This document shows positions 1 to 64,000 of a DNA stretch of 64,000 nt, in pieces. Every line of letters begins with the position of its first letter. Within the stretch, counting starts at the first letter, position 1. The stretch is from contig DYEU01000016.1 in the NCBI GenBank assembly GCA_020725555.1, positions 1 to 64,000 on the forward strand, read 5' to 3'. The notes beneath the pieces were generated by a model. That model saw nothing but the letters and a program-made list of their open reading frames with translations, searched no databases and was not told the origin of the DNA. A program made the translations under genes and the position numbers. Source of the stretch: Desulfatibacillum sp. Its GTDB lineage: Bacteria > Desulfobacterota > Desulfobacteria > Desulfobacterales > SpSt-501.

Positions 1-289
1 AGGCGGTGGCGAGCTCGCTTGTGTCGCAAAGAAGGTCGGTGCCCCCCGTGTCCAGGCTGTAGGCGTAAATCCTGCCGTCGGCTCCGGCATACAGGATGTA
101 CCCGTCGTGGTAGGCGATCGCGGAGCCGTAGGCGAACGCCGGCGGATCGGGCTCGGCAAGGGAGGCGGCCTGCCACGGGGCGTTCGGGGTGAGCGCGGCG
201 TGAACCGGCGTGACGAGAAGGCAGAGCAGCAAAAAGCCGATCCATCGCGGAACGGGTGTGCGAAGCGTTGCAAGGCGGCGATGGCGCAT
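1..289 (-). CDS. Secreted protein, possible beta-propeller (partial, C-terminus outside window)
   Basis: Only the first 96 codons are inside the window. The start is the ATG at 289, with a GGAGGA ribosome site about 6 bases upstream. The N-terminus has basic residues, then a hydrophobic stretch (FLLLCLLVTPVHA) that reads as a Sec signal peptide of about 30 residues. The following residues, with GYILYAGADGRIYAYSLDTG, resemble one blade of a PQQ- or kelch-type beta-propeller. The gene lies directly downstream of a cobalamin riboswitch and intrinsic terminator on the same strand, so it should be expressed when B12 is scarce. That suggests, by inference, a role in corrinoid capture at the cell surface. 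The exact family cannot be settled from this fragment. Confidence 0.75.
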   Translation of the reverse strand, partial: MRHRRLATLRTPVPRWIGFLLLCLLVTPVHAALTPNAPWQAASLAEPDPPAFAYGSAIAYHDGYILYAGADGRIYAYSLDTGGTDLLCDTSELATA

Positions 290-410
290 GGCGGTCCTCC
301 TCCCGGCGGTGTTGGGGTTGAACGGGGATCGGGGCGCGGGGGGAGTTGGGCTTGGGCCTCCCCCCGCACCCCGTTCGCGCGCGGCGCCCTCGCCACAAGT
401 GACCGCGCGC

Positions 411-452
411 GAAAACAAAACAGCCCCTCAAGCGCGATGGCTTGAAGGGCTG
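411..452 (-). terminator. Intrinsic terminator (riboswitch expression platform)
   Basis: On the minus strand an almost perfect 13-base stem (CAGCCCTTCAAGC pairing with GCTTGAGGGGCTG) around a 6-base loop is followed by TTTTGTTTTC. It sits between the cobalamin aptamer and the start of the secreted-protein gene. This is the arrangement expected of a transcription-attenuating riboswitch. Confidence 0.85.
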
Positions 453-521
453 CACCCAGTTTGCTTCGCCTTCAGCGGCGGCCGCTTTCCCCCGTGCGCA
501 CGCGGGGTCCCCGGCCCATCC

Positions 522-705
522 CGGCAAGGCAGGTCTTCTGGCTCCCCCGCCCGCCCGGCGGCCTTCCCATCCCGCTTCCGCGGGACAGTGGCGCAAAACA
601 GCCGAACAGGTTCCCCCTCGCCTCGCGAAGGGGCGGGGTTACAGCGGCGGGACCGCTCCCGGTTCGCACGGGATTCCCTTTTAAGCCGCCCGCGGCACCT
701 TGCCG
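522..705 (-). promoter_or_regulatory. Cobalamin (adenosylcobalamin-type) riboswitch aptamer
   Basis: Read on the minus strand, the conserved cobalamin aptamer parts occur in order. A GGTGCC element is followed by TTAAAAGGGAATCCCGTGCG, then CCGCCGCTGTAA, GCCACTGTCC, and finally the B12 box AGCCAGAAGACCTGCC near 528-544. The closing P1 helix is a perfect 8-base pairing, CGGCAAGG (705-698) with CCTTGCCG (529-522). It ends about 70 bases before an intrinsic terminator and about 230 bases before the secreted-protein start. It should switch that gene off when cobalamin is bound. Confidence 0.93.
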
Positions 706-714
706 TCGCCTATG

Positions 715-744
715 CCCCTACCGCAGGCCGGCGGCCGTTGTCAA
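715..744 (-). promoter_or_regulatory. Candidate sigma-70 promoter for the riboswitch transcript
   Basis: A perfect TTGACA (744-739) is followed after 18 bases by TAGGGG (720-715), a weak -10 box. Transcription would start close to 708, just before the riboswitch P1 helix at 705, which supports the call. Confidence 0.45.
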
Positions 745-784
745 TCAAAAATCGCGCGGCATTGCGCGGCTTCGGACGCGGGTC

Positions 785-949
785 ATGGTCACCGGCAAGC
801 GCTTGGCCAAGAAGCCTGCGGTTTCAATGGAAAGGCTCATCAGCGGGGCGCGGGGGAAGAAAGCCTGCGCCGACTGCATCCGGGGCCTGAAGGAACGGCA
901 CACCGGGGCCGGCTCCGCCCCCGCCAAGGGACGCCGCCCGTCCGCCTAA
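785..949 (+). CDS. Possible small basic protein (54 aa), doubtful
   Basis: A short reading frame from an ATG at 785 to TAA at 947-949 encodes a lysine/arginine-rich peptide with a CxxC-type motif (KKACADCIRGLKERH). Third-position GC is high, as in the neighbouring genes, and its end touches the convergent DUF502 gene by only 4 bases. There is no good ribosome site, and it lies opposite the region upstream of the riboswitch promoter. I recognise no family. It may be a chance frame in GC-rich DNA. Confidence 0.25.
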   Translation: MVTGKRLAKKPAVSMERLISGARGKKACADCIRGLKERHTGAGSAPAKGRRPSA

Positions 950-1635
950 CCGGGACCCGCACCGTCCAAGCCGGGCGCCTCCGGCGGACGGCCCCCCTCC
1001 GGCGCGATCATCCCCGCCGAGACCACCGTCTTGATCGCCTCCTCGACCGTCATCTCGAGAACCAGGAGCTCCCGGCGCGGAACGAAGAGGAGAAAGCCCG
1101 AGGTGGGATTCGGGGTCGTGGGGACGAAGACGCAGACCGTCTCGCCGGGAAGCCGCGACCGCAGCTCGCCCTGCGGGCTGCCGGTCACGAAGCCCAGCGC
1201 CCAGACCCCCGGCCGGGGGTACTCGAGGAGCACCACCTCGCGGAAGGCGCGGGAGCCGCCCGCCATCGCCGTGTGGATCACCTGCTTGAGGGTCGCGTAG
1301 ATCCCGCGCACGACCGGCATGCGGGCCAGCAGCGCCTCCGAGGCGCGCAGCAGGATGCGGCCGGAGAGGTTCCGCGCGGACCAGCCCGCCGCGGCCAGAA
1401 AGACGATCACGAGCAGCAGGCCGATCCCGGGGACGGAAAAGGGGAGGTAGGTGTCGGGGTTGTAGCGGGCGGGGACCAGGCGGCCCACACCGGCGTCGAC
1501 CCAGAGGAGGAAAGAGACCGTGAGGTAGGCCGTGATCGCCAGCGGCGCGGTGACGAGCACCCCGGCGAGAACGTAGGCCCGCAGCCGGGCGGCCAGGCTG
1601 CGCCTGGCCGCGCGGGGTTCGGCGGCTTCGTCCAT
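946..1635 (-). CDS. DUF502 family inner-membrane protein
   Basis: 229 residues, the usual size for DUF502 proteins. Two hydrophobic segments near residues 20-45 and 70-85 frame a short loop. They are followed by a soluble C-terminal domain with the family-like stretches MPVVRGIYATLKQ, FVPTTPNPTSGFLLFV and MTVEEAIKTVVSAG. The start ATG at 1635 has GGAG upstream. It is the last gene of a tight minus-strand set with the quinone oxidoreductase and YkgJ-like genes (16-base gap). The biochemical role of DUF502 proteins is not established to my knowledge. Confidence 0.88.
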   Translation of the reverse strand: MDEAAEPRAARRSLAARLRAYVLAGVLVTAPLAITAYLTVSFLLWVDAGVGRLVPARYNPDTYLPFSVPGIGLLLVIVFLAAAGWSARNLSGRILLRASEALLARMPVVRGIYATLKQVIHTAMAGGSRAFREVVLLEYPRPGVWALGFVTGSPQGELRSRLPGETVCVFVPTTPNPTSGFLLFVPRRELLVLEMTVEEAIKTVVSAGMIAPEGGRPPEAPGLDGAGPG

Positions 1636-1651
1636 GGCGGCTCCGTGGGCT

Positions 1652-2641
1652 TCAGGCGGGCCGGGGGATTTCCAGGACCACCTTGCCGATGTTGCGGTTT
1701 TCGCGGATGAGCTCGTGGGCCGCCTCGGCCTGCGCGATGGGCAGCACGCGGTCGATGACCGGCTTGAGCTCCCCCGCGAGGAAGCGCGGCAGGACCCGCT
1801 CCCGGAAGCGCCCCACGATCCCGACCCGCTCGGCGAGCGGCCGCGGCCTCAAGCGCGAGCCGATCAACCGCAGGCTCTTCGACAGGATGAGCGCGAGATC
1901 GATTTCCGCGCGGCTCCCGCCCATCACCCCGATGTTCACGAGCCGGCCGCACGGGGCGAGCAGCTCGAGGTTGCGCCGGAGGTGCGCCGCCCCCACGGGG
2001 TCGAGAATCACGTCCACGCCGCGCCCGCCGCTGCGGGCCTTGACCTCGACCGCGAAATCCTGCGTCTTGTAGTCGATCGCCGCCTCGGCGCCCAAGGCGC
2101 GGCAGGCGGCGAGCTTGGCGGCCGCGCCCGCGGTGGCAAACACGCGGGCGCCCTCCGCGACGGCGAGCTGGATCGCGGCCGTGCCGACGCCGCTTGCGCC
2201 GGCGTGGATCAGGACGATCTCGCCCGCCCGGAGCCCGGCTTCCTCGAACAAATTGAGGTAGGCGGCGATCCAGGCCTCGGGGACGGCGGCCCCCTGGGCG
2301 AAGGACCAGCCCTCGGGCAGCGGCAACAGCAACCCCGCGTGCACGACCGCCCGCTCGGCGTAGCCGCCCCCCGGAAGCAGCGCCATCGCCCGGTCGCCCG
2401 CGCTCCACCCGGACACCCCCGCCCCCAGCTCGCGCACGACCCCGGCGGCCTCGAGACCCAGGATCTCGGTCACCCCCGGCGGCGGCGGGTACTGGCCGCG
2501 GGCCTGGAGGAGATCGGCACGGTTGACGGCCGTGGCGTGGACCTCGAGCAGCACCTCCCCGGGCCCCGGCCGCGGGTCCGCGGCGTTTTCCCAGGAAAGC
2601 CGCACCCGGCGCGGCCCCGGTTTCACGACGATCGCCTTCAT
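1652..2641 (-). CDS. NAD(P)H:quinone oxidoreductase, MDR superfamily (PIG3-like)
   Basis: 329 residues. The N-terminal GroES-like domain begins MKAIVVKPGP and contains NRADLLQARGQYPPPPG, typical of the PIG3/QOR branch of medium-chain dehydrogenases. The nucleotide-binding motif GASGVGTAAIQLA lies near residue 150. No zinc-binding cysteine/histidine set is visible, which fits the zinc-free quinone reductase branch. The family transfers hydride from NADPH to quinones or enals in the cytoplasm. Its ATG overlaps the stop of the upstream ykgJ-like gene (ATGA at 2638-2641), so the two are translationally coupled. Confidence 0.88.
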   Translation of the reverse strand: MKAIVVKPGPRRVRLSWENAADPRPGPGEVLLEVHATAVNRADLLQARGQYPPPPGVTEILGLEAAGVVRELGAGVSGWSAGDRAMALLPGGGYAERAVVHAGLLLPLPEGWSFAQGAAVPEAWIAAYLNLFEEAGLRAGEIVLIHAGASGVGTAAIQLAVAEGARVFATAGAAAKLAACRALGAEAAIDYKTQDFAVEVKARSGGRGVDVILDPVGAAHLRRNLELLAPCGRLVNIGVMGGSRAEIDLALILSKSLRLIGSRLRPRPLAERVGIVGRFRERVLPRFLAGELKPVIDRVLPIAQAEAAHELIRENRNIGKVVLEIPRPA

Positions 2642-3312
2642 GGCACCCCCTCCATCCCCGCATCCTCCCCCGCCGCGGCCGGGCCGCCCGAAAGGCGCCG
2701 GCGGAAGAGACGCACGACCATCGCCACCGGCCGGCCGAAGAGAAAATCGAGCAGCCCGGGGTCGAGCCCCCCGCGCGACACGAGGAGCCCCCGCAGCTCG
2801 GCATCGTAGCGCGCCATCTCCTCGAGCCGCCGCGCGGAGCGCGCATCCCCCGCCTGCAGGAGCCCCCAGGCCGCCTCGAGGTTGCAGCGGCGCTCGTGGT
2901 CGGCGACCAGGTCCCGGAAGTGCGGCGCCCCGGCCAGCAGATCGGCCCGGGTGAGCCTTCCCCGGCGGAAGGCCCTCCGCAGCGGCGCCGGGTCGCGGCA
3001 GTCGAGCAGGCGGCACTCGCGCGGCCGGCGGTCGTAGATGCCGCAGGCGCGCTCCCCGGGGACATAGAGCCGGCAGGTCCAGCCGCCGCCCGTCCCCTTC
3101 ACCTTGACGATTTCGCCGGAGAGCCGCACCAGGCCCGGCCGGCCCGGCTCGCGGACCCACTCGCCGCGCCGCACGGTGAAGAGATCCCGGAGCGGGATCG
3201 CCCCCTCCTCCACGAGGGGCCGGTCCTCCGCGTGCAGCGCGGGCCCGCCGTTGCGGCAACAGGCGCCGCAGCGGCGGCAGGAGGAGGAGAGCTCGGTCGC
3301 GGCGGACGACAT
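2638..3312 (-). CDS. YkgJ-type cysteine cluster protein
   Basis: 224 residues. The N-terminal CRRCGACCRNGGP at residues 12-24, with the later CRLYVPGERACGIYDRRPRECRLLDC split across the domain, gives the conserved cysteine set of the YkgJ/CxxCxxCC family, thought to bind zinc or an iron-sulfur cluster. The C-terminal half is helical and charged and has no recognised domain. It is the first gene of a three-gene minus-strand operon and is divergent from yceD. Function is unknown beyond probable metal binding. Confidence 0.8.
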   Translation of the reverse strand: MSSAATELSSSCRRCGACCRNGGPALHAEDRPLVEEGAIPLRDLFTVRRGEWVREPGRPGLVRLSGEIVKVKGTGGGWTCRLYVPGERACGIYDRRPRECRLLDCRDPAPLRRAFRRGRLTRADLLAGAPHFRDLVADHERRCNLEAAWGLLQAGDARSARRLEEMARYDAELRGLLVSRGGLDPGLLDFLFGRPVAMVVRLFRRRLSGGPAAAGEDAGMEGVP

Positions 3313-3370
3313 GGCCCTGCCATAGCAGAGGGCCGCCCCCGCGGGCAAGGGGCCGCGCCCCGGGTCCCGC

Positions 3371-3399
3371 TTGGTCTCGCGCGCGCTTTCGGCTATAGT
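3371..3399 (+). promoter_or_regulatory. Candidate sigma-70 promoter for yceD-yihY-lipoprotein operon
   Basis: TATAGT at 3394-3399 matches the -10 consensus at five of six positions. It lies 17 bases after TTGGTC at 3371-3376, a weak -35 box. The predicted start near 3406 leaves a leader of about 40 bases before the ATG at 3448. Confidence 0.5.
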
Positions 3400-3447
3400 G
3401 GGGCACGCCGGGGTCGGTCGGGAACCCTCGGAACGGGAGGAGCCACG

Positions 3448-3993
3448 ATGCGTGTATCCCTTCGCGAGATCAGCGAGATTCAGACCACGGTCGCCTTCGA
3501 GATCCCGGCGGAGCGCTTTCCCGTGCTGCGGGAGATCTCCCGCCGGGGCGAGGCCGCCTTCCCGGGCACGGTTCAGAGCCGCTTGAGCATCCAGCGCGTC
3601 TCCGGCCTGATCGAGGTCGAGGGCCGCGTGAGCTGCACCGCGCGCCTTTCCTGCGCCCGGTGCCTTGCGGAATTCGACTACCCGATCGAGGCCGCGATCC
3701 GGCTCGCCTACGCCCGGAGGCCGCCCGAAGCCGCCTTCCCGGCGGAGCCGGCGCGCGTCGACCCCGAGGAGGCGGACCTGCTCGCCTTTTCGGGGGATGA
3801 GCTCGACCTTGCCGAGGGCGTGCAGGAGCAGATCGTGCTCGCCCTCCCGATCCGCGCGCTGTGCCGCGAGGACTGCCGCGGCCTCTGCCCGCGCTGCGGG
3901 GCCGACTGGAACCGGGGTCCCTGCGACTGCCCGCGGGAGACGGAGGCCGGCCCCTTCGCCGCCCCCGGCAAGCGGAAGGCCCCGGGCCGATGA
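3448..3993 (+). CDS. yceD: YceD / DUF177 family protein
   Basis: 181 residues. The family is linked to 23S rRNA accumulation. It shows the DUF177 core: a CTARLSCARCLAEFDYPIE segment at about residues 59-77, a central acidic part, and the C-terminal LCREDCRGLCPRCGADWN motif followed by another CDC. These cysteines likely form a metal-binding knuckle. The ATG at 3448 has GGGAGG upstream. In most bacteria yceD is followed by rpmF (ribosomal protein L32). Here the stop overlaps the start of yihY and no rpmF is present. Confidence 0.85.
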   Translation: MRVSLREISEIQTTVAFEIPAERFPVLREISRRGEAAFPGTVQSRLSIQRVSGLIEVEGRVSCTARLSCARCLAEFDYPIEAAIRLAYARRPPEAAFPAEPARVDPEEADLLAFSGDELDLAEGVQEQIVLALPIRALCREDCRGLCPRCGADWNRGPCDCPRETEAGPFAAPGKRKAPGR

Positions 3994-4907
3994 GGAACCC
4001 CGACTCCCCGCCCCCGGAGGCGCCCCCGCACCGGCCGCAGCCGGGGCCGCTGGTGCGTGCCGGCCGCTTCGCATGGCAGGTGCTGCGCGAGTTCCAGAGG
4101 CGCCAGGGGCTTTTGCTTGCGGGTGCGGTCGCCTACTACACGCTGCTTTCGATCGTCCCGCTGCTGGCGCTGATCCTGGTCGGGCTGTCGCACTTCGTCG
4201 ACCCGGAGCAGCTCATCCACACCGTGACCGACAACCTCGAGCTCCTCATCCCCGGCTACGCCGAAAGCCTCGCCGAGCAGGTGCGCATGTTCCTCGCCCG
4301 CCGCCACCTGGTCGGGGCGGTCGGCTTCGTGATCATGCTCTTTTTCAGCTCCATGGCCTTCTCGGTCCTGGAGAGCACGATGGCGGTGATCTTCTCCCAC
4401 CGCAAGCAGTCCCTGAGGCGGCCGCTCTTCGTCTCGGCGATCATCCCCTACGCCTACATCTTCCTCCTCGGCCTCGGCTTTCTCCTGGTCACGCTGATCG
4501 CCGGCGCCTTGGACGCCCTCGAGCGCCAGAGCCTCGTGCTTTTGGGCCGGGAAATCCAGCTGCGCGGTTTCGGCCGCGGCCTTCTCTATCTCCTCGGCAT
4601 GGGCGGGATGGCGCTGCTGTTGACCTCGTTTTACCTCGTGATGCCCGTCGGCCGCATCTCGCTGCGCCACGCCCTGACGGGGGCGGTGACGGCAACACTC
4701 CTCTGGGAGATCGTGCGCCGGGTGATCGTGTGGTACTACGCGCGGCTTTCGTTCGTGAACGTGATCTACGGGTCGATTGCGACCACGGTCGTGGCGCTGC
4801 TCAGCATCGAGGCCGCGGTCATCATCGTGCTCCTGGGCGCCCAGGTGATCGCGGAGTTCGACCGCCGGCGGCTCGCGTCCCGCGAAAGAAAGGAAGGCGA
4901 TTCGTGA
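3990..4907 (+). CDS. YihY/BrkB family membrane protein
   Basis: 305 residues with about six hydrophobic segments. FQRRQGLLLAGAVAYYTLLS near residues 32-51 and the late VNVIYGSIATTVVALLSIEA stretch are characteristic of YihY/BrkB (formerly mis-assigned as ribonuclease BN). The start ATG overlaps the yceD stop (ATGA, 3990-3993), showing translational coupling. The molecular role is uncertain; the family is thought to act in the inner membrane. Confidence 0.9.
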   Translation: MRNPDSPPPEAPPHRPQPGPLVRAGRFAWQVLREFQRRQGLLLAGAVAYYTLLSIVPLLALILVGLSHFVDPEQLIHTVTDNLELLIPGYAESLAEQVRMFLARRHLVGAVGFVIMLFFSSMAFSVLESTMAVIFSHRKQSLRRPLFVSAIIPYAYIFLLGLGFLLVTLIAGALDALERQSLVLLGREIQLRGFGRGLLYLLGMGGMALLLTSFYLVMPVGRISLRHALTGAVTATLLWEIVRRVIVWYYARLSFVNVIYGSIATTVVALLSIEAAVIIVLLGAQVIAEFDRRRLASRERKEGDS

Positions 4908-5296
4908 ACCCGCTCCGGGCCGCGGCCCTGCTCCTGGCCCTCGCCGCCTGCGCCCCCCTCAACCCGCCCGCGCCGCCCCCCGATCCCGGGGCCGCGGGCC
5001 GCCTGGTCGTGGTGCGCAGCGACGCCCTCTTCGACTGGGGGCTGCGGCTCCCCGTGCGCATCAACGGCGAGCCGGCCGCCCGCCTGCGCGCCGGCGAGCA
5101 CCGGGAGTTCGGGCTCCCCCCCGGCGTCTACACCGTCGGCGTCGCCGACCGGGAGATCGCGGTCGCCGTCGAGACGGGCAAGACCGCCTGGTTTCTCATT
5201 CGCCCCGAGGAAGGCTCCCTCTCCGGCTTCGACATCGAGCGGCTGGACCCCGCGGCCGGCAGGGAGTGGGCGGGGCGCACGCGGCCCGCGCCGTAG
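4904..5296 (+). CDS. Predicted lipoprotein, DUF2846-like
   Basis: 130 residues from a GTG start at 4904 that overlaps the TGA of yihY and has AAAGGAAGG just upstream. The N-terminus MNPLRAAALLLALAAC is a lipoprotein signal with a lipobox LAAC, so the mature protein should be membrane anchored. The remaining sequence alternates short beta strands (VVVRSDALFDWGLRLPVRIN, then LPPGVYTVGVADREIAV), resembling DUF2846-type lipoproteins. That assignment is tentative. It ends 26 bases before the convergent mlaC gene. Confidence 0.72.
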   Translation: MNPLRAAALLLALAACAPLNPPAPPPDPGAAGRLVVVRSDALFDWGLRLPVRINGEPAARLRAGEHREFGLPPGVYTVGVADREIAVAVETGKTAWFLIRPEEGSLSGFDIERLDPAAGREWAGRTRPAP

Positions 5297-5322
5297 TCCC
5301 GCGGTCCGGACCCCCCGCCGCG

Positions 5323-5919
5323 TCAGCCTTTCGCCGCCCGCTCGCGCAGGATCTTGAGGACCTCCTCGGGGGGGTTCTTGGCCAGGATGTCGCGGAACTG
5401 GTCGCGGTAGTTCTTCACCAGGCTGATCCCCTCGACGATCACGTCGTAGACGCGCCAGTCGCCCCCCCCGGACTGGATCAGGCGGTAGTCGAGGGGGATC
5501 TTCTTGCCGTCGCCGGTCAGGATGTTGCTCGTCACCTCGGCCTGGCCCTCGCGCAGCATCGTCTCGCGCTCGAAGACGACCTTTTCGTTCGAGTAGGAAA
5601 GCAGCCGGTCGGCGTAGGTCTTCTCGAGAAGATCGCCGAAGAGGCGGACGAACTCCTCCTGCTGGGCGGGGTTGAACTTCGACCACTCCCGGCCCAGGGT
5701 GCGCCGCGAAAGCTCGGTGTAATCGAAAATCTCGTTCACGATCGAGCGGATCTTGGCGATCTTCGCCTCCCGCGTCTCGTTGCGGAAGGCCGGGTCGGCG
5801 AGCGTCTGCAGCACCCGGTTCACCTGCGTCTCAACCGTCTCCCGCGGGGAGGCGGCCGACGCCGCCGCCGGGGCGGCGGCCAGGGCGAGCGCCAGGCAAA
5901 GGCCCAGAACGGATCGCAT
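5323..5919 (-). CDS. mlaC: MlaC-type periplasmic phospholipid-binding protein
   Basis: 198 residues with a cleavable Sec signal peptide (about residues 1-22, ending AAASA). The mature part has the MlaC/Ttg2D pattern: KIRSIVNEIFDYTELSRRTL, the WSKFNPAQQEEFVRLFGDLL segment and GDWRVYDVIVEGISLVKNYR near the C-terminus. The family carries phospholipid across the periplasm between the outer membrane and the MCE/ABC complex. It is the last gene of the mlaE-F-D-C operon, 90 bases downstream of mlaD. Confidence 0.92.
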   Translation of the reverse strand: MRSVLGLCLALALAAAPAAASAASPRETVETQVNRVLQTLADPAFRNETREAKIAKIRSIVNEIFDYTELSRRTLGREWSKFNPAQQEEFVRLFGDLLEKTYADRLLSYSNEKVVFERETMLREGQAEVTSNILTGDGKKIPLDYRLIQSGGGDWRVYDVIVEGISLVKNYRDQFRDILAKNPPEEVLKILRERAAKG

Positions 5920-6009
5920 CGTGTTTCCTCCTCTACCGCGCGGCGGGCCGCCGTGGGGGCGGCCGCCGCGGCCATCGCCGCCCGCTCGGCCGGGCGGCCG
6001 GTGAATCCC

Positions 6010-6462
6010 CTACTTCTTCACGTCGCCGAAGGCGTATTTGCCGACGAGGTCCATGATCTCGGTCGGCGCCACGGTCTCGAGAATGCGCTCCCCGGCCTTG
6101 AGGAGCTCGCCGCTCCCGCCGGGGTCGATGCTGACGTAGCGGTCGCCGATCAGCCCCTCGGTCTGGATCGAGGCGATGGCGTCGTCGTAGACCCGGACCC
6201 CTTTGCGGATCTTGAGCTCGACCACCGCAAAGCGCTGCTCCGCATCCATCGCCAGCCGCCCGACGCGGCCGACCTCGAGGCCGAGCATCACCACCGCGCT
6301 CCCGGGACGCAGGCCGGTCACCCGGCTGAACTGGGCGGTGAGGGGGTAGGTGTCGTCCTCCAGCAGGCCGAGGTCGCCCAGCTTCAGCGCCAGGTAGCCG
6401 ATGCAGGCGAGCCCCGCCAGCATGAAGATCCCCACCACGGATTCCTTGGAAAAGCGCTGCAT
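6010..6462 (-). CDS. mlaD: MlaD-type MCE-domain protein
   Basis: 150 residues. One N-terminal transmembrane helix (about residues 10-27, VVGIFMLAGLACIGYLAL) anchors a single MCE domain. Within it, the GLRPGSAVVMLGLEVGRVG segment and the later GDRYVSIDPGG segment are diagnostic. It is the periplasm-facing, hexamer-forming partner of the MlaFE transporter. The length is typical. It sits 6 bases after the mlaF stop, consistent with one transcript. Confidence 0.93.
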   Translation of the reverse strand: MQRFSKESVVGIFMLAGLACIGYLALKLGDLGLLEDDTYPLTAQFSRVTGLRPGSAVVMLGLEVGRVGRLAMDAEQRFAVVELKIRKGVRVYDDAIASIQTEGLIGDRYVSIDPGGSGELLKAGERILETVAPTEIMDLVGKYAFGDVKK

Positions 6463-6468
6463 GCCGGT

Positions 6469-7716
6469 TCACCTCCGCAGGCCGCACGAAAAGGCGGCGA
6501 TGGGTTGCTTGCCGTAACGGGCGAATTCGATCACCGATTCGAGCTCGATCAGCGGCTTTCCCTGGGCCATGCCGGCCGAGATGGCGAAATCGAAGCAGCG
6601 CTCGGTGGGGATCTCGCGCCGGAACTCCTCGGCCAGCCGCGGCAGCCCCTCGCCCTGGAAGTCCGCCACGAAGCGCTCGAGGATGCGGCGCGCCTCCTCG
6701 AGGTCCGAAAAGGGAAGGATCGTGATGAACTCGCCGATCGTCTGGCGCGTCGTGAAGCCGCCGACCGCGCCGAAGTGCTTGCCGATGTAGGTGCCGAGCG
6801 CGCGCAGGGTTTCCTGGGCCGCCCGGGGGCTCACCTCGCGGTCGATCTCGTCCACGTTGTCAAAGGAAAAGACGAGCAGCGCGTAGGTCTCCTCGGGCCC
6901 GCCGCGGCCGAACTCGGTCTGGTAGCGCATCTTGAAGTGCCGCGCGGAGTAGACCCCGGTGATGTCCTCGCGCAGGTTTTGAAGGCTGCGCAGGATCTCG
7001 TCGCGGAAGGGGTGATCGAAGGAGGCCATCTCCTCCGGGGTCCCCTCGAAGGCGATCCGCCCGTCCCAGAGGACGAGGATGCGGTTGGAGATGAAAAAGA
7101 CGTCGGGGATCTCGTGGCTGATCAGGACCGCGGTGAAGCCCACCTTCTTTTTGTACTCGGCGATCATCCCCAGGATGGCGTTCTTGCGGATGGGGTCCTG
7201 GCCGGTCGTCGGCTCGTCGAAGAGGACGACCTGCGGGTCGGTCACGAGCGCGCGCGCGAGCGCCGCCCGCTTCTGCATGCCGCCCGAGATCTCCGAGGGG
7301 TACTTGTGGGCGACCTCCGTGAGCTCGGTCTGCTCGATGCGGGCCATGGCGCGGCGCTCGATCTCGCGGCGCGGCAGCCGGGTCGTACGCTTGAGCGGCA
7401 GGGCCACGTTTTCATAGACGGTCATCGCGTCGAAGAGCGCGTTGTTCTGGAACATGTAGCTGATGCGGCCGATGTAGGCGTCCCACTGGGCCCGGCTCAT
7501 CGTCTGCAGCGGGGTCCCCCGGTAGCGGATCTCCCCCGCGTCGGGCCGGAGCAGGCCGATGATGTGCTTCAAGGTGACGCTTTTCCCCGTGCCGCTCAGG
7601 CCGATGATCGTCGTGACCTCGCCCTCGTAGATCCGGAAGCTCACCCCGTCGAGGATCGTGCGCTCGCCGAAGCGCTTGACCACGTTGCGGAACTCGATGA
7701 GCGGGGGGCGTTCCAT
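6469..7716 (-). CDS. mlaF: MlaF-type ABC ATPase with C-terminal degenerate GGDEF-like domain
   Basis: 415 residues, whereas MlaF proteins are normally about 260-270. Residues 1-255 are a complete ABC ATPase: Walker A GLSGTGKSV (39-47), Q-loop Q90, signature SEISGGMQKR (141-150), Walker B VVLFDEPT (163-170) and switch His201. Residues about 276-410 look like a GGDEF fold: LLVFSFDNVDEID at the first strand and helix, RQTIGEF (324-330) where RxGGDEF is expected, then ILPFSDLEEARRI and FDFAISAGMA. The catalytic and metal residues are missing, so it is probably non-enzymatic, perhaps regulatory. The ATG at 7716 was chosen because it begins the conserved ABC domain; a GTG at 7773 is possible. Confidence 0.88.
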   Translation of the reverse strand: MERPPLIEFRNVVKRFGERTILDGVSFRIYEGEVTTIIGLSGTGKSVTLKHIIGLLRPDAGEIRYRGTPLQTMSRAQWDAYIGRISYMFQNNALFDAMTVYENVALPLKRTTRLPRREIERRAMARIEQTELTEVAHKYPSEISGGMQKRAALARALVTDPQVVLFDEPTTGQDPIRKNAILGMIAEYKKKVGFTAVLISHEIPDVFFISNRILVLWDGRIAFEGTPEEMASFDHPFRDEILRSLQNLREDITGVYSARHFKMRYQTEFGRGGPEETYALLVFSFDNVDEIDREVSPRAAQETLRALGTYIGKHFGAVGGFTTRQTIGEFITILPFSDLEEARRILERFVADFQGEGLPRLAEEFRREIPTERCFDFAISAGMAQGKPLIELESVIEFARYGKQPIAAFSCGLRR

Positions 7717-7727
7717 CGGGGCCGGGC

Positions 7728-8573
7728 TCACAGGAGAAAGGAGGTGACCACGTAGTCGGCGATCAGGATCCACACGCAGGAGAGCACGACCGCGGAGGTG
7801 GTCGAGAGGCTCACGCTCTTCGAGCCGTGGCTGTCGGTGCGCAGGTGGGTGAAAAACCCCTGGAAGCAGCAGATCGTGATCACGATCCCGGCGAAGACGA
7901 GCGACTTGATGAAGCCGCCGCGGACGTCGCTCCAGTCGACGCTCTCGTCGATGCGGTAGAGGTAGGAGCCGGCGTTCGCCCCGAGAAGGATCACGCCGCT
8001 CACGTAGCCCCCCAGGATCCCGATCAGGTCGAAGATCGCGGTCAGGATCGGGAAGCTTACCAGGCCGGCCGCCAGCCGCGGGCTCACGAGAAAGCCGAGC
8101 GGGTCGATGCGCATCGTCTGCAGGGCGTCGATCTGCTCGGAGATGCGCTGGATGCCGATCTCGGCCGCCATGGCCGACCCGGCCCGCGCGGTGATCATGA
8201 TCGCGGTCAGCACCGGGCCGAGCTCGCGGATCAGCGAGAGGGCGACCGCCGTCCCGAGGAAGCCGACCGCGCCGAACTTGTTCATCACGTAGACGAGCTG
8301 CAGGCCGAGCACCATGCCGGTGAAAAAGCCGACGAGCGCGACGATGCTCGCCGACTTGGCGCCGATGAAGTAGATCTGGTGGACGATCTCCGGGATCTGC
8401 TTCCAGTGAAGCATGCGCGCGGCGGCGTGCAGGAAAAAGATCGCCAGCGCCCCGAGCGAGGCGTTGAGCCGCAACCCGAAGCGGCCGAGGGCCGAAACCC
8501 CCGGCAGATCGATCGGCCGCGGGCCCGGGGAAGCCCCCTCGGGGGCCTCGGCGGGGATGGGCTGACGCGTCAT
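7728..8573 (-). CDS. mlaE: MlaE-type ABC permease
   Basis: 281 residues from ATG 8573 (an upstream TTG at 8627 is possible but has no ribosome site). Multiple transmembrane helices follow, with the MlaE hallmarks GFFTGMVLGLQLVYV, RELGPVLTAIMITARAGSAM and AAEIGIQRISEQIDALQTM, the last being the coupling region to the ATPase. It is the inner-membrane permease of the lipid-asymmetry transporter. It heads the minus-strand mla operon, 11 bases before mlaF. Confidence 0.93.
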   Translation of the reverse strand: MTRQPIPAEAPEGASPGPRPIDLPGVSALGRFGLRLNASLGALAIFFLHAAARMLHWKQIPEIVHQIYFIGAKSASIVALVGFFTGMVLGLQLVYVMNKFGAVGFLGTAVALSLIRELGPVLTAIMITARAGSAMAAEIGIQRISEQIDALQTMRIDPLGFLVSPRLAAGLVSFPILTAIFDLIGILGGYVSGVILLGANAGSYLYRIDESVDWSDVRGGFIKSLVFAGIVITICCFQGFFTHLRTDSHGSKSVSLSTTSAVVLSCVWILIADYVVTSFLL

Positions 8574-8619
8574 GGGCGTTCGTCCCGTGGCCCGCGGCGG
8601 ACGCCGGGGCAGGATGTGC

Positions 8620-8649
8620 TTGAGCAAACGGGGAAAACCCGTGTAGAAT
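8620..8649 (+). promoter_or_regulatory. Candidate sigma-70 promoter for gpmA operon
   Basis: TTGAGC at 8620-8625, an 18-base spacer, and TAGAAT at 8644-8649 (five of six) lie 82 bases before the gpmA start and face away from mlaE. It runs back to back with the mla promoter. Confidence 0.5.
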
Positions 8650-8657
8650 ACAAATTC

Positions 8658-8685
8658 ATCGTAGCACAGCCCGGCCGGAAGTCAA
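8658..8685 (-). promoter_or_regulatory. Candidate sigma-70 promoter for mla operon
   Basis: On the minus strand, TTGACT (8685-8680) is separated by 16 bases from TACGAT (8663-8658). Transcription would begin near 8651, about 78 bases before the mlaE ATG. Confidence 0.5.
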
Positions 8686-8730
8686 CGCGGGCAGGCCTTG
8701 TTGCGCGGCCTTCCGCAGGAAGGAGGAGCC

Positions 8731-9489
8731 ATGTACACCCTCGTTTTGCTGCGTCACGGGGAAAGCCTCTGGAACCGCGAAAACCGCTTCACCGGGTGGA
8801 CCGACGTGGGGCTGACCCCGAAGGGCGTCGAGGAGGCCCTTGAGGCCGGGCGGCTGCTGCGCCGCGAGGGCTTCGACTTCGACCGCGCCTTCACCTCGGT
8901 GCTCAGCCGCGCAATCAAGACGCTCTGGCTCGTCCTCGAGGAGATGGATCGCATGTGGATCCCGGTCGAGCTGAGCTGGCGGCTGAACGAGCGCCACTAC
9001 GGGGCGCTGCAGGGCCTCAACAAGGCCGAAACCGCGGAACGCCACGGCATGGAGCAGGTCCTGCTCTGGCGCCGCAGCTACGACATCCGGCCGCCGGCCC
9101 TCACCCCCGACGACCCGCGCGTTCCCGGCCGTGACCCGCGCTACCGCAACGTGCCCGCCTCCGAGCTGCCGCTCACCGAGTGCCTCAAGGACACGGTCGA
9201 GCGCTTTCTCCCCTACTGGCACGAGACCATCGCCCCGGCCGTGCGCCGCGGCGAGCGGGTTCTCATCTCCGCGCACGGCAACAGCCTGCGCGCGCTCGTC
9301 AAGTACCTGGACGGCATCTCCGACCGGGACATCCTCGAGCTGAACATCCCCACCGGGATCCCCCTCGTCTACGAGCTCGACCGGGATCTCCAACCGATCC
9401 GCCACCGCTACCTCGGCGACCCCGAGGCCGTCCGCCGGGCCGCCCAGGCCGTCGCCGACCAACTCCAACAGGCCCGGATTCGATCCTGA
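8731..9489 (+). CDS. gpmA: 2,3-bisphosphoglycerate-dependent phosphoglycerate mutase
   Basis: 252 residues, the usual length for dPGM. It begins [12 protein letters not shown], where the His of the LRHGES motif is the phosphorylated catalytic residue. [29 protein letters not shown] and the second histidine motif [18 protein letters not shown] are all present. It interconverts 3- and 2-phosphoglycerate in the cytoplasm. The ATG at 8731 has AAGGAGGAG upstream. It is the first gene of a six-gene operon with other central-carbon enzymes. Confidence 0.97.
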
Positions 9490-9525
9490 ACCGGCCGCAA
9501 CCCGCGCAAGGAGAACCTCGACCCG

Positions 9526-11640
9526 ATGGACTGGATGCAACGCGCCCGCGAGGGATTCGCCGCCCTGGAGGTCTCGGAGGCGGTCAAATCCCGGGCTCTC
9601 GCAAACCTCGAGCTCTGGCTGGGGGAGGCCGCCTTCGCCGACTACGCCCCCCAGATCCGGCACCTGATCGAAACCCGCCGCTGGGACCTCCTGCTCGATT
9701 CCTTCTACCAGGTGATCCCCTTCGGCACCGGCGGCCGCCGGGGGCCGGTCGGGATCGGGCCCAACCGCATCAACCCCTGGACCATCCAGGCCTCGGCGCA
9801 GGGGCACAGCCAGTACCTCCTACGCCAACACGGGGACGAGGCCCGGCGGCGGGGGGTCGTGATGGCCTTCGACGTGCGCCGCTTCGAGGAGCCCGGGATC
9901 TACGCCGCCGACCGGCCCAACCCCGTCCGGGGCCTGGACGGGCTCGCCCTCGCCCGCGCGGCGGCCGAGGTCTACGCGGCCAACGGCATCCGCGTGCTCC
10001 TCTTCGACTCCCCCCGGAGCACGCCGGAGCTCTCCTTCGCCATCCGCCACCTCGGGGCGGTCGCGGGCGACATGTTCAGCGCCAGCCACAACCTCCCCCC
10101 CGACAACGGCAAGAAGGTCTACGACGCCTTCGGCGGCCAGCTGATCCCGCCGGAGGACCAGATCCTCGTCGACGAGGTGACCCGGAACGTGCGCGACATC
10201 CGGCGCATGCCGTTCGCCGAGGCGCTGCACGAGGGGCGGGTCGAGATCCTGGGCGAGGAGATCGACCGCGCCTTCCACGAGGCGGTCTGCCGGGTGTCGC
10301 TCTCGCCGGCACGACAGGTGCGCATCTTCTACTCCCCGCTTCACGGCACGGGGACGACGAGCGTTCTTCCCGTGCTTGGGCGCCTCGGCTTCGCGGTGAC
10401 GCCCTGCCCGGCGACCTCGAACCCGAGCGGCCGCTTCGAGCGCGTCACCTTCCAGATCCCGAACCCGGAGGTGATCGAGTCCTTCGACGCCTCCCGCCCG
10501 CTCGCCGAGCAGGACGGGGCCGATCTCCTCCTCAGCACCGACCCCGACGCCGACCGCATCGGCGTCCTCGTCCGCCACCGCGGGGAGTGGGTCTTCCTGA
10601 ACGGAAACGAGATCGCCCTGCTGCTCGCCCGCCACGCGATCGGGACCCTCGAGCGCCGCGGGCGCCTTACCCCCGGCCGGGTGATCGTCAAGACCGAGGT
10701 CACCACCTCGCTCATCGACCGCATGGCCGCCCGCCACGGGATCCGCTGCATCGGGGACCTCCTCGTCGGCTTCAAGTACATCGCGGCCGAGATGAACCGG
10801 CTGGAGGCCGCAGGGCGCGGTGCGGATTTTCTCTTCGGCTGCGAGGAAAGCCACGGCTACCTTACCGGGACCTACGCGCGCGACAAGGACGCGGCCGGCG
10901 CGGCCGTCTGGCTCGCCGAGTACGCCTCCGAGCTCAAGGCCTCCGGCCGCACCCTCTGCGACGCGCTCGATGAGATTTACTGCACCTACGGCTGCGGCCA
11001 CAACCACCTGACCGAGATCCGGCTCCTCGGCGCCCAGGGCATGGAGCAAATCGCGGCGCTGATGGCGCATTACCGCACCGCGCGGATCGAGCGCTTCGGG
11101 GAGTTCGCCGTCGTGCGGGCGGTCGACCGCTGGCAGGGAGAGCCGCAGCCCCACCTCTCGGAGACGGACACGGCCTCGCGCAACGCGGTCGTCTTCCACC
11201 TCGCCGACACCCCCGAAACCGACGGCGTGCGCATCACGGTCCGCCCCTCGGGCACCGAGCCCAAGATCAAGATGTACTTCGAGCTGCTCGGCAAACCCTG
11301 CCGGCCCGAGGAACTCGCCCGGGTGCGCGCGCACCTCGCCGGCCTGCGCGAGCGCCTGGAGCGAAGCTTCATGCTCGCCGCCTACCGCCGCCTGGGGATC
11401 GACTTCCCCGAGCGCGGCTTCCTGCTCTTCTGGCAACTGCCGCTCAAGGACAAGCTGCGCTACTTCGAGATCGAGGACGATCTTGCGCGCCTCAGGGAGC
11501 TTGCCGACCCCCGGGCCCGGCGAAACGAGCTCGAACGGCTGCTCGGCTTCCTGGGATCCAACCCCGTCGAAAAGATCGACCGGGCCTTCCGCGCCCGCTT
11601 CGGCTGCGGCGTGCGGGAGTATTTGGACCTTCCCGCCTGA
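9526..11640 (+). CDS. Phosphoglucomutase/phosphomannomutase family protein, large form
   Basis: 704 residues. The alpha-D-phosphohexomutase landmarks occur in order: phosphoserine loop FSASHNLPPDNGKK near residue 185, metal loop STDPDADRIG near 337, sugar-binding loop GCEESHGYLTG near 438 and phosphate-binding RPSGTEPKIKMY near 572. Typical members are 450-580 residues. This one has about 60 extra residues before the catalytic domain and about 110 after the last motif (helical, ending GCGVREYLDLPA). It interconverts hexose 1- and 6-phosphates; glucose or mannose preference cannot be read. Its place beside gpmA, pyk and pgi suggests glycogen or glucose-1-phosphate use. Confidence 0.9.
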   Translation: MDWMQRAREGFAALEVSEAVKSRALANLELWLGEAAFADYAPQIRHLIETRRWDLLLDSFYQVIPFGTGGRRGPVGIGPNRINPWTIQASAQGHSQYLLRQHGDEARRRGVVMAFDVRRFEEPGIYAADRPNPVRGLDGLALARAAAEVYAANGIRVLLFDSPRSTPELSFAIRHLGAVAGDMFSASHNLPPDNGKKVYDAFGGQLIPPEDQILVDEVTRNVRDIRRMPFAEALHEGRVEILGEEIDRAFHEAVCRVSLSPARQVRIFYSPLHGTGTTSVLPVLGRLGFAVTPCPATSNPSGRFERVTFQIPNPEVIESFDASRPLAEQDGADLLLSTDPDADRIGVLVRHRGEWVFLNGNEIALLLARHAIGTLERRGRLTPGRVIVKTEVTTSLIDRMAARHGIRCIGDLLVGFKYIAAEMNRLEAAGRGADFLFGCEESHGYLTGTYARDKDAAGAAVWLAEYASELKASGRTLCDALDEIYCTYGCGHNHLTEIRLLGAQGMEQIAALMAHYRTARIERFGEFAVVRAVDRWQGEPQPHLSETDTASRNAVVFHLADTPETDGVRITVRPSGTEPKIKMYFELLGKPCRPEELARVRAHLAGLRERLERSFMLAAYRRLGIDFPERGFLLFWQLPLKDKLRYFEIEDDLARLRELADPRARRNELERLLGFLGSNPVEKIDRAFRARFGCGVREYLDLPA

Positions 11641-11681
11641 CGGCCCCGAACCCTGAGAGCCCCCGAAAGGAGGCACGGCCC

Positions 11682-13115
11682 ATGGCCTACCCGGCCCACA
11701 AGACCAAAATCGTCGCCACCGTCGGACCGGCCTCCGACCGGCCGGAGGTGCTCCGCCGCATGATCGAAGCCGGGATGAACGTCGCCCGCATCAACTTCTC
11801 CCACGGGGACTTCTCCGGCCACGCCGCGACCATCGAACGCGTGCGCCGCGCCGCGGCCGAAGCCGGGCGCGACGTCGCCGTGCTCGCCGACCTTCCCGGC
11901 CCCAAGATCCGCATCGGCGAGTTCGCCGAGGAGCCGGTGACCCTCGTCCCGGGGCAGCGTTTCGTCCTCACGACCGAGCCCGTCCCCGGGACGGCCGAGC
12001 GCGTCACGGTCGGCTTCGCCCCCCTGCCCGGCGCCGTGCGCCGCGGGGACCGGATCTTCATCGCCGACGGCTTCATCGCCCTCGAGGTCGAGCGGGTCGA
12101 GGGCCCCGAGGTCACATGCCGCGTGGTCGTGGGCGGGGAGCTCCGCTCGCGCAAGGGACTGAACCTCCCCGGGATCGACCTCGGCCAGCAGGCCTTCACG
12201 GAGCATGACCGCCGCTGCCTCGAATTCGCCCTGCGCCACGGGGCCGACGCCATCGGGCAGTCCTTCGTCGACCGGCCGGAAGACGTTCGCGCCGTGCGCG
12301 CGGCCGCGCGGGAGCTGGGGTTCGACCCCCTGGTCATCGCCAAGATCGAGCGCGCCGGCGCCCTGGAGCGCATCGAGGCGATCCTCGAGGCGGCCGACGG
12401 CCTCATGATCGCCCGCGGCGACCTGGGGGTCGAAATCCCCATCGAGCAGATCGCCGTCACCCAGAAGCGGCTGATCCGCCTCGCCCACCGCCTGCAAAAG
12501 CCCGTCATCACCGCCACCCAGATGCTCGAGTCGATGACCGCCCACCGGATCCCCACGCGCGCCGAGGCGACCGATGTCGCCAACGCCATCCTCGACGGCA
12601 CCGATGCCGTGATGCTCTCCGGCGAGTCGGCCATGGGCCGCTTCCCGGTGGAGGCGGTCGCCATGCTCGGCCGCATCGCCGCCGCGACCGAAGCCCACCG
12701 CGAACAGTTCTGCCCCGCCGGGCCGGCCCCGGCGCCGTGCGAGGCCCCGGCTCCGCCCCACCCCGGCGAGCTGATCGCGGCGAGCCTCGAGGCCGCCATG
12801 CGGCGGCTCACCCCGGCGGCGATCGTGGTCCCGACCCACAGCGGCCGCACGGCGCGGGGGATCGCCCGCTTCCGCCTGCCGGTCTGGGTCACGGCGGTCA
12901 GCTCGGTCGAGAAGACCTGCCGCGACCTCCATTTCTCCTACGGCGTGCGGCCCCTCCTCGAGCGCGAGCACCCGGAACGCTGGCGCGACTGGTGCCGCGC
13001 CCTGTGCGCCGCGGAGGGCTTCGCGGGGCGCTTCGTCTTCCTCACCGAGGGGCCCTCGCGCCGCTACCCGCAGAGAAACCACCGGCTCGAGATCATCGAC
13101 CTCGAGGCCGCCTGA
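11682..13115 (+). CDS. pyk: Pyruvate kinase
   Basis: 477 residues, standard for bacterial pyruvate kinase. It begins HKTKIVATVGPASDRPE and has NVARINFSHG, the ADLPGPKIRIGEF motif, the catalytic VIAKIERAGALERIEAIL stretch, and LMIARGDLGVEIP followed by TATQMLESM. The C-terminal domain is present. It converts phosphoenolpyruvate and ADP to pyruvate and ATP. GGAGG lies before the ATG at 11682. It is 41 bases downstream of the mutase gene in the same operon. Confidence 0.97.
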   Translation: MAYPAHKTKIVATVGPASDRPEVLRRMIEAGMNVARINFSHGDFSGHAATIERVRRAAAEAGRDVAVLADLPGPKIRIGEFAEEPVTLVPGQRFVLTTEPVPGTAERVTVGFAPLPGAVRRGDRIFIADGFIALEVERVEGPEVTCRVVVGGELRSRKGLNLPGIDLGQQAFTEHDRRCLEFALRHGADAIGQSFVDRPEDVRAVRAAARELGFDPLVIAKIERAGALERIEAILEAADGLMIARGDLGVEIPIEQIAVTQKRLIRLAHRLQKPVITATQMLESMTAHRIPTRAEATDVANAILDGTDAVMLSGESAMGRFPVEAVAMLGRIAAATEAHREQFCPAGPAPAPCEAPAPPHPGELIAASLEAAMRRLTPAAIVVPTHSGRTARGIARFRLPVWVTAVSSVEKTCRDLHFSYGVRPLLEREHPERWRDWCRALCAAEGFAGRFVFLTEGPSRRYPQRNHRLEIIDLEAA

Positions 13116-13139
13116 GCCGCCCACGGAGGCCGACCGACC

Positions 13140-14822
13140 ATGCTGCCGCACATCGACCCCACCCGCACCCGCGCCTGGGAGAAGCTCGCCCGGCACGCCG
13201 CGGAGATCCGGCCGCTCCACCTGCGGCGGCTCTTCGCCGAGGACCCCGACCGCTTCCGCCGCTTCTCCCTGCGGCTCGGGGATATGATCGTCGATTGGTC
13301 TAAAAACCGCATCACCGCGGAGACCCTCGAGCTGCTCCTCGCCCTCGCCGAGGAGTGCGGCCTGCCGCGCGCGATCGAGGCCCTCTTCACGGGCGAGAAA
13401 ATCAACGAGACCGAGGGGCGCGCCGTGCTGCACACGGCGCTGCGGAACCGCAGCGGGACCCCGGTCTTCGTCGACGGCCGGGACGTCATGCCCGCGGTGA
13501 ACGCCGTCCTCGAGCAGATGCGGCGCTTTTCCGACGCCGTGCGCTCGGGCGCCTGGCGCGGGTTCACGGGGCGGCCGATCCGCGACGTGGTCAACCTCGG
13601 GATCGGGGGCTCGGACCTCGGCCCGGCGATGGTCTGCGAATGCCTGCGGCCCTACGCGCGCGGCGGCCCTGCGGTCCATTTCGTCTCCAACGTGGACGGG
13701 GCGCACCTCTCCCAGACCCTCGAGGGGCTCGACCCCGAGAGCACCCTCTTCGTCGTCGCCTCGAAGACCTTCAGCACCCAGGAGACGATGGCCAACGCCC
13801 ACAGCGCCCGCGCCTGGTTTCTCGCCCGGGCGGGCGACCCCGCGCACATCGCGCGCCACTTCGTCGCCGTCTCGACGAACGCCCCCCGCGTGCGCGACTT
13901 CGGCATCGCCCCGGAGAACATGTTCGTCTTCTGGGACTGGGTCGGCGGGCGCTACTCCGTCTGGTCGGCGATCGGGCTGCCGATCGCCTGCGCCGTGGGC
14001 TTCGCGCGCTTCGAGCAGTTCCTCGCGGGCGCCCACGAGATGGACCGGCACTTCCGCGAGACCCCGCTCGCGCGGAACCTGCCGGTGATCCTGGGGCTTC
14101 TGGGCATCTGGCAGATCAACTTCCTGGGCGCCGAAACGCACGCGATCCTGCCTTACGACCAGTGCATGCGGCGCTTTCCGGCCTACTTCCAGCAGGGCGA
14201 CATGGAAAGCAACGGCAAATCCGTGGACCGCGACGGCCGGCGCGTCGCCTACGCGACCGGCCCGGTCCTCTGGGGGGAGCCGGGGACGAACGGGCAGCAC
14301 GCCTTCTTCCAGCTCCTGCACCAGGGCACGCGGCTCGTCGCCTGCGATTTCCTCGCGCCCGCCGTCAGCCACTACCCCCTCGGCCGGCACCACGACCTGC
14401 TGCTCGCCAATTTCCTCGCCCAGACCGAGGCCCTCATGAACGGCAAGACCCGCGAGGAGGTCGAAGCCGAGATGCGGGGCGCGGGGGCCCCCGAGGAGGA
14501 GATCCGCCGCCTCGCCCCGCACAAGGTCTTCGAGGGCAACCGCCCGAGCACCACGATCCTCTTCCGCAAGCTCACCCCCCGCACGCTCGGCCGCCTCATG
14601 GCGATGTACGAGCACAAGATCTTCGTCCAAGGGGTCGTCTGGAACATCTTCAGCTTCGACCAGTGGGGGGTCGAGCTGGGAAAAGAGCTGGCGGGCCGGA
14701 TCCTGCCCGAGCTGGAGGGGGCGCAGCCGGGGGCGGCCCACGACGCCTCGACCGCCGGCCTGATCGCGGCCTGCCGCGAACTCCGCGGGCTGCCCAAGGA
14801 GGAGGAGGAGGAGGAGGCGTGA
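13140..14822 (+). CDS. pgi: Glucose-6-phosphate isomerase
   Basis: 560 residues, matching the long bacterial/eukaryotic PGI type. Visible motifs are [73 protein letters not shown] and the C-terminal [10 protein letters not shown]. It interconverts glucose-6-phosphate and fructose-6-phosphate. Its last codons form an acidic Glu run that also supplies GGAGGAGGAGG as the ribosome site for the overlapping ferredoxin gene. Confidence 0.97.
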
Positions 14823-15256
14823 AGATTCTCACCGCGCCCCGCATGGAGCGCTGCATCGGCTGCCACTCCTGCTCGCTCGCCTGCGCCCGGCTCGTCCACG
14901 GGAGGCTCTCCTGGAACACGGCCGGCATCCGCATCGCCTCCTCCGGGGGGCTCTCCACGGGCTTCGAGGCGCACCTCTGCCTCGCCTGCGACCCGGCGCC
15001 CTGCGCCGCCGTTTGCCCCACGGCGGCCTTCGTTCAGCGCCGCGGCGGGGGGGTGGTCGTGCGCAAGAAGCGCTGCATCCGCTGCGGCGCCTGTGCCCCG
15101 GCCTGCCCCGTGGGGGCAATCCACCTCGAGCCCGACGGCGAACCCTTCGTCTGCATCCACTGCGGCCGCTGCGTGCCCTTCTGCCCGCACGACTGCCTCG
15201 AGCACCGCGAGGTCGAGGAGGGGGCCGGCGGCCCCGGAGAGGAGGAGCGGCCATGA
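14819..15256 (+). CDS. Four-cluster 4Fe-4S ferredoxin subunit (partner of AOR)
   Basis: 145 residues from a GTG at 14819 that overlaps the pgi stop (GTGA). Four cysteine groups are visible: [37 protein letters not shown] and [15 protein letters not shown]. This is the pattern of HycB/AorA-type electron-transfer subunits carrying up to four 4Fe-4S clusters. Its stop overlaps the ATG of the aldehyde:ferredoxin oxidoreductase gene, so it is very likely the dedicated electron acceptor for that enzyme. Confidence 0.9.
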
Positions 15257-17055
15257 GCGAGACCCCCTTCCGCGTGCTGCGGGTCGACCTCGCCTCGGGC
15301 CGGGGCGAGACGCTTGCGATCGAGGGCCGCTCGCGCTGGGCGGGCGGCTCCGGGCTCGCCGCGATGCTGCTCGGCCGCTTCGGCCGCCTCGACCGTCCCT
15401 GGGACGATCCCGAGCAGCCGCTCGTCTTCGCCGTCGGGCCGCTGACCGGCCTCTACCCCCTCATGAGCAAGACGGTCTGCGCCTTCCTCTCCCCGCGCCA
15501 CGGCCAGGCGGCCGAAAGCCACGGCGGGGGACGCTCCGCACTCGCCTTGCGCCTGGCGGGGTATGACGCCCTGGTGATCACCGGCCGCGCCGCGCAACTC
15601 AGCTGCCTTTCCCTCGGCACGCGGCATCTCGCCCTCCGGGATGTCCATTTCCTGCGGGGCCTGGACGTCCAGGCGACGGGCAAAATCCTGCGGCGCATCC
15701 TCCCCGGGGCCGGGCACCGGAGCATCCTGCGCATCGGGCCCGCCGGGGAGGCGCGCGCGGCCATGGCCTGCATCAACGTGGACACCTACCGCCACTTCGG
15801 CCGGCTGGGCGCGGGTGCGGTGATGGGTGCGAAGAACCTCAAGGCGATCGCCGTCCAAGGGGACGGCTCGCCTGCGATCCCGGCGGGGAAAGACTACCCG
15901 CGGGTGTTCGAGGAGGTCTACCGGCTGCTCACGGCGACCGACATGATGCACAAGTACCACAACCTCGGGACCGCCGAGAACGTGGCCGTCCTGAACGCGC
16001 TCCGGGCGCTGCCGTTCCGCAACCTCAAGCAAACCCACGACCCCGGCGCGGCGGCGATCAGCGGCGAGGCCTTCGCCGAGCGCACGCTGCTGCGCAACGC
16101 CGCCTGCGCCGGCTGCCCGGTCGGCTGCATCCACATCGGCTTCGTGCGCGAAAAATTCATGGAGCCCAACCAGTACCTCTACCGCCAGGTCTCCTACGAC
16201 CACGAGCCGATCTTCGCCGTGGGCGCGATGCTCGCCGTCTGCGACCCCTTCGCCGCGCTCGATCTCATGGAGGAGGCGGAACGGGCCGGGCTGGACGTGA
16301 TGTCGGCCGGGGTCGCGCTCGCCTGGGCGACCGAGGCTTTCGCAACGGGGCTCCTCTCCGAGCGCGAGACCCTCCTTCCCCTGGCCTTCGGCGACGCCCG
16401 GGCCTACGCGCAGGCGATCTGGCATCTCGCCCGCGGGCAAAACGACTTCTACCGCCTGCTTGCCTCCGGTGTGGAGCGCGCCGCGGCGCACTACGGCGGG
16501 GCGGAGTTCGCCTGTGTCCTGGGGCAGGAGATGGCCGGCTACGCCACGGGCGAGGTCTTTTTCGTCTCCCAGGCCCTGGGGTTCCGGCACTCCCACCTCG
16601 ACAGCGCAGGCTACGCCTACGACCAGCGCCACGAGAAGCCGGGCGTGGAGGACGCCTGCCGGCACCTCTTCGCCGAGGAGCAAGGCCGCTGCCTGCTCAC
16701 CTCCATGGCGGCCTGCCTCTTCGCGCGCGCGGTCTACACCGAAGAGCGTCTCGCCGCCTGCCTCGAGGCCGCAGGCTGGGGCGAAATCGCCTCTCGCCTC
16801 CCCGAGATCGCCCGCCGCGTCCAGGCCGAACGCTGGCGGCTGCGGCTGAAGGGCGGGTTCACGCCCGAGGAGGTCCCTTTCCCCCGGCGCTTCACCGAAG
16901 TCGAAACCTGGAAAGGGCCGATCGACCCCGCCTTCCTCGCCCGGCTCCGGGCCGAGACCGCGCGGGGAATCCGGCGGCTTGCGGCCCAAGCCGAAGAAGA
17001 CCGCGCCGCAGGCGCTGCGGCAAGCGGGGTTGACGCACCCGCCGCGGAGGGATAG
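15253..17055 (+). CDS. Aldehyde:ferredoxin oxidoreductase family protein (tungsten-type)
   Basis: 600 residues, typical of the AOR family. N-terminal features include the bis-pterin-binding region GGSGLAAMLLGRFG, then SHGGGRSALALRLAGYDALVITG and GRLGAGAVMGAKNLKAIAV. The 4Fe-4S ligands are CAGCPVGC near residue 288 plus a later cysteine in SMAACLFAR. Members oxidise aldehydes to acids using ferredoxin with a tungstopterin cofactor. The true substrate is not readable, but coupling to gpmA, pyk and pgi makes a glyceraldehyde-3-phosphate or other sugar-derived aldehyde role worth testing. It is the last gene before the terminator at 17115. Confidence 0.92.
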   Translation: MSETPFRVLRVDLASGRGETLAIEGRSRWAGGSGLAAMLLGRFGRLDRPWDDPEQPLVFAVGPLTGLYPLMSKTVCAFLSPRHGQAAESHGGGRSALALRLAGYDALVITGRAAQLSCLSLGTRHLALRDVHFLRGLDVQATGKILRRILPGAGHRSILRIGPAGEARAAMACINVDTYRHFGRLGAGAVMGAKNLKAIAVQGDGSPAIPAGKDYPRVFEEVYRLLTATDMMHKYHNLGTAENVAVLNALRALPFRNLKQTHDPGAAAISGEAFAERTLLRNAACAGCPVGCIHIGFVREKFMEPNQYLYRQVSYDHEPIFAVGAMLAVCDPFAALDLMEEAERAGLDVMSAGVALAWATEAFATGLLSERETLLPLAFGDARAYAQAIWHLARGQNDFYRLLASGVERAAAHYGGAEFACVLGQEMAGYATGEVFFVSQALGFRHSHLDSAGYAYDQRHEKPGVEDACRHLFAEEQGRCLLTSMAACLFARAVYTEERLAACLEAAGWGEIASRLPEIARRVQAERWRLRLKGGFTPEEVPFPRRFTEVETWKGPIDPAFLARLRAETARGIRRLAAQAEEDRAAGAAASGVDAPAAEG

Positions 17056-17058
17056 AGT
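17030..17058 (+). promoter_or_regulatory. Candidate sigma-70 promoter inside the 3' end of the AOR gene
   Basis: TTGACG (17030-17035), an exact 17-base spacer, and TAGAGT (17053-17058, overlapping the AOR stop codon). Transcription would start near 17065 and run through a tiny frame and a strong hairpin before the monooxygenase gene. Confidence 0.5.
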
Positions 17059-17095
17059 CCAACCTTAGAGATCCCTGATACGCCGGGAGGCTTCG

Positions 17096-17113
17096 ATGAT
17101 CCGGGAGCCCTGA
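17096..17113 (+). CDS. Possible five-codon leader peptide (MIREP)
   Basis: ATG-ATC-CGG-GAG-CCC-TGA is preceded at ideal spacing by GGGAGG (17085-17090). It lies between a good promoter match and an intrinsic terminator beginning at 17115, directly upstream of the small monooxygenase gene. This resembles a leader-peptide attenuator, but the frame is so short that coincidence is possible. Confidence 0.3.
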   Translation: MIREP

Positions 17114-17114
17114 A

Positions 17115-17146
17115 CCCCGCCGCTCGCACGCGAGCGGCGGGGTTTT
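17115..17146 (+). terminator. Intrinsic terminator
   Basis: A perfect 12-base stem (CCCCGCCGCTCG with CGAGCGGCGGGG), a 4-base loop CACG and TTTT follow the AOR gene and precede the monooxygenase gene. It ends the gpmA-to-AOR operon or serves as an attenuator for the next gene. Confidence 0.88.
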
Positions 17147-17180
17147 GCTTCCTCCACCCCCGCAACGAAAGGAGGACGGG

Positions 17181-17477
17181 ATGGCGGTGAAGATCCTGAT
17201 CCGACGAAACCTGCCGGACGAGGCGGATCCCCTCGTCCAGGAGCTCCTCCGCGAGCTGCGCATGCTCGCCGTGCAGCAGGAGGGTTACATTTCCGGGGAG
17301 ACGCTCCACCGGATCGACGGCCCCGGCGAGATCCTCGTCATCAGCACTTGGCGTTCCCCTGGGGCCTGGACGAAATGGTTCGAAAACCCCGTGCGGCGGG
17401 AGATCCAGGCAAAGATCGACCGTCGGCTGGGGAAGGAAACCCGCTACGCGATCTACGGCTACGGCCCCGGGGCCTGA
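17181..17477 (+). CDS. Antibiotic biosynthesis monooxygenase (ABM) fold protein
   Basis: 98 residues from ATG 17181, with AAAGGAGG upstream. The short alpha/beta ferredoxin-like sequence has VKILIRRNLPDEADPLVQEL, QQEGYISGETLH, ILVISTWRSPGAWTKWFENP and a late IDRRLG, typical of ABM-domain proteins, which usually dimerise. Functions range from quinone oxidation to haem degradation. Nothing here fixes the substrate. It stands alone after a terminator. Confidence 0.8.
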   Translation: MAVKILIRRNLPDEADPLVQELLRELRMLAVQQEGYISGETLHRIDGPGEILVISTWRSPGAWTKWFENPVRREIQAKIDRRLGKETRYAIYGYGPGA

Positions 17478-17525
17478 GCCTCCCGCGGCCTTCATCCCCC
17501 CTCGACCGCCCCCCGCTCAAACACC

Positions 17526-17559
17526 GCGGGGCGCCCGGCCGCACGGCCGGACGCCCCGC
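17526..17559 (-). terminator. Terminator-like hairpin between convergent genes
   Basis: A very stable GC hairpin (GCGGGGCG/CGCCCCGC and CCGGCCG/CGGCCGG arms) lies between the monooxygenase gene and the pyruvate:ferredoxin oxidoreductase stop. Read on the minus strand it is followed by GGTGTTTGAG, a poor U-tract. It may end the oxidoreductase transcript, but it is not a classical terminator. Confidence 0.45.
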
Positions 17560-17586
17560 ATGAGGTTCCCGCGAGCGCCGCCGGGA

Positions 17587-22828
<5,242 letters not shown>

Positions 22829-22867
22829 GGCGCAGGCGTCTCGTTTTGCGGGGAAATAGAAAGGAAA

Positions 22868-22896
22868 TTTTTATCAACCGGATCCGGGGCTGTCAA
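22868..22896 (-). promoter_or_regulatory. Sigma-70 promoter for fumA
   Basis: A perfect TTGACA (22896-22891), an exact 17-base spacer and TAAAAA (22873-22868, four of six) lie 40 bases before the fumA ATG. This is one of the best promoter matches in the window. Confidence 0.65.
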
Positions 22897-22919
22897 GAAT
22901 TCCCCGATGTTTCTAGCCC

Positions 22920-22948
22920 TTGCATTTTCTGACCGCTTCGGGTACGTT
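22920..22948 (+). promoter_or_regulatory. Weak candidate promoter for tmc cluster
   Basis: TTGCAT (22920-22925), a 17-base spacer and TACGTT (22943-22948) face tmcD, whose ATG is at 23056. The -10 match is poor, so the true tmc promoter may be a different type. Confidence 0.3.
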
Positions 22949-23055
22949 CGGCCCGGTTTCAGGCTTCGCACCTCACCCGGCGGCCTGTAAAGGCCCTTCC
23001 CCCGCCGCCGGGCGGACGTTCCGCCTTCCCGTTCAACCGCAACCAAGGAGCGGGC

Positions 23056-24324
23056 ATGACGCGGTCAACCGATGGGCCCTGGGACCCCGCGATCGTCGAC
23101 CTCCCGCTGTCTCCCTGGCGTGATCGTTTCCTCTGGGTCGAGGAGATCCAGGCGAGCCCCGCAGGCGATGCCGCCGCCGCCGTCGTCCGCCTCGGGGAGG
23201 AGGGCTTCAGCGTCTGCGTGAACGGGGATCCCTGGCCGGAGCCTTTCGAGAAGATCTGGCACCTGCGCTACGCGCCCGACGGGCGCCTGGTCGCGCTCGC
23301 CTCCCGCGAGGGCGAATGGACGGTGGTCGTGGACGGGGTGCCGTGGGAAAATCGCTTTTCCTTCGTCTGGAACCCGCTCTTCAGCCGGGACGGCTCGCGC
23401 ATCGCCGTCGCCTTCCAGCGGGACATGGCCTACGGGATGGCCGTCGACGACGTCCCCTGGGAGGAAACCTTCCCCAACCTGACCTGCCCCCTGCTGCGCG
23501 CGGACGGCGCCGCGACCGCCGCCGTGGTCCAGACCGAGCCGTTGAGCGAAGGCGACATCGTCAAGTACCGGGAGGGGATCTACACCGCCGCCGTGGACGG
23601 CCGCCCGTGGGAGCGCCGCTTCATGAACGTCTGGGGCCTCGCCTGCAGCGCAGACGGCGGGGGGCGGCTTGCGGCCGAGGTGCGCCTGAGCCCCACCGAG
23701 TACACGATCGCCGTGGACGGAACGCCCTGGGGCGAGACCTTTGCCTGCGTCTGGACCCCCCTCGTGCACCCGGTCCGCGGCACGGTGCTCGCCCCGGTGC
23801 GCCGGGAGGGGAGCTGGTGGCTCGCCGAGGACGGCCGCATCCTCTGGGACCGGCCCTTCGTCCAGCTCTGGCAGCCGCAGGTCTCCCCCGACGGGCGGCA
23901 CATCGCCGCGGTGGTCGCCCCCGCCTTCGGGCGCTGGACGGTCGCCGTCGACGGCCGGCCCTGGAAGGCGACGGCGGGGGAGATGGCGAGCGACCCCTGC
24001 TTCAGCCCCGCGGGCGGCCGCCTCGCCGTGCGCTTCAAGGACCACGGCCGCTGGACGATCGCCGTCGACGGCCGGGTGTGGCGCCAAGCCCGCCAGATGG
24101 TCTTCACCCCGGTCTTCTCGCCCGACGGGGGCCGGCTGTGCGTGCGCTTCAAGGAACAGGGGCGCTTCGGTTACCTGCTCGACGACCGGCCCTGGGAGCT
24201 CGCGGCCGAGGCGGCCTGGGACCCGGTCTTCAGCCCCGCGGGCGACCGGCTGCTCCTGCGCACCGTCGAGGGGGGCCTCTTCCGGCGGCGCGTGCTGCCG
24301 CTTGAGGATTTCGGAAAGGTCTAA
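23056..24324 (+). CDS. tmcD: TmcD-like tryptophan-rich repeat protein of the Tmc redox complex
   Basis: 422 residues with no signal peptide. It consists of about eight repeats of 40-50 residues, each with a version of F-SPDG-RLAV-F----W-TIAVDG-PWE (for example CFSPAGGRLAVRF, WTIAVDGRVW). This is a WD40-like propeller unusually rich in tryptophan. In Desulfovibrio the tmcABCD operon encodes such a Trp-rich TmcD next to cytochrome b TmcC, iron-sulfur TmcB and cytochrome c3 TmcA. Here the order is D-C-B-A, with tmcC only 3 bases downstream. Its role inside the complex is not known. AAGGAG precedes the ATG. Confidence 0.82.
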   Translation: MTRSTDGPWDPAIVDLPLSPWRDRFLWVEEIQASPAGDAAAAVVRLGEEGFSVCVNGDPWPEPFEKIWHLRYAPDGRLVALASREGEWTVVVDGVPWENRFSFVWNPLFSRDGSRIAVAFQRDMAYGMAVDDVPWEETFPNLTCPLLRADGAATAAVVQTEPLSEGDIVKYREGIYTAAVDGRPWERRFMNVWGLACSADGGGRLAAEVRLSPTEYTIAVDGTPWGETFACVWTPLVHPVRGTVLAPVRREGSWWLAEDGRILWDRPFVQLWQPQVSPDGRHIAAVVAPAFGRWTVAVDGRPWKATAGEMASDPCFSPAGGRLAVRFKDHGRWTIAVDGRVWRQARQMVFTPVFSPDGGRLCVRFKEQGRFGYLLDDRPWELAAEAAWDPVFSPAGDRLLLRTVEGGLFRRRVLPLEDFGKV

Positions 24325-24327
24325 GCC

Positions 24328-24987
24328 ATGAACGAGCTCTACCGCCTGGCGACCGGGCCGCTTCTGTGGGCGTCGTTTGCCGTTTTTGTCGGCGGAAGCC
24401 TCTTTCGCCTTCTCGAACTCTTCCTCCTCGCCCGCCGGCGCGAGCGCTTCCTCTTCACCTACCTCAGCCTCCGCTACAGCCTGCGCTCGATCGGCCACTG
24501 GATCGTCCCCTTTGCGACCGTGAACTGGCGGCGGCACCCCGTCCTCACGATCGTGACCTTCGCCTTTCACCTCAGCCTGCTGATCACCCCCCTCTTCCTG
24601 CTCGCCCACGTCGTCCTCTGGGACGAGGCCTGGAACGTGAGCTGGCCGGCGCTGCCGGATGCCTGGGCGATCGTCCTGTCGCTCATCGTGATCGCCGGCT
24701 GCGTCTTCTTTTTCGTCCGCCGCCGCGTCACCCCGGAGGTCGCCTACGTGACCTCGGCCTCCGATTATGTCATTCTGGGACTCACCGCCGCGCCCTTCGT
24801 CACCGGGGTCATCGCCTACTACCAGTGGTTCGACGTGCGGCTCTTCACCCTGCTGCATGTCGTAAGCGGGGAGGCGCTGCTCGTCGCCGTCCCCTTCACG
24901 CGCATCCGCCACATGCTCTTCGCCCCCCTCACGCGGGCCTACATGGGAAGCGAGTTCGGGGCGGTGCGCCACGCCCGGGACTGGTGA
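24328..24987 (+). CDS. tmcC: TmcC-like membrane cytochrome b subunit
   Basis: 219 residues, mostly hydrophobic, with about five transmembrane helices, in the HmeC/DsrM/NarI-like quinone-reactive cytochrome b family. Conserved-looking histidines are in [28 protein letters not shown] and LLHVVSGEALL, candidate haem b ligands. It should exchange electrons with menaquinone in the inner membrane, between the periplasmic cytochrome TmcA and cytoplasmic TmcB. It is clearly paralogous to the HmcE-like protein at 35627-36304. Confidence 0.87.
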   Translation: MNELYRLATGPLLWASFAVFVGGSLFRLLELFLLARRRERFLFTYLSLRYSLRSIGHWIVPFATVNWRRHPVLTIVTFAFHLSLLITPLFLLAHVVLWDEAWNVSWPALPDAWAIVLSLIVIAGCVFFFVRRRVTPEVAYVTSASDYVILGLTAAPFVTGVIAYYQWFDVRLFTLLHVVSGEALLVAVPFTRIRHMLFAPLTRAYMGSEFGAVRHARDW

Positions 24988-25024
24988 GCCCAGAGCCGGC
25001 AAGGGCGCACGGAGGCAAGGGTTT

Positions 25025-26356
25025 ATGCCCGAAACGAAACCGAAAGACGCCCCCCCCGCCGTCGACGAGGGGATCGAGCGCGGCATCGCCGGCCTGACCG
25101 AGGAGCGGATCCGCAAGGCCATCCGCCGGGTCCTCTCCGGCGAGACCGGCGCCCGGCTCAAGGCCTACGTCGACACCTGCATCCACTGCGGCCTCTGCTC
25201 CGAGGCCTGCCATTTCTTCCTCTCCCGCGACCGCGACCCCGCCTACGCGCCGGTCGGCAAGGTGAAGCAGACCCTCTGGGAGATGCTGCGCCGGGACGGC
25301 CGCGTCGGCCCCGAGTTCATCAAGCAGGCGCGCATCGTCGCCTCCACCCATTGCAACCTCTGCAAGCGCTGCGCGATGTATTGCCCCTTCGGGATCGACG
25401 TCGCCTACCTCATGCTCGTCGTGCGCCGGATCTGCCACCTCCTGGGGGTGACCCCCCTCTACATCCAGGACACCGCGAACAGCCACGCCGCGACCCTGAA
25501 CCAGATGTGGGTCAAGGACGACGAGTGGATCGACACCCTGATGTGGCAGGAGGAGGAAGCCCGCGGCGAGATCCCCGACCTGCGGATCCCGCTGGAAAAG
25601 GAGGGGGCCGACATCCTCTACTCGGTGATCGGCCCCGAGCCGAAGTTCCAGGCCCAGCTCATCTACCAGGCGGCCGTGATCCTGCACGTCGCCGGGGTCG
25701 ACTGGACCATGCCGGCGACCCCCGGCTGGGACAACAGCGACATGGCCATGTTCACCGGCGACAACGAGATCATGGGCCGCCTCAAGCGGGCGCATTTCGA
25801 GACCGCCGCCCGCCTGCGCGTGAACCGCATCGTCATGGGCGAGTGCGGCCACGCCTTCCGCTCGGTCTACGACGTCGGCAACCGTTGGCTCGGCTGGAGC
25901 ATGCCGCCGATCCCGATCGTGCACGCGATCGATTTCTACCACGAGCTGCTCGAGGAGGGGCGCATCCGGGTCGCGCGCCTGTTCGAGGAACCGGTGACCC
26001 TGCACGACCCCTGCAACGTGGTCCGCGGGGGCGGGCTTCACGAGAAAGCGCGCGCGGTGGTGCGGCGGACCTGCGCGCACTTCATCGAGATGGAGCCCAA
26101 CCGCGAGCACAACTACTGCTGCTGCGCGGGAGGCGGGGTCATCAACTGCGGGCCCCCGTACAAGAAGCACCGCGTCGAGAGCAACCGCGTCAAGGCCGAG
26201 CAGATCGCCGCCGCCAAGCTCAAGGGGGCAAAGATCGTGATCACCCCCTGCCACAACTGCCACAGCGGCATCGAGGACATCATCCACCACTACGACCTGG
26301 GGGTGGAAACCCGCTTCCTGGGGGACATCCTCTACCAGGTGATGGAAAAACCGTGA
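25025..26356 (+). CDS. tmcB: TmcB-like iron-sulfur protein, HdrD-type with CCG domains
   Basis: 443 residues. Two 4Fe-4S motifs lie near the N-terminus: CIHCGLCSEAC (about residues 52-62) and CNLCKRCAMYCP (about 114-125). Two CCG-type cysteine modules follow, the second with NYCCCAGGGV (about 361-370) and TPCHNCHSG (about 404-412). This is the heterodisulfide-reductase subunit D architecture found in TmcB, HmcF and DsrK. It is the probable cytoplasmic catalytic or electron-accepting subunit; the physiological partner, possibly a disulfide such as DsrC, is inferred only. Confidence 0.9.
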   Translation: MPETKPKDAPPAVDEGIERGIAGLTEERIRKAIRRVLSGETGARLKAYVDTCIHCGLCSEACHFFLSRDRDPAYAPVGKVKQTLWEMLRRDGRVGPEFIKQARIVASTHCNLCKRCAMYCPFGIDVAYLMLVVRRICHLLGVTPLYIQDTANSHAATLNQMWVKDDEWIDTLMWQEEEARGEIPDLRIPLEKEGADILYSVIGPEPKFQAQLIYQAAVILHVAGVDWTMPATPGWDNSDMAMFTGDNEIMGRLKRAHFETAARLRVNRIVMGECGHAFRSVYDVGNRWLGWSMPPIPIVHAIDFYHELLEEGRIRVARLFEEPVTLHDPCNVVRGGGLHEKARAVVRRTCAHFIEMEPNREHNYCCCAGGGVINCGPPYKKHRVESNRVKAEQIAAAKLKGAKIVITPCHNCHSGIEDIIHHYDLGVETRFLGDILYQVMEKP

Positions 26357-26370
26357 GGGGGAGGCCCGCG

Positions 26371-26754
26371 ATGAGACGCCTCGCCGCAACCGGCGTGATC
26401 GCCGCCGCCCTGGCCGTCTTGTGGGCCCTGGGCGCCGGGTCCCAGGAGGAGATGAAGGCGGTCTCCTCCGACCCCTTCCCCCGCCCGCAGCGGCCGCCCG
26501 CCGTCTTCGCCCACGACGCCCACAACGAGAAGGCCGGGATCGAGGCCTGCAACGAATGCCACCACGTCTACGAGGGCGGCCGGCGCCTGGAGGACGAGTC
26601 CTCCGAGGACCGGCGCTGCGCGGACTGCCACGGCTTGAGCGACGAAAACGGCCGGCCCGGCCTGCGCAAGGCCTTTCACCGCAACTGCCAGGGCTGCCAC
26701 CTCGAGCGGCGCCGCGGGCCGATCCTCTGCGGGGAATGCCACCGGCGGCGCTAG
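26371..26754 (+). CDS. tmcA: TmcA-like tetrahaem cytochrome c3 (type II)
   Basis: 127 residues. An N-terminal signal peptide (MRRLAATGVIAAALAVLWAL) directs export to the periplasm. Four CxxCH haem-binding motifs follow: CNECH, CADCH, CQGCH and CGECH. This matches a cytochrome c3 of the type II, acidic class, which takes electrons from periplasmic hydrogenase or type I c3. ATG 26371 was chosen because GGGGAGG is ideally spaced; a GTG at 26353 is also in frame. In Desulfovibrio tmcA is first in the operon; here it is fourth. Confidence 0.9.
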   Translation: MRRLAATGVIAAALAVLWALGAGSQEEMKAVSSDPFPRPQRPPAVFAHDAHNEKAGIEACNECHHVYEGGRRLEDESSEDRRCADCHGLSDENGRPGLRKAFHRNCQGCHLERRRGPILCGECHRRR

Positions 26755-26796
26755 GGCCGGCGCCGCCGCCCACGAACCGCGAAGGGGGCACCGACG

Positions 26797-27147
26797 ATGC
26801 CGAAGAAAATCCTCATCATCGACGACGACCCGCTGATCGTCCGCTACCTCCAGGCCGTCTTCAGCGACAACGGCTACGCCACCTGCACCGCCTCGAGCAG
26901 CATGGAGGGGCTTGAGGTGGTGCGGCGGGAGAAGCCGGACCTGATCACCCTGGACCTGCAAATGCCCGGCGAGTGGGGCCCGTGGTTTTACCGCAAGCTG
27001 CGCCAGGACCGGGAGCTGAAGGACATCCCCGTCATCGTGATCAGCGGGATCGACGGCGACCACGCCGTCAAGGATGCGGTCGCCTTCGTGAAGAAGCCCT
27101 TCGACCCCGAGAAGCTGATCGGGATCGTCAAGAACACGATCGGCTGA
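26797..27147 (+). CDS. Stand-alone response-regulator receiver protein (DivK-like)
   Basis: 116 residues: one receiver domain with the acidic pocket IIDDDP (residues 8-10), phosphoacceptor Asp in LITLDLQMPG (residue 52), the switch Ser in VISG and KKPFDP at the conserved lysine. There is no output domain. It follows tmcA by 42 bases in the same direction and ends 19 bases from a convergent kinase gene. It is probably a phosphorelay partner of the kinases at 27167-32297. A similar divK-type gene near tmc is known in Desulfovibrio. Confidence 0.9.
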   Translation: MPKKILIIDDDPLIVRYLQAVFSDNGYATCTASSSMEGLEVVRREKPDLITLDLQMPGEWGPWFYRKLRQDRELKDIPVIVISGIDGDHAVKDAVAFVKKPFDPEKLIGIVKNTIG

Positions 27148-27166
27148 ACCGGCCCGGGGCGGGGCC

Positions 27167-28327
27167 TCACCGCGCCCCCTCCGCCGCGGCGGGGAGCAGG
27201 AGGCGGACGCGCGTTCCCACGCCGGGCCGGCTTTCGACCGCGATCGTCCCGCCGTGCCCCTCCACGACGCGCCGCGTCAGCATCAGCCCGATCCCCGAGC
27301 CCGCCGTCCCCTTGGTGGTGAAGAACCCCTGGAAGAGCCGGCTGCGGACCTCCTCCTCCATGCCGCAGCCGTTGTCCTCGACCTCGTAGACAACCCCGCC
27401 CTCCGGCAGCGGCCGCACGCGAAGCGCCACGCGCCGCGCCCGCCGGTCCCCCTCCGGCAGCTCGCGGAACGATTCGGCGGCGTTGACGAGGAGGTTCACG
27501 AGCGCGCGCTGGAGGGCCTCGGCGTCGATCGGCACGGCCGGGGCGGAGGCGGCGGTGTCGAGGTTAAAGGCAATCCCCTCGCCCTCGAGCCGCCCGGCGA
27601 CGAGCCGCGCCGCCTCCTCGGCGGGCAGGTTGGGATCGGCCGGCGCCGGCTGCACCACGGCGTAGCGGCCGAACTGGAGGAGATCGAGGGCGAGGGCCTT
27701 GATCCGCTCGACGTTGCGCTGGACCATGCCCCAGCCCGCACGCAGGGTCTCCTTCTCCTCGCGCTCGATCCCCTGGCCGATCACGTAGAGGCTCCCGCCC
27801 AGGGCGTTGGCGAGGTTCTTGATCGTGTGGGCGAGCTCGGCCGCCGTCCGCCCCACGGCCGCCAGCCGCTCGGCCTCGATCAGCCGGCGCGCCTTCTCCT
27901 CGACCAGGCGCTCCAGGTTTTCGGTGTACTCCCGGAGCTGGCGGCGCAGCGCGATCCGCTCGCGGGCGCGCTTGAGGGCGATCTCGAGCACCTCGTCGTG
28001 GATCGGCTTGGTGACGAAATCGGTCGCCTCATGCTTGAGGCTCTGGATGGCGAGATCCATGTCCCCGTGGCCGGTGAACATGATCACCTCGGTCTCGGGG
28101 CTCTCGGCCTTGATCGCGCGCAGCAGCTCGATCCCGTCCATTTCGGGCATCTTGATGTCGGTCAACACGATGGGCGGCCGGTGCTCGCGGAAGAGCGCGA
28201 GAGCCTCCTCGCCGTTTTCGGCGCACAGGACCTCCCAGCCGGCGTCGGCCAGAGTGAGCGAGAGGACCCGGCGGATGCCGGCCTCGTCGTCCACGAGCAG
28301 GATGCGGCGGTCCTCCGCGGCGCTCAT
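27167..28327 (-). CDS. Receiver-histidine kinase fusion protein
   Basis: 386 residues. An N-terminal receiver domain (residues about 8-125, phosphoacceptor Asp in IVLTDIKMPEMDG) is joined by a helical linker to a kinase core with H-box ELAHTIKN (His near residue 186) and an ATPase domain with VEDNGCGMEEE and GSGIGLMLTRRVVEGHGG. No membrane segment is present, so it is cytoplasmic. Its ATG overlaps the stop of the haem-sensor kinase (ATGA). Its receiver and linker closely resemble those of the protein at 30654-32297, which points to a local duplication. Confidence 0.92.
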   Translation of the reverse strand: MSAAEDRRILLVDDEAGIRRVLSLTLADAGWEVLCAENGEEALALFREHRPPIVLTDIKMPEMDGIELLRAIKAESPETEVIMFTGHGDMDLAIQSLKHEATDFVTKPIHDEVLEIALKRARERIALRRQLREYTENLERLVEEKARRLIEAERLAAVGRTAAELAHTIKNLANALGGSLYVIGQGIEREEKETLRAGWGMVQRNVERIKALALDLLQFGRYAVVQPAPADPNLPAEEAARLVAGRLEGEGIAFNLDTAASAPAVPIDAEALQRALVNLLVNAAESFRELPEGDRRARRVALRVRPLPEGGVVYEVEDNGCGMEEEVRSRLFQGFFTTKGTAGSGIGLMLTRRVVEGHGGTIAVESRPGVGTRVRLLLPAAAEGAR

Positions 28328-30606
28328 CCGGGCCCCTCCTGTCCGGCCGGCAGCTCGACCACGAAGGCGGCCCCCTCCCCGGGGGCCGACTCGGCGCGGA
28401 TCGTCCCCCCGAAGTCCCGCACGATCTGGTAGCTGATGGAGAGCCCGAGCCCCGTCCCCTTGCCCACCTTCTTGGTGGTGAAGAAGGGCTCGAAGATCCG
28501 GGCGAGGATCGCGGCCGGGATGCCCGTTCCGGTGTCCTTAACCCGCGCCAGGACCTGACCGCCCGCCCGCCGGCTGCTCACGAAGATCTTCTTGCTCCCC
28601 TTCCGGTGCGGGTGGGCGGCGACCCTCTCCTCGATCGCATCCCGGGCGTTGATCAGGAGATTGATGAAGACCTGCTCGAGGCGGTTCGCCTCGGCGAGCA
28701 CGGGCGGAAGGTCTTCCTCCAGATCCCAGACGATCTCGATGCCGCGGGATTTCAGCTGCTGGCTGAACATCTCGGCCGTCCGCCGCAGCACCTCGTTCAG
28801 GGAGACGGGTTCGAGGGCGTGCTCGCTCTTGCGGCCGAATTCCCGCAGGTGGTTGATGATGCGGCTTGCCCGGTCGACGTGGCTGTCGATCTCCTCGGCC
28901 ATCGCGGCGAGCACCTCGGGGGCGATCTCCTGGCCGGCGCGGATCTTCTTCACGAAGAAGCGGCTCGCCGTCTTGATCACCGCCAGCGGCTGGTTCAGCT
29001 CGTGGGCGACCCCGGTCGCCATCTCGCCCAGGGTCGCCATCTTGCTCGCCTGGATGAGCTGCTGCTCGGTCTCGAGCCGCTGGGTGATGTCGCTCGTCGT
29101 GACCAGAAGCACCCGGCGGCCGGGGTACTCGGCGGGCGAAATCCACATGTCCACGAAGAGGCGGCTGCCGTCGCGGCGCAACTGCCGCAGCTGGTGGATC
29201 ACGTTCACGCGGCGGATCCGCTCCTGCATGCGGCCGCGCTCCTCAGGCGGGAAGAGGTCGAGAAAAGCCCGCCCATTGAGCTCCTCCCGGGAAAAGCCGT
29301 AGACGCGCTCCACCGCCGCGTTGCCGTCGCGGATCTCGAGGGTCTCGGCATCCAGGACGAAAACGGGGTTGGGGATGTTGTTGAAGATCTCGTGGTACTT
29401 GCGCTCGGAGCGCTCGAGAAGAAACTCGAGCTGCTTGAGGTGGGTGATGTCGAGGTTCACCTCCATGGCGGCCACGATCTCGCCCTCGGCGTTGCGGATG
29501 GGGGTCGTCTTCACGAGCCAGTAGGCGGGCGTGCCGTCCTTGTGGATGCCCCGCTCCTCGCTGATGTGGATGCGGCCGTCGGCGAAGGTTTTCTCCACGG
29601 GACAGTTGGGGCAGCGCTCGCTTCGCCCCTTGTAGGCGTGGTAGCAGAAATCGCCCGGCCGGGGGTCGAAGAGGTCGGCGAATTCCTTGTTGTACTGGAG
29701 CAGGCGGTAGTTTCGGTCCTGGACGGTGATCACGCAGGGCACCGTGTTGAAGAGGTTCAGGTACTCGTCGCGCTGGCGGTTCAGCTCGGCCTGCTTCTGG
29801 CCGATCTCCTGGCACATGAAGTTCATCGCCGCCGCGAGCTGGCCCATCTCGTCGGTGCGGTCGATCGCGAGGCGCACCCCGTAGTCCCCGCGCGAGATGG
29901 CCTGGGTGCCGGCGATCAGGGCGCGGATCGGCCGGTTCACGAAGCGCAGGACGAAGAGGAAGATCATCGCCGCGGTGACGAAAAAGACGGCCAAGGCGAG
30001 CCCGATCACGCCCTGCTCCATGAAGCGGATCTCGTCCTCGGTGCCGGAGAGCGAGACCACGACGTCGAGCGCGCCCAGGACCCGCTTGTCGGCGGGGTGG
30101 AAGTGGCAGCCCCCGGTCGCGCAGCCGGGCTCGTTGTAGATCGGGCTGATCAGCCCCAGCACGGCCTGCCCGTCGGCGTCCCGGAAGTAGCGGATGCGCT
30201 CGCGCAGCCCCACCTCGACGAGCGCGGGCTCGGAGTGGTGGCAGATGTGGCAGGCCTCGGAGACGATGTTCGTCACCTGCTCGACTTCCTCGGGGCGGTT
30301 CGAGTACTTGATCGCCCCCTCCTTGTTGTAGATGCGGATGTTGCGGACCTGGGGCAGCCTGCCCATGTTCGTGATGACCTGGTTGATGTCCTCGCGCGCG
30401 TTGAGCATCATGGCGTAGTGCGCGCCGAGCTTGATCGCGTCCCCCAGGGTGTCGGTGTGCTGGACGACCTGCTGCTCCAGGCTCCGCTTCTGGTAGGCGA
30501 TGCTGAAATAGGACCAGGTCGTGATGGTGAGCAGAAGGATCAGGCCCACGCTCAGGATGAGCTTGGCGGCGAGGCTGCGCTGGATCAGGGCGAACGGGCG
30601 GCTCAT
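28324..30606 (-). CDS. Membrane sensor histidine kinase with periplasmic c-type haem domain
   Basis: 760 residues. Transmembrane helices at about 14-33 and 200-222 enclose a periplasmic domain that carries two haem c motifs: CHICH (119-123, CxxCH) and CATGGCH (162-168, CX4CH). A HAMP domain (about 223-275), two PAS domains (about 280-390 and 400-510; the first holds a C-x10-CPNCP cysteine motif), a HisKA domain with H-box GVAHELNQP (His535) and an ATPase domain ending [15 protein letters not shown] follow. Covalently bound haem suggests sensing of redox state, a gas ligand or the cytochrome c pool. Its position between tmc and hmc suggests these are its targets. Confidence 0.92.
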
Positions 30607-30615
30607 GGCGCTTCA

Positions 30616-30645
30616 ACTATAGCGGAAAGCGCAGCGCCGGCGCAA
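30616..30645 (-). promoter_or_regulatory. Candidate internal promoter for the haem-sensor kinase
   Basis: TATAGT (30621-30616, five of six) lies 18 bases after TTGCGC (30645-30640), just upstream of the kinase ATG at 30606. A GCCGGCG/CGCCGGC hairpin (30636-30653) follows the preceding gene and overlaps this site. Confidence 0.42.
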
Positions 30646-30653
30646 ACGCCGGC

Positions 30654-32297
30654 TCAGGCGGTCTGCGGCGGGGCCCCGCTTGCCTCCCGGGGCTCCCGCG
30701 GCAGGCGCACGCGGAAGGTGGAGCCCCGGCCCGGCTCGGAGCGGACCTCGATCCCCCCCCCGTGCCGCAGCACGGCCTGGCGGGCGAGAAAGAGCCCGAG
30801 CCCCGTGCCGGCCTTGCCCTTCGAGGAAAAGAAAAGCTCGAAGAGGCGGCCGCGGACCGCGTCGTCCATCCCCACCCCGTCGTCCTCGACCTCCAGAACG
30901 ACCTCGCGCGCATCGCCTGCGGCGCGGAAGCGGATCGTGTGCGGACCCCGCTCGGGGGCGGCCAGGCAGGCGTCCACGGCGTTGTCGAAGAGGTTCAGCA
31001 TCGCCGGCAGGAGGATCCCCTCGTCCACGGCGAACTCGCCCGCCTCGGGGGAGACCGCGGCGACGAGTTCGATCCCGTGGCGGCGGGCCTTGTGGGAGGC
31101 CACCCCCAAAAGCGCCTCGGCGAACTCGGCGACCGTCATGCGCCGCGCCTCGAGCGGCCGCTCCTTGGCGAAGGAGAGCACATCGAGCACCACGCGACGC
31201 ACCCGCTCGACCATCTCGGAAGCGACCTCGAGCCCCTCCGCCACCCGCTCCGGGCGGCCCTGGGCCAGCCCGGAGCGGGCGAGGTAGAGCCCCGCGTCGA
31301 GGCCGGTCAGGATGCCCTTCACGCCGTGGGAGACCGAGCTCACCATCAGGCCGAGCGCGGCGAGCCGCTCCTGGGTGGTGCGCAGCTGCTCGCGCAGGCG
31401 CGTGACCTCGGAGATGTCGAGCGCGAACTCGAGGACGAGCTCGACCTCGCCGGCGCGGTTGCGGATCGGCACGGTGTGCACGAGGGCCGGGAAGCGGGTG
31501 CCGTCGGCCGCCTCGATCGTCTCCTCGCTGCGCCGGCTCTGGCCCGATTCCACGGTGAGGGCCACGGGGCAGCGGTAGGGGTCGTCCCGGCGCTCGGGGT
31601 AGATCTCCCAGCTGCGCCGGCCGATGCGGTCGCCCAGGCGCGATTCGTAGAGGGGGTTCGCCGAGACGACGACGAGGTCGCGGTCGTGCACGGAGACGAA
31701 ACAGGGCAGGTCGTTGAAGAAGCGCACGCCCCCCTCGAAGTCCCCGGCCAGCCCGCGGAAGGCCGAGGAGAAGCCCTCGATCGCCTGATCGACGGCTGCC
31801 AGGCGCTCGCGCTCGACCAGGCGCGCGGCCTGCTTGCGCACCAGCCGCTTCAGGTTTTCGGTGTAGTCGCGGAGCTGGCGCCGCATCGCCAGCCGCTCGC
31901 GGGCGCGCTTGAGGGCGATCTCGAGCACCTCGTCCTGGATCGGCTTGGTGACGAAATCGGTCGCCTCGAGCTTGAGGCTCTGGATGGCGAGCTCCATGTC
32001 CCCGTGACCCGTGATCAGGATGACCTCGGTCTCGGGGCTCTCGGCCTTGATCGCGCGCAGCAGTTCGATCCCGTCCCGCCCGGGCATGCGGATGTCGGCA
32101 AGCACGATGGCCGGCCGCTCGCGGCGGAAGATCGCCAGGGCCTCCTCGCCGTCGGCGGCCGTGAGCACCTCGTAGCCGGCGTCGGCGAGGGTGAGGCCGA
32201 GGACCCGGCGGATGCCCTCCTCGTCGTCGGCGAGCAGCAGCCGCCGCTCGGAAGCGGGTTCGGCCGGCGGGGTTTCGCGCTCGGGGGGTTCGGCCAT
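30654..32297 (-). CDS. Receiver-PAS-histidine kinase fusion protein
   Basis: 547 residues from ATG 32297. A receiver domain (about residues 18-135, Asp in IVLADIRMPGRDG), a helical linker, a PAS domain (about 190-310, with FNDLPCFVSVHDRDLVVV and a CPVAL cysteine) and a kinase core with H-box SSVSHGVKGIL and ATPase motifs VEDDGVGMDD and GTGLGLFLARQAVLRHGG are present. It is cytoplasmic. The receiver-linker part is a near copy of the one at 27167-28327. It probably belongs to the same relay, fed by the small receiver proteins beside it. Confidence 0.92.
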   Translation of the reverse strand: MAEPPERETPPAEPASERRLLLADDEEGIRRVLGLTLADAGYEVLTAADGEEALAIFRRERPAIVLADIRMPGRDGIELLRAIKAESPETEVILITGHGDMELAIQSLKLEATDFVTKPIQDEVLEIALKRARERLAMRRQLRDYTENLKRLVRKQAARLVERERLAAVDQAIEGFSSAFRGLAGDFEGGVRFFNDLPCFVSVHDRDLVVVSANPLYESRLGDRIGRRSWEIYPERRDDPYRCPVALTVESGQSRRSEETIEAADGTRFPALVHTVPIRNRAGEVELVLEFALDISEVTRLREQLRTTQERLAALGLMVSSVSHGVKGILTGLDAGLYLARSGLAQGRPERVAEGLEVASEMVERVRRVVLDVLSFAKERPLEARRMTVAEFAEALLGVASHKARRHGIELVAAVSPEAGEFAVDEGILLPAMLNLFDNAVDACLAAPERGPHTIRFRAAGDAREVVLEVEDDGVGMDDAVRGRLFELFFSSKGKAGTGLGLFLARQAVLRHGGGIEVRSEPGRGSTFRVRLPREPREASGAPPQTA

Positions 32298-32310
32298 GAA
32301 CGGCTCCCGC

Positions 32311-32709
32311 CTACCGGGAAAGGAGGCGTTCGATCGTCCGCAGCAGCCGGTCGGGTTCGACCGGTTTTTCGAGGTAGTCGTCGGGCGGTGGAAGCGGCTC
32401 CGCAAGCCGCAGGTTCAGCATGCGCAGGTGATGGGCGAAGGGCTTCTCGCCGACCCCGGTCAGCACCACGACCGGGATGTCGCGCAGGCGGGGATCCTTC
32501 TTGAGCTCCTGGTAGAGGACGACCCCCCCCGCCTGCGGCATCATCACGTCCATGAGGATGAGGTCGGGGGGCGTCCGCCGGGCCTGATCCAGCGCCTCGC
32601 GGGCATTGCGCGCGCCGCTCGCCTCGTAGCCCGCCGTGCGGAGCACGGTGGCGAGGTAGATGCGCATGTCGAGTTCGTCGTCGACGAAGAGAACGCGCTT
32701 TTTCTCCAC
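32311..32709 (-). CDS. Stand-alone response-regulator receiver protein
   Basis: 132 residues from a GTG at 32709. Receiver motifs are LFVDDELDMR, phosphoacceptor Asp in LILMDVMMPQAGG, VVLTGVGEK and LEKPVEPD. A longer loop (residues about 90-112, LRLAEPLPPPDD) interrupts the usual helix 4 region. There is no DNA-binding output domain. It is 13 bases upstream of the receiver-PAS-kinase gene and 16 bases downstream of the universal stress protein gene. Confidence 0.88.
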   Translation of the reverse strand: MEKKRVLFVDDELDMRIYLATVLRTAGYEASGARNAREALDQARRTPPDLILMDVMMPQAGGVVLYQELKKDPRLRDIPVVVLTGVGEKPFAHHLRMLNLRLAEPLPPPDDYLEKPVEPDRLLRTIERLLSR

Positions 32710-32725
32710 GCCGCGCCGCCCGGGG

Positions 32726-33649
32726 TCAGAGGAGATCGGCCACCTTGTCGGGGTGATTCACGCTCGCCACGGGGCAGGAGGAGCGCAGGACCACCTCCTC
32801 GACCGTGCTGCCCAGCTCGGCCTCCTCGGGGTCGACCTCGCGGGTGTGGTGGGCCATCACGATCAGGTCCGCCTGCCGCGCGCGCGCGAACTTGAGGATC
32901 TCGACGTAGGGGATGCCCTCCCAGACCTCAACCGTGGTCTTCTCGTAGCCCCGCAGCTTCGGCAACAGGTGATGCTCGATGCGGCGGCGCGCCTCGAGGA
33001 GGCGCTGCTCGAGGACCGGCTGCCCGGCCGGGCGGGTCAGCCCCTCGGCGGTGATGTCGACCGCGTGGAAGAGGTGCAGGTTCGCCCCCACCTCGCGGGC
33101 GAGCTTGTAGCCCCAGAGCATGGCCGACTCCGAGGCCTTCGAGAAATCGGTGCCCACGACGATGTTGGAGAAGAGCTTCCAGCAGGTGGTGCAGGGCCGG
33201 TTCACGATGACCACCGGGCAGCGCGCCGCCTTGGCGACGCGCCGCAGCGTGCTCCCGGCCACCTGGCGGTGGCGCGCGGCGCCGACCTCCTCGTCGCGGC
33301 TGTGGGCGCCCATGAGGATCATGTCGACGTCTTCCTTGCGCGCCAGCCGCAGGATCTCCCGGTAGGGCTCCCCGACCGCGGTGACGATCTGCGCGTTGCT
33401 CTCCTCGAGGAAGGCGGCGTAGGTGGTCTTCAGCTCCTCGGTGACCCACTCGAGGTAGTCGGGGCTGGGTTGCTCCTTCTCGCCGGTACGCACGTCGATC
33501 ACCTGCAGCCCGAACCCGCGGCTGGGGATGCCGAGGACGTGCAGGATGATCAGCTTCGCCTCCCATTTCATCTCGAGATCGAAGGCGACCTTGGCCGCGT
33601 TGTCGCACACCGGGGATGCCGTCGTCGCAAAGAGCAGTTTCTTGAACAT
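32726..33649 (-). CDS. Universal stress protein, two tandem UspA domains
   Basis: 307 residues forming two UspA domains, about 1-152 and 160-307. Domain 1 has FATTASPVCDNAAKVAFDL, then MGAHSRDEEVG and the AGSTLRRVAKAARCPVVIV nucleotide-loop region. Domain 2 has VVGTDFSKASESAMLWG, MAHHTRE and LGSTVEEVVLRSSCPV. The family binds ATP or AMP and responds to stress. CTTCW near the domain boundary is a cysteine pair. It lies between the hmc genes and the two-component genes, all in one direction. Confidence 0.92.
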   Translation of the reverse strand: MFKKLLFATTASPVCDNAAKVAFDLEMKWEAKLIILHVLGIPSRGFGLQVIDVRTGEKEQPSPDYLEWVTEELKTTYAAFLEESNAQIVTAVGEPYREILRLARKEDVDMILMGAHSRDEEVGAARHRQVAGSTLRRVAKAARCPVVIVNRPCTTCWKLFSNIVVGTDFSKASESAMLWGYKLAREVGANLHLFHAVDITAEGLTRPAGQPVLEQRLLEARRRIEHHLLPKLRGYEKTTVEVWEGIPYVEILKFARARQADLIVMAHHTREVDPEEAELGSTVEEVVLRSSCPVASVNHPDKVADLL

Positions 33650-33652
33650 GGC

Positions 33653-34189
33653 TCATCTCCTCAGCGCGCACTCTTTGGGGCTGCGGTGAAAGCTGAGCTG
33701 CCAGACGATCCCCTCGATGAACTCGAAGAGGTTGAAGACGGTGTCGAACTCGAGGACATCGACGCGGTCGCCGAAGACGACGTGCTTGAGCTTGCCGATC
33801 TGCAGGGGAAGGTCGAGGAGCTGCTCCAGAGGGAGGGAGCGGACCTCGCAGGTCGCCTCCCCCTCGCGGCCGCAGAGGGTGTGGTAGATCTCCAGCCGCG
33901 GCTCGCCGGGAAACCCGCTCATCTCGACGGTCTTGTAGAATTCGAGGCGGCCGATCCCCGGCGCGGTGCACTCGCCGGCGGGGCAGGCACGGTAGAGCTC
34001 CAGGCACTCGGGCAGGAAGACGTTCAGGCGGGCGAAGTCGGGGTAGCGCTCGATCATGCGGAAGAAGCTCCGCAGGGTGAACCCGGGGTCGAGCACGACC
34101 CGGCTGCCGAGGTGCCGCAGCGGCTCGTCGGCGACCGGCCGGCTGTCCCGGAACAACCCCCCGTCGGGGGCGATGCGCACGGTGTCCAT
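33653..34189 (-). CDS. Conserved protein of unknown function linked to hmc
   Basis: 178 residues, no signal peptide and no membrane helix. I recognise no domain. Visible features are a central run of cysteines (ECLELYRACPAGECTAPG and later LCGREGEATCEV), which could bind metal, and a C-terminal hydrophobic helix LFEFIEGIVWQLSF. It is 5 bases after hmcF and 3 bases before the stress-protein gene, so it is surely co-transcribed with the Hmc complex. It may be an accessory or regulatory factor; that is inference. Confidence 0.8.
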   Translation of the reverse strand: MDTVRIAPDGGLFRDSRPVADEPLRHLGSRVVLDPGFTLRSFFRMIERYPDFARLNVFLPECLELYRACPAGECTAPGIGRLEFYKTVEMSGFPGEPRLEIYHTLCGREGEATCEVRSLPLEQLLDLPLQIGKLKHVVFGDRVDVLEFDTVFNLFEFIEGIVWQLSFHRSPKECALRR

Positions 34190-34194
34190 GGGGT

Positions 34195-35580
34195 TCACTC
34201 CTCCGCCGGCCGGAGGTGCTCGGGCACCTCGATCATGTTGATCAACAGGGGCTTGAGAAAGCTCCAGCGGATGCCGATGCGGTAGATCTCCTCGAGATCC
34301 CGGATCGCGTCCCAGCAGTTGTGGCACGGGGCGACCACGAGCTTTGCGCCGGTGGCGAGGATCTGGTCGCGCTTCACCTTGAGCCCCACGTTGCGCTGCT
34401 CGCGGTAGCGGCCGATGCCGTTCAGCCCGCCCCCGCCGCCGCAGCAGAAGTTGTGCTCGCGGCTCGGGCCCATCTCGCGGAAGTCCTCGGCGATCTGGCT
34501 CATGATGTAGCGCGCGGCCTCGGCGAGCCCGCCGTTGCGGATGTAGTTGCAGGAGTCCTGGTAGGTGACCGGCTCCTTGATCTTCTTCTTGGGGTCGATC
34601 TTGAGCTTCCCGGTGCGCAGCGCCTCGGCCACCCATTCCACGTAGTGCAGCGTCTCGACGGGGGTCTTCCCGGTGGGCAGCCCCGCCCAGTAGGGGCCCT
34701 CGATCACGGTCGCGCGGTAGGCGTGCCCGCACTCGGTGACCACCATGCGCTTGGGCTTGAGCCGGGCCATGGCGTCGTAGACGCTCTGCACCTGCTGGCG
34801 GCAGCCTTCCCAGTCGCCGGCGAACATGGCGAGGCTCGTCTCTTCCCAGCCCTCGCTGGGGACCGTCCAGTTCTCCCCGGCGACGTGGAAGAGGATCGCG
34901 GCCTGGGCGATGTCCTCGGGGTAGTGCTTGGGCTCGCGCGCGTTCACCGTGTAGAGGATGTCGGCGTTTTCCTTGTCGATCGGGATCTCGAGCCCCGGCC
35001 ACTCCTCGGCCGTCTCCTCGGCCATCCACTGGCAGGTGTCGACCCAGTCCTCGGTCGTGACATCCATCTGCGCGCGGAAGACGCGGTGCATGCCGGAGCC
35101 GATCTTCATCTCCCAGGGGGTGAAGCCCTGGGAGAAGAGCAGCCCGCGCGTGTAGCTCGCCATGACCCCGGTGTCGATCCCGAGCGGGCAGTAGATCGCG
35201 CAACGGTTGCAGCAGGTGCACTTGGCGAACACCGTGTCCATCGTGTGCTGCATGAAGGCGTTGTCCACCCGTCCCTTGCGGCGGATGATCTCGCCCAGCG
35301 TGCTCTGGATCTTGTAGGCCGGCACCTGGGTGGGGTCCTTGTGGTTGGCCAGGTAGTAGAAGCAGCTCTCGGCGCACAGGCCGCAGTGCGTGCAGATCTC
35401 GAGCCAAGTGCGGATGCGCGACTTGCAGGTGCGCTGGACGAGGTCCCAGAGGGCCTTGTCGTCCACTTCGAGGCGGTTCATCTCCTCGTAGTATTGCTTT
35501 CCGCCCTTGTCGGCGAGCAGCGCCTGGAGCTGCTCGAGTGTCGTCACGGGCTGTCGGTTGCAGAGTTTTCCCTCGGGCAT
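34195..35580 (-). CDS. hmcF: HmcF-like iron-sulfur protein, HdrD-type with CCG domains
   Basis: 461 residues from ATG 35580 (a TTG at 35595 has its ribosome site too close). Two 4Fe-4S motifs, [11 protein letters not shown] (about 63-73) and [12 protein letters not shown] (about 120-131), precede two CCG modules, the second with [12 protein letters not shown] (about 378-389) and [10 protein letters not shown] (about 419-428). This is the cytoplasmic HdrD-like subunit of the high-molecular-mass cytochrome complex and a clear paralogue of the TmcB-like protein at 25025. The electron acceptor is unknown. Confidence 0.9.
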
Positions 35581-35626
35581 GATGGCTCTTTCCAACCTCC
35601 GTTCGCCGGGCGGGCGCGCCGCGGGC

Positions 35627-36304
35627 CTACCACTGCAGGCCGCGGCTTTTCATGCCGCCCCGCTTGATGCCGAAGTCCATCCCGATCTGGGCGCGGGTCG
35701 CAAAGAAGAGCACGAAATGAGACAGCTTCGTGAGCGGGATCGCGACGAGGAAGAGCTCCCCGCAGAGGACGTGCACGATGAGCCAGAACTCGCTTTGCGC
35801 GTAGGCGTAGCGGGCGATCAGGCCGCTCAAAAACGGCGCGGCGGCCACGCCGATCAGCGCGTAATCGTAAGCGCTCGTGATCAACCGCACCTCCGGAAGC
35901 GCGATCCGGCGCAGCACGAGCAGCGCGGCCGAGACGAGGACGGCGATGGTCAGCGTGTCGGCGAGCCAGCCCGGCATGGACCCCAGGCGGAACCCCCAGC
36001 GCTCCTCGAGGAGGATGTTGTGGGCGAGCAGGAAAAGGGGGGTGAAGATCAGCCCCACGTGCAGGGTGAAGACGAGCAGCGTGAACCCCGGGTTGTTGCG
36101 CCAGCTGTGGGTCCCGAAGGGGATCAGCCAGAAGAGGATCGAGCGCAGGGCGCCCCGCGCCCCGTGGGCGGCGTGGGCCCCGTAGGCCACGCGGTCGAGC
36201 TTCCAGTCGAGGCCGCGGACGTAGCGCACGAGGCGCACGAAGTTGCCGAGGAAAAAGACGGCGAAGGCCAGCCAGGCCAGCGGTCCGGTCACGAATTCGT
36301 ACAT
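35627..36304 (-). CDS. hmcE: HmcE-like membrane cytochrome b subunit
   Basis: 225 residues, about five transmembrane helices. Candidate haem-ligand histidines lie in [20 protein letters not shown] and [17 protein letters not shown]. It closely parallels the TmcC-like protein (same FTPLFLLAH-type segment and charged C-terminus), as expected for the quinone-reactive subunit of Hmc. It lies between hmcD and hmcF in the standard Hmc order. Confidence 0.87.
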
Positions 36305-36343
36305 GGACGGTCCCCTCCGAAGGCGCGCGCCGCATCGCCCCTG

Positions 36344-36532
36344 TCAATGCGCTCCATGCCCCCCCTCCCCGGGGCCGGGCCGGTCGGCCCCCAGGTGGTC
36401 CCGGTCGTCGTCCCGCTCGCTCAGGAAACGCCAGAAGAAGACGAAGGCGCAGAGGGCCGCGGCGATCAGGATGTAGGTGATGCTCTCCGTGCGGAGCATG
36501 AACTCGTGCAGGCTGTGGACCGGTCCGCCCAT
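36344..36532 (-). CDS. hmcD: HmcD-like small membrane protein
   Basis: 62 residues with one transmembrane helix (ITYILIAAALCAFVFFWRFL, about residues 18-37) and a charged, His/Asp-rich C-terminal tail. Size, topology and position between the NrfD-like hmcC and cytochrome b hmcE match HmcD of Desulfovibrio. It is probably a structural subunit. Confidence 0.8.
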   Translation of the reverse strand: MGGPVHSLHEFMLRTESITYILIAAALCAFVFFWRFLSERDDDRDHLGADRPGPGEGGHGAH

Positions 36533-36587
36533 GAAGGCCCTTTCCTTTCGCCGCCTCCCGTCCCCCCCGACTCGGCCGGCCGCGGGC

Positions 36588-37757
36588 TCAGTGCGGCTCG
36601 TAATCCGGGTGCGCGTAGAGGATCGGCATGTGGCTCACGATGAACTTGTAGGCGAGAACGCCGATCGTCACGATGAACAGCGAGATCCCGATCTCCATCC
36701 AGTGCGGGAAATACCGCTCGCTCGAGGGCAGGTGGTAGTTGAAGGCGATCAGGCCGACGTTGAAGCGGTTGATCACGATCCCGAGAACCGCCCAGGCGGC
36801 CGTGAAACGGACGATCCGAAGGTTTTTCTCCCGCGCCCCGATCGCGAAGAAGAAGCAGGGCAGCAGGACAAAGCCGATCACCTCGACCAGGAACCAGGCG
36901 CCGTAGCCGCTCGCCAGGTGGTGCCAGGCGTCGGCCTGGGCCACCCCCACGACCTTGAGGACGAAGTAGCCGCCGAGCACCCAGGAGGCCGCCTTGGCGA
37001 AGCCCAGCGCCACCCCGTCCGCCTCGCGGCGGTGGGCCTCGTCCATCTTGTGGTGGAAGTAGCGGTGGGCGAGCGCGCCTTCGAAGATCACCATCGAGAG
37101 GCCGGCCACGATGCTCGAGACGAAGAAGAAGAGCGCGAGGTAGGGCGAGTACCACAGGGGGTGGAGCTTCGAGGGGGCGATGAGGAAAAGCGCCCCGAGC
37201 GAAGACTGGTGCAGCGTCGAGAGCACCACCCCGAAGATCGTGAGCACGAGCGTCAGCCGCACGACGAGGTTCCTCGCCCGCTTGAGGCCGAGCCACTCCA
37301 GCGCGGCCGGGGTCCACTCGATGAAGAGCACCGTGAGGTAGAGGGCGACACAGGCCGCCACCTCGAAGAGCAGCGAGGTCGTGCCCTGCTGGACGATGAA
37401 GGGGTAGGGCAGCCGCCACGGGCGGCCGACGTCGTAGTGGAGTGCCAGCACGACGAGGGCGTAGCCGAGGAACCCGGTGAGGATCGCGGGCCGCACCGCG
37501 GTGTGGAAGCGCTTGAGGCCGAAGAGGTAACAGGCGGCCGAGGTCACGTAGCCGCCGGCCGCGAGCGCGACCCCGACGAGGAGATCGAAGCCGATCCAGA
37601 TCCCCCAGGGGTTGTAGTCGGAGAGGTTCGTCGTGGCCGCCAGCCCCTTCGTGAAGCGGAGCACGGTGATCCCCAGGCCGACGACGACGACGATCGCCGC
37701 CACGATGTTGAACGGCGTCCAGCGCGGCCGCTCCAGGGTGACTTTGGGGAATTGCAT
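36588..37757 (-). CDS. hmcC: HmcC-like NrfD/PsrC-family membrane subunit
   Basis: 389 residues with about ten transmembrane helices. It belongs to the NrfD family, seen in the spaced acidic and aromatic helix signatures VQQGTTSLLFEVAACVALYL, SSLGALFLIAPSKLHPLWYS and FFFVSSIVAGLSMVIFEGAL. It binds menaquinone and takes electrons from the HmcB iron-sulfur subunit. AGGAGAAG precedes the ATG at 37757. It lies 12 bases after hmcB. Confidence 0.92.
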   Translation of the reverse strand: MQFPKVTLERPRWTPFNIVAAIVVVVGLGITVLRFTKGLAATTNLSDYNPWGIWIGFDLLVGVALAAGGYVTSAACYLFGLKRFHTAVRPAILTGFLGYALVVLALHYDVGRPWRLPYPFIVQQGTTSLLFEVAACVALYLTVLFIEWTPAALEWLGLKRARNLVVRLTLVLTIFGVVLSTLHQSSLGALFLIAPSKLHPLWYSPYLALFFFVSSIVAGLSMVIFEGALAHRYFHHKMDEAHRREADGVALGFAKAASWVLGGYFVLKVVGVAQADAWHHLASGYGAWFLVEVIGFVLLPCFFFAIGAREKNLRIVRFTAAWAVLGIVINRFNVGLIAFNYHLPSSERYFPHWMEIGISLFIVTIGVLAYKFIVSHMPILYAHPDYEPH

Positions 37758-37769
37758 CGTCGCTTCTCC

Positions 37770-38864
37770 TCAGGCGGGCTTCGTCGCCCCGGGGGTTCCG
37801 GGGGTAGGCCCGGCGGGGGCCTCGCCCCGGGCGCGGGCCGCCTCCTCGAGCGCCTTCTTCACCTCGCGCTCGATGGCCGCCTTCTTGTCTTTTTCCGCCT
37901 TGGCGAGCGCCTCGGCGAGCTTTTTCTTCGCCTCGGCCTCGGCGCGGGCGACTGCCGCGGCCACGGCCGCCTCCCGCTCCTCGCGCGCGATCCGGTCGCG
38001 GCGCCGGTTGATGGCGTAAATCCCCGTGAGCAGCACCGGCCACATTGCCGCCACCACGGGGACGACGCCGAGGGCGCCTTTGGTCAGCTCGGGGGCCGGG
38101 GTCGTCCCCAGGTCCTCGCGCATCCCGATCGCCGCGAAGGGAACCCCGGAGATCGTCAGCCAGGCCGTGCCCCCCATCTCGAACTCGCCGTAGATGTGGT
38201 CGAGGTAGCGGCCGGGGAACTGGGCCATGCGCTCCCGCGCGATGCGCAGCAGATCGCGCCGGCGGCCGAAGGTGAGCGCCTCGGACGGGCAGGCCTCGAC
38301 GCAGCCCGGCAACAGCCCCTGCACGAGCCGCGGGTGGCAGAAGGTGCACTTCATCACCCGCGGGGTGAGGGCCTTGTCGTACTCGTAGGTGGGGATCTCG
38401 AAGGGGCAGGCGATCATGCAGTAGCGGCAACCGACACAGACCGACTCGTCGTAGGTGACCGCGCCGTCGGGGTTCTTCGTGAAGGCGCGCACGAAGCAGG
38501 CCGAGGCGCAGGCCGGCTCCAGGCAGTGGTTGCACTGGATCTTGCGGTAGAGCGGGCCCTTTGCGCCGGGGATCCCCTCGTAGCGGTTGACCACGGTGTA
38601 CGTGCGGGCGTCGGTGCGGCGGGTTTTCTGCAGCACCCCGAGGTCCTGGAAGGGCCGCTCCGGCGGGGGAAGCTCGTTCACCCGGTTGCAGGCCTCTTCG
38701 CACTTGCGGCAGCCGATGCAGCGCGTGACGTCGAAGAGCACCCCCAGTGCGTCGGGGTGGCCGCCGCTTGGCGGGAGGGCGGCGGCGTGCGCCCTGCCCC
38801 CGGCGGCGAGGCCCGCCCCCGCGGCGCCCATCCAGCCGAGAAATCGTCTTCGCGAAATCGACAT
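37770..38864 (-). CDS. hmcB: HmcB-like four-cluster iron-sulfur subunit, Tat exported
   Basis: 364 residues. A twin-arginine signal, [17 protein letters not shown], opens the protein. Four cysteine groups follow: [36 protein letters not shown] and CTFC plus CVEACP. A single transmembrane helix ([20 protein letters not shown]) comes after the clusters, and then a long Ala/Glu/Lys-rich coil. This is the periplasmic electron-transfer subunit linking cytochrome HmcA to HmcC. The charged coil of about 100 residues at the C-terminus should lie in the cytoplasm. Confidence 0.92.
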
Positions 38865-38908
38865 GACGCGGTCCTCGTGCGCGGAAGCCGGCAACGGGCC
38901 TCGCGCGC

Positions 38909-40498
38909 TCAGCGCTTTTCCTTGTGGCAGCCGGTGCAGTCGGTGGCGACCGGCTTCTCGATCCCCATGTGGCGGTGGCATTCCATGCACTGCAGGTGGT
39001 AGGCCGCCTGCAGCCCCGGACGGCCCGGGTGGCGCGGGTCGAAGGGCTGCGCGTGGCAGCTGGCGCAGGCAGGCGGTTTTTTCGCAACCGGGCTGTGGTG
39101 GTGGCAGCCCTGGCAGAGCGTCCCCGGATCGCGGTGGAAGGCGGCGGCGAGCCGGCTCTCCGCGGCGCCCTTGGCGAGCGCCTTCACGATGCGCCGGTGG
39201 GGCAGCTTCGCCCCTTCGTAGGTGCGGCTGAGGACCTTGATCTCGACGTTCTCCGGGATCTCCTCGTCGGCGTAGGTCGCCCGCACCGGGCTCCGCGCCT
39301 CGAGCAGCCGCCGCGCCACGGCCTGGCGGTCGGCGCCCTTCTCCAGGCCTTCCGGCCGGGGCACATGGCAGCTCGCGCAGCCGGCGACATCCGGCGGGTC
39401 CTTGACCGGGATCGCGGCATGGCAGCCGGCGCAGGCGGGCTTCGCCTTGACGGCGTTGTGGCAGCCGATGCAGCTCGCCTCGGCCGTGCCCCGGTGCATG
39501 GCGGTCTGCAGGGTGACGAACTTGCCTTCCTTGGCCCCCTCCAGGGGGTGGCAGGAGGCGCAGGACGCCATCGTTGCGTGGTGGCAGGCGCGGCAGGTGT
39601 CGACGTAGGCCTCGTGCCCGATGTGGTTGAAGGCGACCACGGCCACGCGCTCGGCGGGGTCGATCGGCGGTGCGCCACGGCGCGCGGCCTTGACCAGGGT
39701 CTGGTCGGGCTGGCCGCGAAGCAACCGCGGCACCTCCTTCACCTTCTCCACCTTCGCCTGAAACGCCGGGTCGTGGCAGCCCGAGCAGTAGATCGGCCCC
39801 GATTCCTCCTTGCGGGCGATCCGCTTGCGGTGGCAGTCGATGCACTGCTCGTGGGCGGCCTGCCGGAGCGTGCGCACCTTCTCGACCGGCTCCTCGCGGT
39901 GGCAGCTGCGGCAGTTGTTCTCGTTTCCCTTCACGTAGACCAGTTTCTGGGTCGCCGGGTCGCGCTCGTGGTGGCAGACCTCGCAGCGGTTCTCCTGGGC
40001 CTTCACGTGGCGGTAGTGGAGCGACCGGTCCATCCCGATGTCGCGCCAGGAGGAGGCGACGGGCCGTTCCTGGTGACAGCCGGCGCAGGAAACGGGCCCC
40101 GAGGGCTCGCCGCGGGCGGCGGTCTCGCGGTGGCAGCCGGTGCAATGCGTGTGGTAGACCGCCATGGTCTGCTCGCGGGAGACGTCCTCGAGCCGCTTGA
40201 ACTTCGTGGAGAGGGCCTTTTCGGCAGGAAGATGGCAGGCGAGGCAGTCCAGGTTCCGGGGGGCGAGCGCCCGGGTGTGCTTTTCGTGGAGGTAGGTCAC
40301 GGCCGGCCGCTCGAGCTTGCCGAAGCGCCGCAGGCCGTCGATCCGGATGATGTCGGCCCGCGGCCGGCCCGGCTCGGGCTCCGGGGGAGGCGGCGGGGCG
40401 GCGCCCTGAACCCCGAGGAGAAAGGCCGAAAGCACGAGAATCCCTGCGGCAACGGGCAGGAGGCGCAACAACGCTCGATCGTTCCGTGGGGCGGTCAT
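38909..40498 (-). CDS. hmcA: HmcA-like high-molecular-mass 16-haem cytochrome c
   Basis: 529 residues. An N-terminal hydrophobic segment ([20 protein letters not shown]) is the signal peptide or anchor. I count exactly 16 CxxCH motifs, starting with CLACH near residue 85 and ending CTGCH close to the C-terminus, the same number as HmcA of Desulfovibrio vulgaris. Numerous additional histidines supply distal ligands. It accepts electrons from periplasmic cytochrome c3 and passes them to HmcB. It is the first gene of the hmc operon, with a good promoter match about 225 bases upstream. Confidence 0.95.
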
Positions 40499-40723
40499 GA
40501 GGGGTCTTCTCCCGCGGCGCGGGCGAACCCGGCCGTCGTTTTCCGTCGCCGCCGGGGAACCTCGCTTGAGCCGGCGAGCCGGAACTCGTCACCCGCCTCT
40601 CGGAGCCTTCTTTCCCGCCCGGGGCCGGGCAGCACACGGCAGCGGCCCGGCCGGCCGCAACAGGGGAAACGAGGGGTTGCCATGCCAGGGAACAAAACGG
40701 CTCCGAGGGAAATCAAGCTTGAG

Positions 40724-40753
40724 TCTTTAGACGGGAAACCGCGCGGTTGTCAA
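40724..40753 (-). promoter_or_regulatory. Candidate sigma-70 promoter for hmc operon
   Basis: A perfect TTGACA (40753-40748) is followed after 18 bases by TAAAGA (40729-40724). The surrounding 60 bases are clearly less GC-rich than the genes. It faces hmcA. Confidence 0.5.
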
Positions 40754-40802
40754 TCGCTTTTTGAGAGGCGGCCGGGCGGGAAAAGCGGTCGGCGGGGCCG
40801 GG

Positions 40803-40829
40803 GCGGCCGGGCCGCTTCGGCCCGGCCGC
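40803..40829 (-). terminator. Terminator-like hairpin after hsp20
   Basis: A perfect 11-base stem (GCGGCCGGGCC with GGCCCGGCCGC) around a 5-base loop lies 16 bases beyond the hsp20 stop. No U-tract follows immediately, though CTTTT appears about 20 bases later on the minus strand. Confidence 0.4.
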
Positions 40830-40844
40830 AGGCGTTTGCGGGCC

Positions 40845-41153
40845 TCAGGCGATTTTCACGGTCCGCGCCCCCTCCATCGGGTCTTTGAGCGGGATCGACA
40901 CCTTGAGCACGCCGTCCTTGTAGGAGGCCTTCGCCTTGCGGGAATCGACCGGGCAGCAGAACGCCGCGGCCGAGACGTACTCGAAGTCCTCCCGCGGGGC
41001 GACGAGGCTGTAGCTGTCGTCGCGGACCTTGAGCTGGATCGACTGCTTCTTCACGCCCGGAAGGCAGATTTCGAGATGGATGTGGTTTTTCTCCTCGTCG
41101 ATGTAGGAGCAGACATCGGCGGCCATTCTCAGTTTTTCCTTATCCTCGGCCAT
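40845..41153 (-). CDS. Small heat-shock-type protein (Hsp20/alpha-crystallin domain)
   Basis: 102 residues from ATG 41153, with AGGAGG upstream. The sequence is little more than the alpha-crystallin domain: IHLEICLPGVKKQSIQLKVR, then KASYKDGVLKVSIPL, the family's A-x-x-n-GVL signature. The usual N-terminal extension is short, and an unusual Cys pair (AAFCCPVD) sits in the loop. It probably acts as a holdase chaperone. It is divergent from coaE. Confidence 0.85.
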   Translation of the reverse strand: MAEDKEKLRMAADVCSYIDEEKNHIHLEICLPGVKKQSIQLKVRDDSYSLVAPREDFEYVSAAAFCCPVDSRKAKASYKDGVLKVSIPLKDPMEGARTVKIA

Positions 41154-41220
41154 GACGGCACCTCCTGTCGTCGTCGGGCCCCGCGCCGGAAAAGGCGCGA
41201 GGCCACAGGGAATCTGCCGC

Positions 41221-41248
41221 ATGCTAAGGCCGTCCCGGCCGATTGCAA
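41221..41248 (-). promoter_or_regulatory. Candidate promoter for hsp20
   Basis: TTGCAA (41248-41243), a 16-base spacer and TAGCAT (41226-41221) face hsp20, with a leader of about 60 bases. Confidence 0.4.
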
Positions 41249-41259
41249 GCCCCGGCGGG

Positions 41260-41288
41260 TTGACAACCCCCCGGCCCTCGCATAGCAA
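41260..41288 (+). promoter_or_regulatory. Candidate promoter for coaE
   Basis: A perfect TTGACA (41260-41265), an exact 17-base spacer and TAGCAA (41283-41288) lie 32 bases before the coaE GTG. Confidence 0.5.
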
Positions 41289-41319
41289 ACGTCCCGGGGA
41301 GCCACCGCAGGGGGGGGTC

Positions 41320-41934
41320 GTGATCGTCGTCGGGCTCACGGGGGGGATCGCCAGCGGCAAGTCCACGGTCGCCTCGTTTTTCGAGCAGCTGGGCGCGCGG
41401 CGGATCGACGCCGACCGCCTTGCGCGCGAAGCCCTCGCGCGCGGCACACCGGGCTGGGCCCAGGCCGTCGCCCGCTTCGGCCGCGGGATCCTCCTGCCGG
41501 ACGGGGAGATCGACCGCAAGGGCCTCGCCGCAAGGGTCTTCGCCGACGCCGCAGAGCGGCGCGCGCTCGAGGCCATCGTGCACCCGGCCGTGCGGGAGTC
41601 CGTGCGGCGCCGGCTCGCGGAGATCGGCCGCGAGGAGCCCTCCGCCCTGGTCGTCCTCGAGGTGCCGCTGCTGTTCGAAACCGGCATGGACCGGGGCTGC
41701 GACGCGCGGGTCGTGGTTTTCGTCCCGGAGGCGCTCCAGATCGAGCGCCTCATGGCGCGCGACGGGATCGACCGCGAGGAAGCCCTGCGCCGCATCCGCG
41801 CCCAGATGCCGCTGTCCGAAAAATGCGCCCGCGCCGACTGGGTGATCGACAACGCGGGCCCGCTCGCGGCGACGCAGGCCCAGGTGCGGGACATCTACCG
41901 CCGTCTCGCCGCGGCGCAGGTCGCGCCGTCCTGA
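41320..41934 (+). CDS. coaE: Dephospho-CoA kinase
   Basis: 204 residues from a GTG at 41320 preceded by a GGGGGGG run. It starts VIVVGLTGGIASGKSTVA, containing the P-loop, followed by RRIDADRLAREAL, EAIVHPAVRESV, VVLEVPLLFETGMD and the C-terminal ADWVIDNAGPL. It phosphorylates dephospho-CoA to coenzyme A, the last step of CoA synthesis. Length and motif order are canonical. It stands alone on the plus strand between two minus-strand units. Confidence 0.95.
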   Translation: MIVVGLTGGIASGKSTVASFFEQLGARRIDADRLAREALARGTPGWAQAVARFGRGILLPDGEIDRKGLAARVFADAAERRALEAIVHPAVRESVRRRLAEIGREEPSALVVLEVPLLFETGMDRGCDARVVVFVPEALQIERLMARDGIDREEALRRIRAQMPLSEKCARADWVIDNAGPLAATQAQVRDIYRRLAAAQVAPS

Positions 41935-42001
41935 CCCCCCCCCGCCCCGGCGGGAAGCGGGGTGCTGAACCTTCGCGGCAGGCCCCTTCGGCCGCGGCCC
42001 G

Positions 42002-42448
42002 CTACGCGGCGGGCGGCTCGACCAGCCGCTCGAGGATCAGGCCGAAGAAGCCCCCCCCCGCGGCGGAGGCGAAGCGCCAGCCGAGGTGGGTGCGGCAGGC
42101 GGCGCACACCCCCACCTGCCAGGCGTGGCCGGAGAACCACGTGAACTCCTCCGTGGGGCTTCCGACCGCGAGGCAGCCGTCGGCCGCGGCGAAGCAGCCG
42201 ATCTCGAAGACGATCCCGTAGGGGTTGGCGAAGCGGTGCCGGTGGCGCCCGCCCACGGCGATGCGGTCGGCGGGCCGCGCAACCCCCGCCCCGCAGGCGC
42301 GGCAGCGGATCCAGGGCTCCTCGGCGGCAAGCCGCGCCACACCCGGCCCGGGCCCCGCCTGCGGCCCTCCGGCCTCCCGCCCCCCCGGCGGCGCACGCCG
42401 CGCCGAACGGGGTGCGGGCCGCGTCCCGCTGGCTTCCCTTTCCCCCAT
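42002..42448 (-). CDS. CULT-domain protein (cereblon-type ligand-binding fold)
   Basis: 148 residues. After a proline/arginine-rich N-terminal tail of about 45 residues comes a compact domain with two zinc-type pairs, CRAC (49-52) and CAAC (115-118), and the segment TWFSGHAWQVGV then HLGWRF. Trp104, Trp110 and Trp124 are spaced 6 and 14 apart, exactly as Trp380, Trp386 and Trp400 that form the thalidomide-binding cage of human cereblon. Phe126 matches Phe402, while His378 is replaced by Phe102. Bacterial CULT proteins exist but their natural ligands are unknown. It is the last gene of the PBP/SPOR operon; GGAAGG precedes the ATG. Confidence 0.85.
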   Translation of the reverse strand: MGEREASGTRPAPRSARRAPPGGREAGGPQAGPGPGVARLAAEEPWIRCRACGAGVARPADRIAVGGRHRHRFANPYGIVFEIGCFAAADGCLAVGSPTEEFTWFSGHAWQVGVCAACRTHLGWRFASAAGGGFFGLILERLVEPPAA

Positions 42449-42487
42449 GACCTTCCGCCCCGTGGCGCCGCGGGCGCCCCCCCGGCC

Positions 42488-43852
42488 TCAGCGCGCGGTG
42501 TTCGCCACGTAAAAGTCCTCGATCCAGCCCTTGTCGCGCAGCGCCCGCCCCACCTCCCGCGCCGACTGGGGATCCGCGAAGTGCGAAACCCGCACCTGGT
42601 ACCAGCGCTTGCCGCCGCGCTCGGCCGTGGAGAGGTAGGCGTCGAGCCCCCGCTGCCTGAGCTCCTCCACGCGGCGCAGGGCGGACTCCTCCTTGAGGTA
42701 GGCCGCGACCTGGAGGGTGAAGGGCTGAACGGCGGCCGGCAGGGCCTCGCCCGCGGGCGCGGAAGCGGCCCCGGGAAGCGGCCCCTCGGGCGGCGACCCC
42801 TCCAAGCGCTCCAGCCCCAGCCGGACGCCGAGCGCGATCCCCGCGAGGGCCGCCGCAGCGAGAAGCGCGCGCCCCGCGGCGGGGCGAAGAAGAAAGGAAA
42901 GGACCCGGCGGGCCTGGGCGGCGGCCTTGTTGAGCAGCCGGGCGGCGAGGCGCGCGGCGGCCGCCCCCGCCGCGGCGAGCCGAAGCAGCGAGGGCCCGGC
43001 GGCGGGCCGTCTCCAGAGCGTGGGCGGCGGCTCCTCGCCATCCTCCTCGGCGCCCGCGGCAAAGGCGCGGAAGCGCGGCTCGGCATCCCCCCCCTCTTCC
43101 GCCCCCTCGGGCGGCCTTGCGGCCGAAACGAGACGAGGCCCCGGTGCGGCGGGCGCCGTTGCCGGCGGCCTCTCGGGCAACCGCGGCCGCTTTCGGTCTT
43201 CGGCCGCCGCGGGGGAAAGGATCTGAGGGGCCACGGGGGATGGGGCCCCGGCGGCCTCCCGGCCCGGGCGGCGCGGGGCGGCGCCGATGCCGGCGACCGC
43301 CGCCTGGATGTCCGGGCGGCCCGGGTGGGCCGCGGCGATCCGGCCTATGGCCTCTTCGTCTTCCGGGCGCATCCCGCGGTCGGCGACCCGCTTGAGCCAC
43401 AGGCGGGCCGCGCCGTGGTCGTCGGGGTGCGCCGCGAGGTAGCGCCGCAGGAAGGCCTCCTCTTCCGCCGCCGGGCGGGGCCGATCGAGAAGGATCCTCG
43501 CCCGGCGGCCGCCGATCGCGGCAAGCGCGCGGCGCCGCGCCGCCCCGGAGACGCCGGCGCGATCGAGCAGGGAAAGCGCCTCCTCGAGGACGTCCTCGGC
43601 TTCCTCGGGGAAACCCTCGCGCGCAAGGCGCTCCGCCTCCCGGAGGCGCCGCCTGAGGGCGGCGAGGGCCCGGCGGCGCACGGCCCAGCCTGCGGCGAGG
43701 GCCGCGGCCGCGAGGGCGGTTGCGGCCAAAAGCGGCATCCCCTCCGCGCCCACCAGGCGGTGGGCGGCCGGCAGCACGGGAAGCCCCCCCAGGCCGACCG
43801 CGGCCAGCCCGATCCAGAGGCCGGCGTTCAGGAGCTTCAGGGACGGCAGCAT
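42488..43852 (-). CDS. Membrane protein with C-terminal SPOR domain
   Basis: 454 residues. Two hydrophobic segments near the N-terminus (about 8-30 and 40-60) are followed by a helical, repeat-like region (about 70-170). A long Pro/Ala/Glu-rich linker leads to a third membrane helix (GRALLAAAALAGIALGV, about 325-341), then a SPOR domain (about 375-454: FTLQVAAYLKEESALRRVEE, RWYQVRVSHFADPQSAREV). SPOR domains bind denuded peptidoglycan at division sites. It follows the PBP1A-type gene by 18 bases, fitting a cell-wall role. AAGGAG precedes the ATG. Confidence 0.85.
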   Translation of the reverse strand: MLPSLKLLNAGLWIGLAAVGLGGLPVLPAAHRLVGAEGMPLLAATALAAAALAAGWAVRRRALAALRRRLREAERLAREGFPEEAEDVLEEALSLLDRAGVSGAARRRALAAIGGRRARILLDRPRPAAEEEAFLRRYLAAHPDDHGAARLWLKRVADRGMRPEDEEAIGRIAAAHPGRPDIQAAVAGIGAAPRRPGREAAGAPSPVAPQILSPAAAEDRKRPRLPERPPATAPAAPGPRLVSAARPPEGAEEGGDAEPRFRAFAAGAEEDGEEPPPTLWRRPAAGPSLLRLAAAGAAAARLAARLLNKAAAQARRVLSFLLRPAAGRALLAAAALAGIALGVRLGLERLEGSPPEGPLPGAASAPAGEALPAAVQPFTLQVAAYLKEESALRRVEELRQRGLDAYLSTAERGGKRWYQVRVSHFADPQSAREVGRALRDKGWIEDFYVANTAR

Positions 43853-43870
43853 GCGGCGCACTCCTTGCGC

Positions 43871-45895
43871 TCAGGGCCCGGCCCCGAGGGGCACGGCCAG
43901 GGTCGCATCCTCGCTCCGGGCGGCAAGGGAGGGCACCTGCGCAAACCGCAGGGCGACCTCCATCCCCCGCCCCCCCCACGGCGGGGAGGGCTCCCCCGAG
44001 GAGGGGGAGACGGTGACGAAGCGGATGTCCGGCGGAATCGGGAATTCGCGCTGCGGCTCGTCCGCGGCCGCCCGTTTCATGAACTCCGCCCAGATGGGGG
44101 CCGCCGCGCGGCCGCCGGTGAGGCCGCGGCCCTGGAGATCGCGCAATTCCGCCCCGCGGTCGAAGCCGACCCAGACGCTTGCGCTCAGGGTCGGGGTGAA
44201 GCCGGTGAACCAGGCGTCGTGGTGGTCGTCGCTCGTCCCGGTCTTGCCCGCGGCCGGCGCCTGGAAGCCCTGCTGGAGGATCCCCCGGCCGGTCCCCTCG
44301 CGGATCACGGCGCGCATCATGTCCACCACCTGGAAAGCGATGGCGGCGTCGAGCGTGCGCCGCCCGGCGATCAGCCGCTCCTCGAGCACGCGGCCGCCGG
44401 AATCCTCGACCCGGCGGATGGCGAAGGGCTCGTGGCGGATGCCGCCGGAGGCGAAGGTGGCGAAGGCCGCGGCCATCTCGAGCGGGCTCACCCCCGAGGT
44501 CCCCAGCGCCACCGAGGGCACGGCGGCGAGCGGGCTCTTGATGCCGCAGCGCCGGGCGGCGTCGATCACCGCCGGGGCGCCGACGCGCACCGCGAGCTGG
44601 GCGGCGACGGAGTTCACGCTGTGGGCGAGCGCGCGCTTGAGGATCATGGGGCCCTCGTACTGGCCGCTGAAATTGCGCGGGCTCCACGAAGGCTGCCCGG
44701 GCAGGGGAATGGAGACCCGCTGGTCGACGAAGACCGCGGCCGGGTGCAGGCCCGCCTTCTCGAAGGCCGCGTAGTACACGAACGGCTTGAAGCCCGAGCC
44801 CGGCTGGCGGTTGCTCTGGAGGGCGCGGTTGAACTCGCTCTCGGCGTAATCGCGCCCCCCGACGAGCGCCCGCACCGCCCCGGAGTGCACCTCGACGGCG
44901 GCCAGGGCGGCCTGGAGGCGGTGCGGCCCCTCGGCGGCCGGCGGGGGACGCAGGGTGGCTTCCAGCCGGGAGAGCCCGGAGGCGACCGCCTCCTCGGCCC
45001 AGGCCTGCAGCCGGGTGTCGAGGGTGGTGAAGACCTTGAGCCCGGCATGGTGGACGACGTCGGTGCCGTAGCGGTCCTCGAGATCGCGGAGGACCCAGTC
45101 GAGAAAGTAGCCCCCGGAGGCGGGCACTTCGCGCGACCGCGGCCGGAGCGCCAGGGGTGCGCGGAAGGCCTCTTCGGCCTCGGCCGCGGTGATCGCGCCG
45201 ACGGCGACCATGCGGCGCAGCACGGTCTTCTGGCGCTCCTTGGCGCGCTCGAAATGGCGGTAGGGGTTGTAGCGCGTGGGCGACTTGGGCAGCCCGGCGA
45301 GGAGCGCCGCCTCGGCGAGCGTGAGCCGCGAGGCGGGTTTGCCGAAGAAGGCCTGGGAGGCCTGCTCGATGCCGAGGGCGCCCACGCCGAAGGCGATCTG
45401 GTTCACGTAGGCCTCGAGGATTTCGGATTTGCCGAAGCGCGCCTCGATGTGCAAGGCGACCAGCATCTCGCGGACCTTGCGGCCCAGCGTGCGGCGGAAA
45501 CTGAAAAAGAGGTTCTTCGCGAGCTGCTGGGTGATCGTCGAGGCCCCCTCGAGGCGGCCGCCGGGGAAGAGGTTCACCCAGAAGGCCTTGAGCAGGCGCA
45601 GCTTGTCGATCCCCCGGTGCTCGTAGAACCGGTGGTCCTCGGTGGCGATCACGGCCTGCAGGAAATACGGGGAGATGCGCTCGAGGGGCACAAGCTCGCG
45701 CCCGCCTAAAACGAGCAGGCGCTCGCCGGCGGCGGCGTAGATCTCGGTTGCGGGCGTCTCGATGATGCGGCTTAAGGGTTCGGGGACGCGCGGCAGGTCC
45801 TTGAGGAGGACGAACACGGAGACCCAGGCGGCCGCGGCCCCGAGACCCGCAAGCAGGATCCCGAGCTGGAGCGCAAGGCGCAGGGCGTTCCTCAT
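43871..45895 (-). CDS. Bifunctional penicillin-binding protein 1A type
   Basis: 674 residues. An N-terminal membrane helix (about 8-32) is followed by a glycosyltransferase GT51 domain with ATEDHRFYEHRGID and GASTITQQLAKNLFF. The transpeptidase domain has all three penicillin-binding motifs: SGFK in QPGSGFKPFVYY, SVN in AHSVNS, and KTG in AAGKTGTSDDHHDAWFTGF. It polymerises and crosslinks peptidoglycan on the outer face of the inner membrane. Its start overlaps the stop of the upstream membrane-protein gene (ATGA). Confidence 0.95.
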   Translation of the reverse strand: MRNALRLALQLGILLAGLGAAAAWVSVFVLLKDLPRVPEPLSRIIETPATEIYAAAGERLLVLGGRELVPLERISPYFLQAVIATEDHRFYEHRGIDKLRLLKAFWVNLFPGGRLEGASTITQQLAKNLFFSFRRTLGRKVREMLVALHIEARFGKSEILEAYVNQIAFGVGALGIEQASQAFFGKPASRLTLAEAALLAGLPKSPTRYNPYRHFERAKERQKTVLRRMVAVGAITAAEAEEAFRAPLALRPRSREVPASGGYFLDWVLRDLEDRYGTDVVHHAGLKVFTTLDTRLQAWAEEAVASGLSRLEATLRPPPAAEGPHRLQAALAAVEVHSGAVRALVGGRDYAESEFNRALQSNRQPGSGFKPFVYYAAFEKAGLHPAAVFVDQRVSIPLPGQPSWSPRNFSGQYEGPMILKRALAHSVNSVAAQLAVRVGAPAVIDAARRCGIKSPLAAVPSVALGTSGVSPLEMAAAFATFASGGIRHEPFAIRRVEDSGGRVLEERLIAGRRTLDAAIAFQVVDMMRAVIREGTGRGILQQGFQAPAAGKTGTSDDHHDAWFTGFTPTLSASVWVGFDRGAELRDLQGRGLTGGRAAAPIWAEFMKRAAADEPQREFPIPPDIRFVTVSPSSGEPSPPWGGRGMEVALRFAQVPSLAARSEDATLAVPLGAGP

Positions 45896-46788
45896 GGCCC
45901 CCTCGAGTCGGCCGCCGCCGCCTGCCCGGCGGGCGCGGCCTCGGCGCGGCCCTCCATGCGGGCCCGCAGCCGCCAGACCGCCCAGTCCTGCCCCTGCAGG
46001 AGGATCACGCGCACGCCGGCCGCGTTGCGGATCTCGAAGCCCACCTCCACCAGGCCGCCCAGGGCCTCGTCGGAGATGCCGACCCGCCGGATCTGCGCGG
46101 CGACCCCGAGCAGCCGCTCCGGCTGGGGGAGCGCCCCGCGGCGCTCCTCCTCGCCCAGTTCGGCGAGAACGGCGAAGAAACGCTCGGCGGGGTAGATGCG
46201 GCCGCGGAAGACGGGGATCTGCTCGAGCGTCTTCGACTCGCCCTCGCCGCCGCGGGCGACCAGGGCGAGCGGGGCGGCGGCCAGCCGGAACTGCCGGAGC
46301 ACGCGGTTTCCGGGCTCGAGGAGGTAAATCATCAGCCCGTCGGAGGAGCGCTCGAGGTAGGTGCGGCTCCAGCGCCCCTCGCCGGCGAGCTGCAGCAGCT
46401 CGAAGGGGGAGATGATCTCCTCGGCGATCGCGGCCGGAAGGCCCCGGTAGAGTTCGCGGAAGTGCTCGGCGGAGAGGATCACCGCCTGCCCCGGGGCGAG
46501 CGCGGCGAGCACCTCGCCGAGGCTGCCGGCGTTGCGGGCCCGGCGCTCCTGGGCTTCCCGGTCGCCCGCCATCTGCTCCACGACCGAGAGGGCCGAGCGC
46601 GCCCTGCGGCCCTGCTCCCAGACGAGGCCCGTCTCGGGGCGCTCGGCGTTGGTCGCGGCGAGGTAGGCGCCGAGCAGGCTCTCCACCCAGTGCAGCCGGA
46701 ACTCGGAGACGGCGAGCGCCGCGAGCACGGCGGCGGCGAGCAGCCCGGGAAGGGAGCCCCGGGGGCGGCGATGCCCGAACATCCTCAT
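45892..46788 (-). CDS. Membrane-anchored protein of unknown function upstream of PBP
   Basis: 298 residues. One hydrophobic segment (about 13-30, LPGLLAAAVLAALAVSEF) acts as signal or anchor; the rest is predicted periplasmic. I recognise no domain. Features include LVWEQGRRARSALSVVEQM near residue 55, a central part reading LEPGNRVLRQFRLAAAPL, and an Ala-rich tail. It is translationally coupled to the PBP gene, so a cell-wall accessory role is likely but inferred. Confidence 0.78.
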   Translation of the reverse strand: MRMFGHRRPRGSLPGLLAAAVLAALAVSEFRLHWVESLLGAYLAATNAERPETGLVWEQGRRARSALSVVEQMAGDREAQERRARNAGSLGEVLAALAPGQAVILSAEHFRELYRGLPAAIAEEIISPFELLQLAGEGRWSRTYLERSSDGLMIYLLEPGNRVLRQFRLAAAPLALVARGGEGESKTLEQIPVFRGRIYPAERFFAVLAELGEEERRGALPQPERLLGVAAQIRRVGISDEALGGLVEVGFEIRNAAGVRVILLQGQDWAVWRLRARMEGRAEAAPAGQAAAADSRGP

Positions 46789-46836
46789 GGCCTGACTTCC
46801 CGCGCCGGCCGCTTCCCCCTCTCCGGCGCCGGCCCC

Positions 46837-46866
46837 ATGCTACCCGAAGCGAAGGGAGGCTGACAA
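46837..46866 (-). promoter_or_regulatory. Candidate promoter for the PBP operon
   Basis: TTGTCA (46866-46861, five of six), an 18-base spacer and TAGCAT (46842-46837) lie about 50 bases before the first gene. Confidence 0.45.
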
Positions 46867-46899
46867 GACGCCCTCGCGGCCCGTGCGCCAAGGGACCGG

Positions 46900-46929
46900 T
46901 TGACACCCCGCCCTGCCGGCGGGCACAAT
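46900..46929 (+). promoter_or_regulatory. Candidate promoter for the gene at 46956
   Basis: A perfect TTGACA (46900-46905), an 18-base spacer and CACAAT (46924-46929) lie 26 bases before the ATG. Confidence 0.45.
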
Positions 46930-46955
46930 GCCCGGGCCCTGTTCGGAGGACCGCG

Positions 46956-47711
46956 ATGCGCTCGACCCTCAAGTTGATCCTCCCCGGCCTCGTCGCGCTT
47001 TCACTCGCGCTGGCGGGGGCGCCGGCGGAGAGCGCGGCCGGAATCGACGTCGCCGACGCCGTGGCGGTCGCCGGCCGGCCGGTCACGCTCGCCGTGCGCA
47101 CGGGGGGGCTCTTCGCCGCCGCGGGCGGAACGCGGGTGACGCTCACGATCGAAGGGCAGGCGCCGCGGGAGATCCTGACCGGCGGGGACGGCTTCGGCTA
47201 CCTGCGGTTCCGGCCCGAGACCCCGGGGGTCTTGGGGCTCGCCGCCCGCGCCGGAAACGCGGAAGGCTCGGGCAGGCTCCTCGTCCTCGCCCCGGGCGAG
47301 CCCGTGGTGGTGATCGAGTGGGAGAGCGTGCTCTGGAGCGCGCTGCGCCCGGGGGAGGACGAGGCCTGCCGCGAGGCCCTGCGGCGGATCGGGCGCGGCT
47401 TCGGCATCGTTTTCGTCACGCGTTGGGCGGGCCGGGATATCGCCCGCCGCCGGATCGACGGCGACGGGCTCTCCCGGGCGGTCGCGCTCGCCTGGCGGGG
47501 CGCGACCACGCTGCGGCGCCTGCGCGAGCTCGACATCCCGATCGCGGCCGCGATCGGCTCGCGGGAAGTGACCGCCGCGGCGCGGGGGCTCGCCGACCGC
47601 CGGGTCGGCTTCGACCGCGAGCGGGGCGTCACCCGGGTCGGCTCCTGGTCGGAAATCCCCCCGCTCCTCGAGACGCCCGCCCCAGGCGGCGAGGGGCTCC
47701 GCGGCCGCTGA
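46956..47711 (+). CDS. Secreted protein of unknown function, possible degenerate HAD-like domain
   Basis: 251 residues. A signal peptide (about 1-26, LALAGAPAES) is followed by an Ig-like beta region (about 28-105). The second half has VVVIEWESVLW and then IVFVTRWAGRDIARRR, positioned like motifs I and II of HAD phosphatases. The catalytic aspartates are absent, so it would be inactive. This relation is weak. It stands alone, with its own promoter candidate, divergent from the PBP operon. Confidence 0.7.
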   Translation: MRSTLKLILPGLVALSLALAGAPAESAAGIDVADAVAVAGRPVTLAVRTGGLFAAAGGTRVTLTIEGQAPREILTGGDGFGYLRFRPETPGVLGLAARAGNAEGSGRLLVLAPGEPVVVIEWESVLWSALRPGEDEACREALRRIGRGFGIVFVTRWAGRDIARRRIDGDGLSRAVALAWRGATTLRRLRELDIPIAAAIGSREVTAAARGLADRRVGFDRERGVTRVGSWSEIPPLLETPAPGGEGLRGR

Positions 47712-47729
47712 GCCGGCCGGACCCGCGCC

Positions 47730-47933
47730 TCAGCGCCGCGGGCCCCGGTCGTTCCGGCAGCGCGGCGGCGCGCCGGGGGCCGCGGCCCCCTTCTCCCCGC
47801 AGGTGCAGCGCGCGCAAGCCCCCGGGGGGCGCTCGCGCCGCTCGGGCCGGCGCAACACCCAGAAGGCCACGAAGAGCAGGGCGAAGGCGAACAGCGCCCC
47901 GCCCGTGGCGGCGAGCGTCTCCACCCGTCTCAT
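47730..47933 (-). CDS. Small membrane protein with cysteine pair
   Basis: 67 residues: one transmembrane helix (LAATGGALFAFALLFVAFWVL) and a basic tail containing CARCTC and a further Cys. The ribosome site is poorly placed (GGAAAGG directly before the ATG). It is convergent with the gene ending at 47711 and divergent from murB. No family is recognised. The clear membrane helix supports it as real, but only moderately. Confidence 0.5.
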   Translation of the reverse strand: MRRVETLAATGGALFAFALLFVAFWVLRRPERRERPPGACARCTCGEKGAAAPGAPPRCRNDRGPRR

Positions 47934-47998
47934 CCTTTCCGGCCCCCGCCGGGGCCGTTGTTTGATTTCACGCGTGTTCTGTGGTTAGAGGCCCGACG

Positions 47999-48940
47999 AT
48001 GAACGCGCCTCCCTCCGCCCGCGACCTGGCCGCGCTGGCCGCCTTCCTGCGGGAGCGCACGCGGGCCGAGATCCTCGCGGACCACCCGCTCGCCCCGCAC
48101 ACGACCTACGGCATCGGCGGCCCGACGGCCCTGTGGGCCGCCCCCCGCCGCGAGGGGGACCTCCCGGTGATCCTCCGCGCCGCGCAGGAGGCGGGCTGCC
48201 CCCTCTTCGTCCTCGGCCGGGGGAGCAACGTCCTTATCTCCGACCGCGGCTGGCCGGGGCTCACCCTGCACGTGGGCGAGGGGCTCGGCCGGATGCGCTT
48301 TTCCGGGGCCGAGGTCGAGGTCGAGGCGGGCTGTGCCCTCCACGGCCTGGTTGTCGCCGCGGCGGCGCGCGGCCTGGCCGGCCTCGAGCCGCTCGCCGGG
48401 ATCCCGGGCGGCGTGGGCGGCGCCATCCGCATGAACGCCGGCGCCTTCGGACGCGAGATCGCCGAGCTCCTGGTCGCGGTCCGGGGCTTCACGGCCGCGG
48501 GGGCCGTTTTCGAGGCCGGGGGGGACCGCCTCCGCTTCGGCTACCGCTCCAGCCCCGGCCTCGAGGGCGTCGTGATCGCCGCGGCGCGCCTGCGCCTGGA
48601 GGCCGGATCGCCCGCGGCCCTGCGGCGGCGGGTCGACGAGATCCTGGAGCTGCGCGCCCGGCGCCAGCCCCTCGATCACCCCTCCTGCGGCAGCGTCTTC
48701 AAGCGCCCCCCCGGGTACTACGCCGGGGCGCTGATCGAGGAGGCGGGGCTCAAGGGGGAGCGCGAGGGCGCCGCCCAGGTGAGCCCCAAGCATGCGGGGT
48801 TCATCGTCAACCTGGGGGGGGCGACGGCGGCGGACGTCCATCGCCTCATCCGCCGGATCGAAACGCGCGTCTTCGAGCGCTTCGGCGTGCGCCTCGAGCG
48901 CGAGGTCCGCCTCGTGGGGGCCTTCGACGACGACTCATGA
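47999..48940 (+). CDS. murB: UDP-N-acetylenolpyruvoylglucosamine reductase
   Basis: 313 residues from ATG 47999. MurB features are HTTYGIGGPTALWAAP, LFVLGRGSNVLISDRGW, the FAD-binding LEPLAGIPGGVGGAIRMNAG, GYRSSPGLEG and SCGSVFKRPPG, with the catalytic Ser in CGSVF, and the final EEAGLKGEREGAAQVSPKHAGF. It reduces the enolpyruvyl group to lactyl in muramic acid synthesis using NADPH and FAD. Its stop overlaps the start of the exporter gene (ATGA). Confidence 0.95.
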   Translation: MNAPPSARDLAALAAFLRERTRAEILADHPLAPHTTYGIGGPTALWAAPRREGDLPVILRAAQEAGCPLFVLGRGSNVLISDRGWPGLTLHVGEGLGRMRFSGAEVEVEAGCALHGLVVAAAARGLAGLEPLAGIPGGVGGAIRMNAGAFGREIAELLVAVRGFTAAGAVFEAGGDRLRFGYRSSPGLEGVVIAAARLRLEAGSPAALRRRVDEILELRARRQPLDHPSCGSVFKRPPGYYAGALIEEAGLKGEREGAAQVSPKHAGFIVNLGGATAADVHRLIRRIETRVFERFGVRLEREVRLVGAFDDDS

Positions 48941-50274
48941 ACGCACCTGGCGGCACCCCCTTGCCCGACCCTCCCGGCTACGGCCGCCTGGCGCGGTTTT
49001 TCTGGCCGCTTGCGCTGCAGGCGGCCTCCCAGTCGCTGTGCTACCCGCTGGTCGCCATGGTGGCCGCGCGCGGCCCGGGCGGGACGCTCGATCTCGCCGG
49101 GCTCGCCCAGGCGAACACGGTCCTCTTCTTTCTCGGGATGTTTGCGATCAGCCTCGTCCCCACGGGGATGGTGTTCGCGCGCAGCCGCGAGGGGTACCGG
49201 CAGTTCTACCGCGTCGCGCTCGGGGCCGGCGCCTGCGCCTCCGGCCTCCAGGCGCTGATCTGCCTCGAACCCCTCTCCGCGCTCGTCTTCGAGCGCCTGA
49301 TCGGGCTGCCGCCGGCGATCGCCGCCCCGGCGCGGACCAGCCTGCTTGCGGGGATCCCGCTGCAGCTCTTGTTTTTCAGCCGGATCCCCTATTTCGTCGC
49401 CATGTACTCGTTTCAGGCCTCGGGACTGGCGAGCCTGGCGACGATCGGCCGGGTGGTCCTCACGGCCGCGTTGACCCCCGTGTTCTGCCTGGCGGGGTGG
49501 GTGGGCCCGGCGTGGGCGGTGGCCGCCCTCACGCTGCCGGTCGCGCTCGAAGCCCTCGTCTCCCGGGCCATGGCGCAGCCTTTTCTCGCGCGCCAGCCCG
49601 CCCTCGGCGCCCCCCCGCCCCGGCTGCGCGAGATCTTCGAGTTCAGCCTGCCGCTCACCTTCGGCGGCTATTTCCTCACCCTGGCCGCGGTGGCCGTGGC
49701 CGCGATCCTGGCCCGCGCGCCGGAGCCCGAGCGCATGCTCCCCGTCTACTACCTCGCCCTGGGGCTCGCGAGCCCCGTCGCCTTCAGCGCCACGCGCATC
49801 CAGACGCTCGTCCTCGCCTTTCCGCCGGTCGAGGCGAACCGCGGCCGCACCTTGCGCTTCGCCTGGGCCGCGGGCGCGCTGCTCGGGCTTTTGCCGCTCG
49901 TTTTCCTGCTTCCGGGGCTCGACCGGTTTTACTACGTCACGCTCCAGAACCTGGAGCCGGCCGATCTCCCCTGGGTCCGCCGCACGGCGGCCTTGTTCGT
50001 CTTCTTCCCGCTCGCGGTCGCCCTGCGCGCCCGCGGGGAGGGACTCGCCGCCGCGCTCAACCGGCCGCGCGTCGTCCTCTTCGGGCACGCCGTGCTTCTC
50101 TGCGCGGCCTCGGCCACGGGCGCCCTGGCCCTTTCCCTCGCCGTCCCGGGGAGCCTGATCGGGGCGCTCAGCCTGACGGCGGGGAGCTTCGCCTCCTCGG
50201 CCACGATGCACGCCGCCCTGCGCCGGGCCCGGCGCCCCGATCCGCAACCCCGGGCGGTCACTCCTCCCACTTGA
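48937..50274 (+). CDS. MATE/MurJ-superfamily multidrug or lipid exporter-like protein
   Basis: 445 residues with about twelve hydrophobic helices in two halves, the MOP-superfamily pattern. Family-like stretches are FFWPLALQAASQSLCYPLV near the start and LREIFEFSLPLTFGGYFLT at the middle repeat. It contains few charged residues in the helices and ends with a short basic tail. Coupling to murB (ATGA overlap) might suggest a cell-wall precursor role, but the sequence does not prove it. Its end overlaps the convergent ferredoxin gene by 17 bases. Confidence 0.75.
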   Translation: MNAPGGTPLPDPPGYGRLARFFWPLALQAASQSLCYPLVAMVAARGPGGTLDLAGLAQANTVLFFLGMFAISLVPTGMVFARSREGYRQFYRVALGAGACASGLQALICLEPLSALVFERLIGLPPAIAAPARTSLLAGIPLQLLFFSRIPYFVAMYSFQASGLASLATIGRVVLTAALTPVFCLAGWVGPAWAVAALTLPVALEALVSRAMAQPFLARQPALGAPPPRLREIFEFSLPLTFGGYFLTLAAVAVAAILARAPEPERMLPVYYLALGLASPVAFSATRIQTLVLAFPPVEANRGRTLRFAWAAGALLGLLPLVFLLPGLDRFYYVTLQNLEPADLPWVRRTAALFVFFPLAVALRARGEGLAAALNRPRVVLFGHAVLLCAASATGALALSLAVPGSLIGALSLTAGSFASSATMHAALRRARRPDPQPRAVTPPT

Positions 50275-50452
50275 TGCACTCGACGGGGCAGGAGCTGATC
50301 GCCTCCTCGATGCAATCCTCGGGGCCGCCCTCCGGCTTGATCACCTCGGCCTTCTCGGTCGACTCGTTGAAGGAGAAGACCTCCGGGCAGAGCTCCACGC
50401 ACGTCTGACAACCCACGCACTCGTCGCTGTCCAGCACCACACGCTTGGCCAT
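50258..50452 (-). CDS. Small [4Fe-4S] ferredoxin
   Basis: 64 residues, the size of Desulfovibrio ferredoxins. The ligand set is DECVGCQTCVELCPE near residues 10-23, with a distal cysteine in SSCPVECIKW near the C-terminus. One 4Fe-4S cluster is expected. The acidic surface is typical of an electron carrier, which could serve the pyruvate and aldehyde oxidoreductases. The ATG at 50452 has GAGGAGG upstream. Confidence 0.92.
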   Translation of the reverse strand: MAKRVVLDSDECVGCQTCVELCPEVFSFNESTEKAEVIKPEGGPEDCIEEAISSCPVECIKWEE

Positions 50453-50520
50453 GGCCGCACCTCCTCGAGGGGTTTTCCCCGCCGCGGGGTTCGCCGCGGC
50501 GGAAAGCCGAACCGGGGCGT

Positions 50521-50549
50521 TTGCCAGGCAGCCCCGATTCTGATAGCGT
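50521..50549 (+). promoter_or_regulatory. Weak candidate promoter for the gene at 50598
   Basis: TTGCCA (50521-50526), a 17-base spacer and TAGCGT (50544-50549). Only moderate matches. Confidence 0.3.
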
Positions 50550-50597
50550 CGCAAAAAGATGTCATCTCTACCCCATCCCGCAAGCCGAGGCAATAGC

Positions 50598-50984
50598 ATG
50601 GACGAGCACCCCCAGGGAGACCGCGACAGGACGGAGGCCGCCGCCTCCGACCTCGCCCTCGACCGCCACAACCTCTACCTCGAGGAGACCTTCACCGACC
50701 TCAAGGTCGGCATCGTCAAGCGGCTGACCCCCGTGACCCCCGAGGGGCTGCCCGACAAGGGCCGCAGGCCGATCTTCATCGGCGAGACCCACCTCGAGAC
50801 CCCCCACGGCCCGCTCCCCATCCAGGCGCCGATTCCCGCCAAGGAACTCGCCCAGGCGATCAAGCGCTTCCCCGAGGCGATCGAGGCCGGGTTGCGCCGC
50901 CTCTCGGAGGAGCTCCGGAAAATGAAGGAGGCGCAGGCCGGCCCGCGGATCGAGACCCCCGGGTCGCGCATCATCGTCCCCTGA
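50598..50984 (+). CDS. Conserved cytoplasmic protein of unknown function
   Basis: 128 residues from ATG 50598; an in-frame ATG at 50559 lacks a ribosome site. No signal peptide or membrane helix. The centre reads IVKRLTPVTPEGLPDKGR and PIFIGETHLETPHGPLPIQ, followed by a helical LAQAIKRFPEAIEAGLRRL. I have the impression of a family found in sulfate reducers and relatives, without known function; this was not checked. Confidence 0.75.
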   Translation: MDEHPQGDRDRTEAAASDLALDRHNLYLEETFTDLKVGIVKRLTPVTPEGLPDKGRRPIFIGETHLETPHGPLPIQAPIPAKELAQAIKRFPEAIEAGLRRLSEELRKMKEAQAGPRIETPGSRIIVP

Positions 50985-51121
50985 GCGGGCGGTGGGACCC
51001 GCCGCGTCCCTGCTCGGCGGGCTTCGCAACGAGACGCGACGGTCTACGGCTGGAAGACGCCGCTCGGGTCCCCGGCCTGCCGAACGAAAGCCGCCGCCGG
51101 GAAGGGTTTTCTCCCAGCGTT

Positions 51122-51658
51122 TCACTCCGCCGCGACGACGGCCTGGGGGTTGAAGGGGCTCGCCGCGGGGAAGGGCCGCGCCCCGAGCTCCCGGTCGATC
51201 ATCAGGAGCCCCGGCTTGTCGGCGCCCACCATGGCGAGCTGCTCGGCGATCCGCCCGGCGTTCGCCTCTTCCTCGACCTGTTCGTTCACGAACCAGGAGA
51301 GCAACGGCTCGCTGGCGAACTCCTGCTCCTTGCGGGCAAGCGCGATCAGGGCGTCGATGCACCCGCTGATGAATTGCTCGTGCTTGTGGGCGTCCCGGAA
51401 GGCTTCGAGCGGCGATTCCCACCCGGACTTGAGGAGCTTGAGATCCTTTAACTCCACCTTGCCGCCGCGTTCCAGGACGTGATTGAAGAACTTCATGGCG
51501 TGGGTCATTTCCTCGTGCGCCTGGGCGCGCATCCAGTTCGCCATCCCGTCGAGCGACAGCGACTCGAAGTAGCCCGCCATGGCGAGGTAAAGGTAGGAGG
51601 ACTCGAGCTCGTTCTTGATCTGGTCGTTCAGGGCGTCGTTCAGCTTCTTGCCGATCAT
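51122..51658 (-). CDS. ftnA: Ferritin (bacterial non-haem)
   Basis: 178 residues from ATG 51658, with AAGGAG upstream. The four-helix ferroxidase pattern is visible: IKNELESSYLYLAMAGYFES with ligand Glu, then QAHEEMTHAMKFFNHV (ExxH) and later WFVNEQVEEEANAGRI. Length and order match bacterial ferritin A. It stores iron and limits oxidative damage. It is divergent from the gene at 51853. Confidence 0.95.
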   Translation of the reverse strand: MIGKKLNDALNDQIKNELESSYLYLAMAGYFESLSLDGMANWMRAQAHEEMTHAMKFFNHVLERGGKVELKDLKLLKSGWESPLEAFRDAHKHEQFISGCIDALIALARKEQEFASEPLLSWFVNEQVEEEANAGRIAEQLAMVGADKPGLLMIDRELGARPFPAASPFNPQAVVAAE

Positions 51659-51738
51659 GGGTCCGTCTCCTTTCCCGAGGGGTGGCCTGCGGATCGCCGC
51701 GGGGCGTTTCCGCACGCGCGGAATTGATCAACGGCAGA

Positions 51739-51766
51739 TGCTTACCATCGGCCGGAAGGTTGTCAA
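51739..51766 (-). promoter_or_regulatory. Candidate promoter for ferritin gene
   Basis: A perfect TTGACA (51766-51761) is followed after 16 bases by TAAGCA (51744-51739). The -10 box is weak. Confidence 0.4.
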
Positions 51767-51778
51767 ACCGCCTCCGCC

Positions 51779-51808
51779 TTGACGGCGGCGATCCTCTCCG
51801 CCTACACT
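51779..51808 (+). promoter_or_regulatory. Candidate promoter for the gene at 51853
   Basis: TTGACG (51779-51784), an 18-base spacer and TACACT (51803-51808, four of six) lie 44 bases before the ATG. Confidence 0.42.
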
Positions 51809-51852
51809 GCAGCCGCCGCCGGGGGCGGAGCCTCCCGCGAAAGACGGGCCGC

Positions 51853-52770
51853 ATGACCGAGCAACTGCACCTCTTCGAGGAAGCCGCAACGGACACGCCG
51901 CCGGGGGATGCCCCGGCCGCCTGGGAAGGGGCGGCGGGCGGCGTGGACGAGCTGCTGCAGGCCCTGGCCCGCTGGTCGCGCGGCGGCGAGTACCTCGCGC
52001 TTCTCGAGTTCCTCTGCCGCTTTCCCGCCTACTCGCCGCTCAACGCCTTTCTGATCCGCCTGCAGAACCCGGAGGCGACCCGCGTCGCGACCGCCCGCGC
52101 CTGGGTCACCCGCTTCCGCCGCCGGCTCAAGCCGGAGGCGCGGCCGATCGCCATCCTCGCCCCGATGTCCCCGGTGGTCTTCGTCTTCGATGTCGCCGAC
52201 ACCGCGGGGCCGCCGCTCGCCGCGGCGGAGGCGGGGGGCGGCGCTAAGCGAAGCGCCGCCCGGACCCTCGAGACCCTGGCCGCGAAACTCGCCGCCGAAC
52301 GCGTGGCCGTCGTCTCCACCCCGGCGCCCACCCCGCCGGCCGAGCGCACGTTGCGCCTCACCCCGGCGCTGCGCCGCAGCCTGGGCGCCGAGGCGCCGCC
52401 GGCGCGCATGCGCACGCTCGTCCGCCTGCCGGAGGCCCTCCCGCCGGAAGGCCGGCTCGCCGCGCTCGCCGTCGAGCTCGGGCATCTCTTCTGCGGCCAC
52501 CTGGGCGGCGACGAGGAGGCGGGCTTCCCCGACCGCGGCGATCTCCCCGGCGAGCAGGCCGACCTCGAGGCCGAGTCGGCCGCCTTCCTCGCCTGCCGCC
52601 GCCTCGGGTTTCCCGGCGCCGCCGCGGAATGGCTGGCGGGCCTGCGCGCCCGGCCGGAGGCGGAGCGGCCGCCGCTCAGCCTGAACGCCGTCCTCCAGGC
52701 CGCGGCGCGCATCGAGGCCCTCGCCCGACCGCACCCCCCCCGGCGCAGCCGGGGCCGCGGCGGGGCCTGA
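51853..52770 (+). CDS. ArdC/ImmA-like protein with altered metallopeptidase motif
   Basis: 305 residues. The N-terminal part (about 25-110), with FLCRFPAYSPLNAFLIRLQN and ATARAWVTRFRRRL, resembles the N-terminal domain of ArdC antirestriction proteins (S-x-N-x-x-LI-x-x-Q then W). The central part has LAALAVELGHLFCGHLGG near residues 207-224, which matches the HELGH..GH motif of ImmA/IrrE zinc peptidases except that the first His is Val. No plasmid or phage genes are nearby, so this may be a domesticated relative. Activity is uncertain. Confidence 0.7.
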   Translation: MTEQLHLFEEAATDTPPGDAPAAWEGAAGGVDELLQALARWSRGGEYLALLEFLCRFPAYSPLNAFLIRLQNPEATRVATARAWVTRFRRRLKPEARPIAILAPMSPVVFVFDVADTAGPPLAAAEAGGGAKRSAARTLETLAAKLAAERVAVVSTPAPTPPAERTLRLTPALRRSLGAEAPPARMRTLVRLPEALPPEGRLAALAVELGHLFCGHLGGDEEAGFPDRGDLPGEQADLEAESAAFLACRRLGFPGAAAEWLAGLRARPEAERPPLSLNAVLQAAARIEALARPHPPRRSRGRGGA

Positions 52771-52788
52771 CCCCGGGAGGGCGAGGCC

Positions 52789-53361
52789 GTGGCCGAACCG
52801 CCGCGCCCGGAGAGCCGCGAGGAGGGGTACGTGATCGTCGTGCCCAAGGAGCAGGCCCTCTTCTGGCTCGACCGCCGCGGCCGCTGGTGCAACGCCCACG
52901 GGGTCTTCCGCAACCCGCGCATCAGCGAGCACTTCCACCGCTCGATCCGGCGCGACGCGGGCGGCTACTACGTCGGCCAGGAGCACGGGGGAGGGGTCGA
53001 GAAGGTCTATTTCCCCTACGAGGACACCGCGCTCTTCGTGCGCGAGGTCGTGTTCGGGGAAGACACCCGGCTGCGGCTGAACACCGGGGCCGAAATCCCG
53101 CTCGAGCCGGGGGCGCTTTTCGCCTGCGGCGAGGCCCTCTACGCGACGCACGGCGGCGAGCGCATCCGCTTCACGGAGCGCGCCATGGTGCAGCTCTCGC
53201 GGGCGATGACCTCTTCGGAGGAGGGCCTGTTTCTCGAGACCCGGGAAGGCCGCCGCCGCATCCCGGAGCGGCCGGCCGCGGAGGGCGCGGATGGCCGGGC
53301 CGCGGGCGACGGGGGCGCAGGCCCCGAACCGAGGCAAGGAGGAGACGGATGTACAAGGTGA
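52789..53361 (+). CDS. Conserved protein, DUF1285-like
   Basis: 190 residues from a GTG at 52789. The segment RGRWCNAHGVFRNPRISEHF followed by GGYYVGQEHGG and KVYFPYEDTALFVREV resembles DUF1285 proteins (WY-type start, EKVxxxVEDxPFV-type core). This link is tentative. The C-terminus is a disordered-looking Gly/Ala/Arg tail. It overlaps the EthD gene by 13 bases and lies 18 bases after the ArdC-like gene, so these three genes form a unit. Confidence 0.68.
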   Translation: MAEPPRPESREEGYVIVVPKEQALFWLDRRGRWCNAHGVFRNPRISEHFHRSIRRDAGGYYVGQEHGGGVEKVYFPYEDTALFVREVVFGEDTRLRLNTGAEIPLEPGALFACGEALYATHGGERIRFTERAMVQLSRAMTSSEEGLFLETREGRRRIPERPAAEGADGRAAGDGGAGPEPRQGGDGCTR

Positions 53362-53666
53362 GCGTGATGTACCCCAACCGGGAAGGGGCGCGGTTCGATT
53401 TCGAGTACTACCGCACCGCGCACATGGATCTCGTCTTCCGGCTGCTCAGGCCCTTCGGGCTCGTGCGCACCGAGGTGCTGAAGGGCCTCTCCGGCGGGGA
53501 GGGCAAGCCTGCGCCCTACGCCTGCATCGGGAACCTCTACTTCGAAACCGCGGACGGCTACGAGAAGGGGGTGGCCGCATCCGGCGGGGCGCTGCGGGGC
53601 GACATCCCCAACTTCACGGACATCACGCCCGTGCGCCAGATCAGCGAAGTGATCGACGCCCGCTAG
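53349..53666 (+). CDS. EthD family protein
   Basis: 105 residues from ATG 53349, with AAGGAGG upstream. The EthD signature is clear: VSVMYPNREGARFDFEYYRTAHMDLVFRL split over the first strand and helix, then a second half ending TPVRQISEVI. EthD proteins are small dimeric alpha/beta barrels, first seen in ether-degradation operons, with no settled activity. Its final 26 bases overlap the convergent protease gene. Confidence 0.85.
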   Translation: MYKVSVMYPNREGARFDFEYYRTAHMDLVFRLLRPFGLVRTEVLKGLSGGEGKPAPYACIGNLYFETADGYEKGVAASGGALRGDIPNFTDITPVRQISEVIDAR

Positions 53667-55845
53667 CCGCGGGGAGATTTCCGGGCGGGGCCGACCCGCC
53701 GGGGAGCGCGCCGAGAAAGCACCCGCCGCCGCCGCCGGAGGGGGGCGGGGCCGCCGTCGCCGCGGCCTCGACCGCGGTGTCGGAGCGGCGCTCCCCGTTG
53801 TCCGCCCAGGCGCGGTACACGTAGGACGCCCCCGCCTCGACGGCGGTGTCCGACCAGCCGCCCGCCGCCGCGTCCACGGCGGCGATCCAGGCGAAATCGG
53901 CCGCCCCCGCGCGGCGGCGCTCGATCCGCACCTGGACCGCGCCGAGGTAGCCCCCTTGCCAGGAGAGGTCGATCCGCGCGCCCGAAACACCGCGGGCGGT
54001 GAAGTTGGCGGGGGGGGCGGGGATGCCGTTCACGGCGCGAAAGGCATCGAGCCGCCCGGCGGAGAAGACGACCCCGGCGAGCGCCGCAAGGCGCTCCGCG
54101 CCGTCGACGATGCGCTCCTTGACCTGCCCCGGCGTCAACCCGGGGGAAAGCGCGAGGACGAGCGCCGCCAGCCCCGTGCCGTGGGCCGCCGCCATGGAGG
54201 TGCCCGAAAGCGTGCCGTAGGCGTCCTCCCCCGGCCGCAGCGCCCTCACGCGCACGTCGTCGACGGCGAAGCCGTCGGCCCGGCCCGCGGCGTTCGTCCG
54301 GAGGCGGAAGCGCACGCGGCTTGCCGCCGCCAGGTCGGGGTCGTCGAAATAGGCCTCGGCGAGAACCCAGCCGGCCGAGCGGCCGAAGACCCCGTCGTCG
54401 TAGAGAACGCTTCCCGCCGGCCCGAACGTCCAGACCTCCCGCACCGACCCGCTGCCCCCCGCGCCGGGAAGGCTCTCGACATCCAGCCGGTCGCCATCGG
54501 CCGCGATGTCGTGGCGCAGGAAGAACTCGAGCACCCCGCCCGCGAACCCCGAAAGATCGAAGGGGGGCGAAACCAGGGCGACATCCGCGGCATTCTCGTA
54601 AAGGGCCCCCGGGCTGTCCCCCAGGGCCCAGGCGCTTTCGAACCCGGGGCTCTCGCGGCCGGCGGGCGGCTCGAAGCTCCAGCCCCCGCCCCCCTCCTCG
54701 AAGCCCTCGAGCGCCAGCACTTCCTCCTCCTTCATCTGCGTGCTCACGATGGCCGCGCCGGGCGCGGCCGCGTGCACCCTTCTCGTGCCGCGGTTGGTGA
54801 AGGGCGCCGGTCGGTCGGAGGCGTCGGAGGCGGCGAGGACCAGCACGTGGGGGAGATCGTAGGCCGCGGGGTAGACCGGTTCGCGGTCGATGTCGCGGCC
54901 GTCGTTTCCGGCCGCGGTCACCACGAGCACGCCGGCCGCCGCCAGCTCCTCGAGCGCCTCCTGTTCCGCCTGCGAAAAAAGTTCGCCCGTGTAGCTGGCG
55001 TTCACGACGCGGGCGCCCATCTCCCGGGCATAGGCGAGCGCCTCGACCAGGTCGGCGACGGTCGCCGTGCCCGAGGCGTCGAAGGCGCGGAGCACCATGA
55101 GCCGCGCCTGCCAGCAGAGGCCCGCGATGCCGGTGCCGTTTCCGGCGACCGCGGCGATCGTGCCCGCCACATGGGTGCCGTGGCCGTTGGCATCCCGCGG
55201 GAGGGGATCCTCGAAGACGAAATCCCAGCCGTGGAGGTCGTCGGCGCGGCCGTTGCCGTCGTCGTCCAGGCCGTTTCCGGGAATCTCGCCCGGGTTGACC
55301 CAGAGGTTGGCCGCGAGATCGGGGTGGGTCGTGTCCACGCCGGAATCGAGGAGGGCGATGACCGTCCCGCGGCAGTCGCTCACCGCATCCCAGGCGAGCG
55401 GGGCGCGCATGCGGCCGGCCGCCCAGAGGGAGGGATAGGCGGGGTCGTCAGGCACCCTGCCGAGGCGGCGCAGCGCGTTCGGCTCGGCCCAGGCGACTTC
55501 GGGATCGGCGCGCAGCGCGGCGAGCGCCGCGGAAACGTCCCCCCCCGGCGGGAGAAGAATGCGGTGCAGGCCGGGGGCGGAAAGCGGCCTGAGGGCGCGG
55601 GCGCCAAGCCGCCGCGCCGCCGCGGCGGCGGCACCGGGCCCCGGGGTTCTCTGCTTGACGAGAATCTCACCCGGCGCGTAGAGCGGCCGCTCGCCGGGCC
55701 GCGGCCCGGCGCCGGTGACCCGCCCGCCGAGGGTCATGAGCACCGCCGCGGCGAGGGCGAGGCGCAGGAGGCGCCGGCCGCCGCAAAAACCCCTCATTTT
55801 TCGAACGAAGCGTCCGATAATGACCCCCAGGGATGATGTCCCCAC
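53641..55845 (-). CDS. Secreted subtilisin-family (S8) serine protease with Gly-Cys C-terminal motif
   Basis: 734 residues from a GTG at 55845 with AAGGAGG ideally spaced; an ATG at 55797 lacks one. A signal peptide (LRLALAAAVLMTLGGRVTGA) and a propeptide-like region precede the S8 domain. The catalytic triad is Asp in ALLDSGVDTTHPD, His in NGHGTHVAGTIAA and Ser in GTSMAAAHGTG, with the oxyanion Asn in VTAAGNDGRD. A beta-rich insert separates His and Ser, and a fibronectin-III-like domain follows. The C-terminus has GGGGGCFLGAL but no membrane helix after it; the gene stops inside the EthD gene, so the anchor may be truncated. Confidence 0.92.
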   Translation of the reverse strand: MGTSSLGVIIGRFVRKMRGFCGGRRLLRLALAAAVLMTLGGRVTGAGPRPGERPLYAPGEILVKQRTPGPGAAAAAARRLGARALRPLSAPGLHRILLPPGGDVSAALAALRADPEVAWAEPNALRRLGRVPDDPAYPSLWAAGRMRAPLAWDAVSDCRGTVIALLDSGVDTTHPDLAANLWVNPGEIPGNGLDDDGNGRADDLHGWDFVFEDPLPRDANGHGTHVAGTIAAVAGNGTGIAGLCWQARLMVLRAFDASGTATVADLVEALAYAREMGARVVNASYTGELFSQAEQEALEELAAAGVLVVTAAGNDGRDIDREPVYPAAYDLPHVLVLAASDASDRPAPFTNRGTRRVHAAAPGAAIVSTQMKEEEVLALEGFEEGGGGWSFEPPAGRESPGFESAWALGDSPGALYENAADVALVSPPFDLSGFAGGVLEFFLRHDIAADGDRLDVESLPGAGGSGSVREVWTFGPAGSVLYDDGVFGRSAGWVLAEAYFDDPDLAAASRVRFRLRTNAAGRADGFAVDDVRVRALRPGEDAYGTLSGTSMAAAHGTGLAALVLALSPGLTPGQVKERIVDGAERLAALAGVVFSAGRLDAFRAVNGIPAPPANFTARGVSGARIDLSWQGGYLGAVQVRIERRRAGAADFAWIAAVDAAAGGWSDTAVEAGASYVYRAWADNGERRSDTAVEAAATAAPPPSGGGGGCFLGALPGGSAPPGNLPAASGRRSLR

Positions 55846-55911
55846 GATTTCCTCCTTGCGTTGCACGCGCCGTTGCGCTATCCGGTCGGGCCTTGCGCCG
55901 CGCTACTTGAA

Positions 55912-57279
55912 ATGAACCCGCACGCGAAACGAAACGCCCCTCTTTTCCCGCGCGCCGTCCTCGGCCTCGCTCTGATCCTGCTCGGCGGGCCCTCGCCGGC
56001 GGCATCCCCGGTCTTTTTCCCCGAGCCCGACCCCCCGGTCGTCGCGGCCCCGGCCGATTCCCGTCTCGGGGGCGATGAACCCCGGCCTGCGCTCTCGGGC
56101 GCACCCGAGGTCGAATGGACCTACCACAAAACGCCGGACGGCCTCCACCCGGACGGAAACGAGCAGCAGCTGCTCTGGCTCGCCAACCGCGCGCGCGCAA
56201 ACCCGGCACGGGAAGGAGTCTGGCTCGCCGCGCTTGCAGCCGCCGACCCCGACGTGCGCCAGGCGGTCCTCCTGTTCGAGGTGAACCTCGAGGCGATGAA
56301 GGAGGCCTTCGCCGCCCTCCCCGCCAAGCCGCCCGCCGCCTTCGACGCGCGGCTCCACGCCGCGGCCCGGGCGCACTGCGAGTATCTGATCGCCATCGAC
56401 CGCCAGACCCACGACGGCCAGTTCCTGCGCATTCAGGCGGCCGGTTTCAAGTACACGGCCGCCACCGGCATCGTGTTTTCCTACGCCAGAAGCGCCCTTT
56501 ACGGGCACGCGGCCTTCAACATCGACTGGGGGTACGGGCCGGACGGCATGCAGGATCCGCCCGGCCATCGGCTGGCGATCATGGGGATCAGCGGCAACTG
56601 GACGAACGCGGGCTACGCCGTGGTCCCGGAGACGGATCCCGCAACCTCGGTCGGCCCCCAGGTGATCACCGGGAATTTCGCTGCGGCGAACACCGCCTAC
56701 GCCGACCACCACAACCGCTTCCTCGTGGGGACCGTCTGGGAGGACACAAACGGCAACGGCCTCTACGACCCCGGCGAGGGGCTGGCCGGGGTGCGCGTCC
56801 TCCCCGACCGCGGCACCTATTTCGCGGTCACCGGCGCAAGCGGCGGCTATGCCCTCCCCGTCCTGGAACCCGGCCTCTACCGGGTCTCCTTCAGCGACGG
56901 CGAGCTCGACCACCGCTTCGAGTGCACCGTGAGCGTGGGGGGGGCGAGCGTGCTGCTCGATCTCGAATCCTACTCCGGCTGCTCGACCACCCCCTCGGTT
57001 GCCGAGGGCGGCGGAGGGGGGGGCGGCGGCGGTGGAGGCTGTTTCCTCGGGGCGGCCTCCATCGGGGGTCCGGCCGCGGCGGCGGGGATCGCCGCCCTCG
57101 CGCTCCTTGGGTTCGCCGCCCTTTGCGCCCGGCGGCTTCAGCCCCCCGCGGGGGCGGCCGGCGCTAGCTCGCCCAGCACCTCCTCGAGCCGCTCGATGTG
57201 GCGCTTCTCCTCGGCGATGATCGCCGCGAGGTGCCGCAGGGTCTCCCCCTCCTCCACGAAGGAGGAGAGGATCTCGTAG
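55912..57279 (+). CDS. Secreted CAP/SCP-domain protein with SdrD-B-like domain and Gly-Cys C-terminal anchor
   Basis: 455 residues. A signal peptide (about 1-31) is followed by a CAP domain (about 80-260: EQQLLWLANRARANPAREG, LHAAARAHCEYLI, YGHAAFNIDWG, PPGHRLAIMG) and a small beta domain like SdrD-B (about 275-345: GTVWEDTNGNGLYDPGEGL). The C-terminus has an 11-Gly run, CFLGAAS, a hydrophobic helix and CARR. This resembles exosortase/rhombosortase-type or lipid-anchored sorting tails. The frame then runs about 45 residues into the opposite ferritin-like gene, so the true end may be near 57145 or a frameshift may exist. Confidence 0.8.
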   Translation: MNPHAKRNAPLFPRAVLGLALILLGGPSPAASPVFFPEPDPPVVAAPADSRLGGDEPRPALSGAPEVEWTYHKTPDGLHPDGNEQQLLWLANRARANPAREGVWLAALAAADPDVRQAVLLFEVNLEAMKEAFAALPAKPPAAFDARLHAAARAHCEYLIAIDRQTHDGQFLRIQAAGFKYTAATGIVFSYARSALYGHAAFNIDWGYGPDGMQDPPGHRLAIMGISGNWTNAGYAVVPETDPATSVGPQVITGNFAAANTAYADHHNRFLVGTVWEDTNGNGLYDPGEGLAGVRVLPDRGTYFAVTGASGGYALPVLEPGLYRVSFSDGELDHRFECTVSVGGASVLLDLESYSGCSTTPSVAEGGGGGGGGGGGCFLGAASIGGPAAAAGIAALALLGFAALCARRLQPPAGAAGASSPSTSSSRSMWRFSSAMIAARCRRVSPSSTKEERIS

Positions 57280-57623
57280 AAGAGCACGGTGTCCCGCTCG
57301 AATTCGATGAAGACGGCGATCAGCCGGGCGGGGTCCTCGATCGCCGCGAAGTCGACCTCCTCGAGGGAAAAGCTCCTCCCGGAAAGCAGGTCGTCGAGCA
57401 CCTTGCGGGTCATCTCCTCGAGAAAGGGGTTCCCGCCGCCCTCTGCGAGGCGGAGCTTCAGCTCGGCGAACCAGGCCGCATGGCGCGCCTCCTCGGCCGC
57501 CATCCAGGAGAGAAGCTCCCCCAGGTCCTCACCGGCGAAGCGCTTCCGTGCCGCGCGGTAGGTCTTCTCCCCGTTTTGCTCGATGCGCACCGCAAGATCG
57601 AGAATCTCGCCGATCCGAAACAC
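57138..57623 (-). CDS. Ferritin-like diiron protein (rubrerythrin-type, no rubredoxin domain)
   Basis: 161 residues from a GTG at 57623 with GGAGG upstream. Helices carry EQNGEKTYRAARKRF, MAAEEARHAAWFAEL (ExxH), FIEFERDTVLFYEILSSF and IIAEEKRHIERLEEV (ExxH), the four-helix diiron pattern of the rubrerythrin family. No rubredoxin-type CxxC domain follows. It probably acts in peroxide or iron handling in an anaerobe. The 3' end overlaps the CAP-protein frame by 142 bases. Confidence 0.88.
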   Translation of the reverse strand: MFRIGEILDLAVRIEQNGEKTYRAARKRFAGEDLGELLSWMAAEEARHAAWFAELKLRLAEGGGNPFLEEMTRKVLDDLLSGRSFSLEEVDFAAIEDPARLIAVFIEFERDTVLFYEILSSFVEEGETLRHLAAIIAEEKRHIERLEEVLGELAPAAPAGG

Positions 57624-57857
57624 GGTCGTTTCCTCCCCCGGGTCTTTGGCCGCCGCAGCCTAACAGAGGGGCGGGGAAAAGAAAACCTGGGAAACGATCC
57701 TCCCAACCCGCGGCAGCCGATTTCCCAACCTTGCGCCCCGGGCCGTCGAGGAGCGGCCGGAATTTTTAAAAAAAACCGCCTCCGACGGGATTGCACGCTT
57801 TTTGCTAGCTATTCTTCGAAGCGCATCCGCGACAATTCCTCGTTCGAGGGGTGGGTC
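57624..57857. other. AT-containing intergenic region upstream of the tiny ORF
   Basis: This stretch starts GC-rich and changes to an AT block (GGAATTTTTAAAAAAAACC near 57759-57777), rare in this genome, followed by CTTTTTGCTAGCTATTC. It may be an UP-element or promoter region for the small frame at 57858. No clear -35/-10 pair was found. Confidence 0.4.
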
Positions 57858-57926
57858 ATGGACATGCTCGATCTCATGGGCGTGGTGATCGTCCTCACGG
57901 CGCTCGCGCGGCTGATCCTCGCCTGA
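57858..57926 (+). CDS. Possible 22-residue hydrophobic membrane peptide
   Basis: ATG 57858 to TGA 57926 encodes MDMLDLMGVVIVLTALARLI plus two residues: almost exactly one transmembrane helix. GAGGGG lies six bases before the ATG. An AT-rich block, unusual here, lies upstream, and a small hairpin-like CCGCTTTTTAGCGG follows. Short peptides of this type (like KdpF) are easily missed. No family is recognised and chance remains possible. Confidence 0.4.
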   Translation: MDMLDLMGVVIVLTALARLILA

Positions 57927-58013
57927 GGCCCCGCTTTTTAGCGGCGGCGAAACCTGCCGCAGAAGGCTTTTGCCCGCAAGGCCCCGAACCGCAGGCGCAG
58001 CCTTCCTTGCGGT

Positions 58014-58042
58014 TTGACATCGCTGCCGGCAACCGCTAAGCA
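58014..58042 (+). promoter_or_regulatory. Candidate promoter for the ATPase gene
   Basis: A perfect TTGACA (58014-58019), an exact 17-base spacer and TAAGCA (58037-58042) lie 52 bases before the chosen start. Confidence 0.48.
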
Positions 58043-58094
58043 ACGGGAAGCCCGGCGCGCCTTCCCCTCCCTCCCCCCTGCCGCGAGGATGCGC

Positions 58095-60518
58095 ATGAAA
58101 TCCTTCGAGCAACTCGGCGTCTTCTACCTCGGCCGCGGGATCGACCCCGCCACCGGCGCCCCCGGCGGCGAGGCCGTCCTCTACGACTCCCGCGACCTCA
58201 CCACCCACGCGGTCATCGTCGGCATGACCGGCTCGGGCAAGACCGGCCTGGGAATCGCCCTGCTCGAGGAAGCCCTGATCGACCGCGTCCCGGTCATCGC
58301 CGTGGACCCCAAGGGCGATCTCCCCAACCTCCTCCTCACCCTGCCGGATCTCAGCGCCGAGGCCTTCCTCCCCTGGGTCGGCGAGGACGAGGCCGCGGCC
58401 GCCGGGGTCGACCGCCGGGAGTTCGCCGCCCGGCAGGCCGAGCTCTGGCGCCGGGGGCTCGCCGACTGGGGCCAGGACGTCTCCCGCATCCGCCGGCTGC
58501 AGGAGTCGGCCGAGTTCACCGTCTACACCCCGGGGAGCCGCGCCGGGCGGCCCGTCAACCTCCTGGGCGGGATCGCCCCGCCGCCGGAGGCCGTGCGTGC
58601 GGATGCCGACCTCCTGGCCGGCCACCTGCAGCAGACGTCGACGGGGCTGCTCGCCCTCGCCGGGGTTCCCGCCGACCCGGTGACGGGCCGCGAGCACATC
58701 CTCGTCGCCCGGCTGCTCGACGCGGCCTGGGCGGAGGGGCGCGGGCTCGATCTCCCCGGCCTCGTGCACGGCATCCAGCGGCCGCCCTTCGACCGCGTGG
58801 GCATCCTCGACCTCGAGTCCTTCTTCCCGGAAAAGGAGCGCTTCGCGCTCGCCCTGCGGTTCAACAACCTGCTCGCCGCCCCCGGCTTCGAGGCCTGGAC
58901 GCAGGGGGAGCCGCTCGATCTGGGAAGGCTCCTCTACACGCCGGAGGGACGGCCGCGCGCCGCGGTGATGACGATCGCCCACCTCGGGGACGCCGAGCGC
59001 ATGTTCTTCGTGACCCGGCTGCTGGTCGAAGCGGTCGCCTGGATGCGCACGCAGCCCGGGACGGCGAGCCTCCGGGCCGTTCTCTACCTGGACGAGGTCT
59101 TCGGGTTCCTGCCGCCGGTGGCCACCCCCCCCTCCAAGACGCCGCTCCTCACCCTTCTGAAACAGGCCCGCGCCTTCGGGCTCGGGGTCGTCCTCGCCAC
59201 CCAGAACCCGGTGGATCTCGACTACAAGGGGCTCTCCAACGCCGGCACCTGGTTCATCGGCCGGCTGCAGACCGAGAGGGACCGGGAACGGCTCCTCGCC
59301 GGCCTCGAGGGCGCGGCCGCAGGCGAAGGCTTCGACCGCAAGGGCCTCGAGCGCCTCGTCTCCGGTTTGGGGAAACGCGTCTTTCTCCTGCACCGCGCCA
59401 AGGAAAACGAGCCGCTTCTCTTTCAGACCCGCTGGACGCTCTCCTACCTCAAGGGGCCGATGACGCGCGAGGACATCAAGCGGCTCGCCGCGGCGAAGGC
59501 GGCGCAGGCGGCCGCCCCTGCAGCCGTCGCCGCGGCGGAGCCCGAAGCCGCCCGGGGCCCGGCGACCGAGAACGCCCCGCCCCTTCTCCCGCCGGGGGTC
59601 CCGGTCTTCACGCTCCCGCCGGCTGCGCCGCAGGAGGCGCCCGAGTACCTGCCCGCCCTCTTCGCCCGTCTCGATCTGAGGCACGCAAGCCCCCGCCTCG
59701 GCGTCGAGGTGGCACGGCGCGTCGGGCTGGCGGCCTTTTTCTCCCCCGGCCCGGCGCCCGTCGATTGGGGGGCATCCCGCGAGCTCGCGCTCGACCCCGC
59801 AGATTTCCTCGCCGGCCCGCCCGCCGCGGGGCGGTTCGGGCGGCTTCCGCCGGCCGCGCACGACGCCCGCTCCTACGACGCCTGGAAGCGCGACCTCCTG
59901 CGTTGGGCCCGGCAGGGGCTCGCGCTCAGGCTGCTTCGCTGCCCCCGAAGCGGCGCGGTCTCCCGGCCGGGGGAATCCCGCGCCGAGTTTCTCGCCCGCC
60001 GCGCGCAGCTGCTGCGCGAGGAGCGCGACCGGCGGGTCGAGGCCTTGCGGCGCCGTTACGCCGGCCGGTTCGCGACACTCCGGGACCGGCTGCTGCGCGC
60101 GGAGCAGGCCGTCGCCCGGGAGAAAGAAGAGCTTGCCGCCAAGAAGGTGGAAACCGCGATCTCCTTCGGCACGGCGATCCTGGGCGCCTTTCTGGGCCGC
60201 CGTGCGGTGAGCGCGACCTCGGCCGGCCGGATCGGCACCGCGGCCAAGTCGGCCGGACGCCTGCGGAAAGAGCGCATGGACGCCGCGCGGGCCGAGGAGA
60301 GCCAGGCCGCGGTGCGCGAGCGGGTCGCGGAGCTGGAAGCCGCCCTCGAGGCCGACATCGCCGCGATCGAGGCCGCCGTCGACCCCGAGGCCGCCCCGCC
60401 GGAGGAGGTCCTCGTTCCCCCCTCGGCCGCGGAGATCGGCCTTTCCTTCTTTGCGCTGCTCTGGGTCCCCTTCGGCCGCGATGCGGCGGGAAACGCCGTC
60501 CCCGCCTGGCGGCCGTAG
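58095..60518 (+). CDS. HerA/VirB4-like P-loop ATPase with C-terminal coiled coil
   Basis: 807 residues. ATG 58095 was chosen because GAGG is six bases upstream; ATG 58089 is alternative. The N-terminal half is a RecA-type ATPase: HAVIVGMTGSGKTGLGIALL (Walker A, about residues 46-54), AVDPKGDLPNLLL, Walker B VLYLDEVFGFLPP (about 333-345) and VVLATQNPVDLDYKGLSNA. A Pro/Ala linker (about 470-520) leads to a second domain, a coiled coil (about 640-690, REERDRRVEALRRRY) and a Gly/Ala hydrophobic patch. It resembles bacterial HerA-type DNA or protein motors of unknown role. No nuclease partner lies beside it, so it is not clearly a defence gene. Confidence 0.78.
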   Translation: MKSFEQLGVFYLGRGIDPATGAPGGEAVLYDSRDLTTHAVIVGMTGSGKTGLGIALLEEALIDRVPVIAVDPKGDLPNLLLTLPDLSAEAFLPWVGEDEAAAAGVDRREFAARQAELWRRGLADWGQDVSRIRRLQESAEFTVYTPGSRAGRPVNLLGGIAPPPEAVRADADLLAGHLQQTSTGLLALAGVPADPVTGREHILVARLLDAAWAEGRGLDLPGLVHGIQRPPFDRVGILDLESFFPEKERFALALRFNNLLAAPGFEAWTQGEPLDLGRLLYTPEGRPRAAVMTIAHLGDAERMFFVTRLLVEAVAWMRTQPGTASLRAVLYLDEVFGFLPPVATPPSKTPLLTLLKQARAFGLGVVLATQNPVDLDYKGLSNAGTWFIGRLQTERDRERLLAGLEGAAAGEGFDRKGLERLVSGLGKRVFLLHRAKENEPLLFQTRWTLSYLKGPMTREDIKRLAAAKAAQAAAPAAVAAAEPEAARGPATENAPPLLPPGVPVFTLPPAAPQEAPEYLPALFARLDLRHASPRLGVEVARRVGLAAFFSPGPAPVDWGASRELALDPADFLAGPPAAGRFGRLPPAAHDARSYDAWKRDLLRWARQGLALRLLRCPRSGAVSRPGESRAEFLARRAQLLREERDRRVEALRRRYAGRFATLRDRLLRAEQAVAREKEELAAKKVETAISFGTAILGAFLGRRAVSATSAGRIGTAAKSAGRLRKERMDAARAEESQAAVRERVAELEAALEADIAAIEAAVDPEAAPPEEVLVPPSAAEIGLSFFALLWVPFGRDAAGNAVPAWRP

Positions 60519-60530
60519 CGCCCCCCAAAC

Positions 60531-60567
60531 GAAAAGCCCTCCCCCGGCGGTCACGCGGGGGGAGGGC
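60531..60567 (-). terminator. Intrinsic terminator of the CoA-transferase operon
   Basis: Read on the minus strand, GCCCTCCCCC pairs perfectly with GGGGGAGGGC around a 12-base loop, followed by TTTTCGTTT. It lies 26 bases beyond the gene ending at 60593. Confidence 0.85.
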
Positions 60568-60592
60568 GAGGGGTTGGCGCGGGCCGCCTTGT

Positions 60593-61363
60593 TCAGGCGC
60601 GGCCGATCACCAGCCGCAGGGGGTCCACCTCTTCGCGGAGGATCCGCAGCTCCTCGTCGGTCGGCGGGTCGGTCCGGCCGAGGTCCTTTGCCACGAGAAG
60701 CTCGAAGCCCGTCTCGGCGCGCACCTTGTCGAGCTCGACGCCGGGGTGCAGGGACTCGACCTTCATCGCCCGGGTCTCCTCGTCGAAGCCCATGACCGCG
60801 AGATCGGTGATGATCTTGTAGGGGCCTCCCTGCGGGAGCCCCGCCGCCTCGCGCGCCCCGGCGCCGGTCAGGTAGCCCGGGGAGGTGATGAAGTCGCACT
60901 TCTCCACGAAACGCGCCTTGCTGTGGACCGTCATGATCATCGTCCGCCAGCAGAAGGAGGCGAAATCGTTCGCCCCGCCGCTTCCCGGGAAGCGGACCTT
61001 GGGCTTGTAGTAGTCGCCGACGACCGTGGAGTTGATGTTGCCGTACTTGTCGATCTGGGCCCCGCCGAGAAAGGCGTAGTCGACCTGGCCGCGGCAGCAG
61101 GTGGTCATCATCTCGTTCATGCCGGCCGCCATGACCGCGCGGAAGAAGGTGCGCGAGTCGCCGACCGAGATCGGCATCTGCGGCAGCAGCGGGGCCACCC
61201 CGCCGGCCTCGAAGAGGATGATGAGGTTCGGGGAGTGCAGCTTCTGGGCGAGCATCGCCGCCGCGCAGGGGGCCCCGGTCCCGACCGCCACGGTCTTGCC
61301 GTCTTCGAGAAAGCGCGAAGCGATACAGATCATCATTTCCATCATGTTGTATGGGCTGCTCAT
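60593..61363 (-). CDS. CoA-transferase family I, beta subunit (glutaconate CoA-transferase B-like)
   Basis: 256 residues. It has the GctB-type sequence: FLEDGKTVAVGTGAPCAAAM, LIILFEAGGVAPLLP containing the probable CoA-thioester-forming Glu, DYAFLGGAQIDKYGNINST, and FITSPGYLTGAGAREAAGLP. It should pair with the adjacent alpha subunit to move CoA between acyl groups. The acid substrate cannot be read; glutaconate, 3-oxoacid or a related acid is possible. AAGGAG precedes the ATG at 61363. Confidence 0.9.
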   Translation of the reverse strand: MSSPYNMMEMMICIASRFLEDGKTVAVGTGAPCAAAMLAQKLHSPNLIILFEAGGVAPLLPQMPISVGDSRTFFRAVMAAGMNEMMTTCCRGQVDYAFLGGAQIDKYGNINSTVVGDYYKPKVRFPGSGGANDFASFCWRTMIMTVHSKARFVEKCDFITSPGYLTGAGAREAAGLPQGGPYKIITDLAVMGFDEETRAMKVESLHPGVELDKVRAETGFELLVAKDLGRTDPPTDEELRILREEVDPLRLVIGRA

Positions 61364-61434
61364 CGCCGCTGCTCCTTACAGAAGGTTCCGCGGCAGCCAA
61401 CGCCGCGGGAGGGGTTGGGGGGAACGCCCCGGCC

Positions 61435-62418
61435 TCACTTCTCGACCAGGGTCTCGAGTTTCTGCAGCTCCTTGAGCTTTTTCAGCCCGCCGCAGCGGTC
61501 GAGGTATTCCTCGAAGCAGGAGACGCCGTAGATATAGTGGTCGAGAAATGCTTCGAACTCCTTGGGGTCCTTTTCGGCCTTCATCCAGGCGGCGAGGTGC
61601 TCCTCGTCGGAAAAATAGAGGTAGGGCATGTTGCCCGGGTAGCTGCCGTAGGGGACCTCCACCACCGCGTCCACGAGGTAGAAGGGAATCGAGGTCGCCG
61701 TGGGGTTGTTGCGGATGGTGAAGTTGTTGACCAGCCGCTCGGCGGTGACGATCACGTGCTTGGCCGCGCGCGCAAGCTCCAGGTCGGCGATCGAGATGCC
61801 GCGGAAGACGGCGTTGCCGTACATGTCGGCCTCGTGCACGTGGATCACGGCCACGTCCGGCCACAGAGCCGGCACCGCCGCGAATTTCTTGCCCGTGAAG
61901 GGGCACTCGATCACCTTGGCCGCGGACATCTTGAGCGTGTCGGTGCCGAGCATCGAGCGCACGATGGCGAAGGAGACGCCCTCGGCGGCGGCCCGCAGGC
62001 GGGCGGCGAGCGCGTAGTTCGTCCACTCGCAGACCTTCACCTCGCCGGATTCCATATAGCGCCGCGCGTTGGGCGAAAGCCCGCGGGCTTCGAGGCCGAC
62101 GATGTAGGCCGCATCGAGCCGGTTGAAGCATTTGCCCGCGCAGAGGAGCTGGAAGTCGTGCGTCGAGGTGTGGCCCAGGAAGCCCAGGTTTTTCCGCCGG
62201 GCCCGCAGGATCTCGTGGATCACGGCGGTGGGGATCCTGTTGGCCCCGAAGCCGCCGATGCCGAGATAACAGCCGTCGGGGATGAACTTCGCCACGACCT
62301 CCTTTTCGGTCATGCGCTTGTCGACCATCGCCCGGGGCTTCTTGCGGAAGAACTCCCGTGCCTTGTCCGGGTCGGGATCCATGAAGAGGGGGTTGATTCC
62401 CTGATCGAGAACCTTCAT
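61435..62418 (-). CDS. CoA-transferase family I, alpha subunit (glutaconate CoA-transferase A-like)
   Basis: 327 residues. It has the GctA-type features KRMTEKEVVAKFIPDGCYLG, IGGFGANRIPTAVIHEI, a CAGKCFNRLDAAYIVGLEARGL region split by short loops, and VIHVHEADMYGNAVFRG. GGAGG precedes the ATG at 62418. It is first in the operon and has a sigma-54-type promoter match 60 bases upstream, which suggests activation by an enhancer-binding protein. Confidence 0.9.
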   Translation of the reverse strand: MKVLDQGINPLFMDPDPDKAREFFRKKPRAMVDKRMTEKEVVAKFIPDGCYLGIGGFGANRIPTAVIHEILRARRKNLGFLGHTSTHDFQLLCAGKCFNRLDAAYIVGLEARGLSPNARRYMESGEVKVCEWTNYALAARLRAAAEGVSFAIVRSMLGTDTLKMSAAKVIECPFTGKKFAAVPALWPDVAVIHVHEADMYGNAVFRGISIADLELARAAKHVIVTAERLVNNFTIRNNPTATSIPFYLVDAVVEVPYGSYPGNMPYLYFSDEEHLAAWMKAEKDPKEFEAFLDHYIYGVSCFEEYLDRCGGLKKLKELQKLETLVEK

Positions 62419-62479
62419 CGTCTTTTCCTCCGAGGTTGATGGGGCCTTGGCGCAGCGAAGCGTTCCGTCCCGATCCCCG

Positions 62480-62495
62480 AGCAATAAACATGCCA
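62480..62495 (-). promoter_or_regulatory. Sigma-54-type promoter for the CoA-transferase operon
   Basis: On the minus strand TGGCATG, exactly four bases, then TTGCT: the consensus TGGCAYG-N4-TTGCW without a mismatch. The expected start is near 62468, about 50 bases before the first ATG. Confidence 0.75.
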
Positions 62496-62756
62496 CGGTG
62501 CTCAATCGTTATACACAATGAAATCATCATCTTGTATCACCTCGGCCGCTCAGCACCGGGTTTTCATCAAGGAAACGGCCCACGCACGGGCCATGGCCCA
62601 AATCACAGGACAACTAACTTGAAAAATTAGATATTATCGCGCATCAGGCCTTCCCGCCCCCGCCGCGGCACAAATGGTCAGGCGGGATGACCCCGGAAAA
62701 ATGTATCCAAAAATAAACTTATTTGGCCTCCCTGTCGCGCCGGACAAGACGCGTGG

Positions 62757-62776
62757 TGAATATCAAACACTATTCA
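62757..62776. repeat. Inverted repeat, possible activator-binding site
   Basis: TGAATA and TATTCA arms are separated by eight bases, in the AT-rich region between the two sigma-54-type promoters. Confidence 0.45.
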
Positions 62777-62826
62777 TCATTGGATAAAATCACCTTTTGC
62801 CGAAGCGATGCGCACCCTTTGCGCTC

Positions 62827-62839
62827 ATGATTGCATCAT
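62827..62839. repeat. Inverted repeat, possible activator-binding site
   Basis: ATGAT-TGC-ATCAT is a perfect palindrome with a three-base centre, about 150 bases upstream of the plus-strand sigma-54-type promoter, a usual distance for an enhancer. Confidence 0.45.
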
Positions 62840-62990
62840 TTTTTCTACATGTATCTTTTTGGATTCATTTCACTGGGGGCGGGAGGGGCCGACCACGGCG
62901 GCGGGACGCTGCCCGGTTCCGTGGATAATAAATTGAAATGACAATCAAAGATCGAGAACTTCGGCCTTCATTGCGGATCGCCGTCGCGGG

Positions 62991-63006
62991 TGGCGCATGT
63001 TTTGCT
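62991..63006 (+). promoter_or_regulatory. Sigma-54-type promoter for the dehydrogenase gene
   Basis: TGGCGCA, four bases, TTGCT: the essential GG and GC are correctly spaced, with two mismatches in the upstream block. Transcription would start near 63018, leaving a 180-base leader. Confidence 0.6.
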
Positions 63007-63196
63007 TTGCATTAGACGGCGTTTCAGCGTTCACCGATTCCTTCAGAAGATGGTTTAAAGTCAAGAGCCGGGTGCCCGCAGGCCCTCACCACGGCGGCCG
63101 GTTGCGGGCGCCGCCACCCTGACCGGCGAAGGGGAATCCGGCATCCGGGGGCGCCCTTCGCCCGCCGGCAGCAAACACGGAAAGGACCTCTGCCCC

Positions 63197-64000
63197 ATGG
63201 AAATCCGCGAGCCCGAAATCACCCGCGAGCAGATCCTGATCCTCGAGGATGAGGCCTTCTGCGTCCAGAACGTCTGCATCGTCACCGGCGCCGGAACCGG
63301 CATCGGGCGGGCGACGGCGATCGCCGCGGCGGCGAACCAGCTCATGACCGTCGGGCTCGACATCAACGAGAAGGAGGGGAAAAAGACGCAGAAGATGGCC
63401 CGCGACCTGGGCGGGCAGATGATCTTCATGCGCTGCGACCTCGGCAACGACGAGGAGGTCGAACGCTGCGTCGCCGACGCCGCACGCCTCGGGTCGATCA
63501 AGTTCCTCGCCAACATCGCGGGCATCCAGCACATCGACGCGATCGAAACCTTCCCCATGGAGATCTACGACCGGATGCAGCGCCTCATGCTGCGCGCCCC
63601 CTTTCTCCTCTCCAAGCTCACCATCCCGCACATGCGCCGGAGCCCCGGCGGGACGGGCGTGATCGGCCACATGGCCTCGATCCACGCCCACATCTGCACC
63701 AAAAACAAGCCCGTCTACAACATCACCAAGTTCGGCCTGCGCGCACTCGCCCAGTCCATTTCGGCCGAGGGGGACGGGAAGATCCGCTCCTTCACCGTGA
63801 GCACGGGGTTCATCAAGACCCCGCTCGCCCTGAACCAGATCCCGGCCCAGGCCGCCCAGCGCGGCATCAGCCCCGAGGAGGTGGTCCGCGAGGTGATGCT
63901 CGGCAGATCGCGCATCAAGGAGATGATGAACCCGATCGAGGTCGCCAACCTCTTCGTGTTCGGCTTCTCGCACCATGCCCGCTTCCTCGTGGGCGGGGAC
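63197..64000 (+). CDS. Short-chain dehydrogenase/reductase, 3-hydroxybutyrate dehydrogenase-like (partial)
   Basis: The first 268 codons are in the window; the 3' end is cut off. After an unusual N-terminal extension of about 28 residues comes a Rossmann fold with VCIVTGAGTGIGRATAIA, DLGNDEEVERCVADA, NIAGIQ and the active-site pattern MASIHAHICTKNKPVYNITK (Ser, Tyr-x3-Lys). SDRs oxidise or reduce secondary alcohols with NAD(P). The 3-hydroxybutyrate role is a guess from overall similarity and the divergent CoA-transferase genes. GGAAAGGACC precedes the ATG. Confidence 0.85.
   Translation, partial: MEIREPEITREQILILEDEAFCVQNVCIVTGAGTGIGRATAIAAAANQLMTVGLDINEKEGKKTQKMARDLGGQMIFMRCDLGNDEEVERCVADAARLGSIKFLANIAGIQHIDAIETFPMEIYDRMQRLMLRAPFLLSKLTIPHMRRSPGGTGVIGHMASIHAHICTKNKPVYNITKFGLRALAQSISAEGDGKIRSFTVSTGFIKTPLALNQIPAQAAQRGISPEEVVREVMLGRSRIKEMMNPIEVANLFVFGFSHHARFLVGGD

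Follow-up and report, generated by a model that had tools for sequence, protein, structure and literature searches.

A near-core CULT protein with the cereblon tryptophan cage in Desulfobacterales

The tryptophan cage of CULT domains binds imide rings, glutarimides included. Yippee/Mis18 and other beta-tent proteins have the fold and the CxxC zinc pairs in common with CULT proteins, and the cage is CULT-specific. Human cereblon binds C-terminal cyclic imides of Asn and Gln (PMC12117711), and MsCI4 (cereblon isoform 4, MGR_0879) of Magnetospirillum gryphiswaldense binds uracil and uridine (PMC4287342). The concentration of CULT proteins in deltaproteobacteria was reported already in 2015 (PMC4287342); we found no bacterial function for them in the open-access literature searched. 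The question of what the thalidomide pocket does in bacteria thus concerns a gene that is near-universal in a large bacterial order.

Here we analyse the window, a stretch of 64,000 nucleotides from a Desulfatibacillum sp. contig (DYEU01000016.1), in which an initial annotation had recognized a CULT protein with a complete cereblon cage and assigned it to a cell-wall operon.

A single-domain, MsCI4-like CULT protein

The gene and the parts of its domain lie as follows.

42002..42448, minus strand: CULT protein, 148 aa, domain at about residues 44-147, disordered N-terminal tail at residues 1-43
42293..42304, minus strand: first CxxC zinc pair, C49-C52, computed from the open reading frame (ORF) and invariant in 119 relatives
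42095..42106, minus strand: second CxxC zinc pair, C115-C118, likewise computed and likewise invariant in 119 relatives
42077..42139, minus strand: span of the aromatic cage from W104 to W124 (W104, W110, W124), with F102 just upstream

A phmmer search of all PDB sequences with the window ORF found MsCI4 (E 1.5e-26) and human cereblon (E about 1e-9). The alignment of 119 sequences served as input for an AlphaFold2 model, in which pLDDT exceeds 90 across most of the domain and the first 40 residues are disordered. Compared with the PDB by Foldseek, this model retrieved MsCI4 complexes first (MsCI4–thalidomide structures at E of about 1e-11 and a target TM of about 0.9) and human cereblon domains next, with the deoxyuridine complex 4v31 among the matches; the beta-tent fold anticipated by the initial annotation is therefore present in the model. 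Because the sequence matches and the predicted structure agree, chance is ruled out, and the ORF encodes a genuine single-domain CULT protein of the MsCI4 kind. The protein has no match in Pfam or NCBIfam, so annotation relying on those libraries would give it no name; 66 of the 119 relatives match the Pfam model Yippee-Mis18, weakly, and the window protein falls below its threshold.

The likeness to MsCI4 (about 40% identity) extends to the domain, the cage, the zinc pairs, the predicted fold and a Phe at the position of human His378. The two proteins differ in that Tyr101, Tyr83 and Ala52 of MsCI4 are Phe126, His108 and Tyr77 here, and in that the MsCI4 tail has about 20 residues, whereas that of the window protein has about 45. 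With the thalidomide-binding domain of human cereblon the window protein has in common the beta-tent fold, the three cage tryptophans, the Phe at the base of the cage and the equivalent of Glu377 (E101), at about 26% identity over the structural match. Unlike human cereblon, it has neither a DDB1-binding region nor a ubiquitin system and carries Phe in place of His378; its 148 residues contain no LON domain, which sets it apart from cereblon proper, an E3 substrate receptor.

A statistical gene model places the start at 42340. We kept 42448 because L058, the closest relative, shares part of the additional tail (SARRAP.G.REAGG) and because this tail holds the remnant of an N-terminal element (see below), although this start is not proven.

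The zinc site and the tryptophan cage

Residues were mapped from the alignment of the window protein with MsCI4 and from published work, the remaining human numbers being inferred through fixed spacing. The cage tryptophans, 6 and 14 residues apart, are present in 119/119 aligned sequences and correspond to Trp79, Trp85 and Trp99 of MsCI4, which are Trp380, Trp386 and Trp400 of human cereblon (PMC8900816). An NPxG hairpin motif is also present (N75-P76-Y77-G78), and E101 is the counterpart of MsCI4 Glu76 and human Glu377. Family membership, the complete cage and the two zinc pairs, all read from the letters alone in the initial annotation, are thus borne out by sequence, alignment and predicted structure.

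One correspondence has to be revised. His121 and Phe126 had been described as in the human pocket; both residues are present, and F126 is of the human type (Tyr101 in MsCI4), but H121 is a His conserved (115/119) within the (S/T)HLGW strand, the strand of the second CxxC pair, and is not equivalent to His378. That position is occupied by F102, as it is by Phe77 in MsCI4, and the ligand is contacted there via the backbone (PMC8900816). A further difference is H108, which replaces the Tyr conserved at MsCI4 Y83 and human Y384 (PMC4449219); His at this place is rare (4/119).

Aromatic cages of this kind often bind methylated Lys or Arg (discussed in PMC4287342 and PMC4449219), and the cage might accordingly read methylated or cationic side chains, or another ligand. 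We consider this quite unlikely: trials of such groups in vitro were inconclusive (PMC4449219), and the backbone contacts at the Phe77 and Trp79 positions (F102 and W104 here) suit imides (PMC8900816).

Distribution and selection

The CULT gene was found in all seven sampled members of the genus of the window genome. Across the order, a profile search recovered it in 212 of 340 sampled genomes and in 127 of the 185 good ones, in single copy in nearly all; the gene is close to core in the order. In a phylum-wide sample, 27 of 245 good genomes had a match by single-sequence search, a method of lower sensitivity than the profile search. Scanning GTDB contigs returned 473 relatives, and the best 80 of the 473 are mostly labelled Desulfobacterales or deltaproteobacteria. 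The viral contigs, plasmids and phages searched for a link to mobile elements contained no CULT match. Between the window protein and L058, the domain has a dN of 0.095 and a dS of 0.28, and it is under purifying selection.

Cell-wall genes beside the CULT gene

The genes around the CULT gene in the window are the following.

45892..46788, minus strand: first gene of a four-gene run, 298 aa, no Pfam or NCBIfam match
43871..45895, minus strand: PBP1A family penicillin-binding protein (TIGR02074, E 3.6e-173; start from the gene model)
42488..43861, minus strand: SPOR-domain protein, upstream of CULT and in the same direction (Pfam PF05036, E 3.4e-11)
41320..41934, plus strand: coaE (dephospho-CoA kinase), convergent, closing the run (PF01121, E 1.1e-58); adjoins CULT in genus members

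The run comprises the 298-aa gene, PBP1A, the SPOR protein and CULT, with gaps of -4, 9 and 39 bp. A promoter-like site (46866-46837) precedes its first gene and CULT has none directly before it; co-transcription of the four genes in the window genome is plausible. The operon of the initial annotation therefore stands as a plausible physical run, but the PBP1A–SPOR–CULT order occurs at 5 of 120 distinct loci, all in a single genus (window, L058, L084, L092 and L160), and is not kept across the family.

Taken at face value, this order would suggest a ligand or partner from cell-wall metabolism, and the 39-bp distance to the SPOR gene, the single promoter-like site for the run, the retention of the order in five genus members and the presence of an N-acetylmuramoyl-L-alanine amidase gene upstream of CULT at two other loci all point that way. 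However, in two further members of the genus (L157 and L158) opposite-strand genes for an ATPase-domain protein, a universal stress protein and an FmdB-type zinc ribbon separate SPOR from CULT, and in L074, from another family, about 7.5 kb separate the two, and homologues of the ATPase-domain and FmdB genes (46-57% identity) again lie between them on the opposite strand. In L064 and L089, too, CULT comes after these two genes. Because opposite-strand genes are retained in between in the two genus members and in outgroup families, the juxtaposition is probably secondary, and the simplest history would be that this block was lost in part of the genus, leaving CULT behind SPOR; the polarity of gene order rests on shared synteny and not on a PBP1A tree, in which the outgroup branch is long. 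Outside the genus, PBP1A is near CULT at 2 of 113 loci, and coaE and an Hsp20-like gene, which have no cell-wall link, are equally conserved as neighbours.

PBP1A and SPOR domains have their function in the periplasm, whereas the CULT sequence, by inspection, lacks a signal peptide, which makes a periplasmic ligand unlikely. A cell-wall ligand or partner is thus very improbable, and the envelope ligand that the initial annotation had derived from these neighbours is not upheld. With this weak and misleading operon clue removed, the position beside cell-wall genes seems to be a recent chance product of gene order, with no real hint of function.

Two conserved proteins, the 298-aa product (45892-46788) and one of 251 aa (46956-47711), flank the promoter region of the run, both without a Pfam or NCBIfam match, and the 298-aa gene is retained upstream of PBP1A in the genus. 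The short Hsp20-like protein (40845-41153; alpha-crystallin type by appearance) is encoded beyond coaE and occurs near CULT in 7/7 genus members.

Across all relatives, the commonest neighbour family of CULT is found at no more than 12 of 120 loci, 63 of the 120 genes have nothing on the same strand within 100 bp, and the close same-strand neighbours span 70 Pfam families. A conserved partner sought through the neighbourhood yielded clade-specific blocks and none that is general.

A short element in the N-terminal tail

In most relatives the tail is about 45 residues long, and in many of them it carries a short [L/F][R/K]xP element and an acidic linker. The window protein has a degenerate copy.

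42389..42406, minus strand: degenerate N-terminal element, residues 15-20 (S-A-R-R-A-P), also conserved in L058, the closest relative; family form [L/F][R/K]xP

The pattern [LFWYVIM][RK]xP occurs in 63 of 119 tails, compared with a mean of 13 and a maximum of 26 in 1,000 shuffles, and the stricter hhRxP in 41 tails compared with 1 in shuffles; tail starts were assigned by rule, and some tails may be wrong. In most cases the element sits 33-34 residues ahead of the first zinc Cys, and often it is 11 residues past the start. When each cluster at 80% identity is counted once, the pattern is present in about 42 of 96 (3.6 in shuffles). Looser clustering gives 23/66 (70%), 9/39 (65%) and 3/23 (60%; not significant); this shrinkage as clusters merge indicates limited independence, and the element is best regarded as characteristic of the main group among the relatives. 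In a held-out set of 30 sequences, all below 85% identity to every earlier sequence, the pattern, kept fixed, was found in 13, with 1.1 expected and a maximum of 6 in 1,000 shuffles. These counts argue that the tail sequence is not random.

Four genus members have the element (LRQP, LRQP, LRKP and FRQP). In the window protein and L058 the equivalent stretch (residues 17-20) reads R-R-A-P and lacks the hydrophobic residue, and the L092 version is likewise degenerate; the exact pattern is missing in about half of the relatives. The window protein is an ordinary CULT member with a degraded version of the motif. It is the family-wide element that deserves follow-up, as a testable handle for finding a partner.

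A possible reader of cyclic-imide damage

We tentatively favour a free-standing reader: the cage would recognize proteins or peptides damaged by cyclic-imide formation (aspartimide or glutarimide at the C terminus), the tail would dock the CULT protein to a partner, for instance a protease or a chaperone, and the PBP1A and SPOR neighbours would be incidental. We infer both the reading and the docking from the combination of family membership with invariant cage and zinc residues, purifying selection, near-core spread, the lack of a stable gene partner, the tail element and the imide chemistry of known ligands. A near-core, mostly single-copy, cytoplasmic protein with no stable gene partners is easier to reconcile with a housekeeping reader than with an enzyme of a pathway. 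Protein-damage imides, also raised in the initial annotation, would be a reasonable idea as ligand, on the basis of the cereblon literature and not of gene context. Against a docking tail stand the degenerate elements of the window protein, L058 and L092, the lack of the exact pattern in about half of the relatives, and the tail of MsCI4, which is too short to hold the element.

The main rival is that the protein senses a small metabolite, be it uracil, uridine, a dihydropyrimidine or a different cyclic imide; such a sensor might serve pyrimidine salvage or uracil-DNA signalling, for instance. The binding of uracil and uridine by MsCI4 (PMC4287342) and the match to the deoxyuridine complex are consistent with such a sensor; the neighbours listed include no recurrent pyrimidine gene, and the window protein has no attached enzymatic or DNA-binding domain, which makes this reading unlikely.

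A more specific form of the damage reader would make the Desulfobacterales CULT proteins dedicated adaptors of protein quality control, in which the cage would read C-terminal cyclic imides and [L/F][R/K]xP would deliver the damaged protein to a protease or a chaperone. To our knowledge, bacteria lack the ubiquitin ligase through which cereblon acts, so a role in degradation would need another, putative partner. SspB-type protease adaptors resemble CULT proteins in general layout only (a ligand domain, a flexible linker and a short terminal motif); their fold is unrelated, and any ClpX binding by CULT proteins would be hypothetical. We give the adaptor proposal a small chance; if true, these proteins would be a ubiquitin-free counterpart of the cereblon pathway.

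Clade-specific neighbours

The fusion of LON and CULT domains in cereblon suggested Lon as a partner by analogy. The window's own genome has four LON substrate-binding domain loci, and in L054 a LonB/LonC-type protease gene (10252-12735) lies directly 3' of a divergent CULT gene with His at the human His378 position; we judged this to be too little to retain the candidate.

The blocks found near CULT in single clades contain EF-G; asparagine synthetase with a glutamate-cysteine-ligase-like gene; a ClC channel with FmdB; or ADP-ribosylglycohydrolase. The commonest downstream neighbour, in 12 loci, encodes a 179-aa protein of no Pfam family (L074:10412-10951; homologues in L059, L064, L069, L072, L089, L093, L110, L112, L120, L130 and L168). 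In one clade (L080, L094, L097, L104, L117 and L122) a gene of the ADP-ribosylglycohydrolase family is directly 3' of CULT. In another (L031, L065, L067, L073, L087, L095, L103, L107 and L134) CULT is divergent from genes for an asparagine synthetase, glutamine-hydrolysing by sequence, and for glutamate-cysteine-ligase-like and glutaredoxin-like proteins; the placement of Asn/Gln chemistry beside a putative imide reader is suggestive and limited to this clade.
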